NCBI RefSeq assembly: GCF_008389435.1
Contig: NZ_VUYS01000022.1
Location: 1 to 61,589, forward strand
Direction: 5' to 3'
Source: Candidatus Nitrosocosmicus agrestis
Lineage (GTDB): Archaea > Thermoproteota > Nitrososphaeria > Nitrososphaerales > Nitrososphaeraceae
DNA length: 61,589 nucleotides
A model generated the notes under the pieces. It was given only the letters and a program-made list of their open reading frames with translations, ran no database searches and had not been told where the DNA came from. Position numbers and translations under genes: made by a program. Below are positions 1-61,589 of this stretch, piece after piece (position 1 is the first letter of the stretch; the number at the start of each line of letters is the position of its first letter).

Positions 1-178
1 GTAAATAAATTAGGAAGAAGGGTCAAGTTTCAATTATTACTTCTTCCATGTAAGAAGAACATAAAATCTGATATGATAAATTGGTGCAATCCATCGGTCG
101 ACTATTACAACTAGGAGTTTAAATCCCTTAACTGTATAAAGCCATTTGAACTAATGTAGATCTTTTATTAGCACATCA

Positions 179-520
179 ATGCTACAGCACTATATAGAAT
201 TGTATCTTACTAGAAATAAAACGATATTAGCCCAGCCATTTGTTATAGGAGATAAAAAAATAAAAAAAATAGAATTAAGGGAATATGAGATAGATAATTT
301 CAGAGATAAAAGACATAAAGAATACTCCATTAAGATCTATCTTGAAACAGAGAATAATCAAATAGAAATGGATTATCTCGGTCATACTACAACTCAGTGG
401 AATACATATGATGAAATTTCCAATTTTCTTGTCAACTATAACGGACTCACTTCCACAATTAACAGGATTCTTATCGAATTGGATGGAAAAATAAGACCAC
501 ACATTGAGCATGGTTCATAA
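179..520 (+). CDS. hypothetical protein, 113 aa
   Basis: I do not recognise this protein. It is soluble, rich in charged residues and Ile/Asn, with no membrane segment or cysteine cluster. A beta-rich middle (about residues 46-66, SIKIYLETENNQIEMDYLG) is followed by a helical tail. Its stop overlaps the stop of the convergent HAD-family gene by six bases, so the two 3' ends are packed tightly. ATG start. The gene is plausible because it is the only long frame here and its composition resembles neighbouring genes, but no function can be given. Confidence 0.5.
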   Translation: MLQHYIELYLTRNKTILAQPFVIGDKKIKKIELREYEIDNFRDKRHKEYSIKIYLETENNQIEMDYLGHTTTQWNTYDEISNFLVNYNGLTSTINRILIELDGKIRPHIEHGS

Positions 521-1063
521 GAGACTAAACAATTGGTTAAGACTCATAATTCTAGGGAATGATTCAAGCCCTCTATTCCAGGGCTGATCAAAAACAACGA
601 TCCGTTTCGGAAACATTATCTCTTTGGCGTTTATAGGAGAATCATCTACTAGTAAGAAGAAAGGAAAACAACTCTTTGGAGCATCATCAAAGATAAAAAT
701 AATATCATTGAAGGAGATCTTATGAAGATCCAACCAATATGATACAAAAGGCATAGTTACACGCTCTCTTTTAGTAATGATAGAAATTCTAAATCCTTGT
801 TCCATAAGACCATTTATTACTTTTGATACATCATTACTAGTTGGTGGAATATCCCTCCATCGGTTTTTCCATACGGATATAAACAATTCAGAAATCTGAT
901 TTTTACTTATAGGTAATACGTTGTGAATATGCCAATCAAAAATATCTTTCTTTCTAATGTTGGCATGGAAGACGATGTTATACTCTTCAACCCAAATTAA
1001 CATTACATCTGCCAACACCGAATCAAGATCAAGAGCAATAGTTTTTTTGGGAAGCATCAACAA
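515..1063 (-). CDS. HAD-superfamily 5'-nucleotidase-like phosphatase
   Basis: Predicted haloacid dehalogenase phosphatase of the 5'(3')-deoxyribonucleotidase (NT5C) type, which would remove phosphate from nucleotides. Residues 9-19 (IALDLDSVLAD) hold motif I, with Asp12 as nucleophile and Asp14 as general acid; the V/L after the second Asp is typical of the NT5C branch. A second-motif segment (RISIITKRE) lies mid-protein and the acidic motif IV-like stretch LLVDDSPINA follows near residue 140. Length 182 aa matches the family. An alternative start is Met3. Substrate is inferred from the family only. Confidence 0.75.
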   Translation of the reverse strand: MLMLPKKTIALDLDSVLADVMLIWVEEYNIVFHANIRKKDIFDWHIHNVLPISKNQISELFISVWKNRWRDIPPTSNDVSKVINGLMEQGFRISIITKRERVTMPFVSYWLDLHKISFNDIIFIFDDAPKSCFPFFLLVDDSPINAKEIMFPKRIVVFDQPWNRGLESFPRIMSLNQLFSLL

Positions 1064-2276
1064 TTAATGTATATTTTGATTAAATAAATTTTCAAAACAC
1101 TAGTTTTTATATAATCACCATTAACCAACAGTTAGTTTAGCATCGGTTTTATAATTAACCGAGCTATTATGAATACCACCATTTCAAGATCATCGATATT
1201 TGTTAGATTTAAGACTCATAAGCATCAATCATGAGGACAAAGTGTTAGTTCAAAGTTTAAACATTTTATACAAACACAATCAAATCACTTATTTCAATCA
1301 TAACAAATAAGATCATCAATATGGAATAATCTTGATAGGTTTTCTAATTCTCCCTTTAGTCGAAGCTTGCCCTTTTGGTCAAAACCACCTTCTTTTAAGT
1401 CTATCTCTTGAATAATTACCCATGGAAAGTACTAAACAAACAAGGAAGGCGGAATGCGAAGTATATAAATTTAGGAATCTGTTACGGTAAAGTTAATAAC
1501 TAGATCAAATTTATGAATTTCATTTTTTAGGAATTAAAGATAACCGAAGAATTTGTCATATTTGGAACAATGTTTAACAATAAATAAAGTTATTAAGTGA
1601 ATAATCATTTGATTATAACTATTGTTCAATTCATTGTTTAAACTCAGTGTGATTTACAAGAGTCCTGCCACTTTAGTTAAATGTAATAAGATTGATAAAA
1701 TCTGAGGTTAACACAGTTCTCTGATTCTAAGGGTATAGAATCACAATATGAATGGAGAGATGACATTTTTTGGTATGACGATTGAATTTGCATTAACTAA
1801 ATAACAGATCTTAATGCATTAATAACTAAACAAAAAATTGGAAAAAGGCTAAATCAAATCCAACAATGATTTTGCAGCGGTATATGCTCAACTTCAAATT
1901 TTTAAGAGGAATTGTGGATGTTGATGTCATTTTTGATACTTTCTGGATTAATAGTTATATCTTTTCCATAATGATAATTTCCTCTGTAAATATTACTTTG
2001 ATTCAATAGAGTCCTATATCAGAGAATGTTCATCAGAAGAGAAGACATGGCAACTGAGGTCGGATCAGGCTCGGCATACATAGAATGCAAATATAGAAGA
2101 AAAAGACATAGGTAAAGGAAGGTAAGATAGTTTCCAATCTATTTCAAAAAGTAACCTTATCAATCATGTTCTTTTTACTCTATTGTAGAAGAGGGTTTAG
2201 GATTCCAGTTAATAACCACAAAATACAATTCAATAAAGATATATTTAATTTTGTAATAAAGACATTCAACCATAGA
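1064..2276. other. long AT-rich gap, no convincing intact gene
   Basis: About 1.2 kb without a supported gene. It holds a short coding-like remnant on the minus strand near 1298-1431 and a tiny plus-strand frame at 2047-2115 (MATEVGSGSAYIECKYRRKR...) with coding-like composition but no recognisable family. No tRNA, hairpin terminator or repeat was seen. Confidence 0.5.
1298..1431 (-). pseudogene. possible gene remnant, about 43 codons
   Basis: The minus strand reads in one frame as YFPWVIIQEIDLKEGGFDQK continuing GKLRLKGELENLSRLFHIDD, then a stop. It has no start codon and is preceded by an in-frame stop. The amino-acid mix looks coding, unlike the surrounding AT-rich sequence. The family is unknown. 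It may be the tail of a lost gene. Confidence 0.25.
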
Positions 2277-2492
2277 ATGACAAAGAAAGAGATTCTAAAG
2301 ATTTTTTTTATTGCCTTTATCACCGGTAATATCATGGGTATTGTAATAATCCAAATTTTTGAAACACTTACATTGATTAGTGTTATAATTCTAGAAATTT
2401 CACTTGTAATTACAATACTTTTGTTGTTTATCGCTAGTAAGGCTTGGAATAAGCACCTCGAAAAAACAAAACATGAAAGAAATAGTCAATAA
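2277..2492 (+). CDS. small two-helix membrane protein
   Basis: A 71-residue protein if the internal ATG (MTKKEILKIFF) is used. The open frame extends upstream to an ATG at 2166, but that 37-residue extension is unlike a signal or membrane segment. Two hydrophobic helices are visible (about residues 8-27 and 32-55) followed by a Lys/His-rich tail, suggesting a small integral membrane protein with a cytoplasmic end. No family recognised. Confidence 0.4.
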   Translation: MTKKEILKIFFIAFITGNIMGIVIIQIFETLTLISVIILEISLVITILLLFIASKAWNKHLEKTKHERNSQ

Positions 2493-2615
2493 GAATAAAT
2501 AGTCTATAGTTTATAAGTTTTGGATCACATTTCAATTTTTCAGCAAGCATAAATTGACTAATTTGTCAATCAAGTATTATATACACAATTAATGGAAGAG
2601 CTTTCAAATCAACAG

Positions 2616-4430
2616 TTATTCTTGAGGTATTCTAAAATAAAAGGTTGCCCCAGAGTCTACGTTATTTTCAGCCCAAATCTTCCCACCATGAGCAATAATA
2701 ATACTCTTTGAAATAAACAGTCCCAAACCTGTACCTTCAAAAGATTTAGAAGCAAATTTAGTAAAGAGTCTTGGTATTATTTCTGGATCAATACCATGCC
2801 CAGTATCCCTGATACTAGTAGTAACATAGTTATTACCATGTATGTCGTTCCCTAATTCTACAGAAATACTGATAGAACCTTTTTCAGTAAATTTAACAGA
2901 GTTACTAAGGAGATTAAAGATAACTTGAGTAATTCTGTTTTTGTCAGCAAATATAAAAACATCTTTTTGGACATAGTCAATAGATATATTTTCGAGTTGA
3001 TCCGGATCACTACTAATAATTTGAGCTTTTATATCACTAATACATGAAATTATAATATCATTTAGATTGAATCGCTCTTTATTGAGTTTAAGAGATTGAC
3101 TTTCAATTTTGGTGATGTCCAAGATGTCCGATGCTAATCTTCTCAATCGTTTGGCATTACGTATAATCGAACTTACTTGTTCCCTGTCAACTTTAACTTC
3201 AGTTTTCCCATCTTCAAATTGTTTTTCAAGAAAAATAGCATCACCAAGGATGGGCATGATAGGTGTACGCAGTTCATGAGCAGCTATGTTAATAAATTCC
3301 TTCTGCATTCTATCATGGATACTTAATTTTTCATTAGCTGATTCCAATAATTTATTATAATTTATCAATGAATTATTTGCATCTCTTAATTCAATTGTCC
3401 TTGCATTCACTGCTGATTCTAGCCTCTTGTTCCAAGACAATATCAAAAATGCTATCCCAAGTGCAACTGCTCCAATTATTAAAATCATCAAAGTGCTAAA
3501 ATTCTTTTGATTATTGATTAGTACTCCGACTTCTGCGGCAAGTTGATGCGGTGAGCTAACAAATAAAGTCCAAAGATATTTACCACCAATAAATACAGGT
3601 TGATAGGTTATCGTAGTCTTGTTTCCACCCATTAAAATTAGATCTTCAGCTCCTGCAAATCCTTTCAAGGATCTCGCAAGAAGAGAATTATAAGGACCTC
3701 GAATTTCTTCAGGAACAAGTGATTGAAACTCCTCTCCGAGATAGTACTTTCCTATTAAAGATGGATTACTACCATAGATAATAACACCATTTTTATCCAT
3801 CAATCCTACGTTACCAGCTACTTGAGGTGCTAATTCGCTCTGTAAAAATCTTCCAAGTTCATGGATTTTTATCGAAGCCACAATAACTCCCTTAAAATTA
3901 TCAGCATCAGAATTATCCAATATTGGGAATGATATATATAATCGTGGAATCTTATCTATCGATTCAATGGCACTACTATAGTAACTTGCATGTGTCTCTT
4001 TAGGAATAACAAAATACTCCCTATTACTTAAATCAATATTACTATACGATTTTACGATACTAGAGTTAACATTGCTAATTGATACGATTCGCCCATTTTC
4101 ATCTATCCAATAATATCCCTCCGTGAGTGATTTTGTGGAGTTTTGAACGGCATCGATTATAATTTTGGTTTCGTCGATATTACTATAATTTACTATCTTC
4201 GAAAGGATCTCCAAATTTGTAGAAACTGGATCTATAATGTGTAAGAGTGTCTTTGAAAGACCATCAGTTTCGATAATAGCATTTGATCGAATGTCACTAG
4301 ATGCAATCTCACTTATCTGATCTGCTGTGAGACCAGAATAATGATAAGAAAGTATAGATAGGGATACACCTACGCCAATGACAAGTATTAATAAAAAGAC
4401 ATTATTCCGCGATAGTATTATGCTGAGCAT
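2616..4430 (-). CDS. membrane sensor histidine kinase with extracellular Cache-type domain
   Basis: A 604-residue sensor kinase. TM1 is at about 11-31 and TM2 at about 314-334. Between them lies a roughly 280-residue extracellular region of dCache character, with YYWIDENGRIVSI and NVGLMDKNGVIIYG modules. A coiled linker leads to the dimerisation domain with His385 in the H-box (AAHELRTP). The ATPase domain shows N-box NLLSNSVKF, G1 DTGHGI, F-box LFTKF and G2 GTGLGLF. It should autophosphorylate in response to a small extracellular ligand and pass phosphate to the response regulator encoded 35 bases upstream on the same strand. The ligand is unknown. Confidence 0.93.
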   Translation of the reverse strand: MLSIILSRNNVFLLILVIGVGVSLSILSYHYSGLTADQISEIASSDIRSNAIIETDGLSKTLLHIIDPVSTNLEILSKIVNYSNIDETKIIIDAVQNSTKSLTEGYYWIDENGRIVSISNVNSSIVKSYSNIDLSNREYFVIPKETHASYYSSAIESIDKIPRLYISFPILDNSDADNFKGVIVASIKIHELGRFLQSELAPQVAGNVGLMDKNGVIIYGSNPSLIGKYYLGEEFQSLVPEEIRGPYNSLLARSLKGFAGAEDLILMGGNKTTITYQPVFIGGKYLWTLFVSSPHQLAAEVGVLINNQKNFSTLMILIIGAVALGIAFLILSWNKRLESAVNARTIELRDANNSLINYNKLLESANEKLSIHDRMQKEFINIAAHELRTPIMPILGDAIFLEKQFEDGKTEVKVDREQVSSIIRNAKRLRRLASDILDITKIESQSLKLNKERFNLNDIIISCISDIKAQIISSDPDQLENISIDYVQKDVFIFADKNRITQVIFNLLSNSVKFTEKGSISISVELGNDIHGNNYVTTSIRDTGHGIDPEIIPRLFTKFASKSFEGTGLGLFISKSIIIAHGGKIWAENNVDSGATFYFRIPQE

Positions 4431-4465
4431 TTAAAGTGATTTATTACCATTATACAGATCGGTAT

Positions 4466-4885
4466 TTAAGATGCTAACATCGATTTAATCTTAAAAATTA
4501 AATCGTTCATATCTATTGGTTTAATTATAAAGTCTTTGACATCTATAGAGGGAAGTACTTTTGTAAACTCGTCTTTATTTATTTCAAAGGCAGTAATAAA
4601 TGCAATTTTTGTGTCAGGTCGCATTTCTTTTATATTTCTATATAATTCAAATCCATTCATTCGGGGCATACGAATATCGGTGATTATTACATCATAATAT
4701 CCAGACTCATGAGCCCTAAATGAATTTAATGCATCATGTCCACTAGAAAATATTTCAACTTGAAATTCGTTAGTTATCTCAAGATCTCTCTTAATAATCC
4801 TAAGAATATCTTTTTCATCATCTACGACCATAATTCTGGCCAATTTATTCTTGGAAGGATTGTTAATTTCAACTTCGGACGTCAT
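4466..4885 (-). CDS. stand-alone response regulator (receiver domain)
   Basis: A 139-residue single-domain receiver. The phosphoacceptor is Asp70 (VIITDIRMPRMNG). The acidic pair is Asp22/Asp23, with Thr98 and Lys122 (IKPID) completing the active site. There is no DNA-binding output domain, so it probably acts by protein contact or phosphotransfer, as many thaumarchaeal receivers do. It precedes the histidine kinase gene and is very likely co-transcribed as its partner. Confidence 0.93.
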   Translation of the reverse strand: MTSEVEINNPSKNKLARIMVVDDEKDILRIIKRDLEITNEFQVEIFSSGHDALNSFRAHESGYYDVIITDIRMPRMNGFELYRNIKEMRPDTKIAFITAFEINKDEFTKVLPSIDVKDFIIKPIDMNDLIFKIKSMLAS

Positions 4886-5276
4886 GGATACTATTTTTAC
4901 ACTAATATTTAAGTAAATGAAATATATTAATTAGCATTTCTGAAGAATTAATAATACCTTTATTTAAGTGAAATAGCTACAAGTATTTAGTAATTTAATT
5001 CTAACAGTACAAGGTTTGGAAATCAAATTTTGATGTCAAAAAAAGTTGAAAAACATATCCAATCAAAAATGAAATAAATTTTGAATTACTTCTGATTAGA
5101 TAATCCTACATCTAATATTGAAGATCAAATGTAGTTAGAACCTCAGGTTACAGCAGAATTTGATAATAAGTCACTGTTATTGACGAATTGCATATATATA
5201 AGTTAAACTCTAAACGAAATTAAAATTATAGATAAATGGCAAAGAATAATTTGATTAAAAAATATTAAATCGCTAT
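4886..5276. other. intergenic region between divergent genes
   Basis: 390 AT-rich bases between the response regulator and the acetyltransferase, which are divergently transcribed. It must hold both promoters. A TATA-like run (GCATATATATAAG) near 5190-5202 is visible, though it is far from either start. No ORF or repeat seen. Confidence 0.4.
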
Positions 5277-5720
5277 ATGATATCATTCTTAGTTAGAAGA
5301 ATTAAGGAGGCAGATTTTGAAAATGGATTTTTTGAAACTCTTTCTAATTTAACTACAGTTGGAGATATTCGATTCAATGAGTATAGGATGGAGATAATTA
5401 ATAGGATCTTAGGTGATCAAAATTATATTATCATAGTAGCTGAAGAGCAAGAAAATCACACTATAATTGGTACCGCGACTTTACTAATTGAGCAAAAATT
5501 TATTCATAACGGAGGTAGGGTTGGTCATATAGAAGATGTTGCTACGAGGGCAGGCTTTGAAGGAATTGGTGTAGGTAAGAAAATAATCCAAAAATTAATA
5601 GAAACATCTAAAGAACTACAGTGTTATAAGATAATCTTAGATTGTGATGACAAAGTAATTGGATTTTATGAAAAATTAGGGTTTAAGAAGAAAGCAGTTA
5701 TGATGAGACTAGATTTATGA
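5277..5720 (+). CDS. GNAT acetyltransferase, eukaryotic GNA1-like (glucosamine-6-phosphate N-acetyltransferase)
   Basis: A 147-residue GNAT protein. Family knowledge: GNA1 transfers acetyl from acetyl-CoA to glucosamine-6-phosphate in UDP-GlcNAc synthesis, mainly in eukaryotes. The match is specific. Residues 73-88 (QKFIHNGGRVGHIEDV), the CoA loop GFEGIGVGKK (93-102), and CYKIILDCDDKVIGFYEKLGF (split here as CYKIILDC 116-123 and GFYEKLGF 129-136) follow yeast/human GNA1 almost residue for residue. The ATG start gives the family's normal length. A 14-base palindrome and a wHTH gene follow directly. Substrate assignment is inference from these motifs. Confidence 0.85.
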   Translation: MISFLVRRIKEADFENGFFETLSNLTTVGDIRFNEYRMEIINRILGDQNYIIIVAEEQENHTIIGTATLLIEQKFIHNGGRVGHIEDVATRAGFEGIGVGKKIIQKLIETSKELQCYKIILDCDDKVIGFYEKLGFKKKAVMMRLDL

Positions 5721-5734
5721 CGCCAAATTTGGCG
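5721..5734. promoter_or_regulatory. perfect 14-bp palindrome, candidate operator
   Basis: CGCCAAATTTGGCG begins at the base after the GNA1-like stop codon and lies 34 bases before the wHTH start. A TATA-like ATTTATAAAA (about 5740-5749) sits just downstream, so a bound protein would sit immediately upstream of the promoter. It is GC-rich at its ends in an AT-rich setting. No U-run follows it, which argues against a terminator. Confidence 0.55.
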
Positions 5735-5768
5735 CAATTTATTTATAAAATGAATTCCTTGTTAATAT

Positions 5769-6137
5769 ATGGACGAAAAAGGGATAGAATTCACAAAGAA
5801 CAGGCCACTTGAAAGGATCTTTAGAAATAATATAGCAAGAATAATTGATTTTTTCATCATTAATCAACAATTCCAATTTACTTCAAAGGAAATTAGTGAT
5901 ATTACCGAAATGCCTCTAAGATCGGTGCAAAGAATATTACCTCACTTAATTCAAACCAAGATTGTTAAAGCCAATAGATGTAATGGCAGAATCTTGGGTT
6001 ACGAATTAAACAAGAATTTTCGATTGGTAGAGATCTTGAGTTCATACTCGATAGAAACAGTCAATATCTTCATAGATGAAGCAATTGATACAAACAAGAA
6101 TGAAATACAACAAGTGAACAGCAAATTAATGAGTTAA
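5769..6137 (+). CDS. winged-helix DNA-binding protein, likely autoregulator
   Basis: A 122-residue protein. Residues 15-80 form a winged helix: the segment FTSKEISDITEMPLRSVQRI contains a helix-turn-helix, followed by a wing (VKANRCNGRILGYEL). The C-terminal 40 residues look helical and may dimerise. It lies 48 bases after the GNA1-like gene, with the CGCCAAATTTGGCG palindrome between them, so autoregulation or control of the upstream gene is a reasonable inference. No exact family recognised. Confidence 0.75.
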   Translation: MDEKGIEFTKNRPLERIFRNNIARIIDFFIINQQFQFTSKEISDITEMPLRSVQRILPHLIQTKIVKANRCNGRILGYELNKNFRLVEILSSYSIETVNIFIDEAIDTNKNEIQQVNSKLMS

Positions 6138-6903
6138 TTTATGGATTAATCAACGAAATCATTTAACCACAAAATATATAGAATATCGCTAAAACCTCTA
6201 TCCAAGATGTCTTAAAATATACACATTGATTTGATAGAATAGATATGGAAGTCTAAATAAAGATTCATATGATTTGTTTCGAGCTTTGTACAACAAGTAT
6301 TATAGTTTACTATACAGATTATTTTATAATGATTAGGATTAAGAATGCGACCTTCATGTGTCCGATAGAATTAAGTTTTTTACAACTTCAACACCGAATC
6401 ATACCCTGTTAAACCACATTGGACTGTCATCATCCAAATGAGATTCTGTATATACATTGTCATATAGCCATATTAACACACATAACTTGGCTTTTGTGGT
6501 TATGGAACATATTACAATGTTTTTGGTATTCGAGTGGTGAGATTTTGTTATGCAGAATTTCCTTATATTGATAATTTAAACGAGGACATTGGATTTGATC
6601 GATTTTAAAAAATTTATTTTAGAAGCAAAATTCATCTACAGAGTCGCATTGATTGTGATATCCAGCGAACGTAATCCAATAATACTAATAGTTGTATGTT
6701 ATTTGGTTACCATCATTCAAACCTATTTACCATTATTTCCTAATCCTTTGCATGCTTACACTCTTTTGGGGAAAATAGATGTAGTGAATAGTCAAATAAC
6801 TCTTTTGGGAATTAAGATATGAGATACTTGCAAGTTCCTTACAAACGACAATATTCACCAGTATGTATACAGCATGGCATTAAGAATATGTTACATAAAG
6901 TAG
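6138..6903. other. long intergenic region, no convincing gene
   Basis: About 770 bases. The only longer frame (6589-6822) begins with TTG, has an uneven composition and one hydrophobic stretch, and lacks a clear promoter. I do not call it a gene. No repeat, RNA gene or recognisable remnant was found. Confidence 0.45.
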
Positions 6904-8379
6904 ATGTCATTACAATTTACTTCCTGGAACAGGATGGAATCAATGTCTAGAATAGTTTTCGCAATAGCAACCCTATTAACGATGACGTTGATATTCGGTT
7001 ACATTAACAGCATTTCCATCGTGTTTGCTCAAAGTGAAATTGACAACAGCACTTCAACTGAAGCCGTAACCTCATCGTACGATGCCATAATTAAGGCAAT
7101 TCTTATAATCTCCCAGCTCGTCATAGCAGGTTTGGCTTTTAATGAAATTTTATATATGTATTTGAAACAGAGTAGGATTACATTATTTAACAATAATGAT
7201 ACTTCAACATGGACAAGTCATTTTCAAGTGTCTGATCGATATTTGAATCTGATTATAATATTTTCCATCGTCATGGCAGCATCATCTACAACAATATTGC
7301 TAATCCAGGTTATTGATCTCGAAAAAGAATTAGGGATAGATATAACCACCGCTTTTAATATAATAACTTCTACTTCAGTGGGTGGGGTATGGATTACTAG
7401 GATAATTTGTTCGATAGTAATAATCTTGGCGGCGATAATTTATTATACATTGCTATTTAAAATAAAAAAAATCAAAAATAAAGAATACAAATTATCATTT
7501 ACAAAAGGAAAGGGCCAAAAAGTAATTAAATATTTATTCCCAAGTTTAATTCTTTTTTCCATTTTGGTTAGCTTATACTCCAACAGTATGATAAGCCATA
7601 GTAACGCTCTATCTTCGTATTCAAAATTAGCAGTTTTTGTAGACTGGATTCATCTCACTGCTGTAGCCATATGGATTGGCGGATTATTCTATATTTACAG
7701 CATAATACTAAAAGACTGGAAAGTAAATTATGATGGTAATAGAAGTAAAAGAAAGGGAATCAGTTCTTTGGTCAGACTAGGTGAAATAAATGGCATAGAT
7801 CGACAAACCATAGCGGCTAAATTCATTATGAATTTTTCATATGTTGCAATACTCTCACTGATTATAATAGGAATTACCGGCTTAATACTGGGAAGAATAC
7901 ATCTACAGAATATCTCTTCATTATTCCTTACTGTTTATGGAAATATTCTAATTTTAAAAATATGTCTTACATTACCCATGATAATTCTAGGAAAATATAA
8001 CCAAGATAAAGTTGCGCATATGTCGAATCTGGAAATAAATCACGAGAATATCAATTTAGAAGAAAATTCTAAAGATATTGAAAACATCAGAAATTTTATC
8101 CTCAAAAAAGTCAAGAAATCTATTGGGATAGAATTATTGCTAGGCATAGCAATTGTAACGGTAGCTTCTTTTTTGTCAGTAACATCCCCCCCTTCACTTT
8201 CAACATCTAATGATAGTGATGCCTATCTGAATGTCAATCAAGAACCCATGTTAGCTTTAAGTTTTGGTGATGGCAATATGTTCACCTTGATTACAATACT
8301 GCTATCCAGCACAATAATTATAGCAGGTTTTGTCAATTTACGAAAGAACGCAAGGAAAATCAAAATAACATGGAAATAA
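6904..8379 (+). CDS. CopD-like copper-resistance/transport membrane protein
   Basis: A 491-residue multi-pass membrane protein. An N-terminal hydrophobic segment ends in VFAQ (about residues 20-43), resembling a signal peptide. About eight membrane helices follow. The CopD signature region is VDWIHLTAVAIWIGGLFYIY (about residues 247-266), with the conserved His and Trp of the family. Known CopD proteins work with copper-binding CopC, but no CopC domain or second copper gene is adjacent. Possible later starts are Met11 and Met14. A role in copper uptake would fit the high copper need of ammonia-oxidising archaea, but this is inference. Confidence 0.75.
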   Translation: MSLQFTSWNRMESMSRIVFAIATLLTMTLIFGYINSISIVFAQSEIDNSTSTEAVTSSYDAIIKAILIISQLVIAGLAFNEILYMYLKQSRITLFNNNDTSTWTSHFQVSDRYLNLIIIFSIVMAASSTTILLIQVIDLEKELGIDITTAFNIITSTSVGGVWITRIICSIVIILAAIIYYTLLFKIKKIKNKEYKLSFTKGKGQKVIKYLFPSLILFSILVSLYSNSMISHSNALSSYSKLAVFVDWIHLTAVAIWIGGLFYIYSIILKDWKVNYDGNRSKRKGISSLVRLGEINGIDRQTIAAKFIMNFSYVAILSLIIIGITGLILGRIHLQNISSLFLTVYGNILILKICLTLPMIILGKYNQDKVAHMSNLEINHENINLEENSKDIENIRNFILKKVKKSIGIELLLGIAIVTVASFLSVTSPPSLSTSNDSDAYLNVNQEPMLALSFGDGNMFTLITILLSSTIIIAGFVNLRKNARKIKITWK

Positions 8380-8571
8380 GTTTCTTTAACAATTTATGTC
8401 ATACGTAATCTCAAGATTCTATCCAAAACTTCTGTAAAAATACAGAAAAGTATAATCAGCACAAAATTTCCAAGACTTTTTGTGTTTAATTTTCAAACAA
8501 CTACAATGTGAAATCCATATAATACATAAAAATATTAAAGTCGTTACAATATGATTCAAATATAATTCAAG

Positions 8572-9573
8572 ATGATTCAGATAGATGAGCACAAAATTTT
8601 TGAAATTATTAGAGTTAAAAAACCAAAATCTGTTGCATTGAATGGTCCAGAGCCTTTATTACCAAAAATACAAAAAGTTTGTTGCAATATCGAGAAAGAA
8701 TTCAATATAATTTCTTATATTATCGGCGATCGGAGCTGGGGTTCTTGTGATTTAAACACACAAGCAATGGAAATGCTTGATGCTGATCTACTATTTAATA
8801 TAGGTCATACCATTAGTTTAGAAAGCTTTGGGAACAAAGTTTACATGATAAATGCCTATGATACAGTCAAGTTTGACTCGATAGCACTAAAATGTGCAAA
8901 GGAATTAGCGGGAAAATACAAAACAATCTCACTCGTTACAGACAGTCAACATCTTCATGAAATCGAACCGGTCAAAAGAATTTTTGAAGAGCAAGGATTT
9001 ACCGTCGAGGTTGGAAAAGGAAAAGGGCAATTAAATGATGCACAAGTTTTTGGTTGTGAATTCCATCCAGTACATAGGATCAAAAATAGTATCGAAGCTT
9101 TTGTATTTCTTGGCCAGAGTAGATTCCATTCCATCGGGATTGCATTATCTACTGAAAAACCAACTTTTATGCTTGATCCTTATTTTGAGGAATTTATACC
9201 TATAGATAAAGAAGCTGAAATAGTCAAAAAAAGGGCAATTTTGTCAGTTTATAAGGCACTAGACGCAAGAACTATTGGAATTGTTATTGGTCTTAAAGAA
9301 GGGCAATTTGCTAAAATCAAGGCAATAGAATTTAGACGTGATTTAAACAAACTAGGAATTAATACCCAATTAATTGCAATGACAGAAATTTCCAATGAAA
9401 AACTTGAGAATTTTAAAGAAATAGACGCTTTTATACAATTGGCATGTCCACGTCTCGGAACGGATAACTTCTTTTCAAAACCAATGTTATCTGTTCCCCA
9501 GGGCCTCGCTTTGATCAAGTTACTTAAAAAAGAACCTATTGAGGAATTCTTTAGAATCCAGCATTGGTTATGA
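8572..9573 (+). CDS. dph2: diphthamide synthase Dph2 (radical SAM-like 3-amino-3-carboxypropyl transferase)
   Basis: Makes the first step of diphthamide on elongation factor 2, moving the aminocarboxypropyl group of SAM to a histidine. The three cluster-binding cysteines of archaeal Dph2 are present and correctly spaced: Cys59 (SWGSCDL), Cys162 (VFGCEFHP) and Cys292 (QLACPRLGTDN). Length 333 aa is typical. The ATG fits the family N-terminus. It appears to be a single gene with no diphthamide partner beside it. Confidence 0.95.
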   Translation: MIQIDEHKIFEIIRVKKPKSVALNGPEPLLPKIQKVCCNIEKEFNIISYIIGDRSWGSCDLNTQAMEMLDADLLFNIGHTISLESFGNKVYMINAYDTVKFDSIALKCAKELAGKYKTISLVTDSQHLHEIEPVKRIFEEQGFTVEVGKGKGQLNDAQVFGCEFHPVHRIKNSIEAFVFLGQSRFHSIGIALSTEKPTFMLDPYFEEFIPIDKEAEIVKKRAILSVYKALDARTIGIVIGLKEGQFAKIKAIEFRRDLNKLGINTQLIAMTEISNEKLENFKEIDAFIQLACPRLGTDNFFSKPMLSVPQGLALIKLLKKEPIEEFFRIQHWL

Positions 9574-9686
9574 ATCCAACCTAATGTTTCCATTCAAGTA
9601 TAAACAGATAAAGATGAAATAAGGATATTATCGAGCGACATCCTTGTAAGAATTATATTTAATCTAATGTTAATATAAGCCAATTA

Positions 9687-10154
9687 ATGGTAACTATATC
9701 AAAAAGGCTTTCATTGGTGATATTTTTTGTCGCGGGATTCATATTCATCGGAATAGGAATTGCCTCAATAATTGATTCAAATATTCCTAGGTATGTAGAG
9801 ATATCAGAGAAGATAAACCCAAATCAATCAGGAATATTTACACCCGATATGAATGTAGGCAACATTGCAAACATTTATTTAAATGGCTCGCAGGCCACGG
9901 TTTTGGTAGTAGATCCTAACAACAAACTTATACTCAACAAGACAGATGTTTCAGGCATATTCAATCACACCATTAAGGCAGAGGTGAACGGTAAGCTTAA
10001 AATCCAAATTATCAATGATGGAGGATCAAGCCTAAATTTGAATTTAGGAGCATATTCAAAAGCAAGTCCTCTAGCATTTAGTGGTCAGATGATGCTCATC
10101 ATTACTGGAATAGTTGTGATAGGTCTTGGATTGAGGACAAGAATGCAATCATAA
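9687..10154 (+). CDS. two-helix membrane protein with extracellular domain
   Basis: A 155-residue protein with an N-terminal helix (about 9-29), an Asn-rich outer domain of roughly 100 residues carrying several N-x-S/T sites, and a C-terminal helix (about 130-149) ending in a basic tail. The ectodomain (GNIANIYLNGSQATVLVVDP, then an NKTDVSG segment) looks like a small beta-sandwich. It resembles membrane-anchored proteins common in Nitrososphaeria, function unknown. Its stop abuts the convergent prephenate dehydratase stop with no gap. Confidence 0.65.
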   Translation: MVTISKRLSLVIFFVAGFIFIGIGIASIIDSNIPRYVEISEKINPNQSGIFTPDMNVGNIANIYLNGSQATVLVVDPNNKLILNKTDVSGIFNHTIKAEVNGKLKIQIINDGGSSLNLNLGAYSKASPLAFSGQMMLIITGIVVIGLGLRTRMQS

Positions 10155-10985
10155 TCAGAATATTTCTGCTTTTTTATAAGATCCCAATAACTTAAAGAAC
10201 TTGACTGAGGCCTTTATTGCTTGTAGAGAGTCCACAATGCTTTCTTCACTTGGATTGCCTTCAAAATCTACGAAAAAGTAATATTCCCATGGAATATCTT
10301 TCGTTGGTCTAGACTCAATTCGAGTTAGATTAATCTTTCTTAAAGCAAATTCTTTGAGTATTAAATATAGGGACCCAGGTTTATGGGCAATCGAAAATAT
10401 GATGGAAATTTTATTATGGGTTTCATTGGGCTCATACAATCTTGAAATAATCAGAAAGCGAGTAAAATTATTGGAATTATCTTCAATATCCTGATCCGCT
10501 ATTTTCATATCGTATATTTCAGAAGCGCGTTTACTGGCTATTGCGGCAGCTTGATATTTTGAATTTTCTTTGATAAATTTGACTGAACCAGCAGTGTCGT
10601 ACATTGGAATAGCATCCAGATGTTTTGATTGAAGATATCTTCTACATTGAGCTAGAGCTTGTGGATGCGAATATACTAAAGAGATATCGTCCTCTTTCGA
10701 ATTCTTATTTATAATAAGACAATGATGAATTTTTTGATAGATCTCTCCGATCACAAATAATGATTTTTCAACCAGAAGATCATATGTCTCGTTTATACTA
10801 CCCTCGGTAGAGTTTTCTACAGGTACAACAGCTAAATCAATTATAGAATTTTCAACACCTTCAAATAATTCACGAAACGATCTAAAAGGAATAAATAAAT
10901 TTCCTGGATCCGGAAATTTAATACTTGCAGCCGTTTCACTATATGATCCAGATTCTCCCTGAAAACCTATTCGTATAGAATTCAT
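10155..10985 (-). CDS. pheA: prephenate dehydratase
   Basis: Converts prephenate to phenylpyruvate in phenylalanine synthesis. The catalytic half opens with RIGFQGESGSYSETAA and has the conserved VENSTEGSINETYDLL and the active-site NNFTRFLII (Thr-Arg-Phe). A C-terminal ACT domain (about 195-270) carries ISIIFSIAHKPGSLY and the ESRP motif for phenylalanine feedback inhibition. The 276 aa match a stand-alone, mutase-free enzyme. It starts three bases after csl4 on the same strand, so the two are co-transcribed. Confidence 0.95.
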   Translation of the reverse strand: MNSIRIGFQGESGSYSETAASIKFPDPGNLFIPFRSFRELFEGVENSIIDLAVVPVENSTEGSINETYDLLVEKSLFVIGEIYQKIHHCLIINKNSKEDDISLVYSHPQALAQCRRYLQSKHLDAIPMYDTAGSVKFIKENSKYQAAAIASKRASEIYDMKIADQDIEDNSNNFTRFLIISRLYEPNETHNKISIIFSIAHKPGSLYLILKEFALRKINLTRIESRPTKDIPWEYYFFVDFEGNPSEESIVDSLQAIKASVKFFKLLGSYKKAEIF

Positions 10986-10988
10986 ATT

Positions 10989-11606
10989 CTAAAACTGCAT
11001 ATCATATAATTGTGTAAATGATTGCTTGCCATAGTCAATCGAAACTTTCCTATCTTCGAAATTTCCACAAAAGTTACACTTCAATCCACCAGGAACTTTT
11101 GTAAACTCATTTCCACAGGAAAAACAAATAGTATACACCACGCCAAGATCTTTGTCTTCGAGTGATAGGTGGATAGAGGAGTTCAATAAGCTACAAACTC
11201 TTCCTCTGATAATATCCCCTACTTTGAACACATATTTTCCCTTATATCCCCTTTCACGCCAACTTGAACCATATCCTCCACTAGAAGCAGAAAAGCGTGT
11301 TGATGCAATAGCAGAAAATCCAGATTTTGAATATTTTTCATTGATATATACTATCCTCACAGAAATCATATTACCAAATAACATATCAATATATCCAACG
11401 ACGATATCACCGATTTTTGGTATCATAGGAGGATTCTTTTGTTTAACATTTAATATTCTGTCTTGGAGGTTAATTGATGATCCTCCTATGGCAGATGATC
11501 GGATATCACCATCATCCACATATGTATTCTTACCCGCGTCATATTCCTCAATAACAGACAATAATTCACCAGGAATAATCTTATTAGTTTCACGAGTTTT
11601 CTTCAA
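10989..11606 (-). CDS. csl4: exosome complex RNA-binding protein Csl4
   Basis: Cap subunit of the archaeal RNA exosome. The N-terminal domain starts IIPGELLSVIEEYDAG. A central S1 domain (about 65-155, IGDIVVGYIDMLFGNMISVR) and a C-terminal zinc ribbon with CFSCGNEF and CNFCGN follow, giving the standard three-part Csl4 layout. Compared with typical Csl4 (about 180-190 aa) it carries a Gly/Ser-rich insert (SGGYGSSWRERG) in the S1 domain. It lies between folP and pheA in a same-strand run. Confidence 0.93.
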   Translation of the reverse strand: MKKTRETNKIIPGELLSVIEEYDAGKNTYVDDGDIRSSAIGGSSINLQDRILNVKQKNPPMIPKIGDIVVGYIDMLFGNMISVRIVYINEKYSKSGFSAIASTRFSASSGGYGSSWRERGYKGKYVFKVGDIIRGRVCSLLNSSIHLSLEDKDLGVVYTICFSCGNEFTKVPGGLKCNFCGNFEDRKVSIDYGKQSFTQLYDMQF

Positions 11607-11656
11607 TTTGAATCAATCAATTTTAGAAGATTAAGGTTATAATTGTTACAATTGAT

Positions 11657-12544
11657 TTATTTATTCTTATATAATAATTCCATCATGTCCAAAGCTTGTC
11701 GGGTCTCTTTTACATTATGGGTCCTAAGTAATGACGCTCCATTGATAGCACAGTGCATTTCCGCAATAATTGATGGGATAAGCCTCTCTTCGGCATCCAA
11801 ATTAAACAAGGATTTGAGAAAGGACTTTCTTGAAATGGAAACACAAATAGGCATTCTTAAAAATTTTAATTTTTGAAAATTGGATATAATTTCCATATCC
11901 CGAACGTACCAATCTAATCCTTTTATTCTAGAATAAAATGGATTATTTCCAGTATTCCTAAAAAAACCGATAGAAGGATCAATTATTAGATTTTCGGTTT
12001 TTATATTAAATGCTTGAGCTATCCTGATGCTAGATCCTATTAGAGACAAAGTATCATGTATGTCCCCAAATATCGAGTATTGTTCAGTTTCGGAAGCATA
12101 TGAACAGATAATAACTGGTAAATTATTCTCAAATGCAAGTTTTGGCATTTTTTTATCATATTTTAGTCCAGTGACATCGTTTATGGCATTAATGTCTAGG
12201 TTCAATAATCCCCGAACAACAGATGACCTCATTGTGTCTACTGAAATAGGAATATCACTAATTTGTCTAATAGCTGATATGGCCTCAAACAAGCGTTTTT
12301 GCTCCACATCTGCTGGAATCAATGTGTTTAGATAGGGAGCGGTAGACATTCCTCCGACGTCGATAATATCAACTCCAGAATTCTCCATTTCAATCACAGT
12401 ATCCTGAATTTCATTTTCTTTTAGTTTAATTGAATTCCTATAGAATGACTCGGGGCTCAAATTAACAATTCCCATTATCTTTACATTCTTTTCATCATAA
12501 GTAATGGAGGTCTTGCCTATTGTTGCCAACAAACATGAGTACAA
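11657..12544 (-). CDS. dihydropteroate synthase family protein
   Basis: A 295-residue TIM-barrel protein of the pterin-binding family. Recognisable motifs, each slightly divergent, are MGIVNLSPESFY (usual NxTPDSF), IIDVGGMSTAP, PISVDTMRSSVV, NAINDVTG, IIDPSIGF and SISRKSFLKS. These cover the pterin pocket and phosphate loop. It probably joins a pterin diphosphate to an aromatic amine for tetrahydromethanopterin or folate-like cofactor synthesis. The substrate in this lineage is not settled, so I leave out the folP symbol. It begins the folP-like/csl4/pheA run. Confidence 0.85.
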   Translation of the reverse strand: MYSCLLATIGKTSITYDEKNVKIMGIVNLSPESFYRNSIKLKENEIQDTVIEMENSGVDIIDVGGMSTAPYLNTLIPADVEQKRLFEAISAIRQISDIPISVDTMRSSVVRGLLNLDINAINDVTGLKYDKKMPKLAFENNLPVIICSYASETEQYSIFGDIHDTLSLIGSSIRIAQAFNIKTENLIIDPSIGFFRNTGNNPFYSRIKGLDWYVRDMEIISNFQKLKFLRMPICVSISRKSFLKSLFNLDAEERLIPSIIAEMHCAINGASLLRTHNVKETRQALDMMELLYKNK

Positions 12545-13432
12545 AATTAGTTTTAAAAACGTTAATGAATTTAATGATATATGGTTGTAAATTAATCAAA
12601 TATAAAATATAACTTTTAGTTAACGATTTATAGTTCTCCAATATGGTATTCGACAAAAAGATCCAGCTATTTCCATACACGTTTGGTTTACAATTCTTTG
12701 ACCTGAAAGGAAAGCATCATACTTTCAATTCTATCCTCTATACTACATCTTTCTCCTTTCTTTTTTCTAGGTTACTTTTCCTCTCCCTCTCTTTCTCTCT
12801 TCCCCCTTCTTCTGCTACTCTGCCTCTTTACCAAGTTTTTCTCTAGAATAGTGAATATGGTAGTAATCTATTTTAGAATTCGGCGTGCCTTTGGATACCA
12901 AGAACCACCACGTCCATTCTTAGAAACTGAATGCTTTTATGGGTCTTGACGAGGTCTGATAGAAAACTCTGGACAACAAACATGTTTTTTCTCTTTTTAG
13001 GTTTTTTAGCAAAAGTAGTGCAAGGTTCCACTTATTTTCTGATTCTATTGATAGCTATCTATAGCCGTATATATGACGAATCAACATGAGTAAAGTCTCG
13101 TCTAATATAAACACTGATATCTTTCTTTTTATATCCCAAAAAACTGGTCTTTGTACTTTTGTTGAATCCAGTTTTAGTGCGACATATTTCGTTTAATAAA
13201 ACAGGTTGTTATCTTTCAGATGTTTTTCTCAAAGATGGGGCTGAAAAGGTACAAACAAAGACTTGATACATATGTACTTTTGATACGTTATGTTTATAGT
13301 ATCCACAATTGGAATACCGTGTTTCTTCGAGCTATAGGTTTATCGTTAAATTAGCAGGACCGATCTTTGTACTGATAGTACAAAATTAGTTTTTAGCCGC
13401 TTAAGGGTTATAGATAAAAATAGGATATAAGG
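12545..13432. other. gap with polypyrimidine tract, no gene called
   Basis: About 890 bases. Its first part holds a plus-strand frame (12643-12846) whose second half is simply the translation of a pyrimidine tract, so I reject it. The remainder has no frame of note and no recognisable RNA gene. The minus-strand DHPS promoter lies at its left edge. Confidence 0.45.
12736..12845 (+). repeat. about 110-bp polypyrimidine tract
   Basis: From about CTATCCTCTATACT onward the plus strand is almost entirely C and T, including long CTCCCTCTC and CTCTTCCCCC segments, with few interruptions. The minus strand is correspondingly purine-only. This is compositionally out of place in an AT-rich genome. Confidence 0.7.
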
Positions 13433-13837
13433 TTATTTGTTTTGAAAAAACTTTGAAATAATAGGCATAGCTTTTTCCGTAACTAAATAATCAAAGTCAT
13501 CTGTTTCTGGATCCAAGGTGAAGATTAACAAAAACTCCAATCTATTTTTTTGATTGGTAACTGGTATAGTGATTCTCAGAATTTTTTCGTACAAAGAACA
13601 GGTATAGTATAGCTTTCCTAATAAATCCTGCCACCTTAATCTGGTATATTGCCTAGTTGAGGCTGTAATGGCATACTGTTCTGTTTCTTCGTCGTTTAAC
13701 AAAGGGACTATATCTTTTCTTTCAGCAGTAGTAAGCATCATACCATGTTTATCTGCAACACCTACAAATCGTATCCTAGAATCAATTCCGACTAGATTAT
13801 CACAAAGGCTCCTGAATTCAGCAACATGTTTCTCCAT
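13433..13837 (-). CDS. DUF6659/roadblock-like small protein
   Basis: A 134-residue soluble protein with an alternating beta/alpha pattern. A first strand-rich part RIRFVGVADKHGMMLTTA (about 21-38) is followed by a helix with many Tyr/Arg and then LRITIPVTNQKNRLEFLLIF. This is the layout of the small thaumarchaeal family I know as DUF6659, which resembles roadblock/LC7 domains. Family members occur in many copies in Nitrososphaeria; a divergent second copy lies at 55116-55541. The function is unknown; a role with small GTPases or signalling proteins is only a structural analogy. Confidence 0.65.
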   Translation of the reverse strand: MEKHVAEFRSLCDNLVGIDSRIRFVGVADKHGMMLTTAERKDIVPLLNDEETEQYAITASTRQYTRLRWQDLLGKLYYTCSLYEKILRITIPVTNQKNRLEFLLIFTLDPETDDFDYLVTEKAMPIISKFFQNK

Positions 13838-13872
13838 GACTATTGTTACTGGTATATAGACATGGCATTATT

Positions 13873-14085
13873 TTAATATTTTTCATAAAGAATCTCTCCA
13901 TTTAACTCTATTCGTATAATCCTAGATGCCGGAATTTTCTGAAAATTCTCTGAAAGGACAATGAATTCATCCAATGAGACTTTCTTGTGGTTTTCAAAAT
14001 CTCTGAATGTCAACTTGTACAGTTTAGGGTTATCAGCATACAAGGCCCTACTAAAGATCTCTTCTATTTTACCTTTTCCAACCAT
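13873..14085 (-). CDS. DUF504-like small protein
   Basis: A 70-residue protein from the ATG at 14085 (MVGKGKIEEIF); the open frame extends to an ATG at 14148, but that extension is hydrophobic and atypical. The pattern KIEEIFSRALYADNPKLYKL, FRDFENHKKVSLDEF and IPASRIIRIELNGEILY matches the DUF504 (UPF0248) family seen across archaea, often beside RNA-repair or tRNA genes. DUF504 is of unknown biochemical function. Moderately sure of the family. Confidence 0.6.
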   Translation of the reverse strand: MVGKGKIEEIFSRALYADNPKLYKLTFRDFENHKKVSLDEFIVLSENFQKIPASRIIRIELNGEILYEKY

Positions 14086-14389
14086 TATTTTAAAACTCAA
14101 AGTAAATAGGCTTGTCAGAGTATGATAAATTTTTTTGATACTGCACATGGTCTTGTCGATTTATTTACTATTCTTAAAGTATAACATGGACATCAAAACA
14201 GACCTTTATGATTGCAGAAACATCTAAAATACAATAAAGCGAATATACTCCTTATTTAATTAAATAGCAACAGGTTATTTGGCACCTGTCATCTAGGTTA
14301 TTGCACAAGCATAAAAAACCGGATAACTATGTCACAAATTCAAAAGATTTAATATTCAACTTTGAAGAAAGATAACAGGCACACCTAGT

Positions 14390-15229
14390 ATGACTCATTG
14401 TATAGCAATTCATTCTTATAAGGGGGGCACTGGCAAGACAACAATCGCTGCGAATGCAGCAGCATTACTTGTTATGATGGGTAAGCGAGTTGCTATACTA
14501 GATCTAGATGTATATGCCCCAAGCTTGCATAATTATTTTAAGATTAATCCAAAAAAATGGATTAACGATTTTTTGGATAATAATGCAGACATTGATGAAG
14601 CTATTGTAGATCTTACAGATACTCACCTTCCTCAATTAAGAGAAAAATCTCATTCAGAAGGCAGATTGTTTACAGGATTTTCTAATCCTAGCAGAGACGC
14701 CATATTCAAATTTGAGATGGGTAACGGCACAGACTATTGGAAAAAACAATTTAGAAAACTGGTTTTTCTCAGAGAACAGATAATCACCAAGCTTGACACA
14801 GATTTTATAATCATTGACACCAGCCCGGGAATTAGACATTGGTCAATTAATGCACTCTCAATAGCAGACAAGTTGATTCTTACAATGAAAATGGATGATC
14901 TAGATATAGAAGGAACTAAGAAACTCTTATTTGAGATTTATACAACGTTTGTCAGATTTGGCGCCATTTCATATATATTGCTTAATAGAGTATCAGGCTA
15001 TTGCATTCCAGGTACTACTATGGATTCAGGTATGGAAAAAAATCAAGATCATAGGATGGTATTGGAGGAATTACACAAAGAGACTGGAGCTAATTCGTTA
15101 ACTCCTTTGCCATGTTATTGCGATATACAGTTCAGTCCAAGGGAATTTCTAACGGTAATCAATAACCCCACCCATCCATTTTCACTAAAGCTAAAAAATA
15201 TAATCAATGAAATGATAAACAATCAATAA
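14390..15229 (+). CDS. ParA/MinD-family P-loop ATPase
   Basis: A 279-residue deviant Walker A ATPase: KGGTGKTT (residues 11-18) with the signature first Lys, the switch region LDLDVYAPS (37-45) and Walker B FIIIDTSPG. Such ATPases dimerise on ATP and position DNA, proteins or membrane complexes. An insertion between the switch and Walker B regions (about residues 55-120, with DYWKKQFRKL) is not usual for MinD. A pair of Cys (SGYCIPG and LPCYCDI) could bind metal. The next gene, a single-pass membrane protein, is 53 bases downstream on the same strand. Confidence 0.85.
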   Translation: MTHCIAIHSYKGGTGKTTIAANAAALLVMMGKRVAILDLDVYAPSLHNYFKINPKKWINDFLDNNADIDEAIVDLTDTHLPQLREKSHSEGRLFTGFSNPSRDAIFKFEMGNGTDYWKKQFRKLVFLREQIITKLDTDFIIIDTSPGIRHWSINALSIADKLILTMKMDDLDIEGTKKLLFEIYTTFVRFGAISYILLNRVSGYCIPGTTMDSGMEKNQDHRMVLEELHKETGANSLTPLPCYCDIQFSPREFLTVINNPTHPFSLKLKNIINEMINNQ

Positions 15230-15282
15230 GATTCACTACTATTAATTTTAAATTAGAGAAGAATGCATTTGAGTGTAATAGC

Positions 15283-15915
15283 ATGAGTAAGAAGAAAAAA
15301 AACGCGGATAATGATGGTATCAAGAAAGATTCGATGAGCAAAGATAAGAGCAATGAGAATAGCTATTTTGCACGTGGAAGAAAGAAAAGAAAACAATATT
15401 TGAAGATTATAATTCCCAGTATTGTAGCAGTAATTATAGTTGGTATAGTATTGGCCATTCTCTTTCCAAGCGAGAACGTGGCAGCTAAATATGGCGCTTT
15501 AGGATCCGCACATGATCACGGTGCATTATTAATTAGCCTAAATGGTACGGACTTGGACCTTGCGCAGCAGAAATACATGGTTAGATCAAATTACATTCAT
15601 GTAGAGAGTTATAACGGTACTCTTGATGGTAATACTATTCATAAGCATTCGATTAATGCACCATTGGGAGAATTCCTTAAAAGCCTAAGAATGGACATTT
15701 CAAATGGTTGTTTTATAACGGATACTAATCAGCGCTACTGTGATAACCCTGTTGATAAACTTAGCTTTTATGTAAATGGCAACAAGACAGATGATATTAT
15801 GAACTATGTCTTAAACGATGGTGATAGGATGTTAATAACTTATGGAAAACAAAATTCAACAGAACTTGATAGAGAGTTCCAAAAACTAAATGAATTGCCA
15901 ATAAACAGAAAATAA
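15283..15915 (+). CDS. single-pass membrane protein, thaumarchaeal type
   Basis: A 210-residue protein: a very basic N-terminal cytoplasmic region (about 1-40, many Lys), one membrane helix (about 42-63, IIIPSIVAVIIVGIVLAILF), then an extracellular domain. The ectodomain is His-rich at its start (GSAHDHGALL; NYIHVESYNG; TIHKHSINAPLGEFL) and has two cysteines (NGCFITDTNQRYCDN) likely to form a disulfide. The His pattern hints at metal binding. I recognise it as a recurring thaumarchaeal hypothetical but know no function. It probably forms a unit with the ParA-like gene. Confidence 0.65.
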   Translation: MSKKKKNADNDGIKKDSMSKDKSNENSYFARGRKKRKQYLKIIIPSIVAVIIVGIVLAILFPSENVAAKYGALGSAHDHGALLISLNGTDLDLAQQKYMVRSNYIHVESYNGTLDGNTIHKHSINAPLGEFLKSLRMDISNGCFITDTNQRYCDNPVDKLSFYVNGNKTDDIMNYVLNDGDRMLITYGKQNSTELDREFQKLNELPINRK

Positions 15916-15933
15916 GATTGTAAACCTCACATC

Positions 15934-16712
15934 TTAGAGCACTTCAATGGGCAATTGCGGGTTATTTCCCCATTCATCCCATGAACCAGGGTACATTTTT
16001 ACATTTTTGTATCCAAGATTTTTTAATACAATAATGTATTAGAAGTTCGACATCCCCCTTGACAATTAGTAATTATCCCGGTTTGTTTGGGTATGAAAAA
16101 ATACAGTTCCTTTAGTTCACTAAAGTTTAAAAACTTTTTTGCAGGTTACGGACCCATCAATGTTTATTGATGTAGGAACATGTCCTCTATGATTTGCATG
16201 GGCTATACGACCACTATATTCAGCTTCGGATCTACAGTCAATAATAATAACCTCTTTTTCCCTCTTGATGCAATTAGCACATAATTAAAATTGGCTAAAA
16301 CGCTATAATCTATAGTAAATTTGAATTTTTTATATTTAAATCGATTAGTAGATAAATCGATAGGTTAATCGAGATTCAATCAGTGCTTATTTTATCAGTC
16401 CAACATATATGCCCTTTTGAGGAAAAAAATATGTCAATAGTCAAACTCCACGAAAAGTAGAAGGTCCAGAAATCTTGTCGCAAAATACCACAGGATCAGA
16501 CAAATCAACACCAATACAGTTTAATAACATATTCATGTGTCTATTGAATTGCAGGATTCCTTTTCGTGGTGTATCAATCTAATGAAATTGCATCAAATCA
16601 ATATTAATTGCGCCTGATAAATGACCAAGCAAATAATCTTGAAAAGAGAGTATCGACGATTAGTAATTTAGGAGTCTCTACATATTGTATCTACTAAAGA
16701 TTCAGCACTCAT
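15934..16712 (-). pseudogene. decayed two-domain rhodanese (thiosulfate sulfurtransferase)
   Basis: Reading the minus strand from an ATG-like start at 16712, pieces of a tandem-rhodanese protein appear in different frames: HLSGAINIDLMQFH then a stop; DLSDPVVFCDKISGPSTFRG then a stop; VIIIDCRSEAEYSGRIAHAN with HRGHVPTSINIDG; GIITNCQGGCRTSN then a stop; and NVKMYPGSWDEWGNNPQLPI up to a natural stop at 15934. These follow the order of SseA-type sulfurtransferases, including the C-terminal GSWxEWG motif and a CQGGCR active-site loop. At least three stops and several frameshifts break it, so no intact product is possible. Confidence 0.88.
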
Positions 16713-16825
16713 TGTAAAGCTCAAAGATGTAAATAATCAATGGTCAATAATTAAGAATTCTGTCACCTCCATTGAATTGAAAAAGTTTTTAATAAAAAGT
16801 ATAAGAGTACATAGTAGGGCAAGAT

Positions 16826-17263
16826 ATGACTAAGAAAACAGCGAAGACTAAAACTGATGATAATGGACTCCCCGAATGGGCAGACAATGAATTGAAAAAT
16901 GCAAACTTCCAAGAGCTAGATAGTATAAATCGAACAGGTTATTTTCTTGATATTAATTCACAAAACAATAAAGCTGACATTCAACTATACGAATCTTTGC
17001 CGGATGGAAGAACAATTGTTGAAGAAATAGAGTTGACAGACAATATAAAAACATCAAAATTAATGAAAGGATTTGTATATGAGTTTAAAATTAAGATCTC
17101 TAATGCAAAATTAAGTGATCAACTGCGGGAATTGTTGAAAACAAAGTACCAAATTGACATGGATGAGATTTTCAAATTCGATTTAGAAGGTGCACAAATG
17201 ATGGATGTGGAATCGGACTACAGTCCAAGTACCAAAGAAGGGGATGAGGAGGAAGATGTTTAG
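16826..17263 (+). CDS. acidic thaumarchaeal protein of unknown function
   Basis: A 145-residue soluble protein with a basic N-terminus (KKTAKTKTDDN), a central domain (about 28-120: YFLDINSQNNKADIQLYESL, then TIVEEIELTDNIKTSK) and a strongly acidic C-terminus ending GDEEEDV. A typical thaumarchaeal small acidic protein; I do not recognise the family. An alternative reading as a nucleic-acid or chaperone-associated factor is only suggested by the charge pattern. Promoter-like TTTTTAATAAAAAG sits about 30-45 bases upstream. Confidence 0.6.
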   Translation: MTKKTAKTKTDDNGLPEWADNELKNANFQELDSINRTGYFLDINSQNNKADIQLYESLPDGRTIVEEIELTDNIKTSKLMKGFVYEFKIKISNAKLSDQLRELLKTKYQIDMDEIFKFDLEGAQMMDVESDYSPSTKEGDEEEDV

Positions 17264-17271
17264 GACAAAAT

Positions 17272-18072
17272 TCAATTTTGTAATTTACGGAATTGGCGTT
17301 CGATTATAAAATTAACAATTGAGGGGAAAAAAAATTTGAAAGGCAACGCCAACCCCGCAATTGCAGGTACATACACTTGAAAAGAGCCCGACATCAAAGA
17401 CTTTAGTATCGCTTTTGAGACCTGTTCAGGCTTTAATACATATTTCATTGGAATTTTATAATTAAAAGACTCGTTGTTAAAGAAATTAGTCTTCACCCCA
17501 ATAGGGTTGACGACAGACACTTTTATACTTGTTTTCTTTAATTCTTGATTTAATGATTCAGAAAAACCCAGCATTGCGAATTTAGAACCACAGTAAGCGG
17601 CCATACCAGGTATGCCAAAGCTAGCAGCCAGAGATGCTACATTAATTATATGTCCACTATTTCGCTTAATCATGCAATCCAGAAAAACTTTTGTAAAATA
17701 TATCATACCAAAGTAATTAGTATAGGTGATTTTTTCTATTTCCTCAATAGAGGTTTTTTCTACACTATTAAAGATACCAATGCCTGCATTATTAATTAGG
17801 CAGTCAATATAGCCAAACCGCTTGAGTATTTTGTCACCTAAATGCTTAACATCTTCCTTGTTAGATACATCACAAGACATAGTAATAACCTCAACGTCTT
17901 TTCTCTTGACTTCTTCAGAACATTTATCTAGACGATACTGATCTCTTGCAACCAAAATTAGCGATTTAATTGGATATTGAGACAAGTCATTTGTAATACA
18001 CTTACCTATTCCACTTGAGGCACCAGTGACTACAAAGATCTTATTTTTGAGTAGACTGTGTAGAGCATCCAT
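17272..18072 (-). CDS. short-chain dehydrogenase/reductase
   Basis: A 266-residue classical SDR. The cofactor loop TGASSGIG (residues 17-24), NNAGIG (about 92-97), the catalytic Ser in NVASLAASFG and Tyr/Lys in YCGSK (Y-x-x-x-K, about 160-164) are all present. The acidic/basic pattern after the second strand (VARDQYR) favours NADPH. The C-terminus is hydrophobic (about 236-256, AIAGLALPFKFFFPSIVNFI), suggesting membrane association, as in lipid or ketoacyl reductases of the DltE/SDR7C type. Substrate unknown. It is convergent with the 16826 gene. Confidence 0.9.
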   Translation of the reverse strand: MDALHSLLKNKIFVVTGASSGIGKCITNDLSQYPIKSLILVARDQYRLDKCSEEVKRKDVEVITMSCDVSNKEDVKHLGDKILKRFGYIDCLINNAGIGIFNSVEKTSIEEIEKITYTNYFGMIYFTKVFLDCMIKRNSGHIINVASLAASFGIPGMAAYCGSKFAMLGFSESLNQELKKTSIKVSVVNPIGVKTNFFNNESFNYKIPMKYVLKPEQVSKAILKSLMSGSFQVYVPAIAGLALPFKFFFPSIVNFIIERQFRKLQN

Positions 18073-18133
18073 TCATAATAAGTATCATTATATTTATTTA
18101 AAATATAACTAGTAATAAGAAATCCAGACTTTT

Positions 18134-19192
18134 TTATGAAGTAGTTGAAGTTGATGAAGAGGAGGTGGAGGAGGAGGAGGAGTAATTGATCTTTAAAGTT
18201 AATCTCATTAATGCAATCCACATAATTACAAGTGGAATATAATAAGAAGCAATTCTCCATGCAATTATAACGTTTAATTGATCTGTATCATGCATTATAT
18301 TCCCAATTTGTGAAACATCGTTAAGGTGATTGATATAGCCCCATAATCCCCATTCAGCTAGTCCAGAACCACCAATTGTAATTGGTAGTGTACCTAAGAT
18401 TGTGGATGACGATGTAGCCATAAACGAGAGGAACAAACCTATAGTGGTGTCAACCGAGTGCGTCAAAACCAGAAAAGAAAATCCATGAAAAACAAATGCG
18501 ATTAACGTAATCGCTATTCCTACCGAAAATATTTTCACAGATTTTAGCGACCCAAAGTTTTCCCTACTCATTACACACAAGTCATCTAAGGCCTTATTAA
18601 CAGAGTTAATTCCACGTTTGGCTTTATCTTCAGAAACAAATTTCCTTGTCAGATTATAAGAGAATGCAGGTAATTGAATATTTTTCTTTGCAGAATAAGC
18701 CAGTATGAAAAACCAAAACCCAAATGTCGGGGTAGCAATAGATATGACAATCAAACCAATTAGTAAAGATCCATTAAATATTGCTATGAAGCCCGCTATA
18801 AAGGCTAAAATGGTCCCTACGAACACATCGGCTATAATTTCCATCGTTGTTACCCAAGCAGCTCTTCCTGCGGGAACACCACTTTTAGTTAAAAAGGCTA
18901 TTCGAACAAGTTCTCCCCCGATATATGAAGGAGTTGTTTGTGTGACAAATTCACCTGCCAAGCGAGCATATATAATTTTCCAGAATGAACTAACATTCTT
19001 ACCAATAAATTTTCTAACAAAATAATAAAATCTAACTGCTTGAAGAAAGATCCTCGCCATAGTGGCGATAAATGAAATCAAAAATGGAATTATACCTACA
19101 GACAAAACATCGTTAAGGGAAACGGGAGTAAATAGAAAAATGAGCAACATTGGTATAACACTTACCGTTATGAAAATCACCCGCCAATTCAA
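18134..19192 (-). CDS. flippase-like membrane protein (LPG synthase TM / UPF0104 family)
   Basis: A 352-residue integral membrane protein with about eight helices. The conserved UPF0104 pattern is present: an FLQAVRFYYFVRK segment, the central TQTTPSYIGGELVRIAFLTK (about 88-107), and the later TLPITIGGSGLAEWGLWGYI (split around residue 266). The related domain flips lipids in MprF or polyprenyl sugars in AglD-like proteins. Here the catalytic synthase part is absent. The protein ends in a serine/threonine run encoded by a (GGA)n-like repeat. It follows the SDR convention of membrane-linked neighbours, but a joint function is not shown. Confidence 0.8.
   Translation of the reverse strand: MNWRVIFITVSVIPMLLIFLFTPVSLNDVLSVGIIPFLISFIATMARIFLQAVRFYYFVRKFIGKNVSSFWKIIYARLAGEFVTQTTPSYIGGELVRIAFLTKSGVPAGRAAWVTTMEIIADVFVGTILAFIAGFIAIFNGSLLIGLIVISIATPTFGFWFFILAYSAKKNIQLPAFSYNLTRKFVSEDKAKRGINSVNKALDDLCVMSRENFGSLKSVKIFSVGIAITLIAFVFHGFSFLVLTHSVDTTIGLFLSFMATSSSTILGTLPITIGGSGLAEWGLWGYINHLNDVSQIGNIMHDTDQLNVIIAWRIASYYIPLVIMWIALMRLTLKINYSSSSSTSSSSTSTTS
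18159..18182 (+). repeat. GGA/GAG trinucleotide repeat in the 3' end of the flippase-like gene
   Basis: The bases read as repeated GAG/GGA triplets with one GGT interruption and encode, on the minus strand, consecutive serines near the C-terminus of the flippase-like protein. Such runs are prone to length change. Gains or losses of whole triplets would only alter the serine tail length. Confidence 0.75.
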
Positions 19193-19277
19193 GGTATAAC
19201 AAGTAATTCAAAAGAAGGAATATAATAATCATACAAATATAACAATAAAATTAGAATAAAGTATAAAATGTACGATA

Positions 19278-20030
19278 ATGTATGCTATTTTCGTTACTGG
19301 AACTGCAGGCTCAGGCAAATCACTTCTAACCGCTAGATTATTAGAATGGTATCATAGCCATGATGTTTCACCAATTTCCGTCAATCTGGATCCTGGTGTA
19401 TCCAAATTACAATATGATCCGGATGTAGACGTCAGAGAATTAATTGATTACTATTCTATTATGGAAGATTATAATTTAGGACCAAATGGTTCGCTCATTC
19501 TAGCAAATGATCTGATATCAACAAAAATAGGCGAAATTCAAGACAGAGTTCAAGAATTAAATCCAGACTATGTTATAGTCGATACGCCCGGTCAAATAGA
19601 ATTATTTGCATTCAGATCTAGCGGACCGTATTTTATCTCGAATTTTTACTCAGACATCAAAGTTGCTTTGTTTACTATGGATGGAACATTGGCTACCTCT
19701 CCAATAAGCTTTGTTTCGCTAATGTTTTTGTCACAATCAATTAAATTACGTTTGAACATCCCTCAAATTAACGTACTAACTAAAAGAGATAAAATTATTG
19801 AAAAGTTGCCCGAAATATTAAGATGGTCTAACTCGATTATCTCTCTTCAACAATCTTTAGATTTGGAAAAGGAAATTGAACAATCATTGATAAGTAAGGA
19901 TTTAATCCGAACACTTTACAAGAGTGGAAATATGATATCCCCCATTGCAGTGTCAAATATGACCATGAATGGAATGATAAATTTATCTGCAGCATTATCA
20001 AGGATACTAACTCATGGAGAAAAGGAGTAG
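19278..20030 (+). CDS. GPN-loop GTPase
   Basis: A 250-residue GTPase of the GPN family (Gpn1/Npa3 type), which in eukaryotes assembles RNA polymerase II and in archaea is of unknown but conserved role. Visible motifs: G1 GTAGSGKS (7-14), the defining GPN tripeptide in NLGPNGSL (about 73-80), G3 DTPGQIELF and G4 LTKRDK. Length fits the archaeal protein. Its last 17 bases overlap the start of thrB, so both genes are translated from one transcript. Confidence 0.92.
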   Translation: MYAIFVTGTAGSGKSLLTARLLEWYHSHDVSPISVNLDPGVSKLQYDPDVDVRELIDYYSIMEDYNLGPNGSLILANDLISTKIGEIQDRVQELNPDYVIVDTPGQIELFAFRSSGPYFISNFYSDIKVALFTMDGTLATSPISFVSLMFLSQSIKLRLNIPQINVLTKRDKIIEKLPEILRWSNSIISLQQSLDLEKEIEQSLISKDLIRTLYKSGNMISPIAVSNMTMNGMINLSAALSRILTHGEKE

Positions 20031-21030
20031 ACAACAAGTGAAATTGAATCAGAACGGAAATGAGTCAAATTATGAAGAATGTACCGCTAGTGCGTCTGCT
20101 TCTACAGCAAATTTGGGTCCGGGGTATGATATATTTGGATTGGGTTTGGACGTATTAGAAGACATCGTTACTGTGAAAATCAAAAAAAGAGCGGTAAAAA
20201 GTAAAAATAATTTAAAAATAATAATCAAAGGTGATGAAGCTGAAAGTATTCCAAAAAAACCCGAAGCGAATACTTCAGGATTAGTAGCAAAAAAAATGAT
20301 TGCAGAATATAACCTTTATAATTACAACTTTCTAATAGAAATTGAAAAAAATATTCCCGCAGGTTATGGGATGGGAAGCAGTGCCGCATCAGCGGTAGCA
20401 ACAGCAGTCTCAATAGATTCTTTGTTTGAGTTCAATCTTGATCAAATAAAGTTAATGGAATATTCTGCCGAAGGGGAATTGGCCAGTGCAGGGGTAAAGC
20501 ACTATGACAACATTTCAGGTGCACATTTTGGAAACTTCGTCATTGTAAAGACATATCCAAAGCTAGATTTCATTAATATTAAATCACCCAAGGAATTGAT
20601 CTTGGTTGTTTGCGTTCCTACAATCAATGTTCCTAAGAAAAAAACAGAAATTTCACGTGCAGTTCTTCCCAAAAAGATACCATTACAAAATATAGTTTAT
20701 AATATGTCCAATGCATGTTCTTTAGTTGCAGGATTTTACAAGGGTGATGTACAGATGATTTGCGATAGTATTAATGACTGCATAATAGAACCATACAGAA
20801 AAAAGATGATTCCAGGTTATGATATTATCAAAAATGCATGTTTACAAGAAGGTGCAATGGCGTTCACAATAAGCGGAGCTGGGCCATCCACCATCGCATT
20901 CATGAATACAAAGAAAACAGCACTTCATATATCAAAAGTGATGAGAGAAGAGCATGAAAAGTTAGGCATAGGGTGCAAAACTTTCTTAACAAAACCTAGC
21001 TCTGGTTCAAGAATACTTTCTTTAAAATAA
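20014..21030 (+). CDS. thrB: homoserine kinase (GHMP kinase)
   Basis: Phosphorylates L-homoserine in threonine synthesis. The GHMP signature is IPAGYGMGSSAASAVA (about 114-129), with motif 1 ASASTANLGPGYDIFGLGLD (26-45) and a C-terminal ISGAGPSTIAF (about 287-297). The 338 aa include about 20 extra N-terminal residues compared with the bacterial enzyme; since the start overlaps the upstream GTPase gene, an internal start is possible but no later Met lies before motif 1. Pairing of gpn and thrB is a gene-order feature of this lineage. Confidence 0.92.
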   Translation: MEKRSRQQVKLNQNGNESNYEECTASASASTANLGPGYDIFGLGLDVLEDIVTVKIKKRAVKSKNNLKIIIKGDEAESIPKKPEANTSGLVAKKMIAEYNLYNYNFLIEIEKNIPAGYGMGSSAASAVATAVSIDSLFEFNLDQIKLMEYSAEGELASAGVKHYDNISGAHFGNFVIVKTYPKLDFINIKSPKELILVVCVPTINVPKKKTEISRAVLPKKIPLQNIVYNMSNACSLVAGFYKGDVQMICDSINDCIIEPYRKKMIPGYDIIKNACLQEGAMAFTISGAGPSTIAFMNTKKTALHISKVMREEHEKLGIGCKTFLTKPSSGSRILSLK

Positions 21031-21043
21031 AAGGGTTAAATCA

Positions 21044-21904
21044 TTATTTCTTTGAACTTTTGTTAAGAAATGCAGACATCATGGTATGTCGATCTTCATG
21101 AGCAAAGCAAAGTGCCCAACCATATATTTCTAGCCGTAGCCCCGTATCTATATCGGCATCCATACCCTTATTAATTAACATTTTACTAATTTTTACAGCA
21201 TTAAAGCTATTTCTTGTAATCTCTTTGGCAAAATTTATTGAATAGTCCAAAAGTTTTCGATTTAGTAGTTTCGAAAGAGCAATATTTCTTTCCTTTTCAT
21301 TATTTTCATCAACAGAAGAATTCAAGTTTGATTTTTCCTCGTCAGTCAAAGAAATCACATTATTAACCAAACCAATATCTGCCGCTTCATGTGAAGAGAT
21401 CATCTTTCCAGTAAAAATCATTTCTTTTGCTTTTGCAGGTCCTACTACTCTCAATAATCGCTGTGTTCCTCCCCATCCAGGCGGGATACCAATAGTAGCT
21501 TCAGGTTGACCAATTTTTGCGTTTTCGGAAGCGAATCTAATATCACAAACCAGAGAAAGCTCACACCCTCCACCTAACGCAAAACCGTTTATTGCAGCGA
21601 TTACGGGTTTTTCCATTTTCTCAATCTTGTTTAACATATTTTGAGCAGATGATGCATATCTTTCGGCAGTTACTGCATCAATATTGACCATATACGAAAT
21701 ATCAGCACCTGCACAGAATGAACGTTCCCCTGCTCCGGTTATTATCAATACTTTAATTCCCTCGTCGGCAGAAATTATGTCTATTGCACGGCTCAATTCA
21801 GATATTACATCAAGGTTCATTGCATTTAGAGCCTCAGGCCGATTAATTTTAAGAACTGCAATATCGCTGGATAAATCTATTTGAACATACTTCATCGAAG
21901 ACAT
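21044..21904 (-). CDS. enoyl-CoA hydratase, candidate 3-hydroxypropionyl-CoA dehydratase/crotonyl-CoA hydratase
   Basis: A 286-residue crotonase-fold enzyme. Oxyanion residues lie in ERSFCAGADI and NGFALGGGCELSL, and both catalytic glutamates are present (GGGCEL and QPEATIGIPPGWGGTQRL). In Nitrosopumilus a single such enzyme (Nmar_1308, known) serves two steps of the 3-hydroxypropionate/4-hydroxybutyrate carbon-fixation cycle. This gene is a good candidate for that role here, though a fatty-acid-type hydratase cannot be excluded. There is an insert rich in charged residues (about 188-204, DEEKSNLNSSVDENNEKER). Confidence 0.85.
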   Translation of the reverse strand: MSSMKYVQIDLSSDIAVLKINRPEALNAMNLDVISELSRAIDIISADEGIKVLIITGAGERSFCAGADISYMVNIDAVTAERYASSAQNMLNKIEKMEKPVIAAINGFALGGGCELSLVCDIRFASENAKIGQPEATIGIPPGWGGTQRLLRVVGPAKAKEMIFTGKMISSHEAADIGLVNNVISLTDEEKSNLNSSVDENNEKERNIALSKLLNRKLLDYSINFAKEITRNSFNAVKISKMLINKGMDADIDTGLRLEIYGWALCFAHEDRHTMMSAFLNKSSKK

Positions 21905-21946
21905 AAACAGAGTTTTATAGTCCTTTAAATTAAATCTTATTAAATT

Positions 21947-22531
21947 CTACTCCATAGAGTCATATTCGTCTTTGATTTCATCGCCTTTCTGTAAGAATTC
22001 TCTTCTAGCATTATTCATAAGTTTGAATAAGGATTCGAGTGATTTGATGTCAACACTAGGACTATTAGGATTCTTCATTTCCCTGAGCTCTTTTGTAAAT
22101 TTTTTTGCAATATCATATAGGTTTATCTTCTCTGCAAGGCTAATGAATTCCTCCTTTTCAAAAGGTTTTGGTAGTACTTCAGGAACACTTTTTAAGGTGG
22201 ATACATACTCAACGAATGCTTTTTTTGGCCATGCAGAGGCAAACATTATTCTTTGATCATTTTTTAATTCCAAGATCTCTTTGGCAATAAGTAATCCGTT
22301 CTGATGCGCTGCCGCTACATTCTTGGAGGGTAGATCATAATCCAGCACAACTAAATCGAACGAACCATTGTAAGGTTCATATTCATCATTAGTTTTTTGG
22401 ATGGATTTCTCATATTCTTGAATTCCATCTTCATAATTTTTCGCAATAGTGTAATCATGTCTATTTTCTTCCAACCATATAGAATATAATTGACAAATGT
22501 CATCGTCATCTTCGATGATTAGAATATTCAA
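21947..22531 (-). CDS. response regulator with helical C-terminal extension
   Basis: A 194-residue receiver: acidic residues Glu7-Asp11, phosphoacceptor Asp64 (LVVLDYDLPSKN), Lys in LPKPFEK. An insert between helix 2 and strand 3 (about 42-56, KSIQKTNDEYEPYNG) and a helical C-terminal tail without a DNA-binding domain are unusual. It is the last gene of a three-gene set with the upstream hybrid kinase and the TrmB-type HTH gene, and is the only receiver in the set with an intact phosphorylation site, so it is the probable phosphate target. Confidence 0.88.
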   Translation of the reverse strand: MNILIIEDDDDICQLYSIWLEENRHDYTIAKNYEDGIQEYEKSIQKTNDEYEPYNGSFDLVVLDYDLPSKNVAAAHQNGLLIAKEILELKNDQRIMFASAWPKKAFVEYVSTLKSVPEVLPKPFEKEEFISLAEKINLYDIAKKFTKELREMKNPNSPSVDIKSLESLFKLMNNARREFLQKGDEIKDEYDSME

Positions 22532-22586
22532 GATAACCCAGTTGAACCGAACAAATAATAAAATTTTACTATTTTCGTTTTAAAAA

Positions 22587-24113
22587 TTAAGTAGACTGTT
22601 CGTTTCTGAGAATCTTCACAAATGAGCTAACAGAAAAGGGTTTGAATATGAAGTGATCATACATTAAATTATTGTTCAGTGTTTCCATTGCATCTCTATT
22701 TATTTTATTTGAGGACATAAAATATCCTTTTATCTTTTTATCCCTCTTTTTGAGATCATCGTATAGATCAAATCCATCTAACCCTTGAACATTAATTCCG
22801 AGAAAAACCAGAGAATATTTTCCAGGGATAAAGCTCTCAATTGCTTTGTATGGGTCGTCAAAATAATCGACTTCGTAGCCCAAATCTATGATTTCCTGTT
22901 TAATGGATTGCAAGTTTTCGGAAAAATCTTCTATAATCAATAGTTTGGTATTGCTTACAGAATCAAGTTCAGTTAAATGATAAGATATATCGGGGGCTTT
23001 TAATGGTATTTTAATTAGAAACTTTGCACCAATATCATCAACTCTATTTTCAACTACTATACTACCACCATGAATTTCAATTATTTTTTTTGAGATAAAT
23101 AATCCAAGTCCTGCACCGCCAGAATTTGGATAAAACTTGGTAAATATTCGTTCAGGGTTTTCATCAGGTATGCCTGGACCTTCATCTTCTATTAAAACAG
23201 TTGCTTCGCGATCTTCGTCGTGTCTAATTGCACTAATCATTATTCTGTTACCCCCATTTTTCTTTGTAAAAAAGTATGAATTGTTGAGGATATTCTCAAA
23301 AGCTTGTTTGACATATTCTTTATCGGCTTCTATAAAAAGCTGACGAGAAGATTCCTGAAATAAAAATCGAATTCCAGACGAATCCTTACTTGAAAATTGA
23401 TTATAATCCCTGGTGATATTGTCAAGTAGTTCACACAAATTGAAATTCTCAAAAAAAAGTTTTGATGGATTTGCCTCAATTTTAGAAATATCGAGTATAT
23501 CATTAGCGATATTTTTCAGTTTTTCTGCATTTTTTATTATAATGTTAAGATAATCTACCATATCAGGATCGCTAATTTTGGATTTCAAAGTCTTAGAAAA
23601 TCCAATTATGGGCAATATCGGATTCCTTAGTTGATGGGAAGCAATGTCGACAAAGTCTTGTTGAAATATATTTCGTTTTTCAAGAATGCTATTTTTGTCC
23701 AAAGCATTCCAAGCATTATCAAATAACCAACAAAATAATCGGACTTCTTCTCCTTCCAATGGATCTGATAATTTACCCGAAAAAATACGATCACTTGTTT
23801 CGTTACTTATCTTATAGAAATAGATTCGAGATCGTTGAGATATTATTGTTATCATGTGGTCATCGGAATCGAAAAACAAAATAGCATTTTTGATAGAAAT
23901 ATTTTTGAATGGTTTAAAAAAATCTACTATAGATTCATACTGATCACTGGTTTTGCAATTAATCAATATACGTATTGAAGGCGATTTTAAGGACGCAATA
24001 GTTTCATGAATCGAATTTTTTTTTAAAAAAATAAAAGAGTAATAGGAATTTAATGCTAAATCGATCGGTTGTTGATCTGACTCCTTCAATACCTTAACGA
24101 GGTCGAAATCCAT
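22587..24113 (-). CDS. cytoplasmic histidine kinase with TrmB-effector-like N-domain and aspartate-less receiver
   Basis: A 508-residue kinase with no membrane segment. Residues 1-137 resemble the PLD-like effector domain of TrmB regulators (IRILINCKTSDQYESIVDFF; ILFFDSDDHMI; a closing LFDNAWN). The kinase core has His160 (ASHQLRNP), N-box ENILNNSYFFT, G1 EDEGPGIP and G2 GAGLGLF. A C-terminal receiver (389-506) keeps the acidic pair (IIEDFSEN) and Lys491 (FKPF) but has Gly439 where the phosphoacceptor Asp should be (LVFLGINVQGLDGF). It is therefore a pseudo-receiver, probably regulatory. It begins 18 bases after the HTH gene. Confidence 0.9.
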   Translation of the reverse strand: MDFDLVKVLKESDQQPIDLALNSYYSFIFLKKNSIHETIASLKSPSIRILINCKTSDQYESIVDFFKPFKNISIKNAILFFDSDDHMITIISQRSRIYFYKISNETSDRIFSGKLSDPLEGEEVRLFCWLFDNAWNALDKNSILEKRNIFQQDFVDIASHQLRNPILPIIGFSKTLKSKISDPDMVDYLNIIIKNAEKLKNIANDILDISKIEANPSKLFFENFNLCELLDNITRDYNQFSSKDSSGIRFLFQESSRQLFIEADKEYVKQAFENILNNSYFFTKKNGGNRIMISAIRHDEDREATVLIEDEGPGIPDENPERIFTKFYPNSGGAGLGLFISKKIIEIHGGSIVVENRVDDIGAKFLIKIPLKAPDISYHLTELDSVSNTKLLIIEDFSENLQSIKQEIIDLGYEVDYFDDPYKAIESFIPGKYSLVFLGINVQGLDGFDLYDDLKKRDKKIKGYFMSSNKINRDAMETLNNNLMYDHFIFKPFSVSSFVKILRNEQST

Positions 24114-24131
24114 GTAATTTTGAGTGTGTAT

Positions 24132-24554
24132 TTACTTGATTATCTTCTTTTTAGTATCGAATACATCATCCAACATTATTTCAAGATCATCTTCAAATTT
24201 CTTTAAAATTCTTCTTAAGCTTTGTTCCAGTTCTTTAACTCGTTTTTCTGTTTCGAGTTTAAATATTTCTCGAGATATAGCAGAATATACATGAAAATGT
24301 CCACCCTCTTTCAAGGTTCGGCTTTCTTTTACACATATCCCCAAACCTGTTAATTTCTGTAAAGACCTAAAGACAGTACTTTTGTCTCGGTTTACAGCTT
24401 TAGACAAATCCTCCAAAGTCATTTGTTTGTTATTATGTGCTATTAAAGTAAGCAAAAGATCCATATCTAATGGAGACAAATCATAGATATAAATAAAGAG
24501 ATCCTTAAGTGTTGCACTCATACGTGTTATTGCATTTATTGATGATGACGGCAT
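24132..24554 (-). CDS. TrmB-type winged-helix regulator without effector domain
   Basis: A 140-residue protein. Residues 28-90 form a winged helix (MTLEDLSKAVNRDKSTVFRS as helix-turn-helix, then a wing SRTLKEGGHFHVYSAI). Residues 95-140 are a charged coiled coil (EKRVKELEQSLRRILKKFED). This equals the DNA-binding and coiled-coil part of TrmB proteins, but the ligand-binding half is missing. The next gene's kinase carries a TrmB-effector-like domain instead. Probably the DNA-binding output of this three-gene pathway. Confidence 0.82.
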   Translation of the reverse strand: MPSSSINAITRMSATLKDLFIYIYDLSPLDMDLLLTLIAHNNKQMTLEDLSKAVNRDKSTVFRSLQKLTGLGICVKESRTLKEGGHFHVYSAISREIFKLETEKRVKELEQSLRRILKKFEDDLEIMLDDVFDTKKKIIK

Positions 24555-24696
24555 TTTACATTATATAATACAGTTTCAAGCTATTTAAAATTTTCTACAA
24601 AAACATATGGAGAAATCAGTTTAAAACTATTTTGAAGGCTACAAAATACTGTTACTAAAATAGGTTAACCTAAAAACTAATAAAAAATTTGGGATT

Positions 24697-26406
24697 TTAT
24701 GCTCCTGCCATACCGTTTCTTAGTTCAATACCTTTGTGGTTTGGATCAGATTCGGCTTCTGCTGCTGCTTTGTGCATCTCAGACATTGCACAACCCATTT
24801 GAGCTTCTGGTTTTCCTTTTCGCATAATACCACGATATAATCCTGCTTCTAAAGTCTGTCCATGCTCCTTTTCCCATTCTTCGACTGGAATACTATATTT
24901 CTTTTGTATTCGATCACGATACCACTCAGGAATAACATTAAATGCACAGAAAGGTACGATACGCAGGTCCGGTGTAAGATAGTGTATATCACATCTTTGT
25001 AACCTCTCCAGATCTTCATTATACTTGTCTTGAAAATGCATCATTCCAAGGAACAAAGAGCGAACATGCCATGATCCAACAGAATCAAAGTTCTGTTTTA
25101 GCAAAATACTAGAAAACATGCGACCCAGGTCTAGTCCATAAGGCTGTTTACTACGGTCAACAAACTGATTAAGTTTTCTTATTACCTCTAGCATTGTCCA
25201 ATACCTATTTGATCCAGACTTTATTTCTTCAGTCTTCTCTTCGAAGTACTCCAACATACCCTTTATATCAACAAACGATGTTAGTGGAGTTAGTTTCTTT
25301 GTTTGAACATCCTCAAAAACATATGTACCTGCCCCACATGCGAAATGAATTGACAATTCATACTTTGGTTTTTTGCTAAATGCCTCTATTACATTTGTTA
25401 AAGGCATACAAGAAGGCACTGGGAACCACCCATCTTTGGATATCTCACCATTAGTTTGCTCTTCAATTCTTTCTATACAATCAGGTATGGTGATCCTATA
25501 TTTCTCTCGCTCTTTTTTGCTCATTCGTCCAGTTAATGAGACAGGTTGAAAGTTTACGGCATGAACAACATCCATATTCTTTTGTGCGAATCTGATTATC
25601 CCACCCAATTCATGATCATTGATGGATTTTATCACAGTGGGTACAAAAACAACTGTCATACCACATTTTCTGGCTGACTCTAGTGTGTAAGGAACTTCCC
25701 AATGATTTTTGGGGTTTGTTCTTGCAGTAACACCGTCGAAAGACAGATAAAGATTACTAACTCCTGACATTCTTACCTGTCTCATTGTTTCAGGGGATAA
25801 AGCAAGTTTAATTCCATTCGTATTTAACTGAACATGATCTACACCCTCCTCTTTCATAATTTTGATTAATTCGGTAATATCATCACGCAGCATGGGTTCT
25901 CCTCCGGTAATCTGAATTGAATTGCCTGCAATTGGCCTCTCAGCTTTTAATGTTTTCATCATTGCACGAACTTGTTCATGAGAGGGTTCATATAGATATG
26001 CACCTTCCAATCCTTTTTTTACGTAAAAGAAGCAGTACCAACATGTAAGGTCACATCTATTTGTAACAATCATATTTGCTAAGCCAGAGTGAGAAAGATG
26101 ATTCGTACATAATCCACAATTAGTAGGACAGGCACATTTATCTACCATTACATTTGGTGATTGTGCACCTTTTCCATCCATCCAATATGTACTGAATTTC
26201 TTGTACATTTCGTATGAGCCAAAGTATAATTCCTCACATTCGCCATGGCTAGGACAGGTCTTTGTCATAAAAACTTTCCCTTCCCTTTCAAATACCTCAG
26301 CGTCAAGAATCATATTGCAATCTGGGCAAATACTTTGAGTATACCTAATGGTACGCTTTGCACCAATAGTCTTACTAGTTAAATTGGAAATTTGTATTAG
26401 ATCCAT
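24697..26406 (-). CDS. radical SAM enzyme, tetraether lipid synthase (Tes/MJ0619-like)
   Basis: A 569-residue radical SAM protein. The cluster motif CxxxCxxC is Cys118-Cys122-Cys125 (NRCDLTCWYCFF). Extra cysteines in the N-terminus (Cys27/30/51/57 in CPDC and CPSHGEC; Cys91/93/97/100 in KCACPTNCGLC) and C-terminal ones (CDIHYL, CAFN, GCAMSEM) match the additional cluster sites of Tes, which links two lipid chains to form membrane-spanning GDGT lipids. TITGGEP-like TGGEPMLRDD is the SAM motif. Family knowledge comes from the archaeal enzyme MJ0619. It is divergent from a TrmB-type regulator. A second paralog elsewhere would be usual in this lineage. Confidence 0.85.
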   Translation of the reverse strand: MDLIQISNLTSKTIGAKRTIRYTQSICPDCNMILDAEVFEREGKVFMTKTCPSHGECEELYFGSYEMYKKFSTYWMDGKGAQSPNVMVDKCACPTNCGLCTNHLSHSGLANMIVTNRCDLTCWYCFFYVKKGLEGAYLYEPSHEQVRAMMKTLKAERPIAGNSIQITGGEPMLRDDITELIKIMKEEGVDHVQLNTNGIKLALSPETMRQVRMSGVSNLYLSFDGVTARTNPKNHWEVPYTLESARKCGMTVVFVPTVIKSINDHELGGIIRFAQKNMDVVHAVNFQPVSLTGRMSKKEREKYRITIPDCIERIEEQTNGEISKDGWFPVPSCMPLTNVIEAFSKKPKYELSIHFACGAGTYVFEDVQTKKLTPLTSFVDIKGMLEYFEEKTEEIKSGSNRYWTMLEVIRKLNQFVDRSKQPYGLDLGRMFSSILLKQNFDSVGSWHVRSLFLGMMHFQDKYNEDLERLQRCDIHYLTPDLRIVPFCAFNVIPEWYRDRIQKKYSIPVEEWEKEHGQTLEAGLYRGIMRKGKPEAQMGCAMSEMHKAAAEAESDPNHKGIELRNGMAGA

Positions 26407-26536
26407 AATGTTGACCTTTAATACTAAATTTAATTGACTTTATAAACATGATCTCACAAATCCTACGGTGTTTAGTTAGTAAATCAAACTGAGATGAAAG
26501 ATTTAATATTCAAGGTTAGAGTAGTGACATAAAGCT

Positions 26537-27328
26537 ATGGAAATAAGTGACAAGGCCAAAAAATCTATGGAAAGCCTTGGATTGACAAACTACGAGATTA
26601 GGGTATACACCTCATTATTATTCGCAGGATCTAATACGGCATCAGAAATTAGTAAGAAATCGGGTGTTCCCTACTCAAAGATTTATGATGTTTTAAATAG
26701 TTTATATGTAAGAGGATGGATTTATTCGGATAATCAAAGGCCCCAAAATTTTTTCCCCAAATCACCATCAAATGCAGTGGAAGCAATGATGATTGAAATG
26801 GAAAACAATCTTCGTAGTAATAAAAACATCATAATTAATGAACTGATGCCTATATACGAAAAAACTGGATTAAAAGAAAAACCAGACATCTGGGTGGTAA
26901 GCGGCCTATACAATATAGCAATCAAAGTGACAGAAATAATACAATCAACTAAGGAAGAACTTTTGATTGCAATTCCTAAGATTCCAGAAAATGTCGTAAG
27001 GTCTATTCAACCAATCTTGCGCGATCTGTTTGACAAAGGAGTAAAAATCACTATACTTGCATCCGATGAAACTAATGGTGAAACTGTTAAAGCAATGTCT
27101 AGAGTAGCAGATGTTAGATTAAAAGATAATATGTTTGGTGGTGGAGTCATTGGAGACTCTAAACATGTTTTAATCCTCCTAGGTGAAGGCAAGGCTGAGG
27201 CATCGAATAATTCAAGCTATGATACTATTGCTATATGGGCAGAGCATACAGGATTAGCAAGTTTTGCGAAAGACTATTTTCAGTATTTATGGCAGGATGC
27301 AAGAAGCAATCCATCCAAAACTTTATAA
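26537..27328 (+). CDS. TrmB-family transcriptional regulator
   Basis: A 263-residue regulator with all TrmB parts: an N-terminal winged helix (about 8-75, LTNYEIRVYTSLLFAGSNTA and SKKSGVPYSKIYDVL), a short coiled linker, and a C-terminal PLD-like effector domain (about 115-255) containing ILASDET and ending in YFQYLW. TrmB proteins sense sugars or other small ligands. It is transcribed away from the tetraether synthase candidate, with a 130-base shared promoter region that makes this enzyme gene a likely target. A TTTAATATT TATA-like box is about 30 bases before the ATG. Confidence 0.9.
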   Translation: MEISDKAKKSMESLGLTNYEIRVYTSLLFAGSNTASEISKKSGVPYSKIYDVLNSLYVRGWIYSDNQRPQNFFPKSPSNAVEAMMIEMENNLRSNKNIIINELMPIYEKTGLKEKPDIWVVSGLYNIAIKVTEIIQSTKEELLIAIPKIPENVVRSIQPILRDLFDKGVKITILASDETNGETVKAMSRVADVRLKDNMFGGGVIGDSKHVLILLGEGKAEASNNSSYDTIAIWAEHTGLASFAKDYFQYLWQDARSNPSKTL

Positions 27329-27901
27329 CGCAACAATACAACCCTATAAAGGACAAACAATGACATAAAAAGCCCTACTGAATTGATGAAGAAGATCTTG
27401 AGTGAAGAGTTTGTCCAATATGCCCTTGTAAATTATTGTTAAGGAACTATTATTCATGTATATGAGTAGGTCTATAAGAAAAATAGTGGTTGACACAAAG
27501 ATTACATCTTTTCAAGTAGTTTTGTCAAATTAGATTTTAATAAAGGAGATAAATACTTATTCCTATAATAATTGATACCTATATCCCTATATATCATCTG
27601 AAGAAGAAAATGAACAAAAAAGTATTTGTGTTGGAACATTCAACATATGCAAAGAAAACGAGGAGTTTGTAACTATAAATGGCATGAAGACATTAGGACT
27701 GGGTGTTCATCTCAGCAACACGAAGGCATTGGTTTCCAATTAAGACAGATTAATAAGCAGAATGAAAAAGTCAAGAACGAATTTTAGATGGATCCTTATC
27801 AACCCTCATAGTAGAGAGATCAACAAAGCCGTGATCAGAACAATTCCAAATCTCTCAAGAATATAAAATACAAAGTTGATGGATTATATGAATATCGAAA
27901 A
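27329..27901. other. intergenic region with a possible short coding remnant
   Basis: 570 bases before pelA. One plus-strand frame (about 27594-27743) reads SSEEENEQKSICVGTFNICK with a further GMKTLGLGVHLSNTKALVSN and a stop. It has coding-like composition but no start codon and no recognised family. The rest shows nothing definite. Confidence 0.35.
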
Positions 27902-28975
27902 ATGAAATTTACCAAATCCAAGGATTCAGAAAATAGGACAATCATAGTATTAGAAGAACCTGATGACCTTTTTAGTTTGAGAAGAGTCACTGAAGTTGGC
28001 GATAACGTCATAGCTGATACAACTAGGGTGCTAAAACAAGATAAAGAACATGCAAGACCAGATAAGGGTGAAAGAATTAAAATTAGAGTATCTTTACGAA
28101 TTGAAAAAGTTGGCTTTGACGGTGCCATTGATCGTTTAAAAATTTCAGGAACCATAGTTACCTCGAATAACGAGAATGTACCTAAAGGATTGCATCATTC
28201 TATTAATATAAGAATTGGTGATACAATAATCTTAGAAAAATCGGATTGGAATGAAAGATATATAAAGATATTAACAAGATCCACTTTGCAATTCAAGTAT
28301 ATACTAGTATCAATAGATTCTCAGGAGGCAGCTATTGCAAGATTAATAGGAACTAACTTAAAAATTACACCGAATATATACTCAGGAAAAAGTGGGAAGA
28401 GATATTTTACCGATCAAAAGAATGATTCTAGCAATCGTAGCTATTTTGAAAGCATAAGAAAGGGGTTAGATATTTGCATAGAAGATCATGCATTAAAAAT
28501 TGTAGTCTTTGGTCCTGGAGAGACAAAAAGAAAATTAATTAACTATTTAAAGGAAAAGAATGAATCCTATCAAAATATAGATATTGACATAGTTGAAGGT
28601 ATTGAGGCATCAGGTGAGGATGGAATTTTTGTTTTTTTAAGATCTCAATCTATGAAAGACATGATGTCAGATAGCAAAATTAGTATGGTTTCAGATATAC
28701 TGGATAATATAATGAAACAAGTAAGCAAAGGAGAAAGCAAATATGCAATTGGATTTAACGATATAAGCTATGCGAACTCAATTAATGCCGTTGACTCTCT
28801 TGTTTATTCAGACAAAGTATTTGCAGAGGTAGACGAATCAGAATTTATCAAATTTCTAAACGATTTAGAGAACAAAAACATAAAGATATTTGCTACAGAT
28901 TCAACGACAGATATGGGATTAAGAGTATCTTCTTTGGGTGGAGTTGTTGCTCTATTACGATATCAAATAAAATAG
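27902..28975 (+). CDS. pelA: mRNA surveillance protein Pelota
   Basis: Rescues stalled ribosomes with aEF1A and ABCE1; an eRF1-like fold that lacks the peptide-release GGQ loop. The N-terminal Sm-like domain includes GDNVIADTTRVLK and LRIEKVGFDG; the central domain has VFGPGETKRKL; the C-terminal domain contains EGIEASGEDG (end of central domain) and ATDSTTDMGLRVSSLGGVVA. Length 357 aa is standard. The ATG chosen begins MKFTKSKD, close to the usual MK(I/V) start. Confidence 0.94.
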   Translation: MKFTKSKDSENRTIIVLEEPDDLFSLRRVTEVGDNVIADTTRVLKQDKEHARPDKGERIKIRVSLRIEKVGFDGAIDRLKISGTIVTSNNENVPKGLHHSINIRIGDTIILEKSDWNERYIKILTRSTLQFKYILVSIDSQEAAIARLIGTNLKITPNIYSGKSGKRYFTDQKNDSSNRSYFESIRKGLDICIEDHALKIVVFGPGETKRKLINYLKEKNESYQNIDIDIVEGIEASGEDGIFVFLRSQSMKDMMSDSKISMVSDILDNIMKQVSKGESKYAIGFNDISYANSINAVDSLVYSDKVFAEVDESEFIKFLNDLENKNIKIFATDSTTDMGLRVSSLGGVVALLRYQIK

Positions 28976-29111
28976 ATAAACGCCTCATCACCGAAAATTA
29001 CAACTCTAAACAGGGTTAACAATTGATGTCAAAATAGAGTGTAGGAATTTCAAACAAGTCACAGATTATCAAATCAACCTAATAGCATGATAACTATGTT
29101 TCATCATTATT

Positions 29112-29447
29112 CTATTTTGTACTATCAATTAGCCAATTTAAATAACCATGCGAAACGTCTTTCATGGTTAATATAACAACTTCAGGTATTTCGTAAGGAT
29201 GTTTTTTCAAAATTTCCGTTTTTAATTGTTCAACGCATTTCGATGTTGTCTTGTATAAAGCAAGAAATTCGCTTTCTTGCTTTAAATCATTTTTCCACAT
29301 GTATAGAGAATTTATTCGGGCGTAGTTCACACATGCACAAAGTTTCTTGTCCTTGATGAGTGTTTTAGAGAGATCTATCAAACTCTCTTCATCAGGAAAA
29401 GTAGAAAGCAAAATTAGACCATTGTCTATTTCTTTATTGATTGTCAA
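29112..29447 (-). CDS. cutA: divalent cation tolerance protein CutA
   Basis: A 111-residue trimeric CutA1-type protein. The conserved LLSTFPDEESLIDLSKTLIK, CACVNY, YMWKNDLKQESEFLALYKT and HPYEIPEVV (metal-binding His and Tyr-Glu-Pro) are all present. CutA binds copper and related metals and is linked to metal tolerance in bacteria; in archaea its role is not established. It lies alone on the minus strand. Confidence 0.95.
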   Translation of the reverse strand: MTINKEIDNGLILLSTFPDEESLIDLSKTLIKDKKLCACVNYARINSLYMWKNDLKQESEFLALYKTTSKCVEQLKTEILKKHPYEIPEVVILTMKDVSHGYLNWLIDSTK

Positions 29448-29608
29448 TTTATACCAACTAAAAATATTAACGAATTTATTAATAAACTTAAGAAATTCGC
29501 ACGAATAAGAATATTGATACTTAATATAAGGATAAAAGATCTTTTTGCGGTACCAAAATGCAAATACAGATAAGGTCGGTGACGTTCAAATGAATTTAAA
29601 CATACTTT

Positions 29609-31038
29609 ATGAAAATAGACAACATTAGAAATACCTTAGAGAAGGCCCATGTAATTCAAACTGAAGAGAGGTTTTTGCAGTTTGCACCGTTAGAATTTAA
29701 TTCATCTATTATTGAAGAAATAACTAAAATAAAAATTCAAGAATGTCAATTATTTTAGAGATTTGACCCCGCTTAAGATTTATTTCTGGCCTCATTAAAA
29801 ACTCCAGGTAACGACAAGTTAAAAGAATTGGAACAAAAGGTACATGAAATAAGAAATACAAAAGTGGTTGACAAGAGATACAAAATAGGAGATAATCATA
29901 TAAATTGGAGCAATTGGAGACAATTCAATGCAACTGAAAGTAATCCTCAAAATAGAAAGAATGTTTTTAATTGTTTCGCTGATAAGACAAGTATGCTGGA
30001 ACCAAGTATTGATGATAGATTTACCAAAATAAGGGAAATTTATGAAATAGAAGGTAGAATGAATCCATTCGAGGGCTAACGGGAAAGTGAAAATATATCA
30101 CTTTCATCATTAACAGAGTTTATCGAAAATCTAGTAAACCACATCAAAAAGATGTTTGAAGAACAGATCATCACACTATCAAAAAGAATGCTAGGTAGAA
30201 GTGTCGAATATTTTGACGATTTTTACCATTTTAGGAATCAAATTTTTAAGGAAATATCTTCTGAATTTGAATAAATAGATTCTATACTATCTGTTATCAA
30301 TACACTAAGAGATTTGGGAATGGGTACAAGCAAAATATCTTACGGAACTGTCAATGATAGAACAAATATCCTTTGCCAATATGTTTGTTTGTTGAAATTC
30401 CATCAGACATCAGAATTCTCCATAGAGAAGAGTCCGTATTTTGACTTTCAAGGGTGTTATAAGGAATCAGGTCATGTAATGCATACAACACCTATTAGAC
30501 CCGAACTTGAGTATGAAAAAAATATCATATTCTAATGGGTATTACAGAAATATTTTTGATCTTCTTCGATATATTATCCAGAAATAAATCATAACTACAA
30601 AAGAAAATAAATATTTCGATTGATCAGAATTAGGAAAGATAATTGAGTTAAACAAATCTCATAGAATTATTCTTCATAGTTTTTATTGTGTTAATTCGCT
30701 AACGAAAGTTATTTTGGGATGAAAAATTATCGATTAAATGTATCAATAAGAATTATTCCAAGTTGATAAAAAATATTCAGACATTGAGATGTCAGGACAA
30801 TATTGGGATATTACCTCATATAATGCCTCAAACGATAATGTATGTACCAAGTTATTTACTGGCTACTGTTAGAGCGTTCGAACTGGAGAGAAGAATAGAA
30901 GAGAAGTTTGGACAGAATTGGTAGCAACTAAAAGAGGCAGGAACTTATCTAAATCAATCATGAAAGAAGGAGTAGCCAATGAACTAAAGGAATTCTCCAA
31001 ATTGGATTCACAAGTGTTATTAAAGGATATAACTTGAC
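29609..31038 (+). pseudogene. decayed M3-like zinc metallopeptidase
   Basis: From ATG 29609 to about 30535 a single frame reads as coherent protein broken only by in-frame stops (near 29756, 29777, 30077, 30272 and 30533). Pieces include VFNCFADKTSMLEPSIDDRF, EYFDDFYHFRNQIFKEI, ESPYFDFQ-like SPYFDFQGCYKESGHVMH (the HExxH zinc motif with its first His now Lys) and, after a frameshift, MGITEIFLIFFDILSRN, then YVPSYLLATVRAFELERRIE with KFGQNW. The final piece is EFSKLDSQVLLKDIT. The order matches M3-type oligopeptidases. It must be inactive. Confidence 0.8.
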
Positions 31039-31346
31039 AAGATAGTGAGATTCAATAAGTAAAAGAATTCATATTAACTTGTTTAATTTGCACAACAGAG
31101 CCTTATTATGAGCAATACGTGGTCCTAAAGAAAGGTTAGATATGGAATTTTAGTAGTCAAATATATCAGGCGAGTTTTGTAATTCAAATAAAGGAATTTT
31201 AGATGTCGAGTTGATTCCAAAAGATAATTGATGATTGTTCCAAAATAAAATAGGGTTCCAACTTTTTAAAAAGTACAGGCAATCATAGATAAAACGATAT
31301 TGATATTGATTCCACTTTACCTTCGACCTAAATAGATGCAATATAT
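31039..31346. other. intergenic region downstream of pyrB, nothing recognisable
   Basis: About 310 bases between the peptidase remnant and the pyrB stop. Minus-strand frames here are not related to PyrI, which often follows pyrB in archaea. No hairpin or RNA gene seen. Confidence 0.4.
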
Positions 31347-32285
31347 TTAGAATGGCTCCTCATGTAACAAAGATGACAATAGAGCAGCTCGTAGTTCCTT
31401 TCCGTAAGAAGCCTGTTTAAAGTAAAGTGCATTCGGTGTACTATCAATTGATGGCGATATTTCATCCACACGTGGCAGCGGATGAAGTATGGAAATATCA
31501 GATTTTGATTTTGCCAAGATCTTTTCATCTATTGTATAGAGTCCCTGTATTTTGTTATATTCTTGCAAGTCAGGAAAACGCTCTCTTTGGATGCGAGTTA
31601 CATAAATAACATCTAATTTATTCAAGAGTTCATCAGATAATTCAACGTGATTATGCATATCCACCTTATTTGTAATATCATATATCGATTCGTCTCGAAT
31701 TTTCAATATTTCAGGCGATATTAGATGAATATTGACTTTGAAATTAGATAAAGCATAGATTAACGAATAAACAGTTCTTCCATATTTTAGATCTCCAATT
31801 ATCCCAATAGATAAACCATCAATTTTCTTCTTTTCTTTGAATATTGTATAAATATCAAGCATTGCTTGAGTAGGATGTTCCTCACTGCCGCTTCCCCCAT
31901 TTATTACGGGTTTATCTGATATCTCACACGCATATCTACTCGAACCATCAGATGGATGACGTACTAGTACCACATCGGAATAAAGAGAAATGGTCTTTAC
32001 AGTATCAGCATAACTCTCACCTTTCATGATTGATGAGGAATCCACATCAGAAATTCCTAATGAACGACCTCCTATAGAAGCCATTGCGGATTCAAAGCTT
32101 AACCTTGTTCTTGTGCTATATTCATAAAAAACATATCCAAGTATTAATCCTTTAGCTATTTCCCCTCGTTCTTTAGACTTTAATGTTTGAATCTTGTCCG
32201 TAATATCAAAAAGATACGAGAAATCCTCGGAATTAAAATCTCGGATGGAAACTACATTACGATTAAAGAACTTATTTTTAGCCAT
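31347..32285 (-). CDS. pyrB: aspartate carbamoyltransferase catalytic subunit
   Basis: Second enzyme of pyrimidine synthesis: carbamoyl phosphate plus aspartate to carbamoyl aspartate. Carbamoyl-phosphate loop STRTRLSFE (about 57-65), EEHPTQAMLD (about 135-144), and ILHPLPRVDEI (about 265-275) are intact. Length 312 aa is normal. The regulatory subunit gene pyrI, usually the next gene in archaea, is not found immediately downstream. It follows nrdJ by 63 bases on the same strand, so co-transcription is possible. Confidence 0.95.
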   Translation of the reverse strand: MAKNKFFNRNVVSIRDFNSEDFSYLFDITDKIQTLKSKERGEIAKGLILGYVFYEYSTRTRLSFESAMASIGGRSLGISDVDSSSIMKGESYADTVKTISLYSDVVLVRHPSDGSSRYACEISDKPVINGGSGSEEHPTQAMLDIYTIFKEKKKIDGLSIGIIGDLKYGRTVYSLIYALSNFKVNIHLISPEILKIRDESIYDITNKVDMHNHVELSDELLNKLDVIYVTRIQRERFPDLQEYNKIQGLYTIDEKILAKSKSDISILHPLPRVDEISPSIDSTPNALYFKQASYGKELRAALLSSLLHEEPF

Positions 32286-32348
32286 GAATAGTTACATAAC
32301 AAAAACTGAAATGATATACAAATGTTTTTAATTTAACTAATAAAAAGA

Positions 32349-35111
32349 TTAGCCTGAACCGCAGCTACTAAACCCGCATTCTATGCACATGTTACAACCC
32401 TCAGTAATAATCAAAAAGTTCTTGCATACAGGACAAGACTCTTTATTATTTTCTACTCCCCTAGGTTGAGAGTTAAGGTACAAGTCGGTATTGGTATTAA
32501 TAGATATGCGACTGGATCCAAGAGTTTCGGATTTGGACGGAGCATTACCTTCATCGTCTGTGTTAATTCTGTGACTGTTGTTTATGTAGTCCTTGAATAT
32601 TGGCATGACTTGATCAAGTACATACGGTTCATGAATATTAGAAATAATGAAATCGTGCAAGTATTTACTAGGATAAACCTGGAACCTTTTTTCACGATCA
32701 TTTCCAGTTATGTGCAAGACTTGTTCATTCCTAGAGCCATCTCTATAAATAGTCACACCTTTTAATCCAAACTCATGAGCTAGGAGATATGCACACTTTA
32801 CATCTTCTACGGTAACGTCACCGGGCATGTTGATTGTCTTAGCAATAGCGTTACTAATCCATTTTTGCCATACAGCTTGAGCCATGATGTGATCGGTCCA
32901 ATGGATGTCAATCGCAGTAACAAATAGATCTTGCATCCATTGTGGGATTTCATCAATTCCACGAACGGATCCATAGTTATTTGCGATCTTTAATAATATT
33001 TCATCAGTATAAAGTCCATTTTCTTTTAGGGCTGACTCAAATATTTTATTTGTATAGAAGAATCTACCAACTGTTACACGTTTCTCAAATACCAAAGCAA
33101 AAACAGGTTCAACTCCATTGGACACATCAGCAATCATAGATAAGGTGCCTGTAGGTGCGATTGTTGTAGTCCAGGAATTCCTGATTCCATAATTTTTGAT
33201 TTTTCCTATCAAGGAGTCCCAATCATAACTATGAAGATCTTTAGGAATTTCATAGTATCCAGCTAACGGAATTTCACCTTTCTTATAGCTTGTTTTTTCA
33301 AACAATGGAAAAGCACCTCTAGATTTGGAGAGAACTACACTTTCATCCATGCTAAAATATGACAAGGTCTCGGCTAATTTGCTCATGAACTCATATCCTT
33401 CTTTAGAATCATATGGAATGCGCAACAAAAATAAAAGATCGGCAATACCCATAATTCCTAGGCCAATACGTCTTGTTAGTTTTGTATTGACATCAATTTC
33501 CTCCACTGGATATTTATTAACATCAATAACATTGTCCAAAAATCTTGTAGCAGTTCTTATAGATTGTTCATATTTAGGCCAGTCAAATTCATACAATCCA
33601 TCAGCCTTTCGTTTTACAAATTTTGACAAATTAATCGATCCTAGATTACATGACTCATATGGATACAGAGATTGCTCACCACAAGGATTAGTTGCCCTTA
33701 GAGGTCCCCCTTTAGCATCGATACAAGGATTGTATTGGTTAATATTATCAAAGAAGATTACACCGGGTTCAGCACTCTTCCAAGCGCTGAGAGCTATTAA
33801 CTCCATCAATTGATGTGAGTCGATATTTTTCATAGTTGCTTTAGTTCGAGGATTTTTCAATGGATAACGATGATCTTCTTTATTTACTAGTGATTTCCAA
33901 AAATCGGACCAAATTCCTACACTTACATTAAAGTTTTCATACATTCCAGGTTTAGTCTTCATTGTGATAAATTTTTCAATATCTGGATGCCACGATTCTA
34001 ATATACCCATGTTAGCTCCCCTGCGTTTCCCCCCTTGTTTAACTACATCAGTTATAGAATCAATTATCTGCATAAAGGAAGTTGGACCTGATGCAACTCC
34101 ACTTGTTGAAGCAACAATATCACCTTCAGGTCTAAGGTCAGAATAATTTATTCCAACACCACCTCCAGATTTGAATATCATTGCAGCATCGGTGGATGAT
34201 TTCATTATCGAATACATGTCATCAGGCATATCAAGTACAAAACATGCAGACAATTGACCCAGCCTGGCACCGGCATTCATAAGCGTAGGAGTGTTTGGAA
34301 GAAACTCATTTGAAACCATCAAGTTATAATATTCAAGCAAGCGATCTTGATGGTTAGCCATCTGACCTTCTGCAATTAATCGCAACAAATCCTTAAAACT
34401 TACTTTCATTCGTCCGAATTTTACTTCATCAATATATGCTCGAATAAGAGATTCAAAATGATATTTATTTAAGTAGTATTTTCCAATCTTTAATTTACTG
34501 TCAAAATCATCAACTTTATTATAATAATTTTCTGCCTCGGATATATTTTGGGAATAATTACCTTGAAAGTCATAGACACGTGGATCGTGTATAACATCAG
34601 AAATTGCAACTAAAATTGCAACTCTTTCAAATAATTGTTTTGGGCCCTCTGTTATCTCTCCGTTATTGTCCCTCAAAAGATACCTGGAAGAGAGAACCCG
34701 AAGCGAATTGATGTCGAGCGATTTGTCAACCTCGTCAAGATCCCTTTTGTTTAGGATCTTCATTTTAGTCTCCCTTAGTTTGCGTCTTTCATGACGATAT
34801 AAAATATAAGCCTTAGCAGTTTCAGCTAAACCTTCCTCAATTAATATAGATTCCACCATGTCTTGTACGTCTTCGACACTCAGTGCATGGTCTTTGTGAA
34901 TTGATTCTAGATAACCACTTTTAATAACTTTGTTAACTAACTTTGATGCAAGAAATTCAGCTAATTTATGATCGGGTTTACCAGCTGCAACCAATGCTTT
35001 ATAAATAGCATTTGAAATTTTAGATTGTTCAAAATCTACTATTGTACCGTTTCTCTTTTTAATATGTACAATTGTTTTGCTTTTTGACTCAGAAAGATCA
35101 GTTTCAGCCAT
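32349..35111 (-). CDS. nrdJ: adenosylcobalamin-dependent (class II) ribonucleotide reductase
   Basis: Makes deoxyribonucleotides using B12. From Met at 35111 it is 920 aa: an N-terminal ATP-cone (HIKKRNGTIVDFEQSKISNA), then the catalytic barrel with GQLSACFVLDMPDD (redox Cys), FKSGGGVGINYSDLRP, NPCGEQSLYPYESCNLGSIN (cysteine/glutamate active site) and APTGTLSMIADVSNGVEP. A C-terminal zinc ribbon (CPVCKNF, CNMCIECG) feeds electrons. The frame runs to an upstream ATG at 35195, but that leader is hydrophobic and a TATA-like ATATATAAAT lies within it, so I prefer 35111. The ATP-cone suggests allosteric control by ATP/dATP. Confidence 0.95.
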   Translation of the reverse strand: MAETDLSESKSKTIVHIKKRNGTIVDFEQSKISNAIYKALVAAGKPDHKLAEFLASKLVNKVIKSGYLESIHKDHALSVEDVQDMVESILIEEGLAETAKAYILYRHERRKLRETKMKILNKRDLDEVDKSLDINSLRVLSSRYLLRDNNGEITEGPKQLFERVAILVAISDVIHDPRVYDFQGNYSQNISEAENYYNKVDDFDSKLKIGKYYLNKYHFESLIRAYIDEVKFGRMKVSFKDLLRLIAEGQMANHQDRLLEYYNLMVSNEFLPNTPTLMNAGARLGQLSACFVLDMPDDMYSIMKSSTDAAMIFKSGGGVGINYSDLRPEGDIVASTSGVASGPTSFMQIIDSITDVVKQGGKRRGANMGILESWHPDIEKFITMKTKPGMYENFNVSVGIWSDFWKSLVNKEDHRYPLKNPRTKATMKNIDSHQLMELIALSAWKSAEPGVIFFDNINQYNPCIDAKGGPLRATNPCGEQSLYPYESCNLGSINLSKFVKRKADGLYEFDWPKYEQSIRTATRFLDNVIDVNKYPVEEIDVNTKLTRRIGLGIMGIADLLFLLRIPYDSKEGYEFMSKLAETLSYFSMDESVVLSKSRGAFPLFEKTSYKKGEIPLAGYYEIPKDLHSYDWDSLIGKIKNYGIRNSWTTTIAPTGTLSMIADVSNGVEPVFALVFEKRVTVGRFFYTNKIFESALKENGLYTDEILLKIANNYGSVRGIDEIPQWMQDLFVTAIDIHWTDHIMAQAVWQKWISNAIAKTINMPGDVTVEDVKCAYLLAHEFGLKGVTIYRDGSRNEQVLHITGNDREKRFQVYPSKYLHDFIISNIHEPYVLDQVMPIFKDYINNSHRINTDDEGNAPSKSETLGSSRISINTNTDLYLNSQPRGVENNKESCPVCKNFLIITEGCNMCIECGFSSCGSG

Positions 35112-35469
35112 ATAACATTTATATATTAAATATAGATCGCTTATATTAATTTCGATATTCATTTTACAATACAATGATGCAAATATTTTATCCAAAGGCA
35201 GGCAGGTGCATATAAGATGTACGATTGTTCAAGTTTAACCAAAGCAAATTAATGTGGTAGTATTGCCAGAAATGAGAACTGACTACAAATTATAATACTA
35301 TGATGATCACTATTTAGTCATAAAAATTCCATCACAACAAATCTGAAAGGATTTCGTGATCATTTACCTCTTTTAATGGCAAACTATCTACCAAAGAATA
35401 TATAGATGAATGCATTATCTCCAAATTCCATTCACAAAACAAATAGATAGATACAATGGAACTGAATAT
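35112..35469. other. promoter region between nrdJ and the NrdD-like fusion gene
   Basis: About 360 bases. On the minus strand TATTTAATATATAAAT (about 35117-35132) sits just before the nrdJ start, fitting a leaderless or short-leader transcript. The rest is AT-rich without a recognised gene. If the upstream fusion protein regulates nrdJ, its operator should be here. Confidence 0.4.
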
Positions 35470-37521
35470 TCAAACTATCTCAAGGATAGTACTAGATCCG
35501 CATGAATTACAAATACTGTCTGTGACATCGTGGCTCCCACAGGCTGAGCAAATTAGGTTTTTTTCAAATAGTTCAAAGTGAGAAATATTGTTGATAGTTT
35601 TGGATAAATAATCTGGAATTTCGTCTTCAGAAACATCAGAGACATCGAATTTGATATGTAATCCCCCAGTCACCAAGTTATCTAGTTCCATTATCTTCTT
35701 AAATAATGAATTTCCGTCATCAAACGCACTCTTTGTAATTGTTATTCCTTGTGAATAAGAGGTAAAGTCATGAGTTAGTTTGCCGAATTTATTAGAATCC
35801 AAATCAACAAATCTAGTAGAACTCGAATCATTAATCAAAGATACTCCAAATTTATGGGAGTTTGATTGATCGAAATTATAGAGTACATCATTGGCTGTTT
35901 TGATTACCTTTTTGATGACATCAAAACCATCGTCCCCAGAATATCCTAATATATCGTAAATACTCTCATTCAAGCCAGTAAGATTAACAACAATAGAAGT
36001 GGCACCTGTTAATGGATAACGAAAACCCTTTGATAGTGCAGGTAATAATTCTTGACGAATATTCTCAAGTAAAATCTCTTGTTTTAATATCAACGCGCTC
36101 GCAGAGGGTTTCATTATTAATGCCAATTTAGTTCTAAAATAAGTTTCATCCTTATTCGATTGGTACGCCAAACGAGGCAAATTTATGGATAATGAATTGA
36201 GCACCAAAATTGGATGTCCGGTATTTGCATCTATCTTACGTATACCATTAGAACTAAATATCGATTGTTGTGAAAGAGAGATTTTCCCACCATGTTTTAT
36301 AATTTTTCCTACTAAAGACAGAAGGTCCTTTGACAACATTTGCCCATGGTTCAAAAATAATCTAAAATGAGGTAGTGCTACATTTTCAATATATATTAAA
36401 TAACCATTTAATATTCCAGTCAATATTTCCTCATTTTCCTTTCCGGACAAAACCAAAGTGACTGATGGAAGATTCACTGTTTGCAATGAAAGTGTGGCAG
36501 AAAGTAAAGATAGTGAAAAATAATTGGAGATTTGATCCATGCGATATTCTGCAAAAATTTTTTCCACATTTTCCATTACAATTTCGCGTGAAACTTCTCG
36601 TTGCAATAATGAAATTAAGATAGGTATAATTAAATTTAGATTTCCCAAATTAAGAGTACGAGGTAAAAAGAGAAAATTACCTTTTAGATCAAAGTCCCTC
36701 TTGAGTTGCTCAACATCAACAAATACAATATCTGGACCAATTGCCCAATGTCCCAATGCATCAAGATGGATTTCACCACTATAGTGCATATCCAGTATAT
36801 CTTTTTGAAAGTTAGATGAGAAATAATCAGAAAGCACTTCTTGCGACAAATTGACTACGAGATCATGAATACCATTTTTGAGCCTGTCATCACTATTCTT
36901 AAGTTTTCTATTTAAATCAAAGATAGGAACGCCAATCCTGATTAATTTATTGACTTGTTCCTCTAACCCATGGTCAAGCAACACATTATTTACACAATCT
37001 CTTAATAGTCGTGACGTTAAATAAGAAGCCGAGAGCTTGTAAATTTTGTTTTCTACTTCCTCAGTAATTTTGGTTGCTTGTTCCAAAGACATATTCGCCT
37101 CCCTAACAAGACTTTGGATTATCTTGTGAGAATTAAATTCTTCAATTGTTTGATGACTTGTTCTAACATACATTTTGCCACTTTCAACAATAGACTTTTC
37201 TTCGATTTGCCTAGCCAAGTTCAAAACTAATTTACCAAGATTTGTGATAGTGTAACGTCTCTCTGCTTTATTCAAGCCAACAAGAGATTGCTTTAACAAT
37301 TTACGTAAATGATAAGCAAATTTTCCCGATTCTTTCTTTGACTTAAATCCAGCCAAAGATTTTAACTCAGAATATGTTAGCGGTCCTTTATTGTTAAGAA
37401 TACGTAAAATATCAATTCTATTTGGACTGGCCATAACTGAAAAGATCATTCTAACTCGCTTGGAGGTAGATTCCAAAACTCCGCGTTTAGCCTCAGAAGG
37501 GGGCAAGTAAGTAAACCTCAA
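35470..37521 (-). CDS. wHTH + ATP-cone + catalytically dead NrdD-like fusion protein
   Basis: A 683-residue fusion. Residues 18-105 are an ArsR-like winged helix (ASPNRIDILRILNNKGPLTY, SELKSLAGFKSKKESGKFAY). Residues 116-205 form an ATP-cone (YVRTSHQTIEEFNSHKIIQS). From about 235 to 650 the sequence follows class III reductase NrdD (YSGEIHLDALGHW; LSINLPRLAYQ; VNLTGLNESIYDILGYSGDD). Yet it has no cysteine from 177 to 657, so the catalytic Cys is gone. The C-terminal zinc site (Cys658/661/671/674) is followed by only nine residues, so the glycyl-radical loop is missing. It cannot reduce ribonucleotides. It is likely a nucleotide-sensing DNA-binding protein; nrdJ is the next gene downstream. 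Confidence 0.85.
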   Translation of the reverse strand: MRFTYLPPSEAKRGVLESTSKRVRMIFSVMASPNRIDILRILNNKGPLTYSELKSLAGFKSKKESGKFAYHLRKLLKQSLVGLNKAERRYTITNLGKLVLNLARQIEEKSIVESGKMYVRTSHQTIEEFNSHKIIQSLVREANMSLEQATKITEEVENKIYKLSASYLTSRLLRDCVNNVLLDHGLEEQVNKLIRIGVPIFDLNRKLKNSDDRLKNGIHDLVVNLSQEVLSDYFSSNFQKDILDMHYSGEIHLDALGHWAIGPDIVFVDVEQLKRDFDLKGNFLFLPRTLNLGNLNLIIPILISLLQREVSREIVMENVEKIFAEYRMDQISNYFSLSLLSATLSLQTVNLPSVTLVLSGKENEEILTGILNGYLIYIENVALPHFRLFLNHGQMLSKDLLSLVGKIIKHGGKISLSQQSIFSSNGIRKIDANTGHPILVLNSLSINLPRLAYQSNKDETYFRTKLALIMKPSASALILKQEILLENIRQELLPALSKGFRYPLTGATSIVVNLTGLNESIYDILGYSGDDGFDVIKKVIKTANDVLYNFDQSNSHKFGVSLINDSSSTRFVDLDSNKFGKLTHDFTSYSQGITITKSAFDDGNSLFKKIMELDNLVTGGLHIKFDVSDVSEDEIPDYLSKTINNISHFELFEKNLICSACGSHDVTDSICNSCGSSTILEIV

Positions 37522-37598
37522 TTAGAAAAGCAGTCTGATTATTAGTATATAAATAAAACTACTAGATGAAAGACTGCCAGGTTTGACTGCGGTATTTA

Positions 37599-38249
37599 TT
37601 AGCCTTCTAACAAAACTTGACCATTGTTTAAGATATCGTCTTTCAAATTAATAGAAGGTCTTTTAGAAATAACAGATACTGGAACCTCAGGCAGTTTCTC
37701 TTTTGCTTCATCTTCCAGACTATTTTGAACATCACTTAGTATGGCCAAGGCATCTTTATCGACAACAGATCCAACCTTGCCAGCATCAGCATCAATATTA
37801 GAATTGATTAATACATCCCCTGTCAAAGAATGGATTTCAGTCAGGACGTTGGTTGCTGAGGGCACAGCCTTTGAGAGATCCTTTTGTATATCTTGTAACA
37901 TTTCAACTGTAGGGTTAATAGTATCCATAATTGCTGAAAATTCGTTTATAGTGGTAAATCTAATTGCAACTACTTCTAATGCTAAACTTGCATTTTGAGT
38001 GTTCTTTCTAAGACGCCTCATAGCTGATAACTCGTTTGCTATAATATTGGCTCGAGCATTATTTCCCGTTTTTATATTTTGGGTTATTTTAGAGGTAAAA
38101 CTAGCATCAATGTTTGAAAATTTTTTGTCTATCATCCTAAGTTGTGAAATTTGTGTATTTATCACTGATACAGCACTATTCACGTCATAATACAATTGGC
38201 CACTTTTTTCCATCTCATGATTTGTATTCATAACATTTGTTAAAAACAA
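37599..38249 (-). CDS. CdvB-family (ESCRT-III/Snf7-like) protein
   Basis: A 216-residue helical protein of the archaeal cell-division ESCRT-III family. The long helices include ISQLRMIDKKFSNIDASFTS and NELSAMRRLRKNTQNASLAL, and the signature FTTINEFSAIMDTINPTVEM lies in the core. It lacks the C-terminal winged helix of main CdvB, so it is one of the paralogs. A short segment PEVPVSVISKRPSINLKDD in the tail may be a binding motif. The first Met codons (1, 7, 12) leave the start uncertain. Its likely role is membrane remodelling or division at the cell midline. Confidence 0.85.
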   Translation of the reverse strand: MFLTNVMNTNHEMEKSGQLYYDVNSAVSVINTQISQLRMIDKKFSNIDASFTSKITQNIKTGNNARANIIANELSAMRRLRKNTQNASLALEVVAIRFTTINEFSAIMDTINPTVEMLQDIQKDLSKAVPSATNVLTEIHSLTGDVLINSNIDADAGKVGSVVDKDALAILSDVQNSLEDEAKEKLPEVPVSVISKRPSINLKDDILNNGQVLLEG

Positions 38250-38308
38250 ATGTTAAACTCTATAAACAAAAAGGAAGATTAATTTTAGCTTGCTAGTAAA
38301 TCAAGTTA

Positions 38309-38701
38309 TTAGTCCTTTTGTAGGATTAGTCCATGGTTATCGTGAAAATCAACCACTTTAATTTTGGTCCCAATAGGCAAGTCTGAAGGGGAGGATATAT
38401 CGGGCAGAAATCCAGAAACGTTAACATCGCAATCATCTAGTTTAAAAATTACCCATGCATATGAATTTGCATCTTCAAATCCCTCAGGGACAACTGATTG
38501 AATTGTGTAAGTAACTACTTTTCCCTTTCCTTTATACGGCATTTGTTTAAAAGTCTTGGCAAAGCATTTATCGCAGTAATAAACAGTTTCCAGCACGATA
38601 TTATTGCATTTGGTGCATTGATTAAGTAGTATTTCGCCATTCTTTGCATATTTTATAAAGAGTTCACGAGGACTCAGACTTTTTGACTTTGACTCGCCCA
38701 A
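38309..38701 (-). CDS. Zn-ribbon OB-fold acyl-CoA-binding protein (DUF35)
   Basis: A 130-residue protein with an N-terminal zinc ribbon (LNQCTKCNN and YYCDKCFAKT) and an OB fold (KGKGKVVTYTIQSV to ISSPSDLPIGTKIKVVDFHD). In archaea DUF35 proteins bridge acetoacetyl-CoA thiolase and HMG-CoA synthase, channelling the acyl-CoA. It follows the thiolase gene by 18 bases on the same strand, exactly that arrangement, although the third partner, HMG-CoA synthase, is not in this window. Confidence 0.92.
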   Translation of the reverse strand: MGESKSKSLSPRELFIKYAKNGEILLNQCTKCNNIVLETVYYCDKCFAKTFKQMPYKGKGKVVTYTIQSVVPEGFEDANSYAWVIFKLDDCDVNVSGFLPDISSPSDLPIGTKIKVVDFHDNHGLILQKD

Positions 38702-38719
38702 TTAAATATCACACACAAA

Positions 38720-39880
38720 TTATTTAATTTTCTTAAAAATATGAACTGCTGCGCTTGCTCCAGTTGCACCAAAATTGTGAGTCATGGCTATCTCGGCATC
38801 TTTAACAGTTCTCTCTCCAGCTCTATTAGTAAGCTGTTCAAAAACTTCAACAACTTGACCAACCCCAGTTGCTCCAATAGGATGTCCTTTCGATTTTAAT
38901 CCACCAGACGGATTAACTGAAATCTCTCCGTTTAATCTAGTTCGTCCTTCCCTCACCGCCTGAGCAGCTGATCCTTTAGGAAAAAAGCCCAGGTCTTCTA
39001 TATCGATTAATTCAGCTATAGTAAAACAATCATGAACTTCTACAAAATCGATATCTTTTGGAGTCAAGTTGGCCATTTTATACGCCTGTCTTGAAGCTTC
39101 TACGGTACTTGGAATTGTAGTAATATCCTTTCTAGACTGTACGGAAGCAGGAGAAGCGCCTCTTCCTGAGCCAATTACTTCTATGTATGGATTACCACTC
39201 TTTTTTGCGAACTCCTCGTTACACAATATTACAGCAGATGCCCCATCCGAAAAAGGACAGCAATCATATAGTTTTAGCGGTGACGCTACAACGGGGGACT
39301 TTAATACATCTTCAACAGTTATCTTCTTCTTAACGTGTGCCTTTGGATTCAATAACCCATTTTCATGGTTTTTGACAGCAACTCTAGCCAAGTCTTCCTC
39401 TGTGGCATCATACGTTGCAAGATATGCACGAGCCATTGAGCCAAACAAACCAGGAAATGAAGCGCCATTACCACCTTCATAAAAGAAATCAGAACAATAA
39501 GAAAAAAGGGTAGTACTTTCAACAGTACTAGTATGAGTAACTTTTTCAACCCCCAAGGCTAAAACACAATCATAGAATCCTGCAGATACATTTGCAAATG
39601 CTTCTCTAAACATTACAGAGCCTGATCCGCATGCCGATTCGATAGTTAATCCTGGAACGTCTGGGATCCCAAGGTTGCTCATTATTACGGGAGCCATATG
39701 TACCTGTTTGTCTGCTACACCAAAAACGTTTGAAATATACCCGGCCTTTACATCTTTTGGAGTTATGCCTGCCGAATCGATGGCGTCTCTCGAAGCATTC
39801 AAAGCTATTTCAATGATACTCTCATTTAGTTTACCATATTTTGTGCTTCCAGCGCCAAGAACATAGACCTTTTCACCCAT
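38720..39880 (-). CDS. thiolase (acetyl-CoA C-acetyltransferase, archaeal type)
   Basis: A thiolase-fold enzyme of 386 aa from the ATG at 39880 (MGEKVYVLGAG); the frame extends to 39931 but the added residues are hydrophobic and a TATA-like element lies there. The nucleophile Cys is in ESACGSGSVMF, and NPSGGLKSKGHPIGATG carries the active-site His. The C-terminal motif is THNFGATGAS, as in archaeal thiolases, not the bacterial CxG form. Possible roles are mevalonate synthesis or acetoacetyl-CoA cleavage in the hydroxybutyrate part of the carbon cycle. Genes with DUF35 form one unit. Confidence 0.92.
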   Translation of the reverse strand: MGEKVYVLGAGSTKYGKLNESIIEIALNASRDAIDSAGITPKDVKAGYISNVFGVADKQVHMAPVIMSNLGIPDVPGLTIESACGSGSVMFREAFANVSAGFYDCVLALGVEKVTHTSTVESTTLFSYCSDFFYEGGNGASFPGLFGSMARAYLATYDATEEDLARVAVKNHENGLLNPKAHVKKKITVEDVLKSPVVASPLKLYDCCPFSDGASAVILCNEEFAKKSGNPYIEVIGSGRGASPASVQSRKDITTIPSTVEASRQAYKMANLTPKDIDFVEVHDCFTIAELIDIEDLGFFPKGSAAQAVREGRTRLNGEISVNPSGGLKSKGHPIGATGVGQVVEVFEQLTNRAGERTVKDAEIAMTHNFGATGASAAVHIFKKIK

Positions 39881-40165
39881 ATATATTATAGAAAAAGGCT
39901 TTAGCATAATAAAAATGTAAAGTGCTTCCATAAAACAACAATCTACAGTTCTAGATTAGTAGCTTTAAATGCATTAAAATACTGCAATAAGTATTATGTA
40001 TTCATTGCAGTATTTTATCACCAGAAATCTTGCAAAAATTGATTACAAGTTTTCAATATTTCCGGTATAGACAATACACACATATCAGAACAAGGCCATT
40101 TTTCTCGTTCTTGCCAATATTTGTACTTATCCAATAGTATCAAACCTAAATGTAGTAATTAGAGA

Positions 40166-41023
40166 TTATGTTAGCTTATACAAGTCTTTACGTCTATTTT
40201 TAAGCAAAGGCAGATTATTTCTGGTGGAATCTATCCTATCTAAATCCAAGTCAACGATCTCAAATCCTTCTTTATTGCCCATATCCACAACTACCACACC
40301 AAATGGGTCTACTATCAAGCTTCTACCACAAAAAATATTTCCAATTTGGTTTGGTGCGATCAAATAAACACCGTTTTCTATTGCTCTTGCTTTACACATT
40401 ATTAACCAATGATCTTCTTTCATAGTGCCTTGAACCCAACCAGATGGAGCAATAAGGGAAATAGAGCCTCTAAGTGTAAGTATTCTAGATAATTCTGGAA
40501 ATCTCAAATCATAGCACACCAAAGCCCCAATCTTGCCCAAAGGTGAGGAAACAGGAGCAAATAACTTATTTCCTGCCATCAACTTGTTGGATTCTCTGAA
40601 TCCTAACGCATCATAAAGATGCAGTTTTCTATAAGACGAAATCAATTTACCTTGATTATTTATTAATACTACGGTATCGAAGACACGAAATGAATCTTTA
40701 ACAGACTCTCTTTTCTTTTTTACAACTCTTGAACTGATAATATCTTTTTGATTTGCGCGTTCATAAATTGAGGCAACAACAAAAATATTATTATCTTTTG
40801 CACTCTTTTTTAGTTCGGAAACAAAATTTCCATCTATAGATTCAGAAATTGAAAATAATTCTTCACCGGTTTGGGACGAAGGAGAAAAAGCCATTTGAAA
40901 TTCAGGAAAGCATATGATCTTGGCAGAATTTTTTGCAGATTGATTAATTTGTTCAAGAGAGTATTGCAAATTTTTCTCTTTATCTTGAGAAGACATCATT
41001 TGTACTATCGAAACCTTAACCAT
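40166..41023 (-). CDS. carbon-nitrogen hydrolase (nitrilase superfamily)
   Basis: A 285-residue hydrolase from the ATG at 41023 (MVKVSIVQM); an earlier ATG at 41065 adds a poorly conserved leader. The Glu-Lys-Cys triad is visible: FPEFQM (Glu), SSYRKLHLYDA (Lys) and ALVCYDLRFPELSR (Cys). The YDLRFPE and HWLIMCKARAIENGVYL segments are closest to the Nit1/Nit2 omega-amidase and deaminated-glutathione amidase branch. It probably repairs or degrades small amides. An insert (VVKKKRESVKDSF, about residue 100) is unusual for the family. Confidence 0.9.
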   Translation of the reverse strand: MVKVSIVQMMSSQDKEKNLQYSLEQINQSAKNSAKIICFPEFQMAFSPSSQTGEELFSISESIDGNFVSELKKSAKDNNIFVVASIYERANQKDIISSRVVKKKRESVKDSFRVFDTVVLINNQGKLISSYRKLHLYDALGFRESNKLMAGNKLFAPVSSPLGKIGALVCYDLRFPELSRILTLRGSISLIAPSGWVQGTMKEDHWLIMCKARAIENGVYLIAPNQIGNIFCGRSLIVDPFGVVVVDMGNKEGFEIVDLDLDRIDSTRNNLPLLKNRRKDLYKLT

Positions 41024-41274
41024 AATTATTGATGATAAAATCAAGCAAATATTAAATTTAATCACAAGGTTTAAGTTTCATGGAATTAAAAATCATGCAA
41101 ATCAAACAGATTAAAGACAAAATAAAAACATATCAATAAAAATTGCTACCTTATTTCTTCATAGAATATCATGTAAAAAGAATAAGAAAAACATGTGCTA
41201 TAGTATGGGTGACCAATTGGAGTAAGTTTATTCTGTGGGATAATGTTTAATTATTTTTAAATAAGATTCATCGT

Positions 41275-41538
41275 ATGAATGACTTAGAAAGTGAAATTGA
41301 AAGCCTGAAATATTGGAAAAGAGTAGATAATAAATTACAAAGAGGTCTAAAATTTAAGGACTTTGTGGAAGCTTTTGGATTTGTTGCAAAGGTAGCTTTG
41401 ATTTCTGAAAAAATGAATCATCATCCGGACCTACGGATAGTATATAATAATGTAGATATCGAGTTAACAACACATGATATCAATGGTATCAGCAAGAATG
41501 ATATAACTTTAGCAAGAAAAATAGATGAACTAATGTAA
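41275..41538 (+). CDS. pterin-4a-carbinolamine dehydratase
   Basis: An 87-residue protein. The catalytic motif EKMNHHPDLRIVYNNVDIEL, followed by TTHDINGISKNDI, holds the conserved His-His-Pro and later His and Asp of the PCD/DCoH family. It dehydrates pterin carbinolamine produced by aromatic amino acid hydroxylases. No such hydroxylase gene is nearby, which is common in archaea and leaves the substrate open. Short leader with AT-rich promoter upstream. Confidence 0.93.
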   Translation: MNDLESEIESLKYWKRVDNKLQRGLKFKDFVEAFGFVAKVALISEKMNHHPDLRIVYNNVDIELTTHDINGISKNDITLARKIDELM

Positions 41539-41625
41539 TTTAATGATTTTCTCTGATCAATCCAACAATAATTAATATAGAAAAAGAATGTAAATATATA
41601 GTCCGGGCTACAAGAAAATAAAGTA

Positions 41626-42186
41626 ATGAGCGCGAGTCAGGTCTCAAAGGAAATCTTAAGGCATGAGCCTCGAATAAATTTTGTTAGCATAACAAAAGAT
41701 GGTAGTCAAGATACAAGCATCAGTCAACATAATAAGATTGATGAAAATGAAATAAAATTAAGTATTAACCAAACGCCTCATTTAATAGAAGCCGGTAAAA
41801 GATTTACTGATTTAGGAACTCTAGAATCAGTGGTATTTAATTACGAACAATTAAAGGTAGTGAACTTACCGTTAGCCTCGGAATTAATCATATGCGGAGC
41901 CAGTAAAGATCTCAATACTGATGAAATTAAGGCAATTGTTTCCGATCATGTGTCAGGATATGATTTCATAAAGAAAGTAAAGTATGAAGACAAAAAACAC
42001 GAAACTAGAAGTGAATTACATGAAAAAGGCAATATTGAGGATCAGACTGTAAAGAATCCATATGAAAATCCGATTCAGACTTATGTTCTTACCATGATAG
42101 AATTTTGGAAAGAATTTTCGATTAATTCTATAAAGATGAACGAAAAATTTGTAAAAGAATTTTGGAAGACTTTCAAGGATATATAA
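41626..42186 (+). CDS. hypothetical protein, thaumarchaeal type
   Basis: A 186-residue soluble protein. The N-terminal 115 residues (INFVSITKDGSQD; ESVVFNYEQLKVVNLPLASE; LIICGASKDLNTDEIKAIVS) have a mixed beta/alpha pattern loosely like the roadblock-type proteins elsewhere in the window. The C-terminus is helical and charged (TMIEFWKEFSINSIKMNEKF). I do not recognise it. It lies between the pterin dehydratase and a convergent nuclease gene. Confidence 0.55.
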   Translation: MSASQVSKEILRHEPRINFVSITKDGSQDTSISQHNKIDENEIKLSINQTPHLIEAGKRFTDLGTLESVVFNYEQLKVVNLPLASELIICGASKDLNTDEIKAIVSDHVSGYDFIKKVKYEDKKHETRSELHEKGNIEDQTVKNPYENPIQTYVLTMIEFWKEFSINSIKMNEKFVKEFWKTFKDI

Positions 42187-42208
42187 AAGATCCTTTAAAA
42201 TATTGATT

Positions 42209-42604
42209 TCAATTATTTGGCAAGTTGTTAAATGTCAGGGTTTTAGTTTGTATGGGATTAATACTAGTCCATTCGGGTAAAAGAAAGAAATTAAGTAAAT
42301 AATTACCAAACACAATAGTATTGGCATTAGTATTGCAATCTAAATTTGGGTGAACTAGTGTTAATATAGGATAGCTATTACGAATGCCATTAGACATTTG
42401 TAGAAGATCATGAATTTCCCCTCCACGAATTCGAGGAATTTTTGTGCTTGATTTAACTTGAATTAATAAAAGTAAATCATACCGTTTTGCAACTATATCA
42501 GCAGGTCCTCTACTTCCTTTTGAAAAAAAAACTAACCAATCATTATTGGAAAGAAATAGTCCGGTAATATACTCTGCTTCCCGTCCAAATCTACTGCACG
42601 ACAA
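42209..42604 (-). CDS. Hjc-like PD-(D/E)XK nuclease
   Basis: A 131-residue nuclease-fold protein. The N-terminal Glu in FGREAEYI, the KGSRGPADIVAK segment (Asp of the active site) and LLIQVKSSTKI (Q-x-K in place of E-x-K) follow the layout of archaeal Holliday junction resolvase Hjc. The Gln in place of the second acidic residue is a known family variation, but might reduce activity. The C-terminus (about 85-131) has no clear counterpart in Hjc. Divergent from nadM. Confidence 0.78.
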   Translation of the reverse strand: MSCSRFGREAEYITGLFLSNNDWLVFFSKGSRGPADIVAKRYDLLLLIQVKSSTKIPRIRGGEIHDLLQMSNGIRNSYPILTLVHPNLDCNTNANTIVFGNYLLNFFLLPEWTSINPIQTKTLTFNNLPNN

Positions 42605-42710
42605 AACTAGAATTATTTAGTAAAATAATATATAATAACTTTTTATATACAAATAGAAAAGAGAATCAATTTTAGATATATTTTTAATCGAATAAAATCT
42701 AAAAAAAGTA

Positions 42711-43238
42711 TTGGAGAGAGGTTTGTACATTGGCAGATTCCAACCACTACACATAGGACATTTTCATTCTCTCAAATGGTGCTGTGAGAGGACAGATGAG
42801 TTAATTGTAGCTGTTGGAAGTTCGGACAAGAGTTTTGAGTACAGAAATCCCTTTACGGCCGGAGAGAGAATTGAAATGATTAGAAAAGCCATAGTGGAAG
42901 AGGATCCGGAAAATTTGAATAAAATTATTGTGATACCTGTACCAGATACAGGAACACATGCACTTTGGACTCGCCATGTGGATTTATTAGTTCCTAGTTA
43001 TGATATGGTATTCACTAATGATCCATTTACTTATATGTTATATGACCAGAGAGGAATGAAAATATTTAGGCCAGAAATGATAAATAGAGAAAATATGTCG
43101 GCCACTGAAGTAAGGCAACGAATAGCAAAGGATCACGATTGGCAAGAGCTTTTATTAAATTCAACTATAAATTTGATTGATTCTTTCAAAGGTGTAGATA
43201 GGATAAAGAAACTATATGAAATGGTCGGAAACAAATGA
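42711..43238 (+). CDS. nadM: nicotinamide-nucleotide adenylyltransferase
   Basis: Makes NAD+ from NMN and ATP. The nucleotidyltransferase motif GRFQPLHIGH (residues 8-17) and the ISSTxxR-like NMSATEVRQRI are intact, with VAVGSSDKSF and YRNPFTAGERIEMI typical of archaeal NadM. Length 175 aa fits. The start is TTG (MERGLYIGRFQ), since no ATG precedes the motif in frame and the spacing to the motif matches the family. Confidence 0.95.
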   Translation: MERGLYIGRFQPLHIGHFHSLKWCCERTDELIVAVGSSDKSFEYRNPFTAGERIEMIRKAIVEEDPENLNKIIVIPVPDTGTHALWTRHVDLLVPSYDMVFTNDPFTYMLYDQRGMKIFRPEMINRENMSATEVRQRIAKDHDWQELLLNSTINLIDSFKGVDRIKKLYEMVGNK

Positions 43239-43313
43239 TGTACTGGAAGATAGTAAAATAACAAAAAATACTACTGCATGTACGTGATTAAACCCATCAG
43301 ATGAATAATTAAT

Positions 43314-44384
43314 ATGTTATCAATAGATGGATCAATAGGAGAAGGTGGGGGCCAAATCCTCAGAAGTTCCACCACGATCTCCGCATTGACAGGAATACCG
43401 ATTGAAGTATCCAATATCCGAGCTAATAGGAAGGATTCTGGATTAAAACAACAACATGTTAAAACTATCCAATTACTTTCTGAAATATTTAATATATGCA
43501 CAGAGAATGTGAAACTGGGCGCACAATGGATTAAATTCAATTCCACCATGAAAGAAAAACCGGATACTGAAAGTAAATTTCAGAATAACACATTGACAAT
43601 GGATATAGGAACAGCTGGAAGCATACCACTATTGATACAATCAATAATTCCGGCCATAGCCATTTCAAAAAGAGATCTAAAGATACGATTAACTGGGGGT
43701 ACAGACGTAAAACATAGCCCTACTATTGATTATGTCCGTTATGTACTAAGAGACGCATTCTTAAGGATCGGGATTGTATTTGATTTAGATGTACAAAAAA
43801 GAGGATATTATCCTAAAGGTCAAGGAATTGTAGATGTTGAAATAAAAAAAGTATCAGAAGATCTTCACTCTATAGATTTTTGCAATTTCAAAGAGACTGA
43901 GCCAAGCATTATAAGCACCGCTAGCAATTTGCCAAGACATGTCCCGGAAAGACAGATAGAATACGCAATTACAACATTAGAGAAAAAAGGAATAAAACAC
44001 TTTAAACATAAATCAGGGTTGGAGAATTCAAGTAGCCCGGGATCATCGATATTAATTTATAGCAGCTCGGAATCCGGTATTTATCTGGGATCTGACTCGA
44101 TAGGCGAGAAAGGCATAAAGGCAGAAACAATAGGATACAATGCGGCAGCAAGATTCATTTCAAATTATGAATCCCGTGCCTGTATTGATCCGAATTTAGC
44201 CGATATGTTGGTTCTACCATTGAGTTTTGTTAAAGGAACATCTCGATTCAAAGTGTCAGAAGTTACCCGACATCTAGTTACTAATCTTGATTTGATAAAA
44301 GTAATTATAGATATTTCATATAAAATAGAAAAAATTGCTGAAAAGGAGTATATCGTTACTGTTACAGGTAATCCAATTATTTAA
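43314..44384 (+). CDS. rtcA: RNA 3'-terminal phosphate cyclase
   Basis: Turns an RNA 3'-phosphate into a 2',3'-cyclic phosphate using ATP. The start motif LSIDGSIGEGGGQILRSS, IRANRKDSGLKQQHV and the AMP-binding His in VTRHLVTNLDL (about residue 320) are present. A full-length 356-aa protein. It is convergent with herA, sharing eight bases at the 3' ends, and lies just downstream of nadM on the same strand. Confidence 0.95.
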   Translation: MLSIDGSIGEGGGQILRSSTTISALTGIPIEVSNIRANRKDSGLKQQHVKTIQLLSEIFNICTENVKLGAQWIKFNSTMKEKPDTESKFQNNTLTMDIGTAGSIPLLIQSIIPAIAISKRDLKIRLTGGTDVKHSPTIDYVRYVLRDAFLRIGIVFDLDVQKRGYYPKGQGIVDVEIKKVSEDLHSIDFCNFKETEPSIISTASNLPRHVPERQIEYAITTLEKKGIKHFKHKSGLENSSSPGSSILIYSSSESGIYLGSDSIGEKGIKAETIGYNAAARFISNYESRACIDPNLADMLVLPLSFVKGTSRFKVSEVTRHLVTNLDLIKVIIDISYKIEKIAEKEYIVTVTGNPII

Positions 44385-45837
44385 AAAATTTTTTTGTTTC
44401 GCCCAGTGTCATCATATCAACCGAATTCACTTTTACAACCATGGGTAGATTTGAAACGGCTTTACCTATAGCCAAGCAGTTGCGATGGGATAGGGTCTTG
44501 ACTAATGATTTGATGGTCGAGCTATCCAGTAGAGATACTTTAGATATTTTCTCCAAGTCTGCATCATTTGTAAAATTAAATAAAAAAATATTATCGACTT
44601 GTCTGTAGATAGTGTCATTGATCGCATCAGGTTGATTTGTAATAAATGTCGAATATATACCAAAATGCCGCATTCGCGTTATGAGATCCTCCCAGTATGT
44701 ATCTCGAATATATAATTGGGCTTCTTCGGCGAAAATGAAAACAGGCGGGATGACTGAGCCTTCCAACAATTCAATAAGCTTATTCATTACCAACTCTACG
44801 ATCATCCGTCTTACTACCGGAGAGATTCGACTCATATTGATGATTAGTGCTGCGCCTTTAGGATTGCCTTTGATAATATCCTCAAATCTAAACCCCTTCT
44901 CATTAACCGAATTTGTTGTGGAAAATAATCTGGATGAATTAATAATATGAAATCTAGATAATAAGGCATCCCTAACCAATTCGTTTATTGTCCAGGAACC
45001 AAAAGCTTTTCCCAATTCAGGAATACATAACACTTTTTTATTTTCTAGAGAATCCCAAATCCTAAAAAACTCTCTAAGGGATGCGGAGGGCATATCCAGA
45101 GCATTTCTTAACATATTTGATATTGATGGTTTACCAAAATATGTCAAATTGAATTTTAACTCTTTTCCCGGGTTTAACAAGAACAACTTTTTGCTGATAA
45201 ATGAAGGTTTACCATCTAGATTGCAAGATAAACCGCTGTATTCATTATTTAGGTCGAAAATTATTACATATGCACCATATTGAACCAAAGACTTCATTAA
45301 TATTTTTGAAAGATGAGACTTGCCTGTTTCTTTTTTGCCTGTTATGATGTTCAGCTTCCCATCTAAATCCTCGGCAAAAATCTCAAACTCCTCATTATTA
45401 GCGCCACATTTTCCTAGTGAAATTGGATATTTCATACTTTTATTTAAAAGGGAATTTATTTCTTTTAGACCGATCTTTACAATATTTGAATTTACCCGGG
45501 ATGGGACCCAATCAACGTCTGTTGATAGCTGGTTCATCTCATTAATAGATCCTCTGATCTTTGTTTTAAAGATCCTAACATCCCTTATTATCTGAGAAAG
45601 ATTGTTGATTTCCAAAGGATCGAAAATATTCTCGGAGCTGAATTTTGAAATGACTTCGTCTTTTATTATTTCATCTATTAAGGTGGACGATGAAAAATAT
45701 TCTTCATCGTAAAATTGCACTAGTAATTTCTTGTTTGCAATTATGTCTTCAATAATAAAATAATCACCCTTGTTAGCAAAATCATTAGTTACAGCTAGTA
45801 GAAGGATTTCATCTCCGTTCTTTGAGAGGATTTTCAT
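44377..45837 (-). CDS. herA: HerA DNA translocase/helicase
   Basis: A hexameric ATPase that pumps DNA to the NurA nuclease during end resection. Walker A is GKKETGKS (167-174). Walker B is VFIFAEEAQLYI, with the HerA-typical catalytic Glu pair, and RMRHFGIYSTFITNQPD follows as a sensor. The N-terminal 120 residues form the beta-barrel-like HAS domain, more divergent here. The 486 aa are close to other archaeal HerA proteins. Its ATG overlaps the nurA stop by four bases, so the two are translationally coupled. Confidence 0.93.
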   Translation of the reverse strand: MKILSKNGDEILLLAVTNDFANKGDYFIIEDIIANKKLLVQFYDEEYFSSSTLIDEIIKDEVISKFSSENIFDPLEINNLSQIIRDVRIFKTKIRGSINEMNQLSTDVDWVPSRVNSNIVKIGLKEINSLLNKSMKYPISLGKCGANNEEFEIFAEDLDGKLNIITGKKETGKSHLSKILMKSLVQYGAYVIIFDLNNEYSGLSCNLDGKPSFISKKLFLLNPGKELKFNLTYFGKPSISNMLRNALDMPSASLREFFRIWDSLENKKVLCIPELGKAFGSWTINELVRDALLSRFHIINSSRLFSTTNSVNEKGFRFEDIIKGNPKGAALIINMSRISPVVRRMIVELVMNKLIELLEGSVIPPVFIFAEEAQLYIRDTYWEDLITRMRHFGIYSTFITNQPDAINDTIYRQVDNIFLFNFTNDADLEKISKVSLLDSSTIKSLVKTLSHRNCLAIGKAVSNLPMVVKVNSVDMMTLGETKKFFK

Positions 45838-46871
45838 CTCCAGGCGGTTCCTAGCACAGAGGCTCTTGCATTTTCATGAGCGATTTCTTTGACACAGTAA
45901 TTTGATTTGATAAAACTCTTAATACTGGCCAATTCAGTATTAGAAAAAATTGAAACATGATGTGAAAGATAGAGCGAACTAGGATAGCCCTTACTTATTA
46001 GCTCATTGTAGAGTAACGTTCCTAAAGTATTATTTAGATCGTTATCGAATGAAACTACATCTGCCCTTAAAATATTAGAATATTCATTACTGGATAACTT
46101 GACTAAAAGATGTTCACCATGAGATTTTGAAATTAAACTTCTAATAATTGAATTGATTTCCACATAAGAAGAGATACTTGATTTAATGAGAGGATATGAC
46201 ATGTATTTTAGTATCTTAATTTTAGAGCTTTTACTAATACCTACTATGGAGTTTCTGTTAAGAACTGAATTTTCAATTATTTTAGAAATGTTGTAGAAAT
46301 CATTTTCAAATACAGACGATTTTAATGATCCATCAACTAATATAATTGATCCTGAAACTAGTTTTGTTATCCAGTATTGGATATATCTTTCGATATTAAC
46401 TCGTAGAAATTTTTTTGCATAGTCATCGTTAAAAAGGATTAATTTAGAAATATTGTGATCAAAACGCAAGTTACTAAGGACTTCTTCATTTATATAAAAC
46501 AATAATGGACCAATTTTCAAATGTGCAATAGGTTTTCCTTTAAATGATATGCAAATAGCCCCCTTTACGGCGTACAATCCTCCATCTTCAACTTCTGCGA
46601 TTTTAATGCAACTTGAATCAATTCCAAAAATTAGTTTTTCGACACCTATTGGTTCAATTCTGTGGAATTTAACATTGGTATACTTTTCTGAGTGGAGCCC
46701 CCAGTTCTGGATCGGGATACTTTCCTCATCATCAATGAAAACTAATTTCTTATTTTCAATTAAATTTTTATAATCTTTGCAAAAATACGAATTGCTGAAG
46801 CTATTGATCAACGACTTTTTCATAGATTCAATATTTGATTCTAGATCATGAAGATTTAATTGATTATTCAT
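45834..46871 (-). CDS. nurA: NurA 5'-3' nuclease
   Basis: DNA end-processing nuclease working with HerA. The RNase-H-like fold shows its manganese-binding Asp residues in IFGIDSSCIKI (about 82-92 from the chosen start) and IILVDGSLKSS. The start is taken as 46871 (MNNQLNLHDL) since the earlier ATG at 46892 lies inside the tandem-repeat operator. The gene is first in nurA-herA; its start codon overlaps an operator-like palindrome, so repressor binding would block initiation. Confidence 0.9.
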   Translation of the reverse strand: MNNQLNLHDLESNIESMKKSLINSFSNSYFCKDYKNLIENKKLVFIDDEESIPIQNWGLHSEKYTNVKFHRIEPIGVEKLIFGIDSSCIKIAEVEDGGLYAVKGAICISFKGKPIAHLKIGPLLFYINEEVLSNLRFDHNISKLILFNDDYAKKFLRVNIERYIQYWITKLVSGSIILVDGSLKSSVFENDFYNISKIIENSVLNRNSIVGISKSSKIKILKYMSYPLIKSSISSYVEINSIIRSLISKSHGEHLLVKLSSNEYSNILRADVVSFDNDLNNTLGTLLYNELISKGYPSSLYLSHHVSIFSNTELASIKSFIKSNYCVKEIAHENARASVLGTAWR

Positions 46872-46934
46872 GTTGTTCAACAACAATTGCATCCTAATAA
46901 ATGTTGTTCATGTTGTGCATGTTGTCCAACAACA
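46871..46934. promoter_or_regulatory. operator cluster: two TGTTGTYCAACAACA palindromes and tandem 9-mers
   Basis: TGTTGTTCAACAACA (46871-46885) and TGTTGTCCAACAACA (46920-46934) are 15-base inverted repeats. Between them lie TGTTGTTCA (46902-46910) and TGTTGTGCA (46911-46919), and the second palindrome starts with TGTTGTCCA, giving three tandem TGTTGTNCA units. They fill the space between the divergent nurA and wHTH starts. This density suits cooperative binding of a dimeric regulator. Confidence 0.75.
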
Positions 46935-46970
46935 CGTTTATCAAGTAGTATGTGCATATTTAATATTGGT

Positions 46971-47495
46971 ATGAGTGAAGCCATGTCAAAACTGTCTTTA
47001 GAAACAAAGATAAAATTAAAGTACAAAGACTGGGAGGTTGAAATCACATGTACTGAAGACAAAGTCAAGAGCGTGGTTGAAAATGTACTTACTGGTATAG
47101 ACATTGCTTCACTTGCTGGATCAGATACAAATACAAATAAAGAAATTGAAAGGCTAAGAATTGAATTAGATAATTTGAAATCAAGAATTGAAAACAACAT
47201 TGATGGTGCTTTATCGAGTAATAACCAAAGGAGAAATGGTATATCTTTAAAAGAGCTAGCCAAAAATGGGAATACTTGCAGGAGTTTAATCGAAAAGATG
47301 TTTTATGAAAAGTTTTTTGAAAGTGAGCGATTACTTATCGAAGTTCATCAAGAGTTATCAAAAATGGGATATAATTATGATAAAACTGCTGTATCACATT
47401 CTCTTAGTGATATGGTTAGAGAAGGGATACTAAGTAGAGTAGGAACTTTAAGAAATTATAGGTACATACAGAAAAAACCATTATTTGAGAAATAA
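46971..47495 (+). CDS. coiled-coil winged-helix protein divergent from nurA
   Basis: 174 residues from the ATG at 46971 (46983 is also possible, with a TATA-like ATATTTAATAT about 23 bases before it). The open frame extends to 46860 but the extra residues are the translation of the operator repeats (Cys-rich) and are not credible. N-terminal beta domain (LETKIKLKYKDWEVEITCTE), a coiled coil (KEIERLRIELDNLKSRIEN), then a winged helix (LLIEVHQELSKMGYNYDKTA and SHSLSDMVREGILSRVG). It is similar in layout to the convergent gene at 47500. Probably the repressor of the operator it sits on. Confidence 0.75.
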   Translation: MSEAMSKLSLETKIKLKYKDWEVEITCTEDKVKSVVENVLTGIDIASLAGSDTNTNKEIERLRIELDNLKSRIENNIDGALSSNNQRRNGISLKELAKNGNTCRSLIEKMFYEKFFESERLLIEVHQELSKMGYNYDKTAVSHSLSDMVREGILSRVGTLRNYRYIQKKPLFEK

Positions 47496-47499
47496 GCGG

Positions 47500-48051
47500 T
47501 TATTTTGGACTTATTTTTTTACTTATCACATCGTTTAACCATTTGATTCCTATTGTAGTTATAGAATATCCCACAGATTCTGATTGCGACTCCTTGTTTG
47601 TAGTTTTAGTTACATATCCAACCTTAACTAATTCGGACAATCTGGAGCTTATTGATTTTGGATTTAAATTTGTGCTTGATTGGATATCGGAAATAGGAGA
47701 TGATTTATCAGATACCTCGCCTAATTCATGAGCGATTTTTGACCCCAACAGATATAGCATGACAATTTCTTTATCCGAAAATTTTTTACCATGTATTTCA
47801 GACAAATTGGGCAAAATCTTGGGACCTTCGGGTGTTATTTTGATAATGGAAGAGTATTGATCAATTAGCTCTGAGATAGAATAATTTAAGGAAATCTTCT
47901 GAGCTAGGCGAAGTTCGGGTATGTTTTTTGTGAGGAAGGTTATAGTCGAGAGTAGAACATTTTCTGGTTCTCCGCTGAATTGGACTCTAATATCATTAAA
48001 TTGAACAGATACATTTACAACGTTGTTATTGCTTGGATTATCGGAGATCAT
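47500..48051 (-). CDS. winged-helix protein, apparent relative of the 46971 gene
   Basis: A 183-residue protein. Residues 12-45 (NVSVQFNDIRVQFSGEPENV, LLSTITFLTKNIPEL) resemble the N-terminal beta domain of the convergent neighbour. The C-terminal winged helix spans about 92-165 (KFSDKEIVMLYLLGSKIA; DIQSSTNLNPKSISSRLSEL; GYVTKTT). The two genes end four bases apart, tail to tail. The pair may be co-evolved regulators; function unknown. The similarity needs an alignment to confirm. Confidence 0.65.
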   Translation of the reverse strand: MISDNPSNNNVVNVSVQFNDIRVQFSGEPENVLLSTITFLTKNIPELRLAQKISLNYSISELIDQYSSIIKITPEGPKILPNLSEIHGKKFSDKEIVMLYLLGSKIAHELGEVSDKSSPISDIQSSTNLNPKSISSRLSELVKVGYVTKTTNKESQSESVGYSITTIGIKWLNDVISKKISPK

Positions 48052-48204
48052 TAAATATAATCAATAAAGTGATAAAATATTATAAACTTATGAATGTATA
48101 TCTAGATTTTAATGTCATTCATAGGGATAATTCGATCAATACCAGCAGGATGAAAAGTAAATTAAAGGATGAATTGCCAAAATTTATAGGTCAAGTCGTC
48201 AAGA

Positions 48205-48828
48205 ATGGATAAAGATAATAACAATAAAAATAGTTTTATTAAAACAGGTTTTTCTAAATTATTAAGGCCTTTCGAAAACTCTATGAATGATGTAGAAAAA
48301 ATCTCAAAGGCTTTTGGTTTAGCTTTGAGGGTCCATAGCGACATGACAAGAAAATATCAATACGACAAGATTGAACCTCAAATAAACCATTCAATAAGGG
48401 TCGCTTTAATTCTCAATGAAGAAATGAAAGAGGGTGACTCGGAGTTGGTATGTGCCGCACTTGTTCATGACTTGTCCATTAAACACGACATAAATAAAGA
48501 GACGAAAGATTACATAAAAGCAGAATTAGGAGAAAAAGCTTTCAAAACGGTTTCTTTTTTTAGCAAATACTACAGTCAGGAGCGCACTAAGAGCGAGGAG
48601 CAAAAAATAGAGAAGCAATTTAACATGATAAAGCAAACAGATAGTCTGATCAAGAATATTATTTTAGCTGAAAGATTAGACGACCTTAGATCGCTAAAGA
48701 ATTCAAGAAGAAAAGATAAAATAGCAAGAACAAAGGAAGAAACACAAAAATACTTTATACCATTGGCAGAATCCATCAATGAGAAAATACTACTAAAGTT
48801 GGTAATTGCATTGTATGAATTAAAGTGA
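48205..48828 (+). CDS. HD-domain protein, SpoT/Mesh1-like alarmone hydrolase candidate
   Basis: A 207-residue protein of the HD superfamily. HIS/Asp metal ligands appear in INHSIRVALIL (His, Arg), LVCAALVHDLSI (HD) and ILAERLDDLRSLKNS (Asp). The last motif and the following KIARTKEETQKYFIPLAESI match the (p)ppGpp hydrolase half of RelA/SpoT, in the small Mesh1 layout. No synthetase domain is present. Stringent-response nucleotides are poorly documented in archaea, so hydrolysis of (p)ppGpp or another nucleotide is inferred only. Confidence 0.75.
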   Translation: MDKDNNNKNSFIKTGFSKLLRPFENSMNDVEKISKAFGLALRVHSDMTRKYQYDKIEPQINHSIRVALILNEEMKEGDSELVCAALVHDLSIKHDINKETKDYIKAELGEKAFKTVSFFSKYYSQERTKSEEQKIEKQFNMIKQTDSLIKNIILAERLDDLRSLKNSRRKDKIARTKEETQKYFIPLAESINEKILLKLVIALYELK

Positions 48829-48845
48829 TATGAATATAGAAGCAG

Positions 48846-49010
48846 TTATTGTTTATTGCATAATCCATTGTTTTCCTTATGTCCTCTCCAGTGAGAAATA
48901 CATCCAAACAAAGAGTGTCCAGTACATCCACAAATAATGCATTTTTTTGTTTCTTTGGTATTTTTATCGTTGTTAGCGTCATTGCTGTAGCTATGGTTTG
49001 AATTATTCAT
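48846..49010 (-). CDS. 54-aa CCHC zinc-knuckle protein
   Basis: A short minus-strand gene with an ATG at 49010 and TAA at 48846. The N-terminus is Asn/Lys-rich (MNNSNHSYSNDANNDKNTKE). Residues 24-37 read CIICGCTGHSLFGC, exactly the C-x2-C-x4-H-x4-C zinc-knuckle pattern of retroviral nucleocapsids and eukaryotic RNA-binding proteins. A Trp/His-containing tail (ISHWRGHKENNGLCNKQ) follows. Likely binds single-stranded nucleic acid. Its small size hides it, and other frames across it are longer but less sensible. Confidence 0.65.
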   Translation of the reverse strand: MNNSNHSYSNDANNDKNTKETKKCIICGCTGHSLFGCISHWRGHKENNGLCNKQ

Positions 49011-49172
49011 TTTATTTTATTTATCGCGACAACATAGTTAAGCTTATTTTTTATATTTATACAAAAGATAAATTTTGCGACTTGTCGAGTAATACAGAGA
49101 TATTTGACTAATTGTTTTATGGTCTGATTGCATTCATTTCTATCTCTCTCTAGTCTATTATCATATCGGATT

Positions 49173-49832
49173 TTATCTTCTGGGACTTGCCATGCCAGTC
49201 TCGATATAATTGACTGAATCCGCTATATAGCAAGCATGATCAGAAATGCGTTCTAAATATTTCAATATCAATGCATTTGAGATATTACATCTATTATCAG
49301 AATAATTGTTTGGATGTACAAATTGAGATGATTCACGCAAACTTTTACGATATAATACATCAACCATTTCCTCCATTTCATATATTTTATTCAGATTAGA
49401 GTTATCTCTAAGTCTAAGAGCCGACACCCCAAGGTTCATCATTTCTAAAACAAGCTTGGACATTCTAATTACAGCTGATTTATCGCAATGTTGCAAAGGA
49501 CCCAAAATTTCTAGCACAGTTATTATGTCATAAGCATATCTTCCAAATCTTGAAAAACCATAAGAAAGCTCCATACAAGATTTTATATACCTTAAATCAG
49601 TTGCGACAGGTTGAAACCTAGCGATAAGTTCTATTGTCAATTCAGATACTTCATCTTGAAGGAATCTGAGTTTGGCGGATGATTCAAAAATTTCCTTTTT
49701 TGTTGAGGTATCATCATCGTTGTAAGAAGTAACTGCTTTAGTTACAGTGCCTTCAGCCAAAATAGCCATATCAAAGACAACACTGCTAACCTTGGTTAGC
49801 CCTAAATCAAGTAGTCTCACCACTTTAACCAA
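49173..49832 (-). CDS. phoU: PhoU-family phosphate regulator
   Basis: A 219-residue all-helical protein with two PhoU repeats of antiparallel helices. The motif-rich segments include KLRFLQDEVSELTIELIARF (first repeat) and EEMVDVLYRKSLRESSQFV (second repeat), with LERISDHACYIADSV matching the E-R-I-x-D-H signature of the family. It regulates PstSCAB activity and links to phosphate sensing. It follows pstB by 29 bases as the last gene of the cluster. Confidence 0.92.
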   Translation of the reverse strand: MVKVVRLLDLGLTKVSSVVFDMAILAEGTVTKAVTSYNDDDTSTKKEIFESSAKLRFLQDEVSELTIELIARFQPVATDLRYIKSCMELSYGFSRFGRYAYDIITVLEILGPLQHCDKSAVIRMSKLVLEMMNLGVSALRLRDNSNLNKIYEMEEMVDVLYRKSLRESSQFVHPNNYSDNRCNISNALILKYLERISDHACYIADSVNYIETGMASPRR

Positions 49833-49861
49833 AAATTAATTGAAATGCTTTTTAAAGTAGA

Positions 49862-50791
49862 CTATCCGAATTTGCCTGAGATATACCTCTCAGTCAATTC
49901 TTTCTTTGGATACTTGAATATTTGATCTGTAGTACCAAATTCAATTAATTCGCCCAAATACATAAACGCAGTATAATCTGAAACTCTAGCTGCTTGCTGC
50001 ATATTATGCGTTACAATAACTACGGTCAAATTTTTCTTTAATTCGTGTATTAATTCTTCAATTTTTGATGATGCAATTGGATCTAGTGCAGACGTTGGTT
50101 CATCCATCAATAATATCTCGGGTTGCATCGCCAATGCTCTTGCAATACATAGTCTTTGTTGTTGACCACCAGACAAGCTTATACCGGGTTTATCAAGATC
50201 ATTTCTTACTTCTTCCCATAATGCGGCGCCTTGCAGACTATCATGAACAATATCTTTGATAAGATTCTTGTCTTTAACACCGTTTAACTTCAAGCCGGCT
50301 GCAACATTATCGAATATACTCATGGTAGGGAAAGGATTTGGCTTTTGAAATACCATACCCATTCGTCTTTTGATAAGAACGGGATCTGATTGCTTGTCGT
50401 AAATGTCTATACCATCTAGAACAATTTTTCCTTCTGCAGTTGCATTTGAAGTCAACTCGTGCATCCTATTAATGCATCTTAAGAGCGTTGTTTTACCACA
50501 TCCTGAAGGACCAATCAATGCGGTAACACAGTTTTCTTTTACGTCAAGATTAATACCATTTAAAGCGATTTTTCCACCAAAGTATGCCTTTAGGGATTGA
50601 ACAGATAATTTTGGATTATTTATTTTGAGATCAGCGATATAAGTTCTTTCAGATTGAGATTTGGATTGGGAAGGAATATTAGCGTTAATTTCAGAAGATT
50701 CGCGTCTAAATTCAGAATTAATAACAGGAGATGATGAAGAGTTAGATTCTTTATTTATAGGAGACTTTAAAAAATCAATCATATTGCCCAC
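49862..50791 (-). CDS. pstB: phosphate ABC transporter ATP-binding protein
   Basis: ATPase of the Pst importer. Walker A is [10 protein letters not shown]-loop [15 protein letters not shown] signature [16 protein letters not shown] and Walker [14 protein letters not shown], with the switch His in VTHNMQQA. The 309 aa include an N-terminal extension of about 55 residues, rich in Ser and Asn ([20 protein letters not shown]), not present in bacterial PstB and probably disordered. It lies 79 bases after pstA. Confidence 0.97.
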
Positions 50792-50870
50792 GAGACACTC
50801 TATTTAATCTCAGAAATTCATAATAATCCTTATCTATACGAAATATATAGAATTATATAGAAAAAGTAGA

Positions 50871-51791
50871 TTATGTTGTTGACTTAAAGGTTATGCGTCT
50901 TTGTTGTGCAAACATTCTCAATATGATACTTAATGATAATACTATTAATATCAATAGCAGTGCGGCGCCCCATCCTTGTTCATGTGCAGACGGATATGGT
51001 TGGGAAGCAAGTCTCCATATTCTCAAAGGTAGTGCGTCAACAGGAGAATTAAATCCGCTAAAGAAAAGACTGGTTCCTAATATAGTCATGATCAAAGGTG
51101 CTGTTTCTCCAGTGATTCTGGATATAGCAAGTACTATTCCAGTTAATATACCGCTTTTAGAACCTTTAATTACAACATGATATATGACCTTCCACTTTGG
51201 AAGTCCTAACCCATATGCAGCTTCTCTCAAATTATTGGGAACAAGTTTAAGCGTTTCTTCAGAAACTCTTGCAATAATTGGAATCATTATAATAGACAAA
51301 ACAAACGCGCCCGCCAAAATAGAAAATGAACCCAATGTAAGGACTAGTGTAATGTATCCAGTTATACCAATTACGATCGAAGGAATTCCTGTCAAAACAT
51401 CATTAAATAGTCTAAGAACGTAGGCAAAGGTTCTGCTAGAGTCAGAATATTCAGATAGATATACACCTGCCAATACACCCACTGGTGCCCCAATCAGTGT
51501 AGCAAACGCTACAACAAGCAACGTTCCCTGAATTGCGGGTCCAATTCCACCGCCTCCGGAACCTATTGAACCCGGAGCTTCAAATAGAAATTCAAAGCTA
51601 AGAGCACCAACACCATTCTTGATAATCTCTATTAAGATGGATCCTAATGGAATAATGGCTATTACTACGAAACAAAATAACAGTACTGTAATTAGATTAT
51701 TCTTTGTCTTTCGACGAGATGCATTTTTCGAGATGGTGTCTTGAATAATTGACTTGTAGTTTTTTCTTTTGTTACTATCGTGTTTGCTCAT
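50871..51791 (-). CDS. pstA: phosphate ABC transporter permease
   Basis: Membrane permease of the Pst system, 306 aa, with about six helices and the binding-protein-dependent transporter domain. The coupling EAA-type loop EAAYGLGLPKWKVIYHVVIK links it to PstB. The N-terminus is basic and cytoplasmic (KRKNYKSIIQDTISKNASRR). It starts one base after the pstC stop. Confidence 0.95.
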   Translation of the reverse strand: MSKHDSNKRKNYKSIIQDTISKNASRRKTKNNLITVLLFCFVVIAIIPLGSILIEIIKNGVGALSFEFLFEAPGSIGSGGGGIGPAIQGTLLVVAFATLIGAPVGVLAGVYLSEYSDSSRTFAYVLRLFNDVLTGIPSIVIGITGYITLVLTLGSFSILAGAFVLSIIMIPIIARVSEETLKLVPNNLREAAYGLGLPKWKVIYHVVIKGSKSGILTGIVLAISRITGETAPLIMTILGTSLFFSGFNSPVDALPLRIWRLASQPYPSAHEQGWGAALLLILIVLSLSIILRMFAQQRRITFKSTT

Positions 51792-51792
51792 A

Positions 51793-52800
51793 TTATTCCC
51801 TCAAATTAGAATAAGACTTTGAAACTCGTGAAATAATGAAAATTGCCATGATGTTTATAAATATCGTAATTATGAAAAGGACTAGCCCCAGACCAATCAG
51901 TGCCGAAAGATGCAGATCGTTTGCAGCTTCATTAAATTCATTTGCAATAATACTTGATAGTGTTTGACTCTGTGAAAACAATGACGTAGGAATAGCAGCC
52001 AAGCCAATCGCATTTCCTATAACTAAGGTAATTAGCATAGTTTCTCCAATTGCTCGACCTAACCCTAGAAAAGAAGCACCCATTAAACCAGTCTTTGCAG
52101 GAGGTAAAATAGCAGCTTTTACCATTTCCCATCTAGTAGCTCCCAAGGCATATGCAGCTTCCTTCTGTGAATGAGGAATGGCCTTTATGACCTCTCGTGA
52201 AACCGCAGTAATAATTGGAATAATCATGATTGCCAAGACTATTCCAGCAGTAAACACATCCAAACCAAATGGTGCTTTTGCAAATGAGGGTATAACATGC
52301 CCCAATGAGTTGTGAAGTGGTTCTTCAACGAAATCCCTTATCCAGAACCTAAATACAAATAATGCCCAAAGTCCATAAACAATGCTTGGAACAGCAGCCA
52401 GTAATTCAACTACAAATGCTAAAACGATACTCATCTTTTTTGGGATCATTTCGTTTATAAATATCGCTATTCCTATGCTTATTGGGACTGCAATGGCCAT
52501 AGCAATAGCGGAGCTAACTAGTGTACCTACAATGTATGGTAGTGCACCAAATGACTCACGTCCTTCTACCGCATTCCAATTAGTTCCTATAACAAAATTA
52601 AATCCTTCCTTAACGAAAATCGGTAATGAACCGTCAACCAAGGAAAACAATACTAAGGCAACCATTAACAAAGTATAGAGCGAGGCCCCTATGACCAACC
52701 CTTTAAAAAATTTGTCTCCAAAAAAAGACTTCTTTTTTGTTCTTAAATCGAGTTTTTGGACAAGATCAGCGTGACTATATTTAGATTCTTTCAGAGGCAA
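51793..52800 (-). CDS. pstC: phosphate ABC transporter permease
   Basis: Second permease, 335 aa, with about six helices. The coupling loop EAAYALGATRWEMVKAAILP faces PstB. The domain between TM1 and TM2 (FVKEGFNFVIGTNWNAVEGR) is the typical PstC loop. A 92-base gap carrying an AT-rich element separates it from pstS. Confidence 0.95.
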   Translation of the reverse strand: MPLKESKYSHADLVQKLDLRTKKKSFFGDKFFKGLVIGASLYTLLMVALVLFSLVDGSLPIFVKEGFNFVIGTNWNAVEGRESFGALPYIVGTLVSSAIAMAIAVPISIGIAIFINEMIPKKMSIVLAFVVELLAAVPSIVYGLWALFVFRFWIRDFVEEPLHNSLGHVIPSFAKAPFGLDVFTAGIVLAIMIIPIITAVSREVIKAIPHSQKEAAYALGATRWEMVKAAILPPAKTGLMGASFLGLGRAIGETMLITLVIGNAIGLAAIPTSLFSQSQTLSSIIANEFNEAANDLHLSALIGLGLVLFIITIFINIMAIFIISRVSKSYSNLRE

Positions 52801-52865
52801 GGTATATCATTAAAAGAAAACTATTTGATAATATGTTTTACATATATAATTAATATAGACTATAT

Positions 52866-52877
52866 TATACTATATAG
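52866..52877. promoter_or_regulatory. TATACTATATAG motif upstream of pstC
   Basis: This 12-base string equals the left 12 bases of the palindrome upstream of pstS and lies about 66 bases before the pstC start, just upstream of an AT-rich TATA-like stretch (about 52840-52858). Sharing of the string in both regions suggests common control, though AT-rich sequence raises the chance of a coincidence. Confidence 0.4.
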
Positions 52878-52892
52878 AAAAAAATAAAAAAA

Positions 52893-53993
52893 TTAGCTAG
52901 TAGAGTTTGAGAGAATTGGAGTTCCTTTAAAGGTTAAAGATTTCAATGTTTGTTCATTGATATCTACAACCGATTGAGGCAAAGGCACGTAACCAAGCGA
53001 CTCTGAGAATTGCTGTCCGTCGGTTATAGCCCATTCAACAAAGTCTACTAATGATCTTGCTTTTTGTTCATCTACCGAAGGATTAGTGCTTAGGTCTTTG
53101 TAGAGCAAAAGGTAGGTCAGGCTAGATATTGGATATGAATTTGGACCAGATGAATCTGTTAGTGTCACGTTAGTCCACGATTGTGAGCCTTCAGGCAATG
53201 TTCCTGCTGCTGAGCTTACTGCATCCATGGTTGAATTAAAAGAGGGAGCAATAAAGTTACCTTCCTTGTTTTGTATTGATGCATAAGTCATTTGAGTAGT
53301 AAGTGCATAAGCCAATTCCACATATCCGATCGAATAAGGTGAACCTTGAATTGATGCTGCTACACCTTCATTTCCTGGTGCACCAATTCCACTTGGCCAT
53401 TGAACGGATTTTCCTACTCCAATACTGTCGTGCCATTCTGGGCTTACTTTGGACAAGTAATCTGTAAATACGAATGAAGTGCCTGAACCGTCAGACCTGT
53501 GGACAGATATAATGTCTTCGGATGGCAAGGTTACTCCAGGATTAATTTCTTTGATTTTTGTATCATCCCATTTTGTGATTTTTCCCATAAATATGTCAGC
53601 AATGACTGGGCCGGTTAGTTTAAGTGGAGTGGTAACTTCCGGCAGATTATAGGCTAAAACTACTGAACCAATTGTTTCAGGAATATGAACTGCATTACCT
53701 GCTTTCTCAAATTCAGAGGCAGAAAGCGGAGCATCAGTTGCCCCAAAGTCTACAGTTTTTTCAATAAACTGTTTAATACCGCCACCACTTCCTATTGAAG
53801 CATAATTAATATTCACATCCGGATTGACATTTTTATATTCAACTCTCCAAGTATCTATTAATGGAAATGGAAAAGTAGCACCCGCTCCATTTATAGTTAC
53901 TTGTGCATTAACAGAGTTTGTATAAACCGGAATTAAAAGTGATAAAGCCAAAATCGATACACCTAGTATCGTACAGTTTTTTAGATTAACCAT
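52893..53993 (-). CDS. pstS: phosphate-binding protein PstS
   Basis: Periplasm-side phosphate receptor of the Pst importer, 366 aa. A signal peptide (about 1-30, ending NSVNAQV) is followed by the binding domain, with GAGATFPFPLIDTW, ASIGSGGGIKQF and DFGATDAPLS (phosphate ligand residues) and later HRSDGSGTSFVFTDYLS. It lacks the lipobox of bacterial lipoproteins; archaeal PstS is probably held by another means. It is the first gene of pstSCAB-phoU. Confidence 0.96.
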   Translation of the reverse strand: MVNLKNCTILGVSILALSLLIPVYTNSVNAQVTINGAGATFPFPLIDTWRVEYKNVNPDVNINYASIGSGGGIKQFIEKTVDFGATDAPLSASEFEKAGNAVHIPETIGSVVLAYNLPEVTTPLKLTGPVIADIFMGKITKWDDTKIKEINPGVTLPSEDIISVHRSDGSGTSFVFTDYLSKVSPEWHDSIGVGKSVQWPSGIGAPGNEGVAASIQGSPYSIGYVELAYALTTQMTYASIQNKEGNFIAPSFNSTMDAVSSAAGTLPEGSQSWTNVTLTDSSGPNSYPISSLTYLLLYKDLSTNPSVDEQKARSLVDFVEWAITDGQQFSESLGYVPLPQSVVDINEQTLKSLTFKGTPILSNSTS

Positions 53994-54545
53994 CGAAATT
54001 GTATAAGAATATGACTATTAATCAATTTACTATATATTGTCCATATACTATATAGTATAAATTAATCTATCACAATTAAGAGACTTCAAATGAAAATCAA
54101 GAATTAAGAATTTTCTTGAATGTATGGTTTTAAATAATTTGAAATAGAATGCTTATCCATTTATGATAGTTTTTGCAACCAAATAATTGTTAAGTCCCTT
54201 CTGAGGTAACGAATTGGAAGCATAGTCTATATAGATGATTATGACAATTTTTAAGTTCATCAACTGAAAACTAAGATTACTCTTTTCTATCTATGACCCA
54301 GTGTTCATTCATCGGTATTGATGATGGACATCGGTGTCATTTGTATAGATTACAAAAATAATAACTAATAAAAGTATCAATCTATAAATTATTCGCGATT
54401 AAGGTTGCATTATCGCATGGAGTTTTGTAAGAATACAAAAAGCGCTTATTCAAGATAATTAGATCATGCATTTTATAACAACTATATAAAGAATAATTAT
54501 ATTCACACATTCTCAATACAAAATTAAATTGGCAACGTACACATC
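53994..54545. other. pstS promoter region and intergenic sequence
   Basis: About 550 bases. It begins with the pstS promoter, including a TATA-like TTTACTATATATT (54026-54038) and the palindrome at 54044. The rest has no convincing gene. A minus-strand frame (54382-54591) lies opposite the start of the RNase H remnant and is rejected. Confidence 0.45.
54044..54059. promoter_or_regulatory. perfect 16-bp palindrome, candidate phosphate-regulon operator
   Basis: TATACTATATAGTATA lies 51-66 bases before the pstS start, directly upstream (as read on the minus strand) of a TATA-like element. That position fits an activator site rather than a roadblock. A 12-base match occurs before pstC. Confidence 0.5.
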
Positions 54546-54997
54546 GCAATTGATGTAGATGGTTCACCTTCTGGATATATTTCGTGCACAATCACTTTCA
54601 AAATAAGAGCAAGATAAGGACATTAAAGCCATATAAGAAGAACGAACGTTTTGGGGTTCAAAGAATGTAAATGTTAGCTGTATATGTTGCAATTTCTGAC
54701 AATCTTAAAACAATTAGAAAAAAGTTCAAAAGAAAAGGTAAGAAAAAAATAATAGTTATTAGAAGTGATTCAAAATCAGCAATAGAACAATTAAACAGAA
54801 AATCAAAAGTAAAATACGATATCATTAAGCGGATCTATAATTCAATAATTAGAATAATGGAAAAGATTTCATGTGTATTGGTATTTTATTATCTAAGAAG
54901 AAATAACAACAAAGCAGGTAAATTGTTAGAAATACTAAGAAAAGAGAACAAGTTGAGAGAACCCACTACTTTATTGAACCATGTTATTATAGAATAA
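54546..54997 (+). pseudogene. broken RNase HI-like gene
   Basis: The first part reads IAIDVDGSPSGYISCTITFK in one frame, matching the RNase H start with its catalytic Asp (usual TDGSPSG). It ends at stops after KIRAR. Another frame then gives KKNERFGVQRM, stop, MLAVYVAISDNLKTI, then VIRSDSKSAIEQLNRKSKVK with the second catalytic Asp, and RRNNNKAGKLLE where the family has an Asp (now Gly). The frame change and missing residues mean no active enzyme. The 54671-54997 part could still be translated as a 108-residue fragment. Confidence 0.7.
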
Positions 54998-55021
54998 CGG
55001 TCTTTTTTTTATCTTTTTTAT
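54998..55021 (+). terminator. oligo-T terminator
   Basis: Two T-runs (TCTTTTTTTTATCTTTTTTA) directly follow the RNase H frame stop. Archaeal transcription ends at such U-tracts, without needing a hairpin. They are the strongest T-run pair in this part of the window. Confidence 0.55.
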
Positions 55022-55115
55022 TGTTAGATTGAAACTAAATAAGACATGTGGGTTACAACACGGTCAAAAAATAGTTAAAAGTTTTCTCAGATAAACAATG
55101 CAGCCAAAGATGTGT

Positions 55116-55541
55116 TTATGAGAATGCTGAATCTAGTCGCACCAATACATCTTCGATGTATTCACCAGTTTTAAAATAGATATACAAGAATTTGTTTTTC
55201 AATTCATTTATGGGCATGTAGGCTAAAAACATATCATCATTTAGGTTAATGAGTCTAAACAATACTTGATCGTCAACCAGACTGGATTGCAAAGACACAA
55301 TACTTTTTATGTTATTTACTGAAATATTCTGTTCCTTAAAAATAGCTTTACCATATGTTTTAGTATTTCTTTGTAGATATTTATTTTTTCTTTTTTTGTA
55401 AATATCATGATAACTAAATTTATTTCTCGATTTTCCAACCAAAAGTTTGCCATTCGAATCCATTATGCCAGCAAATTCGATAGAAATATCAACCTGTAGT
55501 GCTATCGCGCACAATTTATGGAGAAATTGTCTTTCTTCCAT
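55116..55541 (-). CDS. DUF6659-like protein, divergent copy
   Basis: A 141-residue protein with the same layout as the gene at 13433: an N-terminal helix (QFLHKLCAIALQVDIS), a strand pair IEFAGIMDSNGKLLVG, a basic helix (DIYKKRKNKYLQRNTKTYGK), then strands QVLFRLINLNDDMFLAYMPI and a C-terminal helix. The similarity is in pattern more than residues. The function is unknown. It lies alone among decayed genes; whether it is still under selection should be tested. Confidence 0.55.
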   Translation of the reverse strand: MEERQFLHKLCAIALQVDISIEFAGIMDSNGKLLVGKSRNKFSYHDIYKKRKNKYLQRNTKTYGKAIFKEQNISVNNIKSIVSLQSSLVDDQVLFRLINLNDDMFLAYMPINELKNKFLYIYFKTGEYIEDVLVRLDSAFS

Positions 55542-56198
55542 ACTTGTCTTAAATATCTAATATATTAATCAGTTATCTAAATGTTAAATATAGTTAATGG
55601 ATCTGCTTTTGATGTTTTTCAGCATCTAGCCCAAACAAGCAGTTGAGAAAAATGGCCGTTTCAATATCTTTTGATTTAATCAATCAAAGGTATAGGTAGC
55701 TCGACGATTGTCTAAACATGTGAAATGTCCAAAAAATTCCGTTAGCTAAATTTTTGACTCCGAGTTTCAAATTATACTCACTTTCGAATTATCATTAAAT
55801 CAATTTCTTAATTCACAGTAATGCAAATTAGTATATTGTGCAAATGAAAAAGTATTATGCTTTGAAAACATATAGTAAAATATCTATTTTGCCAATCCAA
55901 AAGTTCGAAAGTTAATCATTGATTAGAACAAGATTTAACTTTAATTCAACTCTATAGATCTTTATAACAAACATTTAATGTAATATTCTATTACTGAAAA
56001 GTAATTGTCCATGGTTTGGAAATTCTACTACCCATGAACAGTGGATTATATATAATAATTCTTTTGTATCAATATAGAGATGCATTTTTACTTCACAGAG
56101 TAGTTATTGATAGTTATGTGAATAGTATTGTTTTAACAGACTTTTGAGACTACTTATAAAAATCATTCGAGCAAATTTCACTGCAAAAAGAGATACAG
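55542..56198. other. AT-rich gap, nothing recognisable
   Basis: About 660 bases without a gene, remnant or repeat that I can identify. It includes the promoter of the DUF6659-like gene at its left end and the 3' end of uppP at its right. Confidence 0.45.
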
Positions 56199-57011
56199 TC
56201 AAAGCATGGAATAAATCAACAAAATCGCTCCTAACGCTAGACAATAATAAGCAAAATAATACAATTTGCCTCTGTTAATGATATCTATGAGTAGTTTTAT
56301 TGTAATATATCCAACAATTGCTGCGGATAAAAAGCCAACAATGTACGATGATATATGAATATCATTGATAGTAGATAATTGAGCATCATCCATTAGTACA
56401 AAATCAAATACCGAACCTCCTATGATTGACGGAATAGATAAGAGAAATGAAAATTTAACCAACTGGTAATGGTCTATTTGCCTCATCATTCCTAATGAAA
56501 TAGTAATACCACTTCTAGAAATACTAGAGAATACAGAGAAACCCTGGGCTATTCCTATTAGAAAAGCATCGAATTTTCCAATACTTTTTGAACCCTTTTT
56601 AAAGAATTTAGTTATAAAAATAAAAACACCACTTATTAAGAATCCAACAGATAGTAAAAAGAAATCATAAAATGAAAATTCAAATAACGATCGTAGTGAA
56701 AAAGCAACTATCGCTGTGGGAATGGTTCCAATAATTATTAACATCAATAGATTACGATAATATTTAGCTTCCTCGGCGTTTAATGAACGTGGATATACTA
56801 CTGACTTTAAAATCTTCAAAATATCAGTTCTGTAAAAGCCTATGACACCCGCTAAGGTTCCTATATGAAGAATTAAATCAAAGAAAACCGGCACTTTAAT
56901 ATTAAAGAGCAGTTGTGTGAGAGCAAGATGTCCCGAACTTGAAATGGGAAGCCATTCAGTTATGCCCTGTACTATACCCAAGATAAGGGATTGAATAACG
57001 TCGACAGTCAT
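56199..57011 (-). CDS. uppP: UppP/BacA-family polyprenyl-diphosphatase
   Basis: A 270-residue integral membrane phosphatase from the ATG at 57011 (MTVDVIQSLI). Residues about 15-35 give GIVQGITEWLPISSSGHLAL, with the catalytic Glu, Ser and His of UppP, and a second motif SSISRSGITISLG lies mid-protein. About eight helices are visible. It recycles polyprenyl carriers; in archaea these are dolichyl-type lipids used for glycosylation. Frame extends to 57026. Confidence 0.93.
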   Translation of the reverse strand: MTVDVIQSLILGIVQGITEWLPISSSGHLALTQLLFNIKVPVFFDLILHIGTLAGVIGFYRTDILKILKSVVYPRSLNAEEAKYYRNLLMLIIIGTIPTAIVAFSLRSLFEFSFYDFFLLSVGFLISGVFIFITKFFKKGSKSIGKFDAFLIGIAQGFSVFSSISRSGITISLGMMRQIDHYQLVKFSFLLSIPSIIGGSVFDFVLMDDAQLSTINDIHISSYIVGFLSAAIVGYITIKLLIDIINRGKLYYFAYYCLALGAILLIYSML

Positions 57012-57126
57012 TGCTGATACTTGCAAATTAGATTAATTTATTGATATAAAATGCTTCTTACCTGATGCTTATGGATTGACTATTTCTTTTCACCAATAAT
57101 AAAGAAATTAGTGAAGATATTCTAGC

Positions 57127-57812
57127 ATGAAAGAAACGATTCTAGTTATAATGCTAGGGTACAGTAGGAAGCGAAGTTGTCAAACAATTATCCAGGGATT
57201 CTGCAAACTTTATTCTAAGAGCTGCGGTTCATTCGATTGAAAATGCTAAAAAGATAGGCTTTCCAGATGCAGAAGTAATGCAAATTGACTATAATAAACC
57301 AGAGTCTGAAAGATTTTAGTAATACTGATAGACTTTTTCTCCTGACTCAACTTTCACCTAACATAGTCGAACAAGTATCAAATATGATCAATGAGGTCAG
57401 GAAAGCATAAATTATACATGTTGTAAAGCAATTGGCAATGGGGGCAGACGATATTAATTCAAATGTACAATTGCTTCATATCCATCGTCAATCAGAAAAA
57501 ATCATCCAATAATCCGAAGTAGAGTATATACCTTCCTTCGACCAAATGAATTTATGCAGAACTTTATAACTTTTTATAGTTCTGTCATTAAGAACGCTAA
57601 TGTACTCTATCTTCCCATTGGAAACGCAGAAGTTAGTACCATCAATGTTCATTGATATAGAAACACAAGGAATCAAAGAAATTTGGTAATTAGATATCCA
57701 TTTTGAAAATTATGATTTATATAAAGTATACAGCTAAGTTTGTAGAGGTGTTAGTGGACTCGAATTCCATATGAAAGTGTTGCAGGAAGTAATATCCACT
57801 ATCAAAAGTAAA
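57127..57812 (+). pseudogene. decayed NmrA-like NAD(P)-binding oxidoreductase
   Basis: The plus strand reads as an NmrA/NAD(P)H-azoreductase-like protein in shifting frames: KETILVIMLG-like start, GTVGSEVVKQLSRDSANFIL, RAAVHSIENAKK, IDYNKPESERF then stops, TDRLFLLTQLSPNIVEQVSN, IIHVVKQLAMGADD, LHIHRQSEKIIQ, stop, LRPNEFMQNFITFYSSVIKN, LYLPIGNAEVSTINVH. At least three frameshifts and several stops are present, so it is dead. Confidence 0.8.
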
Positions 57813-58130
57813 TAATATCAATGCTTATTGTAGTTTCCCTATAAGAATCCATTATTATCCTAAAAAATTATGACATATTGGATAAATGGACTTTTTAAAT
57901 TAAGCTAAACTAGATATAAGTCATAGTTCATCCATGATTTAAGATAAGAAATAAGTTGGTCGAGGTAACACATTCGCATCATATAGATATTCACTTAAAC
58001 AATCAACCTAAGCAATAATAACTTCTTTTTTTGACCAATAATAAATATAATTATTCCCATTCTAAATATGACTTGACTGCATAGAAAGATTGATTGAGAA
58101 AATGGGCTCCCATTCAAAGAGCAGATTCAT

Positions 58131-58349
58131 TTCATGAAGTAGATGGGTTGCAATATTCACAGCATAATTGATGATATTTTGCAAAAGAACAGTTAGATTG
58201 AAGATATACTGCACAGTGGGAAAACATAATTGGACTTGTCTGTATTTAATTGGTCCATTTCTATAAAAATCGCCTAGAGATCAAATTTCCTATATCTCCA
58301 TATGCTTCACAGGGATACAAGTTATATATATCCACTATTTATCATAGGT
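58131..58349 (+). pseudogene. unidentified gene remnant in one frame with several stops
   Basis: One frame reads FHEVDGLQYSQHN, two stops, YFAKEQLD, stop, RYTAQWENIIGLVCI, stop, LVHFYKNRLEIKFPISPYAS and QGYKLYISTIYHR, stop. The reading is coherent and coding-like in spite of the stops, as with the peptidase remnant at 29609. I cannot name the family. The 57813-58130 bases before it are AT-rich and show nothing. Confidence 0.5.
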
Positions 58350-58431
58350 AGCGAACATGAGATCATATAGATTTTTTTGTTATTCTGTGCATTGAGTCAT
58401 TGTAATTATAGGTGATTAGTGATTGCAAGTC

Positions 58432-59127
58432 ATGAAAAAAATTAATTCCAAAAAGAATCAGAATGAAAATGGAATATTGATTGTTGTTGAAGGTGTGGAT
58501 GGGTCCGGGAAATCAACACAGATTCATTTAATAGACCGATGGCTAAGGTCCAAAGGATATGACGTTTTTTTTACCGAGTGGAATTCATCAGAAACAGTTA
58601 GGGAAATTACTTCAAAGGGAAAGAAGAAAGCTCGGCTAACACCTATGACTTTTTCGCTTCTTCATTCTACAGACTTTGCTGACAGATACGAAAAAAACAT
58701 ATATCCATTATTAAGGGCGGGTTATATTGTTCTTGCTGACAGATATATCTATACAGCTTTTGCAAGAGACACTGTTAGAGGATGCGATAGAACATGGATA
58801 AGGAACATGTATAGTTATGCCCGAAAGCCAGAACTAACGTTTTACTTTAGAGTACCGGTTGAAGTTGCTGTCAATAGGATCATATCTGGCCGACCTAAAT
58901 TAAAGCATTATGAGGCTGGAATGGATTTAGGATTGAGTAAAGACGAATACGAAAGTTATCGAATATTTCAAGGAAGAATTGTTGATGAGTATGAATCTAT
59001 GGTTAATGACGAAAATTTTGTTGTAATTGATGGTACTCAAGGAATAGAAAAACAACAGAGTGTAGTGAGAAAACACGTTTTGAAAATACTGAAAGAAAAT
59101 AATAAAATTCAAGGTAATATCGCTTAG
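58432..59127 (+). CDS. thymidylate-kinase-like P-loop kinase, first of a tandem pair
   Basis: 231 residues from the ATG at 58432 (a TTG at 58423 extends the frame). P-loop EGVDGSGKSTQ (about 21-31), DRYIYTAFARDTVRG with the D-R motif, and YEAGMDLGLSKDEYESYRIF follow. The family is annotated as dTMP kinase, but the DLGLS and GRPKLKHYEAG parts belong to a branch that is not the housekeeping enzyme and may use other phosphoryl acceptors. The P-loop is intact. The downstream paralog begins 27 bases later, so the two form an operon. Confidence 0.8.
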   Translation: MKKINSKKNQNENGILIVVEGVDGSGKSTQIHLIDRWLRSKGYDVFFTEWNSSETVREITSKGKKKARLTPMTFSLLHSTDFADRYEKNIYPLLRAGYIVLADRYIYTAFARDTVRGCDRTWIRNMYSYARKPELTFYFRVPVEVAVNRIISGRPKLKHYEAGMDLGLSKDEYESYRIFQGRIVDEYESMVNDENFVVIDGTQGIEKQQSVVRKHVLKILKENNKIQGNIA

Positions 59128-59154
59128 AGGATTAGATAGGGGATATAGACTATT

Positions 59155-59922
59155 ATGACGACAAAAATATCAAACAGAAAAAACATTCCTCCTTTTGTCA
59201 CCGATAAAGATAATAAAAAAATTAAATTTATCGGTCCGTCTGGTATTAAATATTTAAAGGATATCGAAATTACCGGCTCGTTTATAGTAATCGAGGGACC
59301 AGATGCTTCAGGACGTAGCACTCAGATTCAAAAAATTACAGAAAAATTGGAGTCTGATGGACATGCTGTCGTCAATACAGGTTTGAAAAGGTCTGATTTG
59401 ATATCTAAAGGAATCATAGAAGCCAAAAGAAATTACGTTGGAAGGAGAACTATGGCACTATATTATGCGGCAGATTTTGCGGATCAACTAGAGAACAAAA
59501 TAATCCCTGCACTTAAGGCGGGTTTTGTAGTAATTGCCGACAGATACATATACACATTAATTGCAAGAAGTTCAGTAAGAGGAATTAACAAAAATTGGCT
59601 TCACCAATTGCACAGCTTTGCTATAAAACCTGATTTGATTTTCTACCTTAATGTAGATCCTTACAACCTAATTCATCGAGTATTCAAGAAAAACAAATCT
59701 CTTGATTATTATGAGTCAGGAGCAGATCTGGGTATTTCAGACGATATTTTTAATTCTTTTATAAAGTATCAATATTTATTGAAGAAGGAATTTAAGATGA
59801 TGCAAAATAGATATGGTTTAATAAATATTGATGGAGACAAGGAAATAGATGAGATTTATGAAGAAATTGAATCAAAAATCAGTGAATATCTAAACAGGAA
59901 GAAGACTGGTACAATAACTTAA
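59155..59922 (+). CDS. second thymidylate-kinase-like protein with altered P-loop
   Basis: A 255-residue paralog of the previous protein, with an extra N-terminal segment (about 1-35). Its Walker A is EGPDASGRSTQIQ: the lysine that binds the ATP phosphates is Arg. The matching DRYIYTLIARSSVRG and DYYESGADLGISDDIFNSF are conserved, so overall fold and acceptor pocket are kept. The Lys-to-Arg change usually lowers or abolishes ATP turnover, so it may be a regulatory partner of the first kinase. Followed, on the opposite strand, by a CHAD gene. Confidence 0.8.
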   Translation: MTTKISNRKNIPPFVTDKDNKKIKFIGPSGIKYLKDIEITGSFIVIEGPDASGRSTQIQKITEKLESDGHAVVNTGLKRSDLISKGIIEAKRNYVGRRTMALYYAADFADQLENKIIPALKAGFVVIADRYIYTLIARSSVRGINKNWLHQLHSFAIKPDLIFYLNVDPYNLIHRVFKKNKSLDYYESGADLGISDDIFNSFIKYQYLLKKEFKMMQNRYGLINIDGDKEIDEIYEEIESKISEYLNRKKTGTIT

Positions 59923-60523
59923 GCAAATCTAATTTTCATATTTCTATATTTTTAGATAAAATATTCAATATCAAAAAGATTGAACTTTCAATATAATAAT
60001 ACAATATGATCTAAGACTAATATAGTGATCATTATGCTTTATAGAAACTATAAAGAAAATGAATAAATTTCATATTATAGATATTAGATCATCAGCACAG
60101 AGAATGCAAAAATCTACCCAGAAGAAGGGAAGCTGTGTATGAACTGTTGTCGTCACAGATATGGTCACAGGTATGATTTTGGATGACTCAGTAATCGTTT
60201 AACTTGTGATCATCCCCAAATGCGAATGCAATCAGTTTGTAGAATGGAATTAGACGTTACTAATAATATTCCTATCCTATTGAGCAATCAATCATCTTAT
60301 CTCAATGTACTCCAGTGCAAAAGTACAATCAATCATAATTACCAGTATTATATGATTATATCCAGAATTGTTTCCAGCGGAACCTTAACTACAATAGTTA
60401 ATTTACCAAATTATCAAATTTTGCAAATATTATTCATTCTCATCAAAAATGAGAATAGAATTACGTCCAAGTTCTGTCTTTATTCTTTTAGCCACCTCTA
60501 TTAAAGTAACGTTAAATTTATTC
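59923..60523. other. intergenic region between convergent genes
   Basis: 600 bases between the second kinase and the CHAD gene. On the minus strand a short frame (about 60425-60513) reads VTLIEVAKRIKTELGRNSIL then a stop, with coding-like composition but no identified family. A plus-strand frame (60220-60504) is opposite it and lacks support. Two Cys-rich fragments near 60135-60170 (CMNCCRHRYGHR) may be from another decayed gene. Confidence 0.35.
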
Positions 60524-61417
60524 TTATTTACTTGAAATCAACCTCCTTGATTTAGCATAGTCCACAAATTCCATGTATTTTATTTCCCTATTTCTCACAA
60601 TGTTTTTAAGTGTATCAGATACGGCAGTTTTATTTGATGTATTTTGATTCAGGTAGTCAATAACTATATCATAATCATGGATATCACCTAACATTTTTTG
60701 TATCTTCTCAAGATGTTCCAATATTTCATAACTCATCTCTTTGTGAGATGCATTGATGTTATTTTTGATTGTATTATTATCAGATTTATCATGGTCTTTA
60801 GGCAATATGAGTTCAATTAGATACCGAAGTTTCTTGGTATCCTTTCTAACTTCGTGTAATTCACCAACATTGCTTACATCGGAAATGACTAAGGGGGTCT
60901 TTTTTTCGATATTGACCTTTAATCTTCCCGCATTTTTTGTGATTTTCTGTCTGAATTTTTTCTCTAATTTTCTGCTTATTTCATCCTTATCATATATTTT
61001 TGGAACAGTAATATCTTGCAGTTCCAATGCAACTTTTCTAGCTTCAACTAATTGACGATCTCTTTCCTGAGTAAGAGAATGTTCGAAGGGTTCTAATTGT
61101 TCCTCTGTCATCTTACCATCAGTTGACAATTTACGAAGTATAATATCTATATCTCTTATTTTGCTGTTAATTTTAAATAGATGTTTACCTGTATCATTAA
61201 AAGCTCGCATCTTTTTGTTATTGCGGATTTTCTTTGGACTTGATTGATATGTGGATTCTAATCGCCGCAAAGTAGTACGCATATCATGAATACTTTCTTC
61301 AGTTGGATTCTCGAGATACTTTTCCAGCTTTGAATAGACTCTTTTGATATTTCTAACACAGTTATCCATATGAATCTCTAAATCGTAGTGAATATAGAAA
61401 TATCCAAGCATATGCAA
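60524..61417 (-). CDS. CHAD-domain protein
   Basis: A 297-residue helical protein of the CHAD family, which binds polyphosphate through basic grooves. Key features: ESIHDMRTTLRRLES (about 39-53, with the conserved His-x-x-R), later GELHEVRKDTKKLRYLIELI (about 190-209) and GDIHDYDIVIDYL (the H-D-Y motif). The start is at 61417 or 61411, with a TATA-like element about 25 bases upstream; an internal Met (MDNCVRNIKR) is also possible. CHAD proteins accumulate at polyphosphate granules in bacteria. Convergent with the tandem kinase pair. Confidence 0.92.
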   Translation of the reverse strand: MHMLGYFYIHYDLEIHMDNCVRNIKRVYSKLEKYLENPTEESIHDMRTTLRRLESTYQSSPKKIRNNKKMRAFNDTGKHLFKINSKIRDIDIILRKLSTDGKMTEEQLEPFEHSLTQERDRQLVEARKVALELQDITVPKIYDKDEISRKLEKKFRQKITKNAGRLKVNIEKKTPLVISDVSNVGELHEVRKDTKKLRYLIELILPKDHDKSDNNTIKNNINASHKEMSYEILEHLEKIQKMLGDIHDYDIVIDYLNQNTSNKTAVSDTLKNIVRNREIKYMEFVDYAKSRRLISSK

Positions 61418-61558
61418 AGGTATTGACTATTATACTATTTTAAGTATTTAATCTAATTATTTGGCTCTGTTCACTTAAGGAAATCTTATAGCTTGAAGAT
61501 ATCCCATCTCTTTTATGAACACGAGAAACAGAACACCTTCAGAATACATATGCTATGG

Positions 61559-61589
61559 TTTGTATTTGTATTTGTATTTGTATTTGTAT
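61559..61589 (+). repeat. hexanucleotide tandem repeat at window edge
   Basis: TTTGTA repeats five times without a mismatch, with a further T, and runs into the end of the window, so its full length is not known. It is not in a gene seen here. Confidence 0.85.

Follow-up and report, generated by a model that had tools for sequence, protein, structure and literature searches.

A class III ribonucleotide reductase that has lost catalysis and carries a winged helix is a candidate regulator of ribonucleotide reductase genes in Thermoproteota

The ammonia-oxidising archaeon Candidatus Nitrosocosmicus agrestis encodes a protein in which a winged helix and an ATP-cone precede the body of a class III ribonucleotide reductase (RNR) that has lost its catalytic residues. 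Our preferred explanation, to which we give a probability of roughly two in three, is that a class III RNR (NrdD) died and was turned into a nucleotide-responsive transcriptional regulator of an RNR gene, early in Thermoproteota. In ammonia oxidisers, the protein is probably the switch for an adjoining gene that encodes a working RNR. The case draws on the domain architecture, the NrdD fold, lost catalysis, separation from NrdD in a tree, purifying selection acting on the winged helix, repeated placement next to RNR genes of more than one class, and absence of the repressor NrdR.

The DNA analysed, hereafter the window, is a stretch of 61,589 nucleotides. The gene of interest is a single open reading frame, with a TTG start, at positions 35470..37521. 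It is on the minus strand, as are the window features given below in the form start..end, and encodes 683 amino acids. A previous sequence-only reading had recognised a winged helix, an ATP-cone and an NrdD-like body in one chain, and both Pfam and Foldseek bear this out. The winged-helix domain (residues 22-113; 37183..37458) was detected by Pfam at residues 26-100, with matches to DUF7347 (E 2.9e-10) and HTH_20 (E 2e-6), and its columns are near-invariant in ammonia-oxidising archaea. The ATP-cone, with the motif VRTS..EEFN..KI in the alignment, covers about residues 117-195 (36937..37173). Here, PF03477 matches residues 117-191 with an E value of 5.6e-11 and 43.3 bits, against a gathering score of 25.8. 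The NrdD-type barrel body (residues 196-657; 35551..36936) was assigned from Foldseek and from our table of catalytic columns, in which it has none of the catalytic residues. Pfam places an NRDD match at residues 441-678 (E 2.5e-16). Note that this alignment stops at profile position 531 of 562, short of the glycyl-radical end, and that the protein scores under the NCBIfam NrdD cut-off. Finally, C658, C661, C671 and C674 form a zinc ribbon (35500..35550). The only other cysteine is at position 176. The cysteine-free stretch at 177-657 is hence exactly as first described, as are the end of the chain nine residues past C674 and the missing glycyl-radical loop.

Two AlphaFold models were generated, from 35 sequences (mean pLDDT 76) and from 60 homologs (mean pLDDT 86). 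The fold comparison proposed with the sequence-only reading returned an NrdD fold: for both models, the first 35 PDB matches found by Foldseek were all class III RNRs. The best E values were 8.2e-20, for the 35-sequence model, and 5.3e-19, for the 60-homolog model with S. thermophilus 9dca. The T. maritima, phage T4 and P. copri class III RNRs follow 9dca in the list, and class I RNR and glycyl-radical enzymes are far lower than class III RNR. The modelled N-terminal block (pLDDT 85-95) also has a winged-helix fold, with helices and wing strands at 81-84/89-92.

Residue roles in class III RNR are described for P. copri NrdD, where Cys416 is the initiator, Cys171 the second cysteine and Gly711 the radical site, alongside an NxN flap and an HxHD motif (PMC11226230). 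We aligned these columns in 74 family members, comprising 14 from ammonia oxidisers and 60 further members (loci L106-L125 and L131-L170, of which only L124 and L125 come from ammonia-oxidiser families). The alignment included 11 working NrdDs that adjoin some of the members. The second cysteine is present in 0/74 members, and cysteine occurs in the initiator columns of 1/74 and 4/74. The NxN flap, mostly deleted, is found in 0/74 and the second histidine of HxHD in 1/74. Zinc-site cysteines, by comparison, are retained in 70/74. All 11 adjoining NrdDs keep the catalytic residues, bar one with an incomplete C-terminus. The sequence-only reading had proposed loss of the cysteine and the radical glycine. 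Neither an intact cysteine nor an intact radical loop, either of which would have refuted that reading, was found in close homologs.

To define the family, we searched a genome collection, and 80 of the 303 relatives returned were kept. These are 43-72% identical, and nearly all carry the label of ammonia-oxidising archaea or of the orders these belong to; two have bacterial labels and are possibly misbinned contigs. The architecture was found in all ammonia oxidisers examined. At least 80 genome contigs encode full-length homologs and, of 300 Thermoproteota genomes sampled, 216 have a profile match, including every listed genome of the window's order. Hence, the architecture is not a product of chance. 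The sequence-only reading was right about the domains themselves but too narrow, since they define a phylum-wide family and not one isolated oddity. Members outside the ammonia oxidisers are 550-860 amino acids long, as open frames, and match NRDD over nearly its full length, with E values down to 2.9e-85. These near end-to-end matches bridge the window protein's own weak similarity. In a tree, winged-helix proteins and NrdDs fall on opposite sides of one branch with support of 1.0, and this single split fits one conversion rather than repeated ones. The tree also rules out a neighbouring nrdD as recent source, or copy, of the winged-helix gene by duplication. In the window's genome, the only NRDD match is the winged-helix protein itself.

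On the same strand of the window, the gene that follows is nrdJ (32349..35111), the putative target. Its product is a class II RNR (NCBIfam TIGR02504, E 6.2e-224) that likewise has an ATP-cone. The nrdJ start is probably the ATG at 35111, 358 bp past the end of the winged-helix gene, and not the TTG at 35195; the conserved MAET start and a TATA-like box favour this choice. The adjacency pointed out in the sequence-only reading proves to be conserved, with the winged-helix gene directly upstream of nrdJ, on the same strand, at 67 of 80 ammonia-oxidiser loci. Among the other 13, 10 lie less than about 600 bp from the end of their contig. At L028, L038 and L041, nrdJ was not found downstream despite 1.5-6 kb of sequence. 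Beyond the main ammonia-oxidiser set, nrdJ follows at three loci (L106, L124 and L125), and nrdD follows at eleven, in three families. Across the phylum, pyrB (aspartate carbamoyltransferase; 31347..32285 in the window) is a frequent, convergent neighbour, and several lineages hold an RNR gene between pyrB and the winged-helix gene. This is nrdJ in Nitrosocosmicus (the window), L124 and L125, and nrdD at several loci of other families. No RNR gene adjoins at around three quarters of non-ammonia-oxidiser loci, many of which have pyrB there. These RNR-less loci, and the three ammonia-oxidiser loci with no nrdJ, count against a regulator of RNR genes. Directly upstream, at window positions 37599-38249, is a Snf7/CdvB-like (ESCRT-III) gene. 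It is kept there in Nitrososphaeraceae and was not found in the same place in Nitrosopumilaceae.

The enzyme beside the winged-helix gene appears exchangeable. At loci L111 and L131, which come from close relatives, the winged-helix proteins are 95% identical and the downstream NrdDs only 27% identical, falling in different NrdD clades of the tree. We conclude from this contrast that the slot received a different RNR gene and that the winged-helix gene remained. The L131-type NrdD groups with NrdDs such as that of L204, from the family that places nrdR beside nrdD. A profile search did not find NrdR in the genome of L131.

Logically, a regulator of RNR genes invites comparison with NrdR, the bacterial RNR repressor. 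Both proteins pair an ATP-cone with a separate DNA-binding domain, both are linked to RNR genes, and both are expected to sense nucleotides. However, NrdR has around 150 amino acids and reads DNA with an N-terminal zinc ribbon. The window protein would instead read DNA with an ArsR-like winged helix; its zinc ribbon lies at the C-terminus and corresponds to the structural site of NrdD, and it carries an entire reductase body. With NrdD (PF13597, TIGR02487) the protein shares the fold, the order of ATP-cone, barrel and zinc ribbon, and common ancestry. Unlike NrdD, the family has an extra winged helix, lacks the active-site cysteine, NxN flap and radical glycine, and forms a separate clade. The protein therefore resembles NrdR in outline and is not an NrdR; it descends from NrdD and is not, by any catalytic feature, an NrdD. 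Archaeal ArsR-like proteins (HTH_20, HTH_5, DUF7347) have a similar N-terminal winged helix of around 80 amino acids. Here, though, it is fused to an ATP-cone and a dead NrdD, and has no metal-sensing cysteines.

A search for nrdR, suggested with the sequence-only reading, found no NrdR (TIGR00244) in the window's genome, and the window protein itself does not match TIGR00244. Among 300 sampled genomes, NrdR was above cut-off in 22, all from one family, with nrdR adjoining nrdD in the cases compared. This family carries NrdR together with the winged-helix pseudo-NrdD protein, which weakens the regulator reading. NrdR was reported in 2022 to be rare among archaea (PMC9110341). The window's genome also encodes two stand-alone ATP-cone proteins of around 135 amino acids (L082:1477-1881 on contig C6 and L084:1465-1875 on contig C2), in which no further domain was recognised. 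As they lack both a zinc ribbon and cysteines, we rejected a reading of them as NrdR-like proteins. The step from reductase to regulator, the central idea of the sequence-only reading, has thus gained in part. In its favour are the NrdD fold, family-wide catalytic loss, an intact winged helix and ATP-cone, the absence of NrdR, and the link to RNR genes.

On this basis we infer DNA binding, a target, a ligand and a mechanism for the regulator. The winged helix would bind the promoter of the RNR gene and probably that of its own gene. The ATP-cone, possibly with the old allosteric (specificity) site at the NrdD dimer interface, would read ATP/dNTP status. A change of dimer or oligomer, driven by nucleotides, might then switch DNA binding, much as dATP shifts the oligomeric state of NrdD and NrdR. 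By analogy with NrdR, the protein is more likely a repressor, and high dATP would favour repression. In the window's genome the main target would be nrdJ, directly downstream and with its own promoter; elsewhere, it would be nrdD. Note that the ATP-cone has VRTS where the usual motif is V-x-K-R-D/N-G. This counts against the regulator reading and casts real doubt on the ligand. The doubt is softened because the same motif is found in at least one archaeal NrdD, that of L118, which is apparently functional.

We inspected promoters for candidate operators. The winged-helix gene has a TATA-like box, TTTTATTTATATA (37546..37559), that is invariant in Nitrosocosmicus relatives. Upstream of nrdJ, a block of around 60 bp (35112..35173) is conserved in alignments of the same relatives and includes a TATA-like box (35116-35130). 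The nrdJ gene has a conserved promoter of its own. The block also has an inverted repeat, ATCG(35136-35139)-N13-CGAT(35153-35156), which is a candidate operator only. A spaced-word search of the winged-helix and nrdJ upstream regions found no motif common to the three ammonia-oxidiser clades. In Nitrosopumilaceae, TGATC is strongly over-represented, with 135 sites against 36 expected upstream of the winged-helix gene, and 120 against 24.5 expected in the gap between this gene and nrdJ. In a 400-kb sample of one genome, these two were the densest of the intergenic regions with several TGATC sites. That both promoters hold such clusters supports regulation of nrdJ by the winged-helix protein. 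Conversely, TGATC clusters were not found in promoters of Nitrosocosmicus, Nitrososphaera, deeper lineages or non-ammonia oxidisers. Since the sequence is missing from the window's clade, and no motif spans all clades though the winged helix hardly differs, we claim no operator. This is the main gap in the regulator reading. A second motif, GTGTYAA-N5-TTGA, is conserved upstream of nrdJ in Nitrosopumilaceae; we rejected it because, genome-wide, it shows no enrichment compared with the reversed pattern as control. Several Nitrososphaera (L016, L021, L025 and L056) have a 16-bp palindrome, TTGACCTTTTGGTCAA (or TTGACCAAAAGGTCAA), upstream of the winged-helix gene, which may be a terminator or an operator.

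The same TGATC clusters raise the possibility that the protein regulates S-phase genes broadly, for dNTP synthesis and replication, with the RNR gene as one member of the regulon. Briefly, across 1.6 Mb of one Nitrosopumilaceae genome, the six strongest non-coding clusters include the region upstream of the winged-helix gene, the gap before nrdJ and the divergent rfcS/gins51-mcm promoter. The element in the latter is conserved in 32 of 33 Nitrosopumilaceae. Such promoters have 27.7 TGATC sites per kb (35 promoters, with two deeper relatives included) compared to a background of 2.1. The near-invariance of the winged helix also suggests many sites or partners. However, absence of the clusters from Nitrosocosmicus, and all deeper lineages, means they may belong to another factor. 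An OB-fold gene, considered as a further target, was discarded because its TGATC promoter is not conserved. Genome-wide, raw cluster counts are modestly over those in a reversed-sequence control (76 against 57). We keep the clusters as a lead only, and regard this broader role as unlikely. The GATC-rich element of the rfcS/gins51-mcm promoter, aattagGATCAAtTGATCt.Ac.aaaTtGT.AAcAgAATTGATCGATCc, is found at L218:6037-6140 (genome G114), L291-L294 and L351-L378. It may be the signature of a replication regulon or of control by GATC methylation.

The winged helix is the part of the protein under greatest constraint. Compared with its counterparts in other ammonia oxidisers, the window protein shows 92-97% identity over residues 22-121, against 65-93% in the ATP-cone region and 31-64% in the body. 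In the winged-helix part, only 26-59% of third codon positions match, a pattern indicating strong purifying selection. Positions invariant across the family include R35, G66, F68, H71, Y90, T93, G96, R120, T169, R174, W259, N447, P449, D575 and the four zinc cysteines. Pseudoenzymes are often regulators of their active relatives. By this precedent, the dead NrdD body might act at the protein level, pairing with a working RNR or buffering nucleotides for it, with the winged helix being autoregulatory only or a module for protein-protein contacts. The body retains its fold and zinc site, and gene adjacency fits a partnership as well as it does regulation. Yet the partner is a class II RNR at some loci and one of unrelated class III types at others, which is hard to square with a specific interface, and conservation is highest in the winged helix rather than in the body. 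Action of this kind is improbable.

That the protein is an active reductase, or another glycyl-radical-type enzyme with unusual chemistry, is very improbable. The NrdD fold and zinc site would fit, as would the glycine that 5/74 members have in the radical column. However, in none is this glycine combined with an initiator-column cysteine. Moreover, aligned ammonia-oxidiser members are missing the entire glycyl-radical loop, and their sole fully conserved cysteines are the four of the zinc site, invariant in 79/79 sequences. Activity is hence contradicted by the sequence. At L113:422-2989, L146, L147 and L164, the glycine sits in a stretch resembling the radical loop (RQDGRYQ, TRVYGRYK) and the cysteines are gone; such distant members are possibly intermediate stages of loss. 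A decaying relic would explain the lost catalytic residues but is scarcely credible, being refuted by a winged helix that is near-invariant while third codon positions are randomised, by the 79/79 zinc cysteines, and by presence in every listed genome of the order.

We return to a dead RNR turned regulator. A wider version, in which one ancient conversion gave a large part of Thermoproteota its main sensor of dNTP status, is tentative and has somewhat less than an even chance. As an independent counterpart of NrdR, the protein would control whichever RNR fills the slot and, in Nitrosopumilaceae, perhaps rfcS, gins51 and mcm. BirA, PutA and NadR are transcription regulators derived from enzymes that sense ligands with an enzyme fold and have kept their activity. 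In the window family, by comparison, the enzyme is dead and the presumed target encodes the same reaction. If correct, this is a clear case of an enzyme that came to regulate the reaction it once catalysed, the regulator remaining in place through several exchanges of the target enzyme. In the open-licence papers searched, we found no description of a winged helix, ATP-cone and dead NrdD in one protein, nor of how dNTP supply is controlled in archaea without NrdR. The family is a concrete candidate for this role in ammonia-oxidising archaea and many uncultured relatives. Some members have additional sequence not seen in the window protein: at L036, L044, L069 and L070, all from Nitrosopumilaceae, there is an Asp-rich, repetitive N-terminal extension (DLDADLDSDLD...).
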